A stretch of 36,317 nucleotides of DNA from an uncultured Bacteroidota bacterium (GTDB lineage Bacteria; Bacteroidota; Bacteroidia; Bacteroidales; F082). How positions within the stretch are numbered: position 1 is the stretch's first letter; every line of letters begins with the position of its first letter. The stretch covers positions 1 to 36,317 of the forward strand of contig CALDOI010000186.1 in NCBI GenBank assembly GCA_937912115.1, written 5' to 3'. Below are positions 1-36,317 of this stretch, piece after piece. The notes below the pieces were generated by a model. It was not told the origin of the DNA. It saw nothing but the letters and a program-made list of their open reading frames with translations, and did no database searches. The translations under genes and the position numbers were made by a program.

Positions 1-47
1 CGAGTACACATTTTTAAATCAAAAAACTATAATTTCATTAACAATAA

Positions 48-254
48 GGAATTAAATTATACGGAGATATTGATCCCTATAAGAGAGCTGATGAATCTTT
101 TGAATTAGATTCCCTCACTTTGGTCGAATATAAAAAAATACTTTGCTGATACCCGACAGTTTGTAGAGTGGAAGATAATTATTTCAAATTTCATCCTAAA
201 AATAATGATCAAATTTCAGCATTAGGGCAAACACTTTATTTAGACAGCTTCTAA
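48..254 (+). pseudogene. Remnant of an unknown coding sequence with an internal stop
   Basis: A 68-codon plus-strand frame is open from just after a TAA at 45-47 to a TAA at 252-254, broken only by one TGA at 147-149. The translation looks like real protein, not random AT-rich DNA: it contains DIDPYKRADESFELDSLTL before the stop and YPTVCRVEDNYFKFHPKNN after it, with mixed polar and aromatic residues. No good start codon or recognised family was found. Other genes in the window use TGA as a stop (the Mo-enzyme gene ends in TGA), so recoding is unlikely. The best reading is the 3' part of a decayed gene. A small hairpin follows it. Confidence 0.4.
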
Positions 255-265
255 ACTGTTCTATT

Positions 266-287
266 AAGCTGTTTTATAGCTTTTTAC
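266..287 (+). terminator. Weak terminator-like hairpin
   Basis: A short stem AAGCT (266-270) / AGCTT (278-282) with a 7-nt loop runs into a T-rich tail. It sits 11 nt after the stop of the decayed frame at 48-254 and would fit as its old terminator. The stem is only five base pairs, so confidence is low. Confidence 0.25.
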
Positions 288-371
288 AAATTTCAAGATT
301 TCTCAAATCTCAATTTATTATGAGTTTAAATTAGACTTGTATCTATTTGTTTTACTGCTTATTATGAATTT

Positions 372-385
372 ATGATATATATCAC
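372..385. promoter_or_regulatory. Crp/Fnr-type operator upstream of the sulfur operon
   Basis: TGATATATATCA (373-384) is a perfect 12-bp palindrome. With one flanking base on each side it matches the Fnr consensus TTGAT-N4-ATCAA at 8 of 10 positions. It is also close to the Crp half site TCACA on its right arm. A further partial half site, TTGATTTAT, lies at 398-406. A similar near-palindrome occurs at 7548-7561, in the divergent gap between the Crp/Fnr gene and the flavoprotein operon. It lies about 180 nt upstream of the Mo-enzyme start codon, far for direct activation from the -7 candidates at 468-487, so looping, a more distal promoter or repression are all possible. Confidence 0.45.
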
Positions 386-467
386 AAAATTCTGTTGTTG
401 ATTTATAGTGTTTATTTCCAGCCTTTTACATTACCTCCCTACACAATGTTAAAAAGTAGTTTATTAG

Positions 468-487
468 TAAATTTGGGTATATTTTTG
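468..487 (+). promoter_or_regulatory. Candidate -7 elements for the Mo-enzyme operon
   Basis: TAAATTTG (468-475) and TATTTTTG (480-487) both match the Bacteroidota -7 consensus TAnnTTTG. No clear TTTG -33 box is found 17-23 nt upstream of either one, so choosing between them is not possible from sequence alone. Confidence 0.35.
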
Positions 488-494
488 CCGAAAT

Positions 495-518
495 TATATA
501 TGTAGATAATCATATATA
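495..518. repeat. Inverted repeat in the leader of the Mo-enzyme operon
   Basis: TATATATG (495-502) and CATATATA (511-518) form a perfect 8-bp inverted repeat with an 8-nt loop, between the candidate promoter and the start codon at 558. It could be a leader hairpin or an operator. The arms are all A/T except one pair, so chance is a real alternative. Confidence 0.3.
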
Positions 519-557
519 TAGATTTAATAGCTTTTAAAGCAAAATAAATAAGGTTTG

Positions 558-2804
558 ATGAAAACAAGAAGGGATTTTATTAAAGTTTCAGCGGCTGGCG
601 CAGGAGTAGCAGCATTAGGGCTTAGCGCCTTAAACTGGAACGGAGTTAACAAGGCTCAGGCATCAAATTCACAATATCCCGTCAGCGACGAAGAGATGAC
701 TTCATTTCCCACATACTGCGAAGTTTGTTTTTGGAAATGTGCCGGATGGACATATGTTGATAAAAACAACAATATTAGAAAAATCATAGGTAACAAAGAG
801 GATCCACATTGTAATGGAAGACTTTGTCCGCGTGGTACTGGTGGGGTTGGTATGTATACTGATAACGATAGGTTAAAAACACCTCTTATCAGAGAGACTG
901 TAGACGGCAAACAAGGGTTTAGAAAAGCTTCATGGAGTGAGGCACTTGATCTGGTAGCTTCAAAAATGAAAGGTGTTGCGGATAGTTATGGACCTGAGTC
1001 ATTTGCTCTATTTAATCACGGAGCACCAGGAGCGCATTTTAAACACCTACTTCACGCCTATGGTTCAGATAATGAAGGTGAACCAGCATGGGCACAATGT
1101 CGTGGACCACGTGAAGTTGGATTTTCAGCAACTTTTGGCAGCTGGATAGGATCTCCCGAACCAACAGATATTAGAGATACTGATTGCCTCGTATTAATAG
1201 GATCCCACATTGGTGAAAATATGCATAACGGACAGGTTCAGGAAGTTTCAACAATTATTGATCGTGGTGCTACAATAATCACTGTTGACCCACGACTTAG
1301 CACAATTGCCAGCAAATCGAAATACTGGCTTCCAATTAAACCGGCAACCGACTTAGCATTATTACTTTCGTGGATACATGTACTTATTTATGAAGGTATC
1401 TACGACAAGAATTATGTAGAACAATACACAATGGGATTTGATCAACTCAAAGAACATGTAAAAAATATGACACCCGAATGGGCTTATGGTATTACTACCA
1501 TTCAACCTGATGTAATAAGAAAAACTGCTCGTGAAATGGCCAATGCTTCACCTTCAGTTATTGTACATCCGGGACGACATGTTGTTTGGTACGGCGATGA
1601 TAGCCAACGTGAAAGAGCAATAGCTATTCTAAATGCCCTACTTGGGTCATGGGGAAAACGTGGTGGTTTTTATTTTAAAGAAGCAGTATCTGTCCCAAAA
1701 TATCCACACCCAAAATATCCTCATCCACATTGGAGCTGGAAAGACAATTTAGATGGAAAGTATCCACTTTCAGCAATGGGAATAACTACTGAGTTGCTTA
1801 AAGCTTCTATTCCCGAATACGAATACAAACACCAAATAAAAGCATGGCTAGTGGCAGGTACAAACCTACCTTTAACTATTCCTGACAAAGAGCTTTTTCA
1901 AACTGCAGTTCAGTCAATCGAATTTTTAGCAGTTGTTGATACAATGCCAATGGATATAACAGCCTATGCTGATGTTATACTTCCAGAATGCACCTATTTA
2001 GAAAGATATGACACAATACGGTCAGCACCTCATCGTGAGCCAAATATTGCACTTCGAATGCCAGCAGTTGAACCAAAATATGAAACAAAACCTTCATGGT
2101 GGATTGCAAAGCAGCTAGGCGAGAGACTTGGGTTAGGATCGTATTTCGATTATGATGATTATGAAGAAGTATTAGACTGGCAATTGAAAAAGCTAGGTAC
2201 TTCACTGGAAGAAATGCAAAAGATAGGTATAAAAAAATTCGACCGTAAATCGGGACCATTATACCTTGGCGAAGGTGAAGAATACTCCTTTAATACTAAT
2301 ACAGGCAAAATTGAACTTTATTCTACCGAGTTTGAAGATCATGGATTTGATCCTATGCCAAAATTTACGGAACATCCTCAACCTGAAGATGGTTTCTACC
2401 GGTTAATATATGGCCGAGCACCAATGCATACCTTCTCACGTACATCTAACAATCCAAACTTGTATGATCTTATGAACGAGAATGCAGTATGGGTAAATCC
2501 AAAGGTTGCCGAACTGTGGGATCTTAAAAAGGGTCAGGAAATTTGGTTACAAAACCAGGATGGAGTAGTATCTACTTTTCCTATTAAAGTAAGAATTACA
2601 GAAAGAATAAGATGGGATTCGATTTATATGGTTCATGGTTTTGGGCATACAAACAAAAAGCTAACTCGTACATATGGACGAGGTGCCAGTGACTCAGAAT
2701 TAATTACAAATATAATGACCGACCCAATGATGGGAGGTACAGGAATGAGAGGAAATTTTGTTACGTTTTTAACAACTGACCCAGGAAAGGAGGATGACGT
2801 ATGA
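558..2804 (+). CDS. Molybdopterin oxidoreductase catalytic subunit, polysulfide/thiosulfate reductase type (PsrA/PhsA family)
   Basis: This 748-aa protein is the catalytic subunit of a periplasmic Mo-bisMGD enzyme of the DMSO-reductase superfamily. A Tat signal (RRDFIK from residue 4, then a small hydrophobic stretch to about residue 24) indicates folded export. Cys54, Cys57, Cys61 and Cys90 form the N-terminal [4Fe-4S] site before LCPRG. Cys181 in WAQCRGP sits where the Mo ligand is expected. Length and the following ferredoxin and NrfD genes fit PsrABC/PhsABC. ATG at 558 is chosen over the in-frame TTG at 555 because it begins a normal Tat n-region (MKTRRDF). The stop overlaps the start of the next gene (ATGA). 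Substrate (polysulfide, thiosulfate, tetrathionate, or an oxidation run in reverse) cannot be fixed from sequence, but neighbours point to sulfur rather than arsenate or nitrate. Confidence 0.88.
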   Translation: MKTRRDFIKVSAAGAGVAALGLSALNWNGVNKAQASNSQYPVSDEEMTSFPTYCEVCFWKCAGWTYVDKNNNIRKIIGNKEDPHCNGRLCPRGTGGVGMYTDNDRLKTPLIRETVDGKQGFRKASWSEALDLVASKMKGVADSYGPESFALFNHGAPGAHFKHLLHAYGSDNEGEPAWAQCRGPREVGFSATFGSWIGSPEPTDIRDTDCLVLIGSHIGENMHNGQVQEVSTIIDRGATIITVDPRLSTIASKSKYWLPIKPATDLALLLSWIHVLIYEGIYDKNYVEQYTMGFDQLKEHVKNMTPEWAYGITTIQPDVIRKTAREMANASPSVIVHPGRHVVWYGDDSQRERAIAILNALLGSWGKRGGFYFKEAVSVPKYPHPKYPHPHWSWKDNLDGKYPLSAMGITTELLKASIPEYEYKHQIKAWLVAGTNLPLTIPDKELFQTAVQSIEFLAVVDTMPMDITAYADVILPECTYLERYDTIRSAPHREPNIALRMPAVEPKYETKPSWWIAKQLGERLGLGSYFDYDDYEEVLDWQLKKLGTSLEEMQKIGIKKFDRKSGPLYLGEGEEYSFNTNTGKIELYSTEFEDHGFDPMPKFTEHPQPEDGFYRLIYGRAPMHTFSRTSNNPNLYDLMNENAVWVNPKVAELWDLKKGQEIWLQNQDGVVSTFPIKVRITERIRWDSIYMVHGFGHTNKKLTRTYGRGASDSELITNIMTDPMMGGTGMRGNFVTFLTTDPGKEDDV

Positions 2805-3334
2805 GATACGGAATGGCTATCGACACAGCAAAATGTGTAGGATGTGGCGACTGTGTAGTTGCCTGTCAAACAGAAAATAACGTCCCTAACGGATATTGTC
2901 GCGATTGGGTAGTTGAAAACGTTAATGGCAGTTATCCTAATGTGGAAATTGAATTACGCTCCGAACGTTGTAATCATTGCGAAAACTCACCATGTGTAAG
3001 ATGTTGCCCAACGGGAGCAAGTCATATAGTTGAGGGTGGAATAGTTATGGTTACACACAATGAGTGTATTGGATGTGGTGCCTGTATTGAATCATGCCCT
3101 TACGACGCAAGATACTCGCATCCTGATGGATACGTTGACAAATGCACATTCTGCCAACACCGTTTGGAAAAAGGACTGAATACAGCATGTGTTGATGTAT
3201 GTCCTACATCATGTTTACATTTTGGCGACTTGGAAGATCCATTTAGTGATGTTTCTCTGGCTCTAAAAAACAGAACATGGAAAGTGTTAGCACCTGAAGC
3301 AGGAACAAAACCTCAATTATTTTTTCTTACTTAA
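2801..3334 (+). CDS. 4Fe-4S ferredoxin subunit of the PsrABC-type complex
   Basis: This 177-aa electron-transfer subunit links the Mo subunit to the membrane subunit. Sixteen cysteines form four cubane sites: Cys12/15/18/22, Cys57/60/65/69, Cys89/92/95/99 and Cys115/118/130/134. The pattern is that of PsrB, PhsB and DmsB-type subunits. There is no signal peptide, as expected for a subunit exported as a passenger of the Tat-bearing partner. Its ATG overlaps the upstream stop by four bases, indicating translational coupling. The membrane subunit starts 12 nt after its stop. Confidence 0.9.
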   Translation: MRYGMAIDTAKCVGCGDCVVACQTENNVPNGYCRDWVVENVNGSYPNVEIELRSERCNHCENSPCVRCCPTGASHIVEGGIVMVTHNECIGCGACIESCPYDARYSHPDGYVDKCTFCQHRLEKGLNTACVDVCPTSCLHFGDLEDPFSDVSLALKNRTWKVLAPEAGTKPQLFFLT

Positions 3335-3346
3335 TCAAGTATAGAT

Positions 3347-4288
3347 ATGAAAGAAGAATTATTTATTAGCGGACGTAATATTCCAAATATAGACCCTTTT
3401 CTTAACATTTGGCATTGGGAAATACCGGTATATTTATACCTTGGTGGTGTTTCGGCAGGAATTATGTTTTTTGCTGGTCTATTTACAATACTTGGAAAAG
3501 AAAAAGAGATGCCAACCACAGTAAAATGGGCAACATTCCTGGTTCCGGTGGCATTGGTTTTGGGGTTATTTGCCCTTTTCTTAGACCTTAAACATCAACT
3601 CTTTTTCTGGAGATTGTATACAACTATTCGTATTGAATCACCCATGTCGTGGGGTGCCTGGACATTAATGTTCATTACCCCTCTTTCAATGTTATGGGCA
3701 GCTTCATATATAAAAGAATTAATTCCCGGCTGGAAATGGAAAATAAAATTTGTTGATCAAATTGAAGATCTTGTTATTAAGAACCGAAAACCACTAGCAT
3801 GGGCAATGATGGCTTTAGCTGTAATATTGGGTGTTTACACAGGAATACTATTGTCAGCATTTAACGCACGCCCGCTTTGGAATACCAGTATTCTGGGACC
3901 TTTATTTTTAGTATCAGGATTATCAACCGGTTTGGCAGCAATAATTTGGATGTCGAAAAGTCATTTTGAGCGCTCAGTACTTACCAAGATTGACATTGTT
4001 CTAATAGGTGTTGAACTATTTTTAATAGTTCACCTTTTCATGGGATTCTTAGCAGGATCGGCAGTAAAAATTGAAGCCGCCGAACTATTCCTTGGTGGAG
4101 AATTTACAACCGCTTTTTGGGGGTTTGTAGTTATCCTCGGTTTAATTATTCCAGTTATACTTGAAATTCTCGAGTTAAGAGGTTTTAAAATTCCAATATG
4201 GATTCCTTCTCTCTTAGTGCTCTTTGGCGGATTGATATTCCGCTTTATAATGGTTGAAGCCGGACAAATAACCAGGTTCTTATATTGA
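3347..4288 (+). CDS. NrfD/PsrC-type membrane subunit
   Basis: This 313-aa integral membrane protein has about eight predicted hydrophobic helices, the usual NrfD/PsrC layout. The N-terminal WHWEIPVYLYLGGVSAG segment matches the family's first-helix signature. It anchors the Mo and ferredoxin subunits to the periplasmic face and exchanges electrons with quinone. It has no heme-ligand pattern of a cytochrome b anchor. It is the third gene of the operon and is followed by the sulfur-transport genes after 21 nt. Confidence 0.88.
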   Translation: MKEELFISGRNIPNIDPFLNIWHWEIPVYLYLGGVSAGIMFFAGLFTILGKEKEMPTTVKWATFLVPVALVLGLFALFLDLKHQLFFWRLYTTIRIESPMSWGAWTLMFITPLSMLWAASYIKELIPGWKWKIKFVDQIEDLVIKNRKPLAWAMMALAVILGVYTGILLSAFNARPLWNTSILGPLFLVSGLSTGLAAIIWMSKSHFERSVLTKIDIVLIGVELFLIVHLFMGFLAGSAVKIEAAELFLGGEFTTAFWGFVVILGLIIPVILEILELRGFKIPIWIPSLLVLFGGLIFRFIMVEAGQITRFLY

Positions 4289-4309
4289 TAATTATAAACT
4301 AATCATAAA

Positions 4310-4846
4310 ATGGACTCAATAACTAAAGAAAAACATATACCAAAGTATATAAACCCATACTTTGGCGGAGTGTTATTAGGCATCTTAATTTTATTTACCT
4401 TTTACATTACCGGACGAGGATTAGGAGCAAGTGGCGCCATTAAAAGTGCTGTTGTAACTACTGTTGACAAAGTAGCCCCAACACATACCGAATCACACAC
4501 TTTTTATAGTAAGTTTATCTCACGTGATAACTCTCCTATGTCGAGCTGGCTTGTTTTTGAGTCAATTGGTGTTCTACTTGGCGGATTATTATCGGGAGCT
4601 CTTTTTGGTCGTATTAAAAAACTTCGAGTTGAACATTCTCCAAAAATCACAAAAAAAACCAGGTTGATTGCTGCTGCAATAGGTGGTATCCTTTTCGGAT
4701 TTGGAAGCCAGTTTGGACGCGGATGTACAAGTGGTGCCGCACTAAGCGGAACAGCATCGTCTTCCTTTGGAGGACTAATAGTAATGCTGTTTTTATTTGG
4801 CACCGGATATGCCGTTGCCTATTTTTTTAGAAAATTATGGATTTAA
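4310..4846 (+). CDS. YeeE/YedE-family sulfur transport protein, first half
   Basis: This 178-aa membrane protein belongs to the YeeE/YedE (sulfur transport, DUF395) family. The family motif appears as FGRGCTSGAALSG with Cys139. In YeeE, a thiosulfate importer, conserved cysteines in such motifs relay the substrate through the membrane. The protein carries about half of a full-length YeeE. The next gene supplies the other half, so the two likely form a heteromeric transporter of the PmpA/PmpB type. An extracytoplasmic loop of about 40 residues follows the first helix. Co-transcription with the Mo enzyme suggests import of thiosulfate or a related sulfur species, which is inference. Confidence 0.82.
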   Translation: MDSITKEKHIPKYINPYFGGVLLGILILFTFYITGRGLGASGAIKSAVVTTVDKVAPTHTESHTFYSKFISRDNSPMSSWLVFESIGVLLGGLLSGALFGRIKKLRVEHSPKITKKTRLIAAAIGGILFGFGSQFGRGCTSGAALSGTASSSFGGLIVMLFLFGTGYAVAYFFRKLWI

Positions 4847-4860
4847 TAAATTAAAATATT

Positions 4861-5466
4861 ATGGGACCATTAATTCCTTTAGGACAAATTTCGAGTGGAT
4901 GGGATTTCATCATCGCTTTGATTATAGGTATTGCTTTTGGATTTATTCTTGAAGCTTCGGGCTTTTCTTCTTCGAGAAACATTACAGGTGTTTTTTATGG
5001 ATATAACTTTGTTGTATTAAGATTCTTTTTCACTGCAGTTATAGTTGCAATGATCGGGCTGGAATATTTCGATTATATGGGTTGGATTGACCTTAATATG
5101 ATTTACATACTCCCGACTTATCTAAGCCCTATGATAGTTGGAGCAATAATAATGGGTGTAGGTTTTATCATTGGTGGTTTTTGTCCGGGAACAAGTTATA
5201 CTGCAATAGCCATTGGCAAACTTGATGCTATTGTATTTACATTGGGATTGTTTTTAGGAATTTTTATTTTTTCAGAAATCTTTCCATATATTGAGGATTT
5301 TTATTACAGTGGTAATATGGGTAATATTACTATTAGTGAAGTACTTGGAATATCAAATAAACTATTTACCTTTATCTTTGTGATCATAGCAGTAATTGCA
5401 TTTTATGTAACCTGGCTGATTGAAAAGAAAGTAAGAAAAACCATCAACCCATATAAATTTGAGTAG
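4861..5466 (+). CDS. YeeE/YedE-family sulfur transport protein, second half
   Basis: This 201-aa membrane protein is the partner of the preceding gene, starting 14 nt after it. It carries the complementary YeeE/YedE motif IGGFCPGTSYTAIA with Cys108, and an N-terminal segment FGFILEASGFSSSRN typical of the family. A hydrophobic C-terminal helix ends in a basic cytoplasmic tail (EKKVRK). The following rhodanese-like gene starts 2 nt after its stop, which indicates tight coupling of transport and sulfur handling. Confidence 0.82.
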   Translation: MGPLIPLGQISSGWDFIIALIIGIAFGFILEASGFSSSRNITGVFYGYNFVVLRFFFTAVIVAMIGLEYFDYMGWIDLNMIYILPTYLSPMIVGAIIMGVGFIIGGFCPGTSYTAIAIGKLDAIVFTLGLFLGIFIFSEIFPYIEDFYYSGNMGNITISEVLGISNKLFTFIFVIIAVIAFYVTWLIEKKVRKTINPYKFE

Positions 5467-5468
5467 CC

Positions 5469-6080
5469 ATGAATAAGAATTATTTTATATTATTCGGTTT
5501 ATTGATTGTTCTTTCTGGAGGACTACTATTTCTTCCTGAAAAAACTAATTATGTTCAACAAAGTCCCGAAAGCCTAATGTGGGATATCGTACAACCAACC
5601 AGGTATATTAGTACCGATCAAGTCGCGAAATTAATAATAGAGAAAGATCCATTATTTCAGTTAGTAGACGTTCGTCCGGATTACGATTTTGAAGCATTCT
5701 CATTACCAAATTCATTTAATATACCCATTGATAGCATCCTCACTGATGAGGCAAATGATATATTTAACATCGAAGATGTGAATACTATTTTCTTATCAGA
5801 TGACGATATAAAAGCTGATCAGGCATGGGTTATAGCAAAAAGAATGGGCTACAAAAGTGTTTATGTTATGAAAGGCGGCCTTAATTGTTGGATACGCACA
5901 ATTATTCAACCACAAAAACCTTCCGAATCTGCTCCTATAACAGAATTCGAGCTTTATAATTTCCGAAAAGGTGCCAGCATATATTTTACTGGTGCTGAAT
6001 TATCAACCAATTCGGATATAAAGCAAGAGGTAAGTATTACACGAAAGAAAAAAGAAACTGTTGCTGAAGGCGGATGTTAA
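5469..6080 (+). CDS. Membrane-anchored rhodanese-fold protein lacking the catalytic cysteine, C-terminal TVAEGGC tail
   Basis: This 203-aa protein has an N-terminal hydrophobic anchor (residues 6-23), so the rest is predicted to lie in the periplasm. Residues 46-145 look like a rhodanese domain: LVDVRPDYDFEAFSLPNSFNIP (66-86), the IFLSDDD loop (107-113) and the final GGLNCW (136-141). In active rhodaneses the loop begins with the persulfide-carrying Cys. Here it is SDDDIKA, so classical activity should be absent. Cys140 and the C-terminal residue Cys203 remain. The tail SITRKKKETVAEGGC is basic and flexible and closely matches the tail of the next gene. A role in binding or handing over sulfane sulfur is inferred. 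Confidence 0.75.
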   Translation: MNKNYFILFGLLIVLSGGLLFLPEKTNYVQQSPESLMWDIVQPTRYISTDQVAKLIIEKDPLFQLVDVRPDYDFEAFSLPNSFNIPIDSILTDEANDIFNIEDVNTIFLSDDDIKADQAWVIAKRMGYKSVYVMKGGLNCWIRTIIQPQKPSESAPITEFELYNFRKGASIYFTGAELSTNSDIKQEVSITRKKKETVAEGGC

Positions 6081-6104
6081 TCAATAATCCATAATCTATT
6101 AATC

Positions 6105-6743
6105 ATGCATGTACACGAGATAAATCCAAAAAAAACCTTAATAACATTAACTATTTTCGTAATAGTAATAATTGTTGGTTTGTTAACAATAACAAATCCC
6201 AGGCTTGAATATAAACTTACACCTAATGAAACAGTTGAATTAGTTGTATGGGACGATAGTTATGTATTTCCATACGAACTTGAAGACGTAATAGTGGGAG
6301 CGGTTGATACTGTTATCCTTATTGATATTAGAAACACGTTTGACTTTAGTAGAGGGCATATTCCAGGAGCTGAAAATATAAGTGCCGTTGAACTTCTAAG
6401 TGAGGACAATATCAAACGATTAAAAAAGCTACAGAAAGAAGGAATTTGTGTTTTAATTTATGGGGAAACACAACTTCAGGCCAATGGCCCATGGATGGTG
6501 TTCAGGCAGCTGGGCTTTAGCAATGTTAAATCTTTGATGGGTGGTTATCAATATTATGCATTGTGGAAAGACAACCTTGCCGACTCATATGGCGATGATG
6601 GATACTTACTTGGTGCCGCTGACTTCGATTATTCAGATATAGCTTCAAATGTTAATATTGATGAAAATGAAGGTGATTCAGAAAAAACATCAATAACGGT
6701 TAATAGGCGCAAGAAGTCGACCGTTGCTGAGGGTGGTTGTTAG
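6105..6743 (+). CDS. Second membrane-anchored rhodanese-fold protein lacking the catalytic cysteine, C-terminal TVAEGGC tail
   Basis: This 212-aa paralogue of the preceding protein has an N-terminal anchor (about residues 11-30) and a rhodanese-like domain with ILIDIRNTFDFSRGHIPGAENI (71-92). The loop after the central strand is IYGETQLQ (118-125), again with no Cys in the active-site position. Its only cysteines are Cys115, just before the loop in the strand, and Cys212, the last residue. The tail (RRKKSTVAEGGC) is nearly identical to that of its partner, although the domains have diverged widely, which suggests selection on the tail. It is the last gene of the operon; a terminator follows within 25 nt. 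Confidence 0.75.
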   Translation: MHVHEINPKKTLITLTIFVIVIIVGLLTITNPRLEYKLTPNETVELVVWDDSYVFPYELEDVIVGAVDTVILIDIRNTFDFSRGHIPGAENISAVELLSEDNIKRLKKLQKEGICVLIYGETQLQANGPWMVFRQLGFSNVKSLMGGYQYYALWKDNLADSYGDDGYLLGAADFDYSDIASNVNIDENEGDSEKTSITVNRRKKSTVAEGGC

Positions 6744-6763
6744 AAAATAATAATTAGATAGAA

Positions 6764-6796
6764 TTAAAGGGAATGCCAATGTGTTCCCTTTTTTTG
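6764..6796 (+). terminator. Rho-independent terminator of the Mo-enzyme/rhodanese operon
   Basis: AAAGGGAA (6766-6773) pairs perfectly with TTCCCTTT (6784-6791), followed by a run of T. The A-rich 5' flank means it could also serve the convergent Crp/Fnr gene, whose stop is at 6825. Confidence 0.8.
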
Positions 6797-6824
6797 TGAT
6801 CTCAAAAGTTTTCGGTAATAAGGA

Positions 6825-7520
6825 TCAACCCGTTTTAGAAATACTCTGCATTCTATCATAATCAAGAATAGTAATAATCTTACCATCCATTGAAATTATA
6901 CCATCTTTTCTAAATTCCGACAATGTACGGATAGTATTTTCGGTTGTCATTGAAATTAGTTCACCTATTTCACGGCGGGTAATTGGTAAACGGAATTCAC
7001 GACCATGATAAATTCTATCGGCTAAAAACAACAAAAAATATGCAATCCTACCCTTCACTTGTCTTTGTCTGATCTCAAATTGACTTTCAATAATATCATC
7101 TGATACATTACTCATTCTATTTAATACTCGTAATGCGAATGCACTGTTCGAAACAATTACTTTTTGCAAGGATTGAAGTTCAACTTCGCATACCTTGGTT
7201 TCTTCAATAGCAGTTATTGAATACTTGTACACCGAATTAGAAAAAATGCTAAGCAAACTAATAAAATCACCTGGTTTATTAATACTTAGGATGTGATCCT
7301 TACCACTTTTGTTTGTTTTGTAAAGCTTAATAAGTCCACTTCTCAGGTATAAAAAGGAATTAATTGGGTCACCTTCTTTCCTTATTATTTCACCTCTACT
7401 GTAGATGTGTTCAGTTCTGGAATTATTCACTTCCTGATATTCCTTATCATTAAGAGAATCGAAAAGAAGTTTCTTGTAAATGCAATAATTACATGATTCA
7501 ATCTCGTTACTTGTTTTCAT
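6825..7520 (-). CDS. Crp/Fnr-family transcriptional regulator
   Basis: This 231-aa protein has a cyclic-nucleotide-binding-type beta-barrel (about 20-135), a long dimer helix (about 125-155) and a C-terminal winged helix (160-225). The recognition helix, around MTTENTIRTLSEF (191-203), has Glu194 and Arg198 at the positions that contact the TGA core in Fnr/Crp; the Fnr Ser between them is Ile197. Three cysteines (Cys10, Cys13, Cys111) stand out: an N-terminal CxxC plus one near the place of the fourth Fnr cluster ligand. That could support redox or persulfide sensing but is one ligand short of the Fnr cluster. The gene is convergent to the Mo-enzyme operon and divergent from the flavoprotein operon. 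The palindrome at 7548-7561, 28 nt before its start, is a likely auto-operator. Confidence 0.88.
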   Translation of the reverse strand: MKTSNEIESCNYCIYKKLLFDSLNDKEYQEVNNSRTEHIYSRGEIIRKEGDPINSFLYLRSGLIKLYKTNKSGKDHILSINKPGDFISLLSIFSNSVYKYSITAIEETKVCEVELQSLQKVIVSNSAFALRVLNRMSNVSDDIIESQFEIRQRQVKGRIAYFLLFLADRIYHGREFRLPITRREIGELISMTTENTIRTLSEFRKDGIISMDGKIITILDYDRMQSISKTG

Positions 7521-7547
7521 TCTAAATTACCGTTTTTACAACTTTTC

Positions 7548-7561
7548 ATGATTTATGTCAT
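7548..7561. promoter_or_regulatory. Crp/Fnr-type operator between the regulator and the flavoprotein operon
   Basis: ATGATTTATGTCAT is a near-palindrome of the form ATGAY-N4-RTCAT. It resembles the operator-like site at 372-385 (same TGAT left half, ATCA versus GTCA on the right). It lies 28 nt from the start codon of the regulator and about 12 nt upstream of the -33-like box of the divergent flavoprotein promoter, a placement suited to control of both genes. Confidence 0.5.
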
Positions 7562-7572
7562 ACTATCAATTC

Positions 7573-7602
7573 TTTATATCTAGGTTTATAGATATAACTT
7601 TG
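7573..7602 (+). promoter_or_regulatory. Promoter of the SQR-like/DUF1641/TusE/DsrE2 operon
   Basis: TAACTTTG (7595-7602) matches the Bacteroidota -7 consensus TAnnTTTG. A near-consensus -33 box TTTA (7573-7576) lies 18 nt upstream. The predicted start of transcription is about 45 nt before the ATG at 7656. Confidence 0.5.
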
Positions 7603-7655
7603 CCTGCTCAAAGATATTGAATTTAAACGTGTAATAATATATTAATATAAAATTA

Positions 7656-8885
7656 ATGAAAAAATTACTAATTCTAGGTGCTGGAACCGCTGGCACGATG
7701 ATGGCAAACAAAATGCGCAAAACACTATCTCGTACTGAATGGGATATAACCATAGTTGATCAGTTTAAAACCCACTACTACCAGCCAGGTTTTTTGTTTA
7801 TCCCTTTTGGTATATACAAAAAAAGTGATGTTGTTAAACCGAAAAACGATTTCTTCCCTGTAGGGGTGAATGTAATTTTTTCAGAAATCGACAAAATCGA
7901 ACCAAATGACAACAGAGTAATTCTGGCTGACGGCGTTTCACTAAAGTACGATTATTTATTAATTGCTACAGGCACAAGAACTGCTCCTGAAGAAACCGAA
8001 GGACTTAAGGGAAAATTGTGGTACAAGGAAATATTTGATTTTTATACCATCGATGGCGCAGTTGCACTGGCCGATTTTTTTAAAACCTGGAAAGGCGGTA
8101 AATTAGTAGTTAATATTACCGAATTACCATATAAATGCCCTGTTGCACCACTTGAGTTTGTGTTTTTCGCCGACGCTTTCTTTACAGAGAGAGGAATGCG
8201 GGATAAAGTAGAGATTACCTATGTAACACCTTTACCAGGCGCTTTTACAAAACCAAGAGCCACCAAAATGCTAGGCGAGTTACTCGAACAAAAAAATATA
8301 AATATTGTTCCTGATTTTAACATATCGGAAGTAGATAATGACAATAAAAAGATTATTGATTTTGGAGGAACAGAAATACCATTCGACTGTTTGGTAACTA
8401 TCCCAACAAATTTAGGTGCCGATTGTATTGAAACAAGTGGGTTAGGCGACGATATGAACTTTGTAAAAACCGACAAATACACGTTACAACAGGTTGATTA
8501 TAATAACATTTATGTTATTGGTGATGCGGCAAACATACCTACCTCCAAAGCTGGATCAGTAGCCCATTTTGCAGCTGAGATTGTAGAAGAAAACTTATTA
8601 TGTGCTATAGAGGGACGCGAACTTACTGCCAATTTCGACGGACATGCTAACTGCTACATCGAAACTGGTTACGGAAAAGGTACTCTTATCGACTTCAATT
8701 ATGATACCGAACCCTTACCTGGATCATTTCCTTTTCCTGGTCTTGGACCATTTGGACTACTAAAAGTTACCCGGACAAATCATTATGGGAAGTTACTCTT
8801 CAGATGGATTTATTGGCATATTCTATTAAAAGGAAAAGACATGCCCATAGAATCGGAAATGCAGATGGCCGGTAAAAAACTTTGA
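7656..8885 (+). CDS. FAD-dependent oxidoreductase of the sulfide:quinone oxidoreductase / flavocytochrome c sulfide dehydrogenase type
   Basis: This 409-aa flavoprotein has the N-terminal FAD-binding GxGxxG (GAGTAG, 8-13), a middle ATG-type motif (LLIATGTRTAP) and the second FAD motif YVIGDAANIP (286-295). Cys161 in YKCPVAPLE and Cys333 match the two redox-active cysteines of SQR that carry the polysulfide bridge. The C-terminal RWIYWHILLKG segment is amphipathic and could dip into the membrane. Its role is probably oxidation of sulfide (or of a sulfane carrier) to zero-valent sulfur with quinone as acceptor. It leads an operon with DUF1641, TusE/DsrC-like and DsrE2-like genes, a combination that suggests passing the product to cytoplasmic carriers. 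There is no signal peptide, so it faces the cytoplasm. Confidence 0.85.
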   Translation: MKKLLILGAGTAGTMMANKMRKTLSRTEWDITIVDQFKTHYYQPGFLFIPFGIYKKSDVVKPKNDFFPVGVNVIFSEIDKIEPNDNRVILADGVSLKYDYLLIATGTRTAPEETEGLKGKLWYKEIFDFYTIDGAVALADFFKTWKGGKLVVNITELPYKCPVAPLEFVFFADAFFTERGMRDKVEITYVTPLPGAFTKPRATKMLGELLEQKNINIVPDFNISEVDNDNKKIIDFGGTEIPFDCLVTIPTNLGADCIETSGLGDDMNFVKTDKYTLQQVDYNNIYVIGDAANIPTSKAGSVAHFAAEIVEENLLCAIEGRELTANFDGHANCYIETGYGKGTLIDFNYDTEPLPGSFPFPGLGPFGLLKVTRTNHYGKLLFRWIYWHILLKGKDMPIESEMQMAGKKL

Positions 8886-8918
8886 TGCTCAAACTATTAA
8901 TATTCTAAAAATAAAAAT

Positions 8919-9599
8919 ATGGATAATAATAATATTCAAGAGCAGATAAACGATATAAACCGAAAGCTCGATATAGTACTGGATGAAATTGTTGCCCAAA
9001 GGGAAACACGAAAATCCATTGAAGATCTAACTGCCGATTTAACAATAATAGGGCAAGATATGTTTGCCTCTACGGTAGCGGAACTTGATAATGCAGGAGT
9101 AGAAGTAGATGGTGAAGCTGTAAAGATGCTTATTCTCAAACTCATAAGAAATGTTGACACGCTAACTGAACTATTTGAGATGCTGGAAAGTGGAAAAGAT
9201 CTTCTAGCAGATCTAACTCCAATCATACAACAGGTAGGGCTTGATGGAATGCATCTTATGCATAACGTTGAACAAAAAGGATATTTTGATTTTTTCCGTG
9301 AATCAGGTAAAATACTTGATAATATAGTTACACATTTTTCAGGCGAAGACATGAAGCTACTAGCCGATAATATTGTAGTTATCATGGAAACAGTCAAAAG
9401 TCTTACACAACCTGATATGCTCAAAGCAATTAACAGTGCTTTGGTTGTTTACAAGAGCATTGATGTTGAGAATGTACAAGAGTACTCATTGTTTAAGGCT
9501 ATGCTTGCAATGAACTCCAAAGAAATGAAAAAAGGAATTGGTTTTATGATTACATTCCTAAAAAATATATCAAAAGCAACAACAAATAATCAAAATTAA
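8919..9599 (+). CDS. DUF1641 domain protein
   Basis: This 226-aa soluble protein, rich in acidic residues and leucine, begins with a predicted coiled coil (residues 1-45, IQEQINDINRKLDIVLDEI). It is followed by the helical DUF1641 region, where LTPIIQQVGLDGMHLMHNVEQKG precedes a long C-terminal helix set. There are no cysteines and no catalytic motif. DUF1641 proteins commonly sit beside SQR-like flavoproteins in Bacteria and Archaea; their function is unknown, and a scaffold or regulator of the flavoprotein is the usual guess. It starts 33 nt after the flavoprotein gene and ends 29 nt before the carrier gene. Confidence 0.8.
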   Translation: MDNNNIQEQINDINRKLDIVLDEIVAQRETRKSIEDLTADLTIIGQDMFASTVAELDNAGVEVDGEAVKMLILKLIRNVDTLTELFEMLESGKDLLADLTPIIQQVGLDGMHLMHNVEQKGYFDFFRESGKILDNIVTHFSGEDMKLLADNIVVIMETVKSLTQPDMLKAINSALVVYKSIDVENVQEYSLFKAMLAMNSKEMKKGIGFMITFLKNISKATTNNQN

Positions 9600-9628
9600 A
9601 TTTTTTAAAACCACTAAAAATAAAAGTT

Positions 9629-9940
9629 ATGTCAATAAAAACAATTGCGGGAGTAGATATTAATGTAAACGATGAAGGTTACATGGAAGATGCTTCACAA
9701 TGGACCAAAGAAATTGCAAAAGAAATTGCAAAAGAAGAAGGTGTTGAACTTTCTGATAAACATTTTGAAGTAATTGAATTTGTAAGAGGAAAAGTAGCTG
9801 CTGGTGAGGGTTTAACAATTAGAGGAATTGGAAAATCAGGAGTTGTAAATGCAAAAGAATTTTACGCCCTATTCCCCGGAGCTCCATTAAAGAAAGCAAC
9901 AAAAATATCAGGTGTACCTAAACCAACATCTTGTATTTAA
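9629..9940 (+). CDS. DsrC/TusE-family sulfur relay protein with a single C-terminal cysteine
   Basis: This 103-aa protein is full length for the DsrC/TusE/RspA family. It keeps the family ending GVPKPTSCI, with Cys102 as the penultimate residue (Cys A, the persulfide or trisulfide carrier). The second DsrC cysteine (Cys B), eleven residues earlier, is replaced by Thr91 in KKATKISG, so it cannot form the intramolecular disulfide used in dissimilatory sulfite reduction. That makes it TusE/RspA-like by residue pattern. Its neighbours are an SQR-like flavoprotein, DUF1641 and a DsrE2-like protein, not the tusBCD set. It probably accepts sulfane sulfur on Cys102 from DsrE2 and passes it on. Confidence 0.88.
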   Translation: MSIKTIAGVDINVNDEGYMEDASQWTKEIAKEIAKEEGVELSDKHFEVIEFVRGKVAAGEGLTIRGIGKSGVVNAKEFYALFPGAPLKKATKISGVPKPTSCI

Positions 9941-9955
9941 TAAAACCAAATTATC

Positions 9956-10459
9956 ATGGAAAAGACAGAAAAAATTCCTTTGAAGAAGATATTATTGATC
10001 TGCTCGAAGGCTAGTATTGAAGATGTTTATGCAGCATTAGTAATGGGTAATGGTGCAGTTATGGAAGGTATTGAAACAAAATTGTTTTTCACTTTCTTCG
10101 GACTTGATGCCATAACAAAAAAAACAATGAACAAATTGCACACAGCAACAACCGGAAACCCCGGTATGCGGATGCCGGGTGGACTTCCTTTCCCAACAAT
10201 GCTTGGAGGATTACCGGGTGTTGAAGCAGGAGTATCGGCAATGATGCGCAAGCAAATGGATGCTCTCGATATTCCACCTGTTGACGAATTTCTGGAACTT
10301 ATAACAGCCGGGGGTGGTGAAATATATGCTTGTAAACTTGCAATGGATATGTTCAAACTAACAAAGGAAGATTTGCATGACGAAGTTAAAGCAGTTATTA
10401 CTGTTGGCGATCTTTATGAAATGTGCGATGGTCCGGGAACACAGATTGTGTTTACCTAG
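9956..10459 (+). CDS. DsrE/DsrF-like sulfurtransferase of the DsrE2 type
   Basis: This 167-aa protein of the DsrE/DsrF/DrsH-like family resembles DsrE2 peroxiredoxin-like proteins in length and in the segment with the conserved cysteine, GGEIYACKLAMDMF (Cys126). Cys16 (LLICSKA) and Cys157 (YEMCDGPG) are further candidates. A Gly/Pro/Met-rich stretch around residues 70-100 (GMRMPGGLPFP, GLPGVEAG) is typical of DsrE2. It likely carries persulfide between donors and TusA/DsrC-type acceptors. It is the last gene of its operon, 15 nt after the carrier gene, with a terminator about 165 nt downstream after a repeat element. Confidence 0.82.
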   Translation: MEKTEKIPLKKILLICSKASIEDVYAALVMGNGAVMEGIETKLFFTFFGLDAITKKTMNKLHTATTGNPGMRMPGGLPFPTMLGGLPGVEAGVSAMMRKQMDALDIPPVDEFLELITAGGGEIYACKLAMDMFKLTKEDLHDEVKAVITVGDLYEMCDGPGTQIVFT

Positions 10460-10467
10460 TAAGCCTT

Positions 10468-10603
10468 TGTCATTCTGAACGCAGTTTACGAAGTGAAGAA
10501 TCTCCTGACTAAATATTTTGCTAAGGAGATTTCTCGTCACAATCCCGATGAAATATCGGAATTGCCTGCCTTTGTCGGCAGACAGGCTTCCCTCGAAATG
10601 ACA
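10468..10603. repeat. Composite intergenic palindrome of the TGTCATTCTGA type
   Basis: The ends TGTCATT and AATGACA are inverted repeats. Inside lie CCGAT/ATCGG and a GCCTGCC...GGCAGACAGGC palindrome. The same TGTCATTCTGA end occurs at 26152. No reading frame of note. Such non-coding elements are common and dispersed in Bacteroidota genomes. Confidence 0.6.
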
Positions 10604-10621
10604 TAAGTGCATAATGATATT

Positions 10622-10655
10622 AAAAAACCTCTCCATAGTTGGGGAGGTTTTTTTA
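10622..10655. terminator. Rho-independent terminator after the DsrE2 gene
   Basis: CCTCTCC (10629-10635) pairs with GGGGAGG (10641-10647) with one G-T pair, preceded by an A-run and followed by TTTTTTT. It should end the flavoprotein operon and can act in both directions. Confidence 0.75.
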
Positions 10656-10661
10656 CTTTTG
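10654..10661 (+). promoter_or_regulatory. Candidate -7 element for tatC
   Basis: TACTTTTG matches TAnnTTTG exactly and lies 18 nt before the tatC start codon, directly after the terminator. No clear -33 box was found. Confidence 0.4.
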
Positions 10662-10679
10662 ACCTTTCTAACCTGTACT

Positions 10680-11516
10680 ATGGAAGAAGTAAAATCAAAA
10701 AAAGAAATTCCGGTAAAAGAAAAGGTGATGACCTTCTGGGATCACCTTGATGAATTGCGATGGCATATTATGCGTTCGTTAATTGCTGTTGTGGTATTTG
10801 CAATTATTGCTTTTGTAAACCGTACTATTATTTTTGATTATATTATACTTGCCCCCAGCACTTCCGATTTTTTAACTAACAGAGCACTTTGTCAACTTGG
10901 AGATTGGTTAACAATAGATGCCCTGTGTATTAAAAATATGAAGTTGCAAATTATCAATATTAGCATGTCGGGGCAGTTTTTAACGCATATGTATATTTCA
11001 CTGATTGCGGGTTTTATTCTTGCATTTCCATATGTTCTTTGGGAGATATGGCGGTTTGTTAAACCTGCAATGAAAGAAAGTGAACAAAAATATTCAAGTG
11101 GCGGTGTTTTAATTAGTTCAGTACTTTTTTTGACGGGAATACTTTTTAGTTACTTCCTGATCGTACCATTAACGGTAAACTTTTTAGGAACATATCAGGT
11201 TAGTGCTTCTGTTTATAATCAAATATCACTTTCCTCATACATTAGTACTGTTGTATCGGTGACATTCGCTGTTGGAATAGTTTTTGAATTGCCAATACTA
11301 GTTTACTTCCTTACCAAAATTGGAGTACTCACACCTGATTTCATGAAACGTAACCGCAAATATATGTATGTATTAATGCTGATTGTTGCGGCAATAATTA
11401 CACCTCCGGATATGTTTAGTCAGATACTTGTAGTATTCCCTTTAATTGCACTTTATGAATTTAGTATTGGGGTTTCAAAAAGGATTTATAAAAAGAATTT
11501 GGAAGAATTAGGTTAG
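10680..11516 (+). CDS. tatC: Sec-independent protein translocase subunit TatC
   Basis: This 278-aa six-helix membrane protein is the receptor for Tat signal peptides. Family marks are TFWDHLDELRWH near the N terminus, FELPILVYFL in the fourth helix region and ITPPD before the last helix. The start ATG at 10680 (MEEVKSKK) is chosen because the upstream extension from 10614 runs through a terminator hairpin. A slightly longer first periplasmic loop containing two Cys (ALCQ, ALCI) is seen. tatA/tatB are not in the window. Its position just after the sulfur operons may matter, since the Mo enzyme at 558 carries a Tat signal, but it has its own terminator-separated promoter. Confidence 0.93.
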   Translation: MEEVKSKKEIPVKEKVMTFWDHLDELRWHIMRSLIAVVVFAIIAFVNRTIIFDYIILAPSTSDFLTNRALCQLGDWLTIDALCIKNMKLQIINISMSGQFLTHMYISLIAGFILAFPYVLWEIWRFVKPAMKESEQKYSSGGVLISSVLFLTGILFSYFLIVPLTVNFLGTYQVSASVYNQISLSSYISTVVSVTFAVGIVFELPILVYFLTKIGVLTPDFMKRNRKYMYVLMLIVAAIITPPDMFSQILVVFPLIALYEFSIGVSKRIYKKNLEELG

Positions 11517-11599
11517 ACTATTCTATTGGAGTTATGGCTAAAATTAAAAATCAAAACAGCAACATCATTGCTTCTGGGATGATTCATTATATCACAAAC

Positions 11600-11686
11600 G
11601 CTCACCCGTAGCAAACCCCATAGTAAGCCGATAGAACTTTCTCCATGCCTCCACATGTGCCTAAAGAGTAGCTCCTTTATAATTTG
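11600..11686 (-). pseudogene. Degraded 3' fragment of an alpha/beta-hydrolase gene
   Basis: On the minus strand this stretch reads FYRLTMGFATGE, against FYQLTMGFATGE at the C terminus of the intact hydrolase gene at 14544-15344. The DNA match is clear from 11602 (TCACCCGTAGCAAA, identical to 14566-14579) for about 80 bp, with single-base indels around 11640 and 11655 that shift the frame. Upstream sequence of the hydrolase gene is missing. It is therefore a truncated, decayed duplicate lying between tatC and crtI. The rest of the 11517-11799 gap holds no other feature I can support. Confidence 0.7.
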
Positions 11687-11799
11687 ATTCAACAAATAAC
11701 AGCAATTATTATCTTTTGTATAATAAGCCTCATTAAACCTTCAATTACTTATGTACTAACTTTTCGTTTTCCTCGTTTATTAATCTAAGAAAGTGATTT

Positions 11800-13302
11800 A
11801 TGACTACGCAGAAAAAAGTTATAATTATTGGAGCCGGAGTTGGTGGAATAGCTACCGCTGCATTTTTGGCTCAAAAAGGATTTAATGTTGAAGTATATGA
11901 GAAAAATAATAGTCCTGGGGGGAGATGTGGACAGATAATAAGGGATGGCCACAGATTTGATTTGGGAGCTACAATTTTGTTGATGCCTTCATTATACAGG
12001 AAAGTTTTTTCAGAACTTGGAATAAATCTCGACAAGGAGCTACAAACAACATCTCTCGATCCCGTTTACAAATTATTTTTTGATAATGGCTCGGAATTCA
12101 ACTTTACTCGTAACGAAGAGAAAATGAAGGCTAAGCTCGAGTCCATCGAACCCGGTAGCTTTAAAAAATACCAGCAATACATTAATGACGGGTATACTTT
12201 TTTTAATCTTGCAATGAAAGATTTGCTGATTAAAAATTACTACAATCTATTCCAATTTATAAACTTTAAAAGTTTTATGCTGCTTGTAAAACTTAAAGCA
12301 TGGAAAAAACACACAACTTACATCCGTCGTTTTTTTAAAGATGAGCACCTTCAAATGGCCTTCACATTTCAGAATATCTACGTTGGGCAGAATCCTTTTA
12401 AGTCTCCAGCATTTTTTTCGATGTTACCAGGAGCTGAAATAAAGGAGGGTGCCTTATTTCCAAGGGGTGGAATGTACAGGATTGTAGAAAAACTTCTGGA
12501 AACAGGAACTAAACTGGGTGTCAAATATCAATATGAAAAGCCTGTTAATAAAATTGTTACTAACGGATCAAAGGCCACTGGCATACTATTGGAAGATGAA
12601 ACTGTCATCAATGCTGACATTGTTATTGCAAACGTTGATTTGCCGTATGTCTACAATAAACTTTTAGTTGATAAAAAGAAGACAAAGAGCTTGAATAGAA
12701 AAAAGTACGCATGTTCCGCAATAGTATTTCATTGGGGGCTCGACAAGGTTTTTCCTCAACTAGAGCACCACAGTGTCTTCCTAAGCGATCCTTATAAACA
12801 AGGACTAAATAGTATCTTTAAAGACAAGTCATTGTCAGACAATCCAAGTTTTTACATTCATGCTCCGGTACGAAGTGATGTATCAGCTGCACCCAAAAAT
12901 CATGATACACTTTCAATAATTGTACCAGTAGCCCATATAGACAAAAATTACAACCAGGATTGGAACAGGTTAAATCAGATAGCTCGGGCTGGAGTAATTC
13001 GTCGATTAGAAGAAGCAGGAATTGATAATATTGAAGATCATATTAAATTTGAGTTATGCTATATGCCTAAGAAATGGGAAAGAACCTATAATGTTGCCAA
13101 AGGTTCAGTTTTTGGTAGTTTGAGACACACAATATTTCAAATGGGCTATTTTCGGCCTCATAACAGACATAAAAAGTTTGTAAATTTGTATTTTGTAGGT
13201 GGAAGTACACATCCTGGAAACGGAATTCCGTTGGTCCTTTTGTCTGCCAAATTAACCTCTGAACGCATACTAAAGGAGTACTTGAATTTGAATAGCAATT
13301 AA
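11800..13302 (+). CDS. crtI: Phytoene desaturase (CrtI family)
   Basis: This 500-aa FAD-dependent carotenoid desaturase converts phytoene toward lycopene. The N terminus has the dinucleotide motif GAGVGG (11-16) and PGGRCGQ (39-45). The C terminus has FVGGSTHPGNGIPLVLLSAK, the carotenoid-desaturase signature. Length is normal for the family. Only one base separates its stop from the ATG of crtB, so the two are translated together. No lycopene cyclase or other late carotenoid gene is in the window, so the final pigment is unknown. A related 4,4'-diapophytoene desaturase (CrtN) cannot be excluded. Confidence 0.88.
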   Translation: MTTQKKVIIIGAGVGGIATAAFLAQKGFNVEVYEKNNSPGGRCGQIIRDGHRFDLGATILLMPSLYRKVFSELGINLDKELQTTSLDPVYKLFFDNGSEFNFTRNEEKMKAKLESIEPGSFKKYQQYINDGYTFFNLAMKDLLIKNYYNLFQFINFKSFMLLVKLKAWKKHTTYIRRFFKDEHLQMAFTFQNIYVGQNPFKSPAFFSMLPGAEIKEGALFPRGGMYRIVEKLLETGTKLGVKYQYEKPVNKIVTNGSKATGILLEDETVINADIVIANVDLPYVYNKLLVDKKKTKSLNRKKYACSAIVFHWGLDKVFPQLEHHSVFLSDPYKQGLNSIFKDKSLSDNPSFYIHAPVRSDVSAAPKNHDTLSIIVPVAHIDKNYNQDWNRLNQIARAGVIRRLEEAGIDNIEDHIKFELCYMPKKWERTYNVAKGSVFGSLRHTIFQMGYFRPHNRHKKFVNLYFVGGSTHPGNGIPLVLLSAKLTSERILKEYLNLNSN

Positions 13303-13303
13303 C

Positions 13304-14254
13304 ATGGTAACAAAAATATCTTCTCAAACCGACTATTACCTGAATATAATACATTCCATTGATTTTGAGAAAATAGTGGCCCACCCAAACATACTAATTG
13401 CAGCAAATTTCTGGGATCAGGAAAGATTTAGTGCTGCAAAAACATGCTATAAATTCATGAGGTCAATCGATGATTTAATTGATGATCACAAAACTATTCA
13501 CCAAACAATCAGCCCGGATCAGAAAGGTGACTTTGAGAACTCCGTTAACAAATGGATAGCCGACATTATTTCTGATTCTCACATAAATCCGAGCCAAAGA
13601 GATCTAGTTGATAAGATAAAAAAATTCCATATTCCATACTGGCCTCTTGAAGCATTTGCAAAATCAATGAACTACGATATTTACCATGATGGGTTTCCTA
13701 CGTTGGAGTCGTTTCTGGATTATGCTGCAGGTGCATCAATTGCTCCGGCTTCAATCTTTGTTCATTTATGTGGTATCACAAAAGAAAATGGACATTATTT
13801 ACCTCCTGTGTTTGATGTTAAAAAAGCCGCCACACCTTGCGCTATTTTTAGTTATCTGGTTCATATAATCCGTGATTTTCAGAAAGACCATCTAAATAAC
13901 CTTAATTATTTTCCAGACGATATTATAGAAAATAATCGATTAGATAGGCAAAAACTACTTCGTATGGCAAAAGGGGAACCCTTAAATCTAGGATTTCGCA
14001 ACCTGATTAACGAACTATATAAGTTGGCTGATGAATACAGATTAAAAACCATCGAAATGAAACAGGAAATTAAACCGTTTCTTGATCATCAAAGCCAGTT
14101 AAGTCTTGAAGTAGTTTATGAACTGTATCTCATGGTTTTTGAACGTATTGATATTGAAAATGGAGAGTTTACAACCAGCGAACTGAATCCAACTCCCATG
14201 GAAATAAAAAATCGTGTAATAAATACTATTACTGGTTTTACTCCTCTAAATTAG
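13304..14254 (+). CDS. crtB: Phytoene/squalene synthase family protein (CrtB)
   Basis: This 316-aa all-helical prenyltransferase condenses two prenyl diphosphates, most likely geranylgeranyl diphosphate to phytoene given the crtI partner. The two Mg-diphosphate binding motifs are visible: DDLIDD (56-61) and DFQKD (191-195) in HIIRDFQKDHLNNLNYFP. The first is of the DxxxD type (D57 to D61). The gene starts one base after crtI. Diapophytoene synthase (CrtM) or squalene synthase are less likely alternatives. Confidence 0.85.
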   Translation: MVTKISSQTDYYLNIIHSIDFEKIVAHPNILIAANFWDQERFSAAKTCYKFMRSIDDLIDDHKTIHQTISPDQKGDFENSVNKWIADIISDSHINPSQRDLVDKIKKFHIPYWPLEAFAKSMNYDIYHDGFPTLESFLDYAAGASIAPASIFVHLCGITKENGHYLPPVFDVKKAATPCAIFSYLVHIIRDFQKDHLNNLNYFPDDIIENNRLDRQKLLRMAKGEPLNLGFRNLINELYKLADEYRLKTIEMKQEIKPFLDHQSQLSLEVVYELYLMVFERIDIENGEFTTSELNPTPMEIKNRVINTITGFTPLN

Positions 14255-14349
14255 TATTACTACTAGAAATTGTAAGGACTAAACCACTTCGCACAGGAAG
14301 AACATACCTGCCTGACGGAAAAGCAATGTCAATTGGTTAAGGGGTTTCG

Positions 14350-14404
14350 TCATTGCAAGCAAAGCGAAGCAATCTATATTAAACTACGGCTATGAGATTG
14401 CTTC
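14350..14404. repeat. Intergenic palindrome of the GTCATTGCAAGC...GCAATCT type
   Basis: GAAGCAATCT (14366-14375) and AGATTGCTTC (14395-14404) form a perfect 10-bp inverted repeat preceded by CGTCATTGCAAGCAAAGC. This is a second family of dispersed non-coding repeats, different from the TGTCATTCTGA type. It lies in the gap 14255-14543 between crtB and the convergent hydrolase, which has no gene. Confidence 0.55.
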
Positions 14405-14543
14405 AGTAGTACCTAGTTCGCTATGATGTACATTGTCGAATTTGATTTTTTAACTAATTGTCATTGGACGACAAAGGCAGGGGATTAACTAATGACTGAG
14501 ACCAATACAGCAATTATTCCGGTCATTTTATTGCCGTCGAGTA

Positions 14544-15344
14544 TTAACCCTCATACCAAGATGGTTCACCCGTAGCAAATCCCATTGTAAGCTGATAAAA
14601 TCTTTCCATGGCTTCAACGTGAACCCAGTGGCTGGCTCCTTCGATTGTAATTATTTCAGCATTTGGAAAGTTATAACGAATTTGATCGAAATCTTCAAGA
14701 AGTATATAATCGGATGCTCCGCCTTTTATAAATAATGTTGGCTTTTCAAACTTGGTGATTGTATCAATGCCATCAAACATTTGATCCAGGTTGTTTTCAA
14801 GTCCATCTAAATATATCCTCCACTCAAATATGTTTTTATACTTACGGTGAAGGTTCTTCATTATGAATTGACGTATCCGAATACTGGGAATAAGCCCAGC
14901 CAATTGACCTTCCACATCGTCACGGCTCTTAACCATGCTGAAATCAACTGACTTCATAGCTTCAATTATTTCCCGGTGATGATCCCTGGGGCCATATGCC
15001 TTAAGTGTAATATCAACAACAACGAGTTTTTTTACCAAATGTGGATTTTCCAGTGCAAATCGCATTGCTACTTTACCTCCCATCGAATGACCCATAATTA
15101 TTGGGTTATCGATTTGATGTTCATCGATAAAATCGAACAGATCATCGGTAAGTGACAAATAATTAAAATTATCGCTTTGTGGCGATTGGCCGTGGTTACG
15201 CTGATCCACAGTAAATACTTCGAAACCTTCCATTGCGATACGCCTTGCATAACTCACCCAGTTGTCTGATATCCCAAACAAACCATGAAGTATTATTATT
15301 GGCTGATTTCCATGATCCCCATATTGTCGAAAGAATAATTCCAT
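14544..15344 (-). CDS. Alpha/beta-fold hydrolase (YbfF-like esterase)
   Basis: This 266-aa single-domain hydrolase has the oxyanion segment LHGLFG (19-24), nucleophile elbow GHSMGG with Ser87, an acid candidate in GGASDYI (about Asp211) and catalytic His239 in GASHWVH. VDQRNHGQS matches the YbfF-type acyl-CoA thioesterase/esterase group. Substrate is not predictable. CAAAATTA at 15349-15356 is a -7 element on the minus strand only a few bases from the start codon, so the leader is very short. A broken copy of its 3' end lies at 11600-11686, on the other side of the crtI-crtB pair. Confidence 0.85.
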   Translation of the reverse strand: MELFFRQYGDHGNQPIIILHGLFGISDNWVSYARRIAMEGFEVFTVDQRNHGQSPQSDNFNYLSLTDDLFDFIDEHQIDNPIIMGHSMGGKVAMRFALENPHLVKKLVVVDITLKAYGPRDHHREIIEAMKSVDFSMVKSRDDVEGQLAGLIPSIRIRQFIMKNLHRKYKNIFEWRIYLDGLENNLDQMFDGIDTITKFEKPTLFIKGGASDYILLEDFDQIRYNFPNAEIITIEGASHWVHVEAMERFYQLTMGFATGEPSWYEG

Positions 15345-15516
15345 GGTGCAAAATTAGTAAAACGGACGAAAAGCTATTGGTTAATTGTTATATGTTATTT
15401 ATTGTACGTTACAAATTATTTTTAAAACATATTACATCATGGATAAAAATACAGACAAATAATTTGTCGGGCATAAGTAATGTTTTCATAATTTTACTAG
15501 CCAAATCCATGTCCTA

Positions 15517-18500
15517 ATGTTATTAATTAATTTTCTTATATGGAAAAACAGAGTTGTCAACTCAGGTTTTTCGCTATTTGTTGCTATGCTGTTATTATTA
15601 GCTCAGCCATCCTATTCACAACGTGAAGCAGATCGTTGGTATTTTGGCCATAATTGTGGGTTAGACTTTAGTACAGGTGAGCCGGTAGTTTTACACGATG
15701 GAGAAATAGATCATGCCTGGTCCGGTAGTGGAACAATATGTGATTCACTTAGTAATTTATTGTTTTACAATACCTACCGTCCAATTTATACCTCTCAGCA
15801 TAATATAATGGAGAATGGACAGGATTTCGATGAAAATGGTCCAGGCAATCAAAGTAATCTTATAGTTCCCTGGCCTGAATCTGATTCCTTATACTTCGTA
15901 TTTAAAATAAGTGATTATGATGTTCCGGGCGGAACAAGTGGTTTAAACTATAACATTGTAGATATAAATGAGAATAGTGGCTTAGGAGCTGTTGTATTAA
16001 AAGATATTATTTTACAAGATGCCGCAGGTGTTAATGGAATAATGACTGCAGCAAAACATAAAAATAAAAGGGATATCTGGATAATTACGCGTGACTTTAA
16101 ACGTGATAAGTATATCGTATTTCTTATTACTCCTGATGGAATCAATGAAACAGCTGTTAAATCTGATGCCCCTAATGTGTCGGAGCAGTGTGCTAACAAT
16201 GCTTATATGAAGCTTTCTTTTGATAAAAAGTACCTACTAACCACTTTTCAGGATTATATTTATGACAGGGTAGAAATAAGCAAATTTAATACTGAAAGTG
16301 GGGAAGTAGAATGGCAAAATAATCATGAAAATGATTGGTCTCCAGTAGGTTTAGAATTTTCACCTGATTCCAAATTTGTGTATATTTCGTATATTGTTAA
16401 TAGCGATTCAATACAAATAAGGCAATATGAAATGCAAAACATTGAGGATCCACTGTTATTTTCGAACTCAGCTATCATTATTGGTGGTAATATCGGAAGA
16501 GGGTTACAGCTGGCCACAGATGGTAAAATTTATTGTATAACCAGAGAGGATTATTTTAGTACATCAATGAATTATTTTGTAGGAGCTATTCATGAGCCCT
16601 GGAAATCAGGATTAGAATGCAATTACCAGGAACACGCTATTAATATGGCCCCAAGAGAAACCTCTGCTGCTATTCCCAACATACTATTGGACTACCTGTA
16701 CCGTTTTGACTTCGACGGCATTTGTGAAGGAGATCAGTTTCAGTTCACCTCATTTTTTAATCCTGTTCCTGATTCTATACGTTGGGATTTTAATGATTTC
16801 GGCTCTGGAATTAATACTATTTCTTATGAACTAAACCCTATACACATCTTTTCGGACGGAGGAACTTATGAGGTAGAAGCAGATGTATGGTATCCATCAG
16901 GCAGGTACGAGCATACCAGTCGTGAGGTGAAAGTTGAATATTCTCCCGAACCTGACCTTGGCGCTGATACAACAATTTGTAATGCTGCTGATATTATTTT
17001 AAATGCTGAGTGTGGCCCTCATTCCTATTTTTGGAGTAACGGTAATTTTGGAACAAGTCATATTACGGTTAGCGATACCGGTTGGTTTTGGGTGAAAGTA
17101 AGCAGTAATGGAGGTTGTATAGCATATGATTCGATACATATTTCAAAATTTGGCTCTGCGTTAGCTGATACTACTAATCTTATATTAAGCCCTACCACTT
17201 GTGGCGGAAGCACAGGTGCAATCCGTGGCCTTGAAATTACAGGTATTCCCCCATTTTCATATCAATGGGTGAATGATTTAGGAAATCCTGTTGCAAATAC
17301 TATTGACATGTACCAGCTCCCTGTTGGAAACTACACCTTGCAGGTAACTGACAGTAATGATTGTGTAACTGAACTGGGGCCTTATTCAATTATTGACGTA
17401 GGTGAAGTTCTTGTTGAAGGGGTTTCATTTCATCCTGAACATTGTAACCAGTCTGATGGAAGTATTATAGTTACTGCTACTTCAGGACTGGGAGATATGC
17501 TATATTATTCGATTGATAATGGGGCAAGCTATTTTCAAAACCTGGGGGTATTTACCGGATTATCGGGAGGGGTTTATGCTGTAAAAGTACATGATTCCAC
17601 TTGGTGTGGAGCTGCTTATGTAAATAATCCTATAATTATTGATAATACCCAAGGTCCAGAAATTACTAATGTAATAGTTACTCCTGCTTCAATTGGACAG
17701 GATGACGGGTCAATAAATATCATTGCATCATCACAGGATGATACCCTATATTTTTCAAATGATGCTGGAACTACTTATCAGATTAATAACGGTTTGTTTT
17801 CTAACTTACAGGGAGGTTTCTATACTTGTGTTGTAACAGATGAGCATGGCTGTGATACAACTTTTATTATCGAGGTTATGGAAAATATAACTGTTAGATT
17901 ACAGGCAATAGCAGGTGATGATCAGGTTTGTCCGGGTTTATCTGCCTATGTCCCTTTAACGGTTAATAATTTTGATGATGTAGCCGAGTTTAATATTACT
18001 CTTACTTTCGATGAAACATCTCTTATTTGTCAGGGCTTTTCAAATGCACATCAGGATATTGAAGATTCCTTGCAAGTATTTCTTTTTCCTGCTGAAGGGA
18101 AAGTTGAGTTGAAATGGAGTTCAATCCCAATATCTCTTCCTGCAAATGCTAATATTGCCGAGCTGGTATTTGAAACCATTAATATGAATGGTAGTTCGAT
18201 TGAGTGGGAAGGTTCTCCCGGAATAAGCTGGTTTTTGAATTCAACAGGAATATCAATCCCGGTTGATTATACCGTAGGAGAAGTTAAACTTTATAATGAA
18301 TTGGTTTTTTCAATATTACCGAACCAAAATGTTTGTGAAGGAGATATGATTAATCTACATCCTGTAGTCTGGTCTTACAACGGATCCGTCACTTATTTAT
18401 GGTCTTTACCAAATGGTGATACAAGTACCTCCGAATCAATAATAATAAACCAGGCCCAACAAAGCCAGGCAGGTAACTATTCAATCAAGGTTACCGACAC

Positions 18501-19056
18501 AGCTAATTGTTACAAGGAATCAGTTACTGTTTTAAATATTTATGAATCTCCTAAACCAGAATTTGCCGTACAGGATACAATTTTTACAGTTGACCCTATT
18601 GAACTTGATGCTGGTGCGGGATTTGCTTCTTATTGGTGGAATAACGGAGATATTACACAAACTAGTTGGGCAAATACTCAAGGTTGGTATCTGGCTCAGG
18701 TTGAATCTGTGGAAGGCTGTATTGGAGAAGATTCATCATATGTTTTTTTTTCCACTCCTGCTGAATTAATTAATGTTTATTTTCCAAATGCATTTACACC
18801 AAACGGTGATGGTTTGAATGATGAATTCAAGGTAATAATCTCATCTCCTAATATTGAGGCTTTCTCGATGTCTGTTTTTAACCGATGGGGTGCTATTATT
18901 TTTCACACAAATGATATATCCTTAGGCTGGGATGGTACTTACCAAGGAAAGATGTGCACTCCCGGATCCTATGTCTTTAAAATTAGCTACAATACTTCAA
19001 TAAATTCAAATACACAACCTGAAGCTAAGATAGGTACTGTGATGCTTGTGAACTAG
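15517..19056 (+). CDS. Large T9SS-secreted surface protein with PKD, SprB-repeat, cohesin-like and gliding-motility C-terminal domains
   Basis: This 1179-aa exported protein starts with a signal peptide (to about residue 35, ending SYSQ). Residues 38-395 look like a beta-propeller region opening with WYFGHNCGLDFSTG, a form common in Bacteroidota surface proteins. A PKD-like domain follows (400-478), then three SprB-type repeats (about 550-625, 630-705, 715-785) with DGSI and VTD.HGC marks, a cohesin-like domain (790-930), Ig-like segments (935-1078), and the gliding-motility-associated C-terminal domain (1085-1179) with FPNAFTPNGDGLNDEF and FNRWGAIIF, the type B T9SS sorting signal. It likely mediates adhesion or matrix building on the cell surface; ligand unknown. 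It stands alone. Confidence 0.88.
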   Translation: MLLINFLIWKNRVVNSGFSLFVAMLLLLAQPSYSQREADRWYFGHNCGLDFSTGEPVVLHDGEIDHAWSGSGTICDSLSNLLFYNTYRPIYTSQHNIMENGQDFDENGPGNQSNLIVPWPESDSLYFVFKISDYDVPGGTSGLNYNIVDINENSGLGAVVLKDIILQDAAGVNGIMTAAKHKNKRDIWIITRDFKRDKYIVFLITPDGINETAVKSDAPNVSEQCANNAYMKLSFDKKYLLTTFQDYIYDRVEISKFNTESGEVEWQNNHENDWSPVGLEFSPDSKFVYISYIVNSDSIQIRQYEMQNIEDPLLFSNSAIIIGGNIGRGLQLATDGKIYCITREDYFSTSMNYFVGAIHEPWKSGLECNYQEHAINMAPRETSAAIPNILLDYLYRFDFDGICEGDQFQFTSFFNPVPDSIRWDFNDFGSGINTISYELNPIHIFSDGGTYEVEADVWYPSGRYEHTSREVKVEYSPEPDLGADTTICNAADIILNAECGPHSYFWSNGNFGTSHITVSDTGWFWVKVSSNGGCIAYDSIHISKFGSALADTTNLILSPTTCGGSTGAIRGLEITGIPPFSYQWVNDLGNPVANTIDMYQLPVGNYTLQVTDSNDCVTELGPYSIIDVGEVLVEGVSFHPEHCNQSDGSIIVTATSGLGDMLYYSIDNGASYFQNLGVFTGLSGGVYAVKVHDSTWCGAAYVNNPIIIDNTQGPEITNVIVTPASIGQDDGSINIIASSQDDTLYFSNDAGTTYQINNGLFSNLQGGFYTCVVTDEHGCDTTFIIEVMENITVRLQAIAGDDQVCPGLSAYVPLTVNNFDDVAEFNITLTFDETSLICQGFSNAHQDIEDSLQVFLFPAEGKVELKWSSIPISLPANANIAELVFETINMNGSSIEWEGSPGISWFLNSTGISIPVDYTVGEVKLYNELVFSILPNQNVCEGDMINLHPVVWSYNGSVTYLWSLPNGDTSTSESIIINQAQQSQAGNYSIKVTDTANCYKESVTVLNIYESPKPEFAVQDTIFTVDPIELDAGAGFASYWWNNGDITQTSWANTQGWYLAQVESVEGCIGEDSSYVFFSTPAELINVYFPNAFTPNGDGLNDEFKVIISSPNIEAFSMSVFNRWGAIIFHTNDISLGWDGTYQGKMCTPGSYVFKISYNTSINSNTQPEAKIGTVMLVN

Positions 19057-19094
19057 ACAGAACTTGATTTTTTATAAGGAATAATGATGAAATC

Positions 19095-19313
19095 TAACCT
19101 GCATTATTCATGCGTTTAGTTTGATGTAGATGCGAGGCATCGTAACGTGCCGACATATTTGTCTATTTCAAGCGTTCGTAACGAAGCAGGTGCATCGAAA
19201 TAAACGCACTTGTAAAAAAATAGAAAACTTAGTTTTTTATTCAAATAGTGTTATTGTTCTGTAATGCTGTTGTTTCGGTTGTTTTTCTATTTTTTTATGA
19301 ATAATGCAGGCTA
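19095..19313. mobile_element. MITE-like element with terminal inverted repeats
   Basis: CCTGCATTATTCAT at 19098-19111 is perfectly inverted at 19297-19310 (ATGAATAATGCAGG). Both copies are bounded on the outside by TA, one base further out, which fits TA target duplication as in IS630/Tc1-mariner-type elements. Nested inside are AAAAAAATAGAAAAC (19214-19228) and its near-inverse at 19281-19296. The element is about 219 bp, has no transposase frame and fills most of the 19057-19368 gap. Confidence 0.5.
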
Positions 19314-19336
19314 AATATGGTTTTGAAATAATTAAC

Positions 19337-19344
19337 TAAATTTG
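19337..19344 (+). promoter_or_regulatory. Candidate -7 element
   Basis: TAAATTTG matches TAnnTTTG exactly, 24 nt before the start codon of the small membrane protein at 19369 and just outside the MITE-like element. Confidence 0.4.
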
Positions 19345-19368
19345 ACCAACATAAACAACAAAACTATC

Positions 19369-19842
19369 ATGATTATTAAAATAATTGAAGCAATAAGAAT
19401 AGCAGGCGCAAGCTTTGGTATTTATTGGGCATATTATATCGGAATGAGTACAGCAACCCCAGCCGAATCAGTACTTCATATATTAACTCCATGGATAATT
19501 GTATCAATTGCCGGCACTTCTGCTTTCGAAGGATTATTTTTTAGCAAACAAGCAGCTGCAGAGCACGGATTTAAAGAGGATGGGAGTTATGCATATCAAT
19601 CAAGAATCGCATTATTATCCTATGCCGTATTATCACTAGTAGTATATATGGCGAATTGGGGAACAAACGCAGAAGTTACAATAATGTTAACATTCCTCTT
19701 CTTTATGTTCTTTTCTGCACTCAATCATGGTTATCAGGCAATTGTTAATAAAAATTATCACTGGGCAAACTTAAACCGCCCGTTTCTTACTGCTTTGTTA
19801 ATTGCCGCAATGTGGTATCCTATAACCAATGTATTATTTTAA
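19369..19842 (+). CDS. Small four-helix membrane protein of unknown function
   Basis: This 157-aa protein has about four hydrophobic helices (roughly 5-25, 30-52, 80-100 and 105-125, with a further segment at the end). The loop SKQAAAEHGFKEDGSYAYQSRIA joins two of them. I do not recognise the family. ATG at 19369 is preferred over an in-frame TTG at 19342 because that TTG lies within the candidate promoter -7 element. It is convergent with yhhQ and overlaps its 3' end by nine bases. Confidence 0.65.
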   Translation: MIIKIIEAIRIAGASFGIYWAYYIGMSTATPAESVLHILTPWIIVSIAGTSAFEGLFFSKQAAAEHGFKEDGSYAYQSRIALLSYAVLSLVVYMANWGTNAEVTIMLTFLFFMFFSALNHGYQAIVNKNYHWANLNRPFLTALLIAAMWYPITNVLF

Positions 19843-20526
19843 TTCCATTTCGCCACCATGGCCTTCTATACCAAAATAACGCCTTATTAAATAAACAAAA
19901 ACGTAGATAATAGGGGTATCAAATAATGCAAATAGTACTTTAAACAAATACCCACTTAAAAGTAACATACCAAATAATTCCCATTCAATTACTCCAAAAC
20001 TACAGAGTAAAAATAGTATCGAGGCAGTATCGATAAGCTGAGAACTGAATGTTGAAAAATTATTTCTCAACCAAAGATGTTTGCCTTTTGTTTTGCGTTT
20101 CCAGAAATGGAATATTTGAACATCAAGAAATTGAGCCAGCAAATAGGCTGCCAATGATGCACCAACGGCAATATATGTAAATCCAAATACCTTTTTAAAA
20201 ATAGTATCGCTTATTGGTGACCACGGAGTTGCCGGAGCTTCAGTTGATACCACAACGATCAACAAAGCAAAAAAGCTTGCAAACACCCCGGCAATAACTA
20301 CTTTATTAGCTCGTTTCCTGCCGTATATTTCTGAAATAATATCAGTTATTAAAAATGTAATGGGGTATGCTATGATTCCAACCGACAATTCAAAATTGTA
20401 TAATCCAAATGGATTCCAACTAAAAAACTTTTGAAATATCAGGTTGCTCGTAACAAGTGAAGTAATAAATAAACCTGCTAAGACTAAATAAATGGTTTCA
20501 GCTTGTCTTGCTTTGTGATCGGTCAT
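19834..20526 (-). CDS. yhhQ: Queuosine precursor transporter (YhhQ / VUT family)
   Basis: This 230-aa membrane protein has about six helices and imports a queuosine precursor (preQ0/preQ1) for tRNA modification. The YhhQ family pattern is clear: an N-terminal SNLIFQKF, then FLITDIISEIYGRKRAN, and LAQFLDVQIFHFWKRKTKGKHLWLRNN followed by SQLIDT. Length is normal. It is a single gene; no preQ1 riboswitch-like structure is seen in the short gap (20527-20584) upstream. Confidence 0.9.
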   Translation of the reverse strand: MTDHKARQAETIYLVLAGLFITSLVTSNLIFQKFFSWNPFGLYNFELSVGIIAYPITFLITDIISEIYGRKRANKVVIAGVFASFFALLIVVVSTEAPATPWSPISDTIFKKVFGFTYIAVGASLAAYLLAQFLDVQIFHFWKRKTKGKHLWLRNNFSTFSSQLIDTASILFLLCSFGVIEWELFGMLLLSGYLFKVLFALFDTPIIYVFVYLIRRYFGIEGHGGEMELK

Positions 20527-20584
20527 GAAATTGAATTATGTATGCAGGTTATAGTTTAAAAGTAAATTTTTAATCCTTAGAAAT

Positions 20585-21658
20585 CTATTTTCGATATTCT
20601 ATGTTATACTTTTTCAGGATTAATTCCCAATCATCGCTCTCTATTATTCCGAGTAGAATCTTGTCAATATGCTCGATTAACTCGTAGTTTGAAGATGCAA
20701 AACTGAAGTATTCTTTAGAGTAAGAGCTTGGAACAACTTGTATTTTTCCATCAAATTTATCTTTATGTGCAAAATAACTCAATACTGCATCATCATAAAC
20801 AAAAGCATCAATATTTCCATCATCAACAGCAATAAGCCCTTGTTCAACAGTTGGAAAATTTGAATATTTAATTTTATATCGGTTTAATAAATCACCCGTT
20901 CCCGACCCTGCAATAGAGCCAACTTTTGATTTCCTCAGATCATCAAAATCACTTATCTCGGTTTTCAGTTTATGGATAGTTAAACTTGAAGAAATACTGG
21001 CTGTTAATCCCGATATCATGATAACCGCTGTAAACATCCAAATAACCCCAATAACTCTACCAAAAGGAGTAACCGGCGATTTATCTCCATAACCCACGGT
21101 TGACATAGTTACTGCTGACCACCATATTCCTTCACCAATACCCACTACTCCTTTTCCAAACTGATCAGCGTTTTTCTTGCGCTCAAGAGCCCAAATAATA
21201 AGTCCAAAAATTGAAATTATCATTAAAAGGGGAATGAGAGATTTTAAGAATCCAATTGAGAATATATTAGAGATTAGAGTAATAAAACCCGAATCCCTTT
21301 CTGCTTTTGTGGCATATGATAAATTTGTAATATAATATGGTTGTGTAAAACCAAATTGCTTAATCCTGGATGAGGTTACGGTTAAAGGAGAAATTGCAAT
21401 GTCGATATCCCCATTTTTTATGGCATCTAACAATCCAGGTAGTTCATATTCAATCAATGTATATTTTGTGTTTAACGAATCTGCTATTTCTTTCCATAGA
21501 TCCATGGATACACCGATATATTGATTGTTACTTTCAATAATAAATGGAGGTTTTATTTGAAATCCAACTTTTAGCACATCAGTATTGGTGTATGCTTGGG
21601 TAGAACACATTATTATCATCAGTATTACTACAAAAATTTGTTTAAAATAAGTATTCAT
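20585..21658 (-). CDS. Prokaryotic ionotropic glutamate-receptor-type potassium channel (GluR0-like)
   Basis: This 357-aa protein combines a split periplasmic solute-binding domain with a two-helix pore. Order: signal peptide (1-22), binding lobe 1 (28-120) with Arg98 in the TSSRIKQFGFTQPYY ligand motif, first membrane helix (about 137-157), pore loop with selectivity filter STVGYGD (186-192), second helix (about 202-222), and the second lobe (245-345) with DAFVYDD. The TVGYG filter predicts potassium selectivity, as in GluR0. Arg98 suggests an amino acid or similar carboxylate ligand. It stands alone with no obvious partner. Confidence 0.88.
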   Translation of the reverse strand: MNTYFKQIFVVILMIIMCSTQAYTNTDVLKVGFQIKPPFIIESNNQYIGVSMDLWKEIADSLNTKYTLIEYELPGLLDAIKNGDIDIAISPLTVTSSRIKQFGFTQPYYITNLSYATKAERDSGFITLISNIFSIGFLKSLIPLLMIISIFGLIIWALERKKNADQFGKGVVGIGEGIWWSAVTMSTVGYGDKSPVTPFGRVIGVIWMFTAVIMISGLTASISSSLTIHKLKTEISDFDDLRKSKVGSIAGSGTGDLLNRYKIKYSNFPTVEQGLIAVDDGNIDAFVYDDAVLSYFAHKDKFDGKIQVVPSSYSKEYFSFASSNYELIEHIDKILLGIIESDDWELILKKYNIEYRK

Positions 21659-21750
21659 GCTTTCAGTCGGTTTTAAAAATAATTGTCATATTCAATCTAA
21701 AATAAATATTAAAATTACTATTTTTACAGCAAATCAAAATCGATATTATT

Positions 21751-22107
21751 ATGAAACGTTTAATTATTGCCACATTAAGTGGATTACTTTTTGGATTTGT
21801 ATGCTATAGTTTTGCATGTAGCGGAGGTAATGAAGTAAGTTTATGGCTTGCTCTAACAATTATTGCCGGTCGTACATTATTGGGATTTGGTATTGGGATC
21901 AGCCGGTTTCCGATGAAGAACTGGGCAATTCACGGAATCGTAATGGGATTAATTTTTAGTATCCCAGCTGCATTTGGTACAATGATGGGGCCGGAAACAC
22001 CAGGGTTTGATCCTCAAATGATTGCAATTTCAACAGTTGTAATGGGTATTATTTATGGATTTTTAATTGAATTGATTACAACAGTTTTATTCAAAGCAAA
22101 GATTTAA
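21751..22107 (+). CDS. Small membrane protein of unknown function
   Basis: This 118-aa protein has about four hydrophobic helices. The first ends with CYSFACSGG and could be a signal anchor. GFGIGISRFPMKNWAIHGIVMG forms a loop between helices, and a FGTMMGPETPG loop precedes the last one. I do not recognise the family. It is convergent with pdxJ and shares a bidirectional hairpin with it. Confidence 0.6.
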   Translation: MKRLIIATLSGLLFGFVCYSFACSGGNEVSLWLALTIIAGRTLLGFGIGISRFPMKNWAIHGIVMGLIFSIPAAFGTMMGPETPGFDPQMIAISTVVMGIIYGFLIELITTVLFKAKI

Positions 22108-22117
22108 TAGATTATTA

Positions 22118-22158
22118 TATCCTATCCTTTCAGTTTTATAAACTGTTAGGTTAGGGTA
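22118..22158. terminator. Bidirectional hairpin between convergent genes, covering the pdxJ stop codon
   Basis: A long stem pairs 22118-22136 with 22140-22158 around a TAT loop, with two mismatched regions (one T-T pair, and two adjacent ones). It contains CAGTTT/AAACTG and CCT/AGG blocks. It ends 11 nt after the upstream gene's stop and includes the pdxJ stop at 22151-22153. Confidence 0.55.
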
Positions 22159-22870
22159 TTTTCAATTCTCGCAAGTAAAGCTGAATTGTATTTTCCAGAC
22201 CATAGTATAGCGAATCACAAATTAATGCATGACCTATTGAAACTTCATCAAGCCAAGGAATATTGCTGGCAAAATACTTAAGGTTTATCAAGCTAAGATC
22301 ATGCCCGGCATTAAGTCCTAACCCCAATTCTCTGGCCAGTTTAGCCGCATCAACAAAAGGAGATATTGCAGATTGAGGATTTTTAAAAAAATTTTCAGCA
22401 TAGCTTTCAGTATATAACTCAATTCTATCAGTACCAGTCAGCTTAGCTCCTTCAACCAGTTTCATATCTGGATCCACAAAAATAGATGTTCGAATACCTG
22501 CTTCCCTAAACTCTGATATAACATCGATTAGAAAATCTTTATGTAATATAGTATCCCAACCATGGTCGGAAGTTAACTGCCCCGGATCATCAGGCACAAG
22601 TGTAACCTGATTTGGTTTATTCATAATCACCAACTTAATAAAATCAGGAGTAGGATTTCCTTCAATATTAAATTCAGTGGAGTTAACCAACTTTAGGGCA
22701 GCCACATCCTTATACCTGATATGTCGTTCATCGGGACGGGGGTGAACTGTTATTCCCTGTGCACCAAATCGTTCACAATCTAATGCTACCTTAACTAAAT
22801 TGGGTTGATCACCTCCTCGCGCATTTCTAAGGGTTGCAATTTTATTAATGTTTACACTTAATCGAATCAT
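22151..22870 (-). CDS. pdxJ: Pyridoxine 5'-phosphate synthase PdxJ
   Basis: This 239-aa TIM-barrel enzyme makes pyridoxine 5'-phosphate from 1-deoxyxylulose 5-phosphate and 3-amino-1-hydroxyacetone phosphate, the last ring-forming step of DXP-dependent vitamin B6 synthesis. Family marks are the N-terminal [34 protein letters not shown] and LNAGHDLSL. The start at 22870 (MIRLSVNIN) is chosen because homologues start there; an upstream in-frame ATG at 22909 would add 13 unrelated residues and run into the divergent dtd leader. A -7-like CAAAATTA (22886-22893, minus strand) supports this start. Confidence 0.93.
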
Positions 22871-22922
22871 TGTTATAATTTTCCACAAAATTAATAAATT
22901 GCAGTCCATAAAGAAGAAGAAT

Positions 22923-23375
22923 ATGAGAGCTGTAATTCAAAGAGTAAAAGAGGCAAATGTAGAAATTGATAATACCATAGTTTCTTCCATCGGAAAAGGC
23001 TTATTAATATTACTGGGGATTGAAGATTCTGATAAATCGGAAGATGCACTTTGGTTAAGTAAAAAAATATCCAGCCTACGTATTTTTAATGATGAGAACG
23101 ACACTATGAATTTATCAGTTATAGATATTGAAGGAGAAGCACTTGTTGTAAGCCAATTTACACTTCATGCAAAAACTAAAAAGGGAAACAGACCATCGTA
23201 TATTGTTGCTTCTCGTCCCGAACAAGCCATACCTCTATATGAGGAATTTGTTTTGGAGCTTGAAAAACAAATTGGAAAATCAGTTCAAACTGGTGAATTT
23301 GGAGCTATGATGGACATCTCACTGGTTAACTCTGGGCCGGTTACAATAATTATTGATACAAAAAAGAAAGAGTAG
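22923..23375 (+). CDS. dtd: D-aminoacyl-tRNA deacylase (D-Tyr-tRNA deacylase)
   Basis: This 150-aa enzyme removes D-amino acids (and glycine from tRNA-Ala) from mischarged tRNAs. The start [16 protein letters not shown] is the standard family N terminus, so ATG at 22923 is used and not the upstream in-frame codon at 22848. The two active-site motifs are present: VSQFTLH (the SQFTL box) and NSGPVTI near the C terminus (NxGPVT). It is divergent from pdxJ with only 52 bases between the start codons. Confidence 0.94.
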
Positions 23376-23429
23376 ATTGATTTGGAAGAGTATTTGTGAC
23401 TAATGTCCAAATAGTAAAAATTAAATTAT

Positions 23430-23452
23430 CTGCAATGAAATTGCAGGGTTTT
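23430..23452 (+). terminator. Possible terminator downstream of dtd
   Basis: CTGCAAT (23430-23436) and ATTGCAG (23440-23446) form a perfect 7-bp stem with a GAA loop, followed by GGTTTTAA. The T-run is short. A second small stem AAAGG/CCTTT with TT follows at 23491-23509. The rest of the 23376-23611 gap shows nothing else. Confidence 0.4.
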
Positions 23453-23611
23453 AACAATAACTTGATAATAAATATTACCGTTCAGATGCCAAAGGGTTGC
23501 TACCTTTTTGCATATATATCCCAAAACACAAATTATTGGTTGTAGTTTTCTTATTTGTATTTGCTTTCCAAGGAACAGCTAGGATTGTAAATTGAAATAA
23601 CTTTATCCAGA

Positions 23612-24382
23612 TTATTTCCGTCCATTTCTCCTACGATCTTTAACCTCCTTGGTTAAAAACTCATCAATTGCCATGGTCATTGATGGTGCAGATTGAGTTG
23701 GTGCAGGAATACTAAGCTTAAAACCAGCTTCTATAACGGCATTGGCTGTGGTAGGGCCAAATGCAGCAATCAACTTATCTTTTTGCTCATAATTCGGAAA
23801 GTTATTTTGAAGCGATTTAATACCGGCAGGACTAAAGAAAATTACCAAATCGTATTTACTTATTTCCACGGTCGACAAATCACTGGCAACAGTACGGTAA
23901 ATAACTGCATTGGAGTAATTAATCTTGTTCGAATCCAACAACTCAAACATGGTTTGTTTATGTATATCAGATGAGGGCACCAAAAATCTTTCTTCGTTGT
24001 GTTTTTTAATCACATCTATTAAATCTGCAAAATTTTGCTTACCATAAAAAATCTTACGCTTTCTATACTGAACATATTTTTGAAGATAATAAGCAGTTGA
24101 TTCGGATATACAGAAATACTTAAGTGAATCAGGTATTTCAAATCTCATTTCCTTGGCCATTCTAAAAAAATGGTCAACAGCATGACGGCTCGTCAATATT
24201 ACAGCAGTATGTCCATTAAAGCTTCCTTTTGCCTTTCTAAACTCCTGTGCACTTATGCCTTCAATAGTAATAAACTTGTGAAAGTCTATATTCACATTAA
24301 ACTTCCTGCATAGCTCACCATAGGGTGATTTTTCCATGTCAGGAGGTTTTGGTTGGGAAACTAATATATTTTTTACCTTCAA
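23612..24382 (-). CDS. hemD: Uroporphyrinogen-III synthase (HemD)
   Basis: This 256-aa enzyme cyclises hydroxymethylbilane to uroporphyrinogen III. It has the two-domain family layout, with ILTSRHAVDHFF near residue 65, VIYRT in the linker return and LVIFFSPAGIKSL plus LIAAFGPTTANAVIEAG toward the end. The start is TTG at 24382: homologues begin M-K-x-K-N-x-LVSQP, a TGA lies two codons upstream in frame, and no ATG is available before Met16. It follows the DUF4271 gene after 53 nt on the same strand, an order common in Bacteroidota. Confidence 0.85.
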   Translation of the reverse strand: MKVKNILVSQPKPPDMEKSPYGELCRKFNVNIDFHKFITIEGISAQEFRKAKGSFNGHTAVILTSRHAVDHFFRMAKEMRFEIPDSLKYFCISESTAYYLQKYVQYRKRKIFYGKQNFADLIDVIKKHNEERFLVPSSDIHKQTMFELLDSNKINYSNAVIYRTVASDLSTVEISKYDLVIFFSPAGIKSLQNNFPNYEQKDKLIAAFGPTTANAVIEAGFKLSIPAPTQSAPSMTMAIDEFLTKEVKDRRRNGRK

Positions 24383-24435
24383 TGCTCAAGTTGTTTTTTT
24401 TCTTTATGTGATATTAATGAGGCAACTACCATCAA

Positions 24436-25251
24436 TTACACCACTCCAGAATTGTTACTTATCATTCTAATCAGTACCAAAATAGGTACTATTTCGAGCG
24501 TGCAAAGGTACAAAATAATATGTAATGCTGAAAACATCGTGCTTGATTTTCCAATTATCATAATTTTCATCAACCTGACAACTTGTAAAAATGCTATGGC
24601 AACAAGAGCTAAATATATTATTATACTACCCTTTATGTACATTATTAACAATATAACAGGAACTAAAATTACGCCTGTAATAAAAAAAATATTCCTGCTG
24701 GTAACAACTTGTTGCTTCCTCATTTTATGAGTTTGAAAAATAATTGATGTACTATAAATAACAATTATTCTATATAATAACAACACCCCCAGTGCTAAAT
24801 ATATATAACCTAGAATTTCAAGGTTTGACAATCCTACTATACTATATGGATAATGGTTCTGTAGTAGAATTAAAATAAAAATTCCGGTTGATACAATAAA
24901 ATTCAACCAAAAAAAACCAGTTATTAATGTGCCAGGAACTTTAATATTGGCATGCCCACCCGGCCGTGATAGTTGATTCTCCAGCCTTAACGAAAAAATC
25001 ATTGAAAAACGATCGGGCATAAAATGCCAAATAATGGCAATAAGGCCTAACAGTATAATTATGGAATAAGTTATAATATCTATTATGGGATCTATAGTAA
25101 TAACAACCGGCTCTATGTTTAAAGACTTCATTTGCAAAAAGTCGATCATTACTGGCTGTGTTACAGTATCACAAATAATTGAATCATGGTTTACCAGGAA
25201 AGTATTATTAACTCCAACAACATCAAAGTAGCTTAGTAAACTATCATTCAT
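24436..25251 (-). CDS. DUF4271 membrane protein
   Basis: This 271-aa protein has an N-terminal extracytoplasmic segment (about 1-55), then about seven hydrophobic helices with the LRLENQLSRPGGHAN loop near residue 80. It matches the DUF4271 family, which sits next to hemD in many Bacteroidota; function unknown. It is the first gene of a two-gene operon with hemD and has a strong promoter upstream. Confidence 0.75.
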   Translation of the reverse strand: MNDSLLSYFDVVGVNNTFLVNHDSIICDTVTQPVMIDFLQMKSLNIEPVVITIDPIIDIITYSIIILLGLIAIIWHFMPDRFSMIFSLRLENQLSRPGGHANIKVPGTLITGFFWLNFIVSTGIFILILLQNHYPYSIVGLSNLEILGYIYLALGVLLLYRIIVIYSTSIIFQTHKMRKQQVVTSRNIFFITGVILVPVILLIMYIKGSIIIYLALVAIAFLQVVRLMKIMIIGKSSTMFSALHIILYLCTLEIVPILVLIRMISNNSGVV

Positions 25252-25281
25252 AATTCTATTAATTCAAATATTCTGCATGTG

Positions 25282-25311
25282 CAAAAGTAAAAATTAGCTT
25301 GTTACTTCAAA
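25282..25311 (-). promoter_or_regulatory. Consensus Bacteroidota promoter for DUF4271-hemD
   Basis: Read on the minus strand: -33 box TTTG (25308-25311), 18-nt spacer, -7 box TACTTTTG (25282-25289). This is a full match to TTTG-N19-TAnnTTTG within normal spacing, 30 nt before the start codon at 25251. Confidence 0.7.
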
Positions 25312-25346
25312 CTAGTTTTTGAAATATATAAGTAATAAGTTTTTTT

Positions 25347-25389
25347 CTGTTAATCGATTAACAGCAAACCAAAATTTTGACTATATTTG
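25347..25389 (+). promoter_or_regulatory. Perfect 18-bp palindrome at the -33 position of a candidate promoter upstream of adk
   Basis: CTGTTAATCGATTAACAG (25347-25364) is a perfect palindrome. TATATTTG (25382-25389) is a -7 consensus 17 nt downstream, so the palindrome takes the place of the -33 box, as expected for a bound regulator. The start codon at 25565 is about 170 nt from the predicted start of transcription, a long leader with no gene or known riboswitch that I can identify. It lies in the 25252-25564 gap. Confidence 0.45.
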
Positions 25390-25564
25390 GGGATTAAATA
25401 ATGATTCTCTGAGATTTTAGTTGAATTATTATACGTACTAAATTATTCTGAAAAAACTATATAAAAAACTGCCTGTTCAAATAACTACTAATCAAGAATT
25501 ACAAATATTGAATAAATTGACCAATAAATATAGTGCATTCTAATTCATTAAAACCGTTAATTTT

Positions 25565-26143
25565 ATGCTTAATATTGTAATATTTGGCCCTCCCGGATGT
25601 GGCAAAGGTACGCAGTCGGTGAGGCTTACTGAAAAGTACAATCTTGTTCATTTATCCACAGGAGATGTAATCAGAAAAGAAATTAAATCCGGGTCTGATT
25701 TTGGCTTACAGCTTAGCAGCATTGTTGAAAAAGGAGAACTTGTTCCATATGAACTTATTATCAAAATTCTTGAATCAGCTTTAGCACAGAACAAATCTTC
25801 TAACGGATTTATTTTTGATGGATTTCCACGAACCATTGATCAAGCAATTGATCTTGATAAAATTCTTGCAAAGGATAATCAGGCGATTTCAATGGTGGTA
25901 TCATTATGTATACATGATGAAAAGGTAGTTGAAAGGCTACTCAACCGTGCCAAAATAGAAGGCAGAAAAGATGATAATGAAGATGTTATAAAGAATAGAC
26001 TTAGAATTTACAAAGAACAAACCTGTCCGTTAATCGACTTTTACCGTAAGCAAGGAAAGTACGTTGAAGTAGATGGTGATTGCGGAATTTATGATATTTT
26101 TTGTCAAATAAGCAAAATTATTGACAGTAAAGAGGTGGCGTAG
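25565..26143 (+). CDS. adk: Adenylate kinase
   Basis: This 192-aa enzyme interconverts ATP + AMP and 2 ADP. It has the P-loop GPPGCGKGT (8-16), LSTGDVIRKEI (30-40), DGFPRT (85-90) and the short-lid form, with NRAKIEGRKDDNED in place of the long zinc-type lid. Length is normal for the short-lid group. The gene is convergent with ackA across a palindromic repeat. Confidence 0.93.
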   Translation: MLNIVIFGPPGCGKGTQSVRLTEKYNLVHLSTGDVIRKEIKSGSDFGLQLSSIVEKGELVPYELIIKILESALAQNKSSNGFIFDGFPRTIDQAIDLDKILAKDNQAISMVVSLCIHDEKVVERLLNRAKIEGRKDDNEDVIKNRLRIYKEQTCPLIDFYRKQGKYVEVDGDCGIYDIFCQISKIIDSKEVA

Positions 26144-26151
26144 TTAATTGA

Positions 26152-26225
26152 TTGTCATTCTGAGAGTGGCGTAAAATTTCATAATTATTTTGAATAGAGA
26201 TTCTTCGCTGCGCTCAGAATGACAA
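26152..26225. repeat. TGTCATTCTGA-type palindrome between convergent adk and ackA
   Basis: TTGTCATTCTGAG (26152-26164) and CTCAGAATGACAA (26213-26225) are perfect 13-bp inverted repeats. The end sequence matches the element at 10468. Placed between two convergent genes, it probably doubles as a two-way terminator. Confidence 0.7.
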
Positions 26226-26237
26226 AACATAAGGAAA

Positions 26238-27431
26238 TCAGGATACAATATTGTATGTATCTTTTGCGATCATTAGTTCTTCATCAGTTGGAACAACCAT
26301 TACTTTAACTTTTGAATCCTTAGCAGAAAGCATCAATTCTTCGCCTTTAATATTGGCATTAGTTGGATCAGTAGTAACACCCATGAATTCCAATCCCGTG
26401 AGTATTCTTTTCCGTGTTTCAGGATCTCTTTCCCCAATACCGCCTGTAAAAACAATCACATCAACACCGCCAAGTGCAGCTGCGTATGAACCAATATATT
26501 TTTTAACTCTATAGGCAAACATCTTTAAAGCTAAAGCAGCTCTTTTATTTCCTTGTTCAGCAGCTATTTCAAGATCTCGCATATCAGATGAAACACCCGA
26601 TATTCCTAACAATCCAGAAAATTTATTAATCAATGTACTTGTATAATTAATACTGGTATCTTCCTTACTTGCCATATACAATAATGCCCCAGGATCGAGG
26701 TCACCGGTACGAGTACCCATAATGAGACCTTCAGTTGGAGTCATTCCCATTGATGTATCAATCGATTTTCCATTTAAGATAGCAGCAACCGAGGAACCAT
26801 TCCCAAGGTGACATGTAATGATTTTTTGAGTTGAGATATCAATACCCAGTATTTCACAAGCACGTGCACTTACATACTTATGGCTTGTTCCATGAAATCC
26901 ATAGCGCCGAATCTTATACTTTTCGTAAAGTACATATGGGATTGCGTACAAATACGAATGCTCAGGCATTGTTTGATGAAATGCAGTATCAAAAACACCT
27001 ACCTGTTCAACATTAGGAAGTAATTGTTGCATTGCATAGATACCATTTAAGTTAGGAGGATTATGCAGAGGTGCAAGGTCGGATGATTTTTCCAAAGCTT
27101 TAATAACATCACCGTTAATTAAAACGCTGCCACTAAACTCTTCACCACCATGAACAACCCTATGGCCAACTGCATTTATCTCCTCGATATTATTAATGCT
27201 ACCATATTTTTCGCTTGTCATAATACCTAACAGGTACTCAATACCTTGCTGGTGATCAAGAATTTCGCCTTCGAGTACCAGGGCATCATGTCCTTCTCGC
27301 TTATGTTTTATTAAACTTCCTTTTAACCCAATCTTATCAACCAAACCTTTAGCAATTACTCTGCTTGATGGCATATCAAAAAGTTGATATTTTATTGATG
27401 AACTTCCACAATTTAAAACAATGATTTTCAT
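26238..27431 (-). CDS. ackA: Acetate kinase
   Basis: This 397-aa enzyme interconverts acetate + ATP and acetyl phosphate + ADP. It has the N-terminal phosphate motif NCGSSSIKYQLFD (7-19), GHRVVHGGEEF, VFDTAFHQTMP, YGFHGTSHKYVS, GNGSSVAAI and VDVIVFTGGIGERD, all in family order; length is normal. It starts 4 nt after the hydroxyacyl-CoA dehydrogenase stop, so the two are co-transcribed. A phosphotransacetylase gene, its usual partner, is not in the window. Confidence 0.95.
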   Translation of the reverse strand: MKIIVLNCGSSSIKYQLFDMPSSRVIAKGLVDKIGLKGSLIKHKREGHDALVLEGEILDHQQGIEYLLGIMTSEKYGSINNIEEINAVGHRVVHGGEEFSGSVLINGDVIKALEKSSDLAPLHNPPNLNGIYAMQQLLPNVEQVGVFDTAFHQTMPEHSYLYAIPYVLYEKYKIRRYGFHGTSHKYVSARACEILGIDISTQKIITCHLGNGSSVAAILNGKSIDTSMGMTPTEGLIMGTRTGDLDPGALLYMASKEDTSINYTSTLINKFSGLLGISGVSSDMRDLEIAAEQGNKRAALALKMFAYRVKKYIGSYAAALGGVDVIVFTGGIGERDPETRKRILTGLEFMGVTTDPTNANIKGEELMLSAKDSKVKVMVVPTDEELMIAKDTYNIVS

Positions 27432-27435
27432 ATAT

Positions 27436-28395
27436 CTACTTTATTATTGCACATGTTATTGTATTACTTACCGGCTTTTCATTTTCGTAATTGTAAAAAC
27501 CTCTACCCACTGATCTTCCCAGATAATTTGCCCTTACAAGTCTTTTAATAACCGGAGAAGCTTTATACTTACTTTCACCGAATTCAGCATAAAGATTTTC
27601 CATAAATTTCAATACCTTGTCAAGGCCAATTTTATCGGCCAGCTCGAATGGGCCCACATTATGACCAAAGGTTTCGCGCATTGTAAGATCGATATCATAA
27701 ACCGAAGCAACTCCTTCCATTAATATTTCACATGCTTCATTAATAACTGGTATAATCATTCTGGTACTAATGTTACCAGGTGATTCATGAATATAAATAC
27801 CCTTTCTTCCAATCATCTGGCAAAATCTCATAACTTTTTCATGAGCTATTTCCGTTGATTTAACACCATTAACAACTTCCACAATAGTGGTTTTATCGAT
27901 TGGCTCAATAAAATGCATTCCCACTGCACGTCCAGGATTTTTCAGAACTTTTGCCAGATCGGAAATCATTAAAGTACTAATGTTTGATGAAATAATTGCA
28001 TCTTCCCTAACAACTGCCTCTATCTTGCTAAATATATCCTGACGCAGCTCAATCATAGTTCCTTTTTTTCTGGAGCTAATGGCTTCTATAACAATATCAC
28101 AATTCTTAAGATTATTAAAATCGGTAGATCCAACAATACGCGACAGCACTAGCCGTTTTTCCGAAGATGTCATTCCCCAGTGGTTTATCTCATTATCTAA
28201 CTGCGCTTCCAGATCGCCATAGATTTCTTTGATCCGATCTTCTGTTGTATCAACAAAAACAACATCTATTCCAAATCTAGCCACAAGAAGTGTAATGCCT
28301 TGTCCAACCGAACCACAACCCACAACTCCAACTGCATGTATTTTACCTTTAACCTTTAACTTGTCGCCAAGACCAAACTCTGTTAACTGACTCAT
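27436..28395 (-). CDS. 3-hydroxyacyl-CoA dehydrogenase family protein, divergent active site
   Basis: This 319-aa NAD-binding protein of the 3-hydroxybutyryl-CoA dehydrogenase family has the Rossmann motif GVVGCGSVGQG (23-33). Catalytic Ser140, His161 and Glu173 are in place (SNISTL, GMHFIEP, IVEVVNG). The usual HFFNP box reads HFIEP, and the conserved Asn of the PGFxxNR segment is Thr211 (PGNISTRMI). The C-terminal dimer domain is present (FGHNVGPFELADKIGLD). It should bind a hydroxyacyl-CoA-like substrate, but activity or substrate may be altered. It is the first gene of a two-gene operon with ackA. Confidence 0.85.
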   Translation of the reverse strand: MSQLTEFGLGDKLKVKGKIHAVGVVGCGSVGQGITLLVARFGIDVVFVDTTEDRIKEIYGDLEAQLDNEINHWGMTSSEKRLVLSRIVGSTDFNNLKNCDIVIEAISSRKKGTMIELRQDIFSKIEAVVREDAIISSNISTLMISDLAKVLKNPGRAVGMHFIEPIDKTTIVEVVNGVKSTEIAHEKVMRFCQMIGRKGIYIHESPGNISTRMIIPVINEACEILMEGVASVYDIDLTMRETFGHNVGPFELADKIGLDKVLKFMENLYAEFGESKYKASPVIKRLVRANYLGRSVGRGFYNYENEKPVSNTITCAIIK

Positions 28396-28474
28396 TATTA
28401 TACGTTTATTATTTTTTATTATTGAATACTGAATATATTCTTCAGACTACTATTAATCTCGTTTTTTGAGGATG

Positions 28475-28482
28475 CAAAGATA
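28475..28482 (-). promoter_or_regulatory. -7 element for the hydroxyacyl-CoA dehydrogenase-ackA operon
   Basis: TATCTTTG on the minus strand is a strong match to TAnnTTTG, 79 nt before the start codon at 28395. No convincing -33 box. The rest of the 28396-28683 gap is AT-rich and shows nothing else. Confidence 0.5.
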
Positions 28483-28683
28483 CTCCTCTTTAGGATAACT
28501 ACTAACATTTTTGTATTACATTCAGTTCATTTTCCCCAAGTGGCTCCGGAAATATCTGCTCGATTTTAGGCTCAATTTGTTAGAGGCAAACTATAGGTTT
28601 TTTATCCCATAATTTTGGAAAAATCTACAAGTACAAAAACCAATAATAATGTACAATTGTAATACTTCCTTTATCAAAAAAAT

Positions 28684-31368
28684 CTATACCATATCTTTAA
28701 ATACTGTTACTGTAGTATCGTCATTGAAATGAACTTTGAAGTCAAGTTTTCTAAAAACGGATATCATAGCTTTATTATCCGAGGTTGTTTCGGCTGATAG
28801 CATTTTAATACCAACATTTGCAGCTATTTCAACACAAAACTGAGTTAATATATATCCTAACTCATTGTGTTGCCAATCATCAGGAACAAGAACTGCATAC
28901 TCAGCAGATACTACATCAGGATCTGCAATTAGTCTGCCAACACCTATTAAACGCTTCCTTCCTTCGAAATCAATTTCAGCTACTATTCCCATTTCTCGGT
29001 CATAGTCTATATAACAAAATTGTGTTGCAACTTCATGCGAATTAAAATGAAAATCATATCTAAATCTATGGTAAATTGATTCTTTGGAGCAACTGGCCAA
29101 CATTTCAAGCCAAAGTGCTTCATCCTCTGGTTTTATAGGACGCAACAATACATCAGTACCATCTCGTAATTTTGCTTTTTTCCTTATTCTTTCGGGATAT
29201 GGGCGCAGTATCAGATGTGAGTAATCCGGATTTTCATGCCCAATCATATTCTGATCGATTACTATCCGCGCATCCAATGCGATAACATCATCATGAGTTA
29301 CAATTAGAGGATTAATATCAAGCTCTTCAATTTCAGGATAATCAGCTGCAAGATATGAAAGCCTGATCAGTACCTCAATTAACTTTTCGATGTTTTTTGG
29401 TTTACTTCCTCTGTATCCTTCAAGTAGCGGATACATTTTCAGTGACTCAAGCATTTGACGAGCAAGTTGTTCGTTTAAGGGGGGAAATTCGAGTCGTTTA
29501 TCATTTAGAAGTTCCGCACTGGTTCCTCCCATTCCCGCAAGCAATACAGTCCCAAATAATTTATCTTTCTTAATACCGAGGATCATTTCAACATCATCAG
29601 AAGTGTCGATCATTTTTTGAACGGTGATCCCGTCAATCTTCGCATTGGGCACTTTTGCTGATACTGTCTCCAGCATATTTTTATAGTTTGCCCTTACTAT
29701 TGATTCATTTTCAAGGTTTAACGACACACCACCAACATCGAATTTATGGGAAATATCGGGAGAACTTATCTTTAGTACAACAGGGTAACCTTTTTTCTTT
29801 GCTATTTCAACTGCCTGATCTTCATTTAATGCTAATTCGGGATGTGTGGTTGCTATACCGTAATCATTTATCAGTTGTTTTGAATCATCTTCTGAAAGCA
29901 CCTTCGATTTGGTAAAAATTCCTTCCGTATATTTTTTTCGCAAACTGGCTCGATTGTAATTAAATGAAACAGGGACATCCTTTGGGGTTTCAAATAGCAG
30001 CTCAAGGTTATTAATATATCTTGTCATTGTCATGAACGTTCGCATAGCCTGTCCGGGAGTGGCATAAGCTGCAATTTCTGCATGATTAAGTATTTCCAAA
30101 CCTGCACGCATACTGGTTCCACCCAACCAAGCAGCCATAATAAATTTGGATGTATTACCCGAAATATCAACAATTGCCTGGGCTGTTGCTGTTGGGTTGG
30201 TCATTGCCTGTGGAGTAAGTATCACCAAAACGGCATCAACATTTTCATCTTCAAGAACAATACTTGTGGCACTTGAAATTCTGGCAGGGGATGCGTCTCC
30301 CAACACATCAACCGGATTTCCGTGCGACCAATATGATGGCAGCAATTCATTAAGTTTACCCATAGTGGTTTCAGATAGTTTCACAAGTTTACCACCAAGG
30401 GATATAAGTGTATCTGTTGCCATAACACCGGGACCACCAGCGTTTGTAACAATCGCTAATCCTGTACCTTTTGGCATACGCTTTCTGCCAACAAGATCTG
30501 CAAAATCAAAAATATTACCAATATCATAAACTCGGGCCATACCAGCTCTTCTAAATACCGCATCATAAATGGCATCTTCTGATGCAAGTGCCCCAGTATG
30601 GGAAGCTGCTGCCGCAGCAGATTCAGGAAAACGTCCTGATTTATAAACAATTATCGGTTTCTTACGTGCGAAAGCACGTGCTGCCGACATAAATGACCGG
30701 GCGTCGGTTAACGACTCTACATATAGTATTATTGATTTTGTATTATTATCCTGACCCAGATAATCTATTAAATCACCGAAGGTAACATCAACGGAGTTAC
30801 CAATTGAAATGAAATAAGAAAAGCCGATTTTGGCTTCGTTAGCCCAATCAAGCATAGAAGCACCAAGTGCACCTGATTGTGAAATGAATGCTACTTTTCC
30901 CTTTTTTGGCATTCCATTTGCGAAACTAACATTAAGCTTATTTCTTGGAGCAATTATTCCAAGACAGTTAGGTCCTATTGCTCTCATGTCGGGGTATTTA
31001 TTAATACAATCCTTCACCCTTTGCTCAAGTATCTTACCTTCTTCACCCGATTCTTTAAAACCTGCAGACATTATTATTATACCAAAAATTCCAGCGTTAC
31101 CACATTCATCAATAATATCTGGAACCTGTTCGGCAGGAGTCATTATAACTGCAAGATCCGGAGTTTTAGGAAGGCTGGCTACATTTGGATAACATGGGAT
31201 GCCCATTACTGCCTCACGTTTTGGGTTTACAGGATAAACAACTCCGTGGAACCCTCCACCAACAAGGTTTTTTAATGTCATCCCACCAACACTATTCGGA
31301 TCGTTTGATACCCCAATAAGGGCAATTCTATTTGGGCGAAAAATGCTATCTAGCTTTCTAATTGGCAT
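28684..31368 (-). CDS. ADP-forming acetyl/acyl-CoA synthetase fused to a GNAT domain
   Basis: This 894-aa protein joins an NDP-forming acyl-CoA synthetase (CoA-binding and ligase domains, about 1-460; ATP-grasp, about 480-715) to a C-terminal GNAT acetyltransferase domain (about 738-894). His257 in AAASHTGAL is the phospho-His of active enzymes; in PatZ/YfiQ-type acetyltransferases this residue is usually lost, so ligase activity is plausible here. The GNAT cofactor loop reads QHNELGY, with Glu where Gly is usual in QxxGxG, so acetyltransferase activity is less certain. It could make ATP from acetyl-CoA during fermentation, or act on acetate. Neighbours are acetate-metabolism genes on the same strand. 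Confidence 0.88.
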   Translation of the reverse strand: MPIRKLDSIFRPNRIALIGVSNDPNSVGGMTLKNLVGGGFHGVVYPVNPKREAVMGIPCYPNVASLPKTPDLAVIMTPAEQVPDIIDECGNAGIFGIIIMSAGFKESGEEGKILEQRVKDCINKYPDMRAIGPNCLGIIAPRNKLNVSFANGMPKKGKVAFISQSGALGASMLDWANEAKIGFSYFISIGNSVDVTFGDLIDYLGQDNNTKSIILYVESLTDARSFMSAARAFARKKPIIVYKSGRFPESAAAAASHTGALASEDAIYDAVFRRAGMARVYDIGNIFDFADLVGRKRMPKGTGLAIVTNAGGPGVMATDTLISLGGKLVKLSETTMGKLNELLPSYWSHGNPVDVLGDASPARISSATSIVLEDENVDAVLVILTPQAMTNPTATAQAIVDISGNTSKFIMAAWLGGTSMRAGLEILNHAEIAAYATPGQAMRTFMTMTRYINNLELLFETPKDVPVSFNYNRASLRKKYTEGIFTKSKVLSEDDSKQLINDYGIATTHPELALNEDQAVEIAKKKGYPVVLKISSPDISHKFDVGGVSLNLENESIVRANYKNMLETVSAKVPNAKIDGITVQKMIDTSDDVEMILGIKKDKLFGTVLLAGMGGTSAELLNDKRLEFPPLNEQLARQMLESLKMYPLLEGYRGSKPKNIEKLIEVLIRLSYLAADYPEIEELDINPLIVTHDDVIALDARIVIDQNMIGHENPDYSHLILRPYPERIRKKAKLRDGTDVLLRPIKPEDEALWLEMLASCSKESIYHRFRYDFHFNSHEVATQFCYIDYDREMGIVAEIDFEGRKRLIGVGRLIADPDVVSAEYAVLVPDDWQHNELGYILTQFCVEIAANVGIKMLSAETTSDNKAMISVFRKLDFKVHFNDDTTVTVFKDMV

Positions 31369-31399
31369 AATCTTAGTATTAATCTCAGTAATTAATTCT

Positions 31400-31435
31400 T
31401 ATAACAGATCAGCTGTTATATATTTCACAAAAATA
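31400..31435 (-). promoter_or_regulatory. Inverted repeat and -7 element upstream of the ADP-forming synthetase
   Basis: TATAACAG (31400-31407) and CTGTTATA (31413-31420) form a perfect 8-bp inverted repeat. On the minus strand TATTTTTG (31428-31435) is a -7 consensus just upstream of it, so the repeat would begin near the start of transcription, as an operator or leader hairpin. Its CTGTTA half resembles that of the palindrome at 25347. Confidence 0.4.
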
Positions 31436-31548
31436 ATTAATGTTGATTAACTTTAGTAGTATTATTGAAGTTATGTGTAAAATGAATCTACTATTTCATT
31501 TTTGTAGTTTTTTTATACCAATTAGGTATTAATATGAGCCAGACATAA

Positions 31549-31584
31549 AAAAATCCCCGGAAGTAATAAACTCCCGGAGATTTT
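31549..31584 (-). terminator. Rho-independent terminator of the MFS transporter gene
   Basis: On the minus strand a 14-position stem (AAAATCTCCGGGAG against CTTCCGGGGATTTT, two mismatches, 7-nt loop) runs into seven T. It lies 50 nt after the transporter stop at 31634. Confidence 0.75.
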
Positions 31585-31633
31585 AGAATAAATATTTTTA
31601 AAATTATATCAGCTATTAATCAAATAATGGCAG

Positions 31634-32881
31634 CTACTTTTTAGCTGGTTTAACCATTATCATTAATACTGTTCCAAATAATACGGCTATACCAGAAATT
31701 GTGAATGCCATTGGGAAATTACCCATATCACCCATAATACCACCGAGTATTGGTCCGAGTATACCACCAACTCCATATGCAAGGAAAACGAAAGGATAGT
31801 TTTGACCCACGTTTTTGGCACCAAAAGTATCAGCAGTTATTGTTGGGAACAAAGCAAAATTACCACCAAAGTTAAATCCAATTAGTGTTGCACCAAGATA
31901 AAGAAGAATCTCGCTTCCAGCCATATATGTAAACATAATAACAAGAATTCCCTGTGTGGCGGTCATAATAATAATTGATGTTTTGCGACCAAGTTTATCA
32001 CTTAGCATTCCCCATACAATTCGTCCAATTCCGTTTGCCAAACTGAAGAATACTGCCATGGCAGTACCAGCAATAGCACTAGCTTCCAACGCTGACAGGC
32101 CATTTGCCTGCAAGGCTTCCATGGGATATAATTTCATCAATCCTATTGACATAAGTCCTGCTCCGGCACTTACAACAAATGTGAAAAAAATCAGGTAGAA
32201 TTGAACCTTACCCAACATTTGTCCACTGGAAAATTCCTTGTCGTCTTTTGCCTCAGCAGCAACAGTTTCAGCCTCTTTATAACCTTCTGGTTTCCATCCG
32301 GCAGGAGGAAATTTCATCCACATACCACCAATAATTACCATAATGGCAAATGCAATACCATAAGTCATAAATGTTGATGATAAACCAATATTTTCAATAA
32401 GATGACCCCATGAACCGGCGAGTTTAACCCAAAGCATTGCACCAAAACCAAATCCTGCAACAGCTAGTCCTGTAATCATTCCTTTTTTATCAGGAAACCA
32501 ACGCATACCAACTGCGATTGGTACTACATAGGCTAAACCAATACCAGCACCACCTACCAGACCAATAAGAAGCATAAGGGCAATAAAGTTTGTGCCTCCA
32601 AATAAACCGGCTAGCAAATAACCTAATCCAAGTATAACACCACCTAACATAGTAAGTTTTTGAGGCCCCAATGTTTTTATTTGTTTACCTGCAACTACCA
32701 TAAAAATAGCAAATGAAGCTAAACCTATCGCGAACACCCATTGAGTATCAGCTTTCGCCCAACCTTCAGAAGTTAAGGAAGGTGTAAATACAGACCATGC
32801 ATAAATTGCTCCTAGTGCCAATTGAATTAATATTGCACCAACAACAACTAAACTACGGTTCATCACTTTTTTATTTTCCAT
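31634..32881 (-). CDS. OFA-family MFS transporter (oxalate/formate antiporter type)
   Basis: This 415-aa protein has 12 predicted membrane helices. LALGAIYAWSVFTPSL in the first helix and AYVVPIAVGMRWFPDKKGMITGLAVAGFG in helices 4-5 are the marks of the OFA (oxalate/formate antiporter) group. The GRIVWGMLSDKLGRKTSI loop is the second MFS signature. A central cytoplasmic loop (EAETVAAEAKDDKEF) is rich in charge. It follows acs on the same strand (93 nt), so a monocarboxylate such as acetate is a fair guess for the substrate. Confidence 0.85.
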   Translation of the reverse strand: MENKKVMNRSLVVVGAILIQLALGAIYAWSVFTPSLTSEGWAKADTQWVFAIGLASFAIFMVVAGKQIKTLGPQKLTMLGGVILGLGYLLAGLFGGTNFIALMLLIGLVGGAGIGLAYVVPIAVGMRWFPDKKGMITGLAVAGFGFGAMLWVKLAGSWGHLIENIGLSSTFMTYGIAFAIMVIIGGMWMKFPPAGWKPEGYKEAETVAAEAKDDKEFSSGQMLGKVQFYLIFFTFVVSAGAGLMSIGLMKLYPMEALQANGLSALEASAIAGTAMAVFFSLANGIGRIVWGMLSDKLGRKTSIIIMTATQGILVIMFTYMAGSEILLYLGATLIGFNFGGNFALFPTITADTFGAKNVGQNYPFVFLAYGVGGILGPILGGIMGDMGNFPMAFTISGIAVLFGTVLMIMVKPAKK

Positions 32882-32920
32882 TATTAATTAGTTTATGTTA
32901 AAATTGTTAAACAAAGACAT

Positions 32921-32952
32921 AATGAGCCAGGAAGATTTCTCCCCGACTCATT
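32921..32952 (-). repeat. Hairpin between acs and the MFS transporter gene
   Basis: AATGAG (32921-32926) pairs with CTCATT (32947-32952), extended inward by GG/CC with some mismatches. No T-run follows on the minus strand, so it may be a processing site or a weak terminator rather than a full stop. Confidence 0.35.
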
Positions 32953-32974
32953 AATTAGTTTGTTTTAAAATAAA

Positions 32975-34897
32975 TTATCGTTTAACCGCAACTTTGGCGC
33001 CGTTGATAATATCTTCAACAACACCTGGATCGAGTAATGTGGATGTATCACCAAGATTAGTTGCATCACCTTCACCAATCTTACGAAGGATACGACGCAT
33101 AATTTTACCAGATCTGGTTTTTGGAAGACCACCTACTATTTGAATTTGGTCGGGTTTCGCTATCGGCCCGATATGTTTAGTTACTGTAGCTCTGATTTCA
33201 GCTTCAATTGTTTCCAATTCTTTTTCTGATAACTCATCACAAATAACATATGCATAAATTCCTGAACCTTTAATATCATGAGGATACCCAACTACGGCTG
33301 ATTCATTTACCTTTGGATGCTGATTAATAGCATCTTCAACTTCAGCTGTACCAATGCGATGACCGGAAACATTTATAACATCATCAATACGACCGATAAT
33401 TCGATAATACCCTTCTTCGTCACGTTTTGCACCATCACCAGTTAGATACATTCCTTTAAATGCTGAGAAATATGTTTCAAAACAACGTTTGTGGTCGCCA
33501 TAAAGTGAGCGTAGCATTCCTGGCCATGGATATTTAATACACAATATTCCCTCTACACTATTTCCTTTTAACTCTTTACCCTCCGGATCAACCAGTATTG
33601 GCTGAATACCTGGCAGTGGCAGAGTTGCAAATGATGGTTTTGTGGGAGTAATACCTGCAAGTGGAGTAATCATAATACCACCTGTTTCGGTTTGCCACCA
33701 GGTGTCAACTATAGGACAATTACCTTTACCAACAAGGTCGTGATACCATCTCCATGCTTCTTCATTAATAGGCTCTCCAACTGTTCCAAGAACTTTTAAC
33801 GAACTAAGATCATGTTTTGTTACCCACTGGTCTCCTTGTGCTAAAAGAGCACGAATGGCTGTAGGAGCTGTGTAAAACTGATTAATTTTATATTTATCTA
33901 CTATTTCCCAGAATCTGCCGGCATCGGGCCAGGTTGGTACACCTTCGAACATAACTGAAGTTGCCCCTGATAATAATGGTCCGTAAACAATATATGAATG
34001 TCCTGTTACCCAACCAATATCAGCTGTACACCAATAAATATCACCATCATTATACTGGAATACATTTTTAAATGTGTATTCGGCATATACCATGTATCCT
34101 GCTGTGGTATGGAGTACACCTTTTGGTTTTCCGGTTGATCCAGATGTATAAAGAATAAACAACGTATCCTCCGAGTCCATAACTTCAGCAGTATTTTCTG
34201 TACTAACCCCCTTAACAAGATCATGCCACCAAATATCTTTACCTTCAGTAAATTTAACTTGCTCGCCAGTCCGTTTAAATACAATGGTATTTTTTACCGA
34301 TGGACATTTAGCAACTGCTTCATCAACAATTTCTTTTAAAGGTATAGATTTTGCTCCTCGATAACCACCATCGGATGTAATAACAACATTACATGTTGAG
34401 TCATTAATCCTGTCGGCAAGTGCTGTTGCTGAAAATCCTGCAAAAACAATTGAGTGAATTGCACCAATACGGGCACAAGCCAACATAGCAACTGTTAACT
34501 CCGGAATCATTGGTAAGTAAATTGCAATTCTATCGCCTTTTTTAACACCTATTTTAATTAAGGCATTTGCAAATTGTTTTACTTTATCAAAAAGTTCTCC
34601 GTAGGTCAATTTAACTTCCTTTTCTTTTGGATCATTTGGCTCCCAAATTAAGGCAACCTGATCTTTACGCATGAACATGTTTCTTTCAAAAATGTTCTCT
34701 GTAACATTCAGTTTGCCATTCTCGAACCATTTTACATCTGGTGCATCAGGTCCGTCAAAACGCCAATTAACAACATTATCCCATTTTTTACGCCAGAAAT
34801 TGGATTCTGCAATCTCTGCCCAAAATTTTTCAGGATTCGCTACGCTTTCTTGATACTTCTGCAGATATTCTGCAAAACTGGAAATCTTATTGGTCAT
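32975..34897 (-). CDS. acs: Acetyl-CoA synthetase, AMP-forming
   Basis: This 640-aa enzyme activates acetate to acetyl-CoA through acetyl-AMP. It has the family N terminus, the P-loop-like LFILYTSGSTGKPKGVLHTT, WWQTETGG, YLTGDGAKRDEEGYYRIIGRIDDVINVSGHRIGTAE and the C-terminal TRSGKIMRRILRKI. Lys598 in SGKIMRR is the catalytic lysine that protein acetyltransferases modify in other bacteria, and a GNAT-bearing protein is encoded 1.6 kb downstream. Length is normal. No Bacteroidota promoter consensus is obvious upstream. Confidence 0.96.
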   Translation of the reverse strand: MTNKISSFAEYLQKYQESVANPEKFWAEIAESNFWRKKWDNVVNWRFDGPDAPDVKWFENGKLNVTENIFERNMFMRKDQVALIWEPNDPKEKEVKLTYGELFDKVKQFANALIKIGVKKGDRIAIYLPMIPELTVAMLACARIGAIHSIVFAGFSATALADRINDSTCNVVITSDGGYRGAKSIPLKEIVDEAVAKCPSVKNTIVFKRTGEQVKFTEGKDIWWHDLVKGVSTENTAEVMDSEDTLFILYTSGSTGKPKGVLHTTAGYMVYAEYTFKNVFQYNDGDIYWCTADIGWVTGHSYIVYGPLLSGATSVMFEGVPTWPDAGRFWEIVDKYKINQFYTAPTAIRALLAQGDQWVTKHDLSSLKVLGTVGEPINEEAWRWYHDLVGKGNCPIVDTWWQTETGGIMITPLAGITPTKPSFATLPLPGIQPILVDPEGKELKGNSVEGILCIKYPWPGMLRSLYGDHKRCFETYFSAFKGMYLTGDGAKRDEEGYYRIIGRIDDVINVSGHRIGTAEVEDAINQHPKVNESAVVGYPHDIKGSGIYAYVICDELSEKELETIEAEIRATVTKHIGPIAKPDQIQIVGGLPKTRSGKIMRRILRKIGEGDATNLGDTSTLLDPGVVEDIINGAKVAVKR

Positions 34898-35220
34898 AAT
34901 TTTACAATTAATAGATTAGTAATAATGTATTTTAATGTTAAATAATTAACAGTGCTTTTCAAAAAAATAGCCTGAAAGAGCATTTTTTTAATTTTCCCAG
35001 TAAAGATACAACTTTCCCGGCCACAATGCAGGTTTGATATTCCAAATTATCAGGATATAAAGCTGTTTGCAGTTTACTAATTAACAGCAAAAAAAAACGA
35101 CTTGTTATATGTGCAACTATATCAGTTACTTAATGAGTATTACCAACATAATTCCAAAAAGAAATAAAGTTATCCTAATACAAAATTTAGAAGGATTACA
35201 AATAAAGGAAAGTGTTGTGT

Positions 35221-35275
35221 GTTGGCTAATTGGAAATTGGTAATTGTATAATTGTAATTGGTAATTTGCTAATGG
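35221..35275. repeat. Degenerate TAATTGG direct repeats
   Basis: Units such as CTAATTGG, GGTAATTG and GTAATTGG recur across about 55 bp in the 34898-35360 gap between acs and yebC. An inverted repeat TATGAGTT (35306-35313) / AACTCATA (35326-35333) follows and lies 28 nt past the yebC stop, without a T-run. Nothing coding is seen in the gap. Confidence 0.4.
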
Positions 35276-35360
35276 ATAATGAGTTAAATGTCAACTGCTA
35301 CATGCTATGAGTTTTGGTTTCCATTAACTCATAACATATAACCAATTAACATTGTTTGCT

Positions 35361-36104
35361 CTACATGGCTTCCATTAAGTCATCAGTAAATTCAAGATTA
35401 TGGAATACATTTTGAATGTCATCATCATCTTCAAATAAATCAATGGTTTTCATAATCCTCAGTGCATCCTCTAGTTCAAGAACTTTTGTATCGGTTGGGT
35501 TTCTCCTTAGTTCAGCTGATTCGGGCTCAATCTTCAATTCTTCCAGTTTTTTTTGCATTGCTCCAAAATCCTCAAGGGATGTTGTAATGTGAAAGAAACC
35601 ATCATCTGCTAATTCCATCTCTTCAGCTCCGGCATCAATGAGTTCCATTTCAAACTCATCCTGATCAATGTCGCCTACGGGAACAATAAATACTCCTTTT
35701 CGCTCAAACATAAAACTAAGGGATCCATTTGTTCCTAAGCTTCCTCCGTTTTTGTTAAAAATTGCCCTAACATTTGCAACTGTTCGTTGATTATTATCAG
35801 TAGTACATTCAATAAAAACCGCAATTCCATTTGGTAAGTAACCTTCAAATGTAGGCTCGGTAAATGAGGCAGTATCTTTGTCTTTTCCTTTACTAATTGC
35901 TCTTTCAATATTGTCTTTGGGCATACTTTGACCCTTGGCATTTGATATTGCAAGCCTTAGCCTGGGATTTGCATCAGGATCGCCACCACCTTCTTTAACA
36001 GCAACGGTTATTTCCTTTATTATTTTTGAAAATATTTTAGACCTTTTCGCATCAATAGCACCCTTTTTCCTCTTTATGGTTGACCATTTACTATGTCCTG
36101 ACAT
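35361..36104 (-). CDS. yebC: YebC/PmpR-family protein (DUF28)
   Basis: This 247-aa protein belongs to the YebC/PmpR family, known as DNA-binding regulators in some bacteria and as translation factors that relieve ribosome stalling in others. The family start MSGHSKWSTIKRKKGAIDAKR is complete; KIIKEITVAVKEGG, NPRLRLAI and MPKDNIERAI follow, and the acidic C-terminal half ends LFEDDDDIQNV.. as usual. Its minus-strand promoter has a -7 element at 36159-36166. Confidence 0.93.
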   Translation of the reverse strand: MSGHSKWSTIKRKKGAIDAKRSKIFSKIIKEITVAVKEGGGDPDANPRLRLAISNAKGQSMPKDNIERAISKGKDKDTASFTEPTFEGYLPNGIAVFIECTTDNNQRTVANVRAIFNKNGGSLGTNGSLSFMFERKGVFIVPVGDIDQDEFEMELIDAGAEEMELADDGFFHITTSLEDFGAMQKKLEELKIEPESAELRRNPTDTKVLELEDALRIMKTIDLFEDDDDIQNVFHNLEFTDDLMEAM

Positions 36105-36158
36105 CTTATTAAATATTTAGTGAATCAAACAATAACTATGCATAGCATATAATTATGG

Positions 36159-36166
36159 CAAATCTA
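36159..36166 (-). promoter_or_regulatory. -7 element for yebC
   Basis: TAGATTTG on the minus strand matches TAnnTTTG, 54 nt before the yebC start codon at 36104. No clear -33 box. Confidence 0.45.
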
Positions 36167-36233
36167 AGAAAATCCCTTATTACCTAGTAAAAGCATTTCT
36201 ATAAATTATTACACTAAATTATCTACAAAAATA

Positions 36234-36261
36234 TATCCCGGCCACCTACGCAACCGGGATA
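36234..36261 (-). terminator. Hairpin terminator of a gene entering from the right edge
   Basis: TATCCCGG (36234-36241) and CCGGGATA (36254-36261) form a perfect 8-bp GC-containing stem. On the minus strand it is followed by TATTTTTG. It lies 27 nt after a possible stop at 36289-36291. Confidence 0.5.
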
Positions 36262-36288
36262 CAAATATGTTAACCAATTTTTAAGATT

Positions 36289-36317
36289 CTACCATCCAAC
36301 CAAGGATATTCCTGCAG
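36289..36317 (-). CDS. Possible 3' end of a minus-strand gene cut by the window edge
   Basis: The frame ending at a TAG (36289-36291) reads AGISLVGW, an ending with a C-terminal aromatic residue such as outer-membrane beta-barrels have. Two other frames stay open to stops at 36281-36283 and 36270-36272, so the frame is not decided. The terminator hairpin at 36234-36261 is the main reason to expect a gene here. Confidence 0.25.

Follow-up and report, generated by a model that had tools for sequence, protein, structure and literature searches.

Rhodanese-fold proteins with a C-terminal Gly-Gly-Cys arm, encoded beside Psr-type reductase and split YeeE genes, are candidate periplasmic sulfur carriers of Bacteroidota

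Gene organization of the locus

The window (the whole stretch of DNA analysed, 36,317 nucleotides) is an entire contig from an uncultured Bacteroidota bacterium, and carries on its plus strand a gene run in the order PsrA, PsrB, PsrC/NrfD, YeeE1, YeeE2, Rhd1, and Rhd2. According to its family matches, the first gene (555..2804) encodes a PsrA-like molybdopterin oxidoreductase with a Tat signal-like N-terminus, for which the closest solved chain is 2vpw, deposited as a thiosulfate reductase (E 1.7e-184, 618 bits), and whose score against the NCBIfam model PhsA (468.9 bits) is under the cut-off of 694. A family match likewise identifies a PsrB-like 4Fe-4S subunit (2801..3334), which is followed by a PsrC/NrfD-like membrane subunit (3347..4288; Pfam NrfD, E 5.5e-45). 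Here, the YeeE/TsuA sulfur channel (PF04143, Sulf_transp) is split between two genes, with YeeE1 (4310..4846) matching family positions 170-308 (E 2.9e-21) as a PmpA-like C-terminal half, and YeeE2 (4861..5466) matching positions 2-156 (E 1.3e-15) as a PmpB-like N-terminal half. The run closes with Rhd1 (5469..6080), a protein of 203 aa, and its diverged paralogue Rhd2 (6105..6743), which has 212 aa and the same architecture.

Behind the rhodaneses lies a further gene run of SQR-like, DUF1641, DsrC, DsrE2, and TatC-like genes. Its DsrC/TusE homologue (9629-9940) has one Cys next to the C-terminus (..PTSCI), and each of eight relatives within the 80 loci described below also has a single Cys near its end. 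This DsrC gene is separate from Rhd1 and Rhd2, neither of which gave a Pfam match to DsrC (PF04358). Elsewhere in the window, positions 15517-19056 encode a protein of 1179 aa with a PKD domain and a CHU_C type IX secretion signal domain, and positions 20588-21658 a ligand-gated ion channel-like protein, whose SBP_bac_3, Lig_chan, and Ion_trans_2 domains make up, in a bacterium, an architecture like that of ionotropic glutamate receptors.

Structural features of Rhd1 and Rhd2

A sequence-only reading of this DNA had described two rhodanese-fold proteins that lack the loop Cys and share identical ends, and on this the ORFs, the Pfam matches, and our alignments all agree. Both proteins match Pfam Rhodanese (PF00581) above the cut-off (E 2.7e-13 for Rhd1 and 1.1e-13 for Rhd2), with no other Pfam family above cut-off in either, and a Foldseek search with the Rhd1 AlphaFold2 model gave 3gk5 as the best match (E 1.7e-6), followed mostly by other rhodaneses. 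The former active-site loop of Rhd1 reads SDDDIKA (S110-A116; 5796..5816), and in the alignment the position of the catalytic Cys is taken by Ser (S110) in Rhd1 and by Gly (G120) in Rhd2; the fold is thus present and the catalytic loop Cys absent in both window proteins. At the C-terminus, the two sequences finish with exactly TVAEGGC before the stop (6057-6077 in Rhd1 and 6720..6740 in Rhd2), encoded with different codons at four of the seven positions. At about 19% identity between the core domains, overall similarity does not account for the identical tails, and the claim that the domains have diverged around a conserved tail is borne out.

In the AlphaFold2 models, both proteins begin with an N-terminal helix (residues 3-20 in Rhd1 and 8-30 in Rhd2). 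The helix that goes with the membrane anchor proposed earlier is therefore there in the models, and its anchoring role, judged from the hydrophobic sequence, is a putative one. At the other end, a helix that follows the rhodanese domain (157-174 in Rhd1 and 176-182 in Rhd2) leads into coil, which in the Rhd1 model runs from residue 175 onward and takes in the whole basic C-terminal arm (residues 176-203; 5994..6077), with Cys203 as its last residue. Over the final ten-residue blocks, the mean pLDDT values are 76, 53 (181-190), 62 (191-200), and 46 (201-203) for Rhd1, and 77, 56, 57, 60, and 42 for Rhd2, and from this low-confidence coil both tails are probably disordered. A buried and structural tail, which the earlier reading had set against its own proposal of a working arm, is not what AlphaFold2 predicts. 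The median net charge over residues -20..-4 is +6 in 81 Rhd1 sequences.

Conservation of the terminal cysteine

A scan of named genomes gave 158 relatives, and we examined the best 80 of these, which had been retrieved with a motif that lies within the rhodanese domain and not in the tail. They belong to Bacteroidota or its subgroups, with a few from Chlorobiota, and come from 79 metagenome-assembled genomes and one isolate (L141, Sunxiuqinia elliptica). When the window protein is included, the terminal Cys of Rhd1 is preceded by Gly in 81/81 sequences, with the endings GGC (64), GGGC (9), GGCS (3), GC (2), GCS (1), and longer Gly runs (2); single-Gly ends (EGC, DGC) occur in 3/81 and are common in the deeper relatives described next. 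In 53 of the 81, the tail Cys is the sole Cys of the protein, and after removal of redundancy (identity of at least 90%) the tail Cys is found in 68/68, of which 44 have no other Cys. By comparison, the catalytic position of these 81 proteins holds Ser in 72, Cys in 3, Gly in 3, and Ala in 3. The tail Cys is present in 50/51 Rhd2 sequences as well (window included; the exception, L074, stops early), where the catalytic position is Gly (38), Ala (8), Ser (4), or Tyr (1). Alignment of the loops, which had been suggested as a check, hence confirms the loss of the catalytic Cys in 78/81 Rhd1 and 51/51 Rhd2.

Deeper relatives (n = 35) comprised the best 29 new loci found when 395 genomes of the phylum were searched, and six from another search. 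All 35 end with GC or GGC(S), and the catalytic position is Ser (16), Ala (10), Gly (8), or Cys (1, L208), such that the Cys is absent in 34/35; in 30/35, the rhodanese part has no Cys other than that of the tail. The profile for this deep search included the tail, and so the 35-sequence set could be biased, though the matches for L189, L190, and L195 ended before the tail and it was present nonetheless. Any match at all was seen in 324 of the 395 genomes, many of them weak, and the weak ones were taken as other rhodaneses. A chance origin of the shared tail is ruled out by the 81/81 Rhd1 and 35/35 deeper sequences. In the genome, the restricted pattern GNNGGNGGNTGYTRR occurs at 11 sites versus 6 for the reversed pattern, and the three of the 11 that end an ORF are all in rhodaneses. 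In the consensus of the aligned sequences, no Cys or His of the tail is conserved apart from the terminal Cys. Following a weak TsoB match, selenocysteine was also considered as a replacement for the tail Cys; none was seen in the sequences examined, and the TsoB motif given in PMC13188914 is unlike the rhodanese tail. Also worth mention is a decayed paralogue in locus L032 (7908-8516), which has no Pfam match at E 0.001 and still ends in GGC.

Other tailed rhodaneses in the genome

Seven rhodanese proteins (eight domain matches) were found in the same genome, of which five are tailed. Besides Rhd1 and Rhd2, these are a two-domain protein of 301 aa that has a catalytic-type Cys and ends in SSDGGC, and a pair of lipoproteins (163 and 165 aa) that end in EEGGCGG and ESGGCGG and adjoin a full-length YeeE. 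The two without a tail are a two-domain lipoprotein (346 aa) and a protein of 338 aa that is MnmH-like by eye. A second sulfur locus (L150, contig C197, 9973-12682, minus strand) holds the full-length YeeE, the two GGCGG lipoprotein rhodaneses, and a DsrE-like gene, and downstream of it are iron-sulfur flavoproteins that by eye are Hdr/Qmo-like.

Relatives of the 163 aa lipoprotein were taken from 30 loci, and among those with at least 100 bits (query included) the loop Cys and the tail are found together in 16/16, whereas the next two matches (87 and 70 bits) have the loop Cys and no tail. In the same listing, the tail is absent from 9/9 complete two-domain lipoproteins and from 13/13 other rhodaneses. 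Homologues with an intact loop Cys and a freely varying tail had been named as evidence against a working tail, and these are absent in near relatives, as the three Rhd1 with a catalytic-position Cys (3/81; L063, L065, and L073) and the lipoprotein family (16/16) all keep it; they are seen in remote rhodaneses only.

Split YeeE and reductase neighbors

YeeE2 is immediately upstream of Rhd1 in 76 of the 80 loci, and the full chain PsrA-PsrB-PsrC-YeeE1-YeeE2 is found in 63/80, with some of the others cut by contig ends. Both halves of the channel have a conserved pore Cys, given that the motif GGFCPGT is found in 71/73 YeeE2 relatives and that YeeE1 has exactly one Cys in 69/71, though a tighter YeeE1 motif fitted only 53/71. 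In 30/80 loci, three of which have a contig end within 320 bases, no Rhd2 was recognised downstream of Rhd1, and the tail is kept. In a further set of 21 loci, 15 have YeeE2 and the rhodanese fused into one protein, and the tail is retained in 15/15 fusions.

A second operon type, found in 13 of these 21 loci (L031-L035, L212-L218, and L226), includes a cytochrome of the octaheme tetrathionate reductase family (564 bits versus a cut-off of 375, with two scanned and the others assigned by similarity and their eight heme motifs), together with cytochrome b561, YeeE1, a YeeE2-rhodanese fusion ending in GGC and, in some cases, a GGC-tailed two-domain rhodanese lipoprotein. Both operon types occur in L035, and in L223 a fusion beside PsrABC ends in REGC like its PsrABC relatives. 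PsrABC is therefore not a fixed partner, as the octaheme tetrathionate reductase can replace it, and the linkage to psrABC and YeeE genes that had been anticipated holds for most loci but is bound neither to that reductase nor, in a few operons, to YeeE. Among the literature matches listed, we recognised no description of an operon that combines the octaheme cytochrome, cytochrome b561, and a split YeeE with such a fusion, and in open-licence literature we found none of a YeeE partner or YeeE fusion with a Cys-tailed rhodanese.

As for the operons without YeeE, PsrC is directly upstream of Rhd1 in L097, L114, and L187 with no YeeE between, and neither Psr nor YeeE is beside the rhodanese in L126 (L128 begins at a contig edge). 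A split YeeE is encoded elsewhere in the genomes of L097 and L114, whereas the 99% complete genome G356 (locus L187) has no Sulf_transp match. All four loci keep the Cys tail, and these YeeE-less operons, G356 included, exclude YeeE as the sole reader of it. Here, we noticed in a post hoc comparison that 3 to 5 of the 8 residues before the Cys are acidic in L097, L114, L187, and L126, while three or more acidic residues are found there in 0/77 YeeE-linked Rhd1 and 0/34 other deep relatives; outside those sets, L048 has YeeE and yet four acidic residues in both tails. From this after-the-fact comparison of sequences, the terminal Cys would appear to serve something besides YeeE, most simply the reductase, and in operons with YeeE the residues that precede the Cys may be adapted to that channel.

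Co-variation of the paired tails

Over the last 12 residues, Rhd1 and Rhd2 share an identity of 0.756 within the same genome and 0.473 between genomes (44 nonredundant pairs); the within-genome value was never attained in 20,000 permutations, for which the maximum was 0.549. The same-genome excess amounts to at most 0.037 in 12-residue windows up to residue 180, and rises to 0.144 at residues 181-192. Since the domain windows have no such excess, the tail match is not a matter of how closely the genomes are related. Moreover, the degenerate residues that are shared have the same codon in 194/399 cases, where codon usage predicts 186.4 (sd 9.1), which means that the likeness is kept at the level of protein and not of DNA. 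Gene conversion as the overall cause of the matching tails is rejected by these codon counts, though the L106 and L111 pairs, which are nearly identical in DNA at the tail, could be recent conversions.

In nine genomes, the Rhd1 tail matches that of Rhd2 with 0.83 identity and that of a lipoprotein rhodanese from another locus with 0.30. Tails thus match by operon and not by genome, and so the reader of the tail seems to belong to the operon itself. L047, L108, and L134 encode a third operon protein with the same kind of ending, a rhodanese of two domains that by eye has a catalytic-type Cys.

Proposed function and alternative explanations

By analogy with SoxY, we suggest that Rhd1 and Rhd2 are membrane-anchored periplasmic sulfur carriers with a swinging arm on a rhodanese scaffold, a reading to which we give a probability of roughly 0.6. 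The rhodanese domain, having lost its catalytic Cys, would serve as a scaffold and docking body, and the working group would be the Cys at the end of the flexible C-terminal arm. Its thiol might pick up sulfane sulfur or a thiosulfate-derived group as an arm-bound S-S bond, after which the arm would swing to and from a quinone-linked reductase (PsrABC in the window and the octaheme tetrathionate reductase in sister operons), at whose active site this bond is cleaved or formed. In operons with a split YeeE1/YeeE2 channel, its mouth could be a second station, with the pore cysteines of YeeE relaying sulfur across the membrane. We infer the export topology of the two proteins, the persulfidation of the terminal Cys, and the use of the reductase and YeeE as stations; carriage of sulfane sulfur on the arm, already proposed in the sequence-only reading, is likewise a conjecture drawn from sequence.

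Several lines of evidence point to a carrier. The terminal Cys is near-universal while the catalytic Cys is mostly lost, and it is often the only Cys, at the end of a predicted coil. The paralogous tails co-vary at the protein level in an operon-specific manner that is absent in the domain, YeeE2 is upstream or fused, the module occurs with two unrelated types of reductase, and the rhodaneses beside the full-length YeeE of the same genome end in the SoxY motif GGCGG. Anatomy, conservation, the low-confidence tail of the models, operon coupling, fusion, and tail co-variation are results of this analysis, and they give good support to the earlier proposal that the Cys at the end of a swinging arm is the working part. 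The reading is weakened by YeeE not being obligatory (L097, L114, L187, L126, and G356), by the partial replacement of the basic stretch with acidic residues in operons that lack it, and by a catalytic-position Cys in L063, L065, L073, and L208. We also count against it a Cys anywhere in the loop region in 4/81 Rhd1 and 6/51 Rhd2, and two-domain rhodaneses without a tail near such operons (L088, L091, L111, L126, and L225). Without YeeE, carriage would still be feasible, as the reductase remains as a station.

Instead of carrying sulfur, the terminal Cys could form a disulfide staple, bind metal, or sense the redox state. As a docking motif, the tail might pin the rhodanese to the reductase or YeeE with the Cys in a structural role, and this fits in that operon-specific co-variation demands a reader but not sulfur chemistry, that the fusion shows YeeE2 and the rhodanese working side by side, and that the tail charge differs where YeeE is missing. 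However, a fused protein needs no staple to stay with YeeE2 and yet the Cys tail is found in 15/15 fusions, and the tail also persists in the 30 loci with no recognised Rhd2 downstream; we regard a staple as unlikely, though the strongest of the alternatives. A role of the Cys in binding metal or heme, or in gating YeeE as a redox sensor, is more improbable still. A single invariant Cys on a mobile arm would suit such a role, and the YeeE-type SoxT1B takes part in signaling in another organism (PMC11582611), but the tail has no second conserved Cys or His, the arm recurs beside two unrelated reductases and a full-length YeeE, and in G356 there is no YeeE to gate.

Two other explanations seem to us very improbable, and equally so. 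A lipidation, sorting, or covalent attachment signal, of which the sequence-only reading had entertained lipidation and attachment, would exploit the chemical aptness of Cys-terminal ends on proteins that look exported. It is disfavored in that most of them, judged by eye, already possess a membrane helix or lipobox, in that S, E, or GG may follow the Cys, and in that tails which match within the operon (0.83) and not between loci (0.30) are unexpected from a genome-wide enzyme. The other, an Rhd1-Rhd2 heterodimer joined by a tail-tail disulfide, would account for the co-variation in the 44 pairs, but the tail is kept in the 30/80 loci without a recognised Rhd2 (three with a contig end close by), and L047, L108, and L134 each have three proteins in the operon with the same kind of ending. 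Least credible is a clipped tail whose exposed GG becomes a thiocarboxylate, as in carriers of the ThiS/QbsE type that use a C-terminal GG thiocarboxylate: GG does precede the last residue in most sequences, but the invariant residue is the Cys, single-Gly ends occur in 3/81 Rhd1 and many deep relatives, and the fold is rhodanese and not beta-grasp.

Returning to sulfur carriage, a wider picture can be put forward tentatively, at slightly less than even odds, of a Sox-independent and widespread periplasmic carrier system in Bacteroidota, in which dead rhodaneses would offer bound sulfur to interchangeable reductases (PsrABC or the octaheme tetrathionate reductase), mostly onward through a split YeeE, each operon's arm having co-evolved with its own readers. 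If true, this would offer an explanation of how protein-bound sulfur may be handled in the periplasm of Bacteroidota that lack Sox, and split YeeE channels would gain a candidate periplasmic partner that in some lineages is physically fused to them.

Comparison with known sulfur carriers

In the open-licence literature searched, we recognised no description of Cys-tailed rhodaneses. DsrC, with which the tail had been compared, belongs to the DsrC/TusE proteins that carry sulfur on a Cys of the C-terminal arm, and the likeness stands to that extent; these are cytosolic and of an unrelated fold, and by analogy SoxY is the closer counterpart of the Rhd1/Rhd2 arm, as two rhodaneses of the genome end in GGCGG. 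In the Sox system, SoxY-bound sulfur is acted upon by the Mo enzyme SoxCD. The Rhd1/Rhd2 type differs from SoxY (PF13501) in its rhodanese fold with an N-terminal helix anchor, in a basic stretch that usually precedes GGC and is not a SoxY feature, and in a Cys that is usually last. SoxY is described as a carrier of the periplasm whose Cys is flanked by Gly and lies, close to the C-terminus, on a 'swinging arm' (PMC6067878, PMC11237559), and its C-terminal GGCGG is the sulfur-binding motif (PMC6067878). Rhd1 and Rhd2 similarly have a C-terminal arm with a Gly-flanked Cys in low-confidence coil, though the exact GGCGG is on the two further rhodaneses and not on them. SoxY itself gave no match (PF13501) in this genome and was found in 1/61 genomes, and because the SoxY-like ORF concerned (G046) does not end in GGCGG, the SoxY motif is taken here from PMC6067878. 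A link to YeeE is plausible because SoxY-bound sulfur is proposed to pass to the YeeE relative SoxT (PMC11582611). For their part, YeeE1 and YeeE2 match the two halves of the YeeE/TsuA family, in the manner described for PmpA/PmpB.

With respect to the scaffold, a useful comparison is with chain 1qxn, 'sulfide dehydrogenase', which the Rhd1 profile matches with E 4.9e-5. Sud of Wolinella is a periplasmic rhodanese that serves a Psr-type reductase and works with a loop Cys. Rhd1 and Rhd2, in contrast, have Ser or Gly in place of that Cys and carry the terminal Cys arm. LbpA is a cytosolic protein with a lipoyl domain and a second conserved Cys, and differs in this from the proposed Rhd1/Rhd2 carriers. 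In this lipoate-binding protein of the sHdr pathway, a C-terminal Cys is 'often neighbored by glycine residues', which the authors compare with SoxY (PMC6067878). Should the carrier reading prove true, the dead rhodaneses would be another scaffold, beside SoxY, DsrC, and LbpA, that holds sulfur on a C-terminal Cys.
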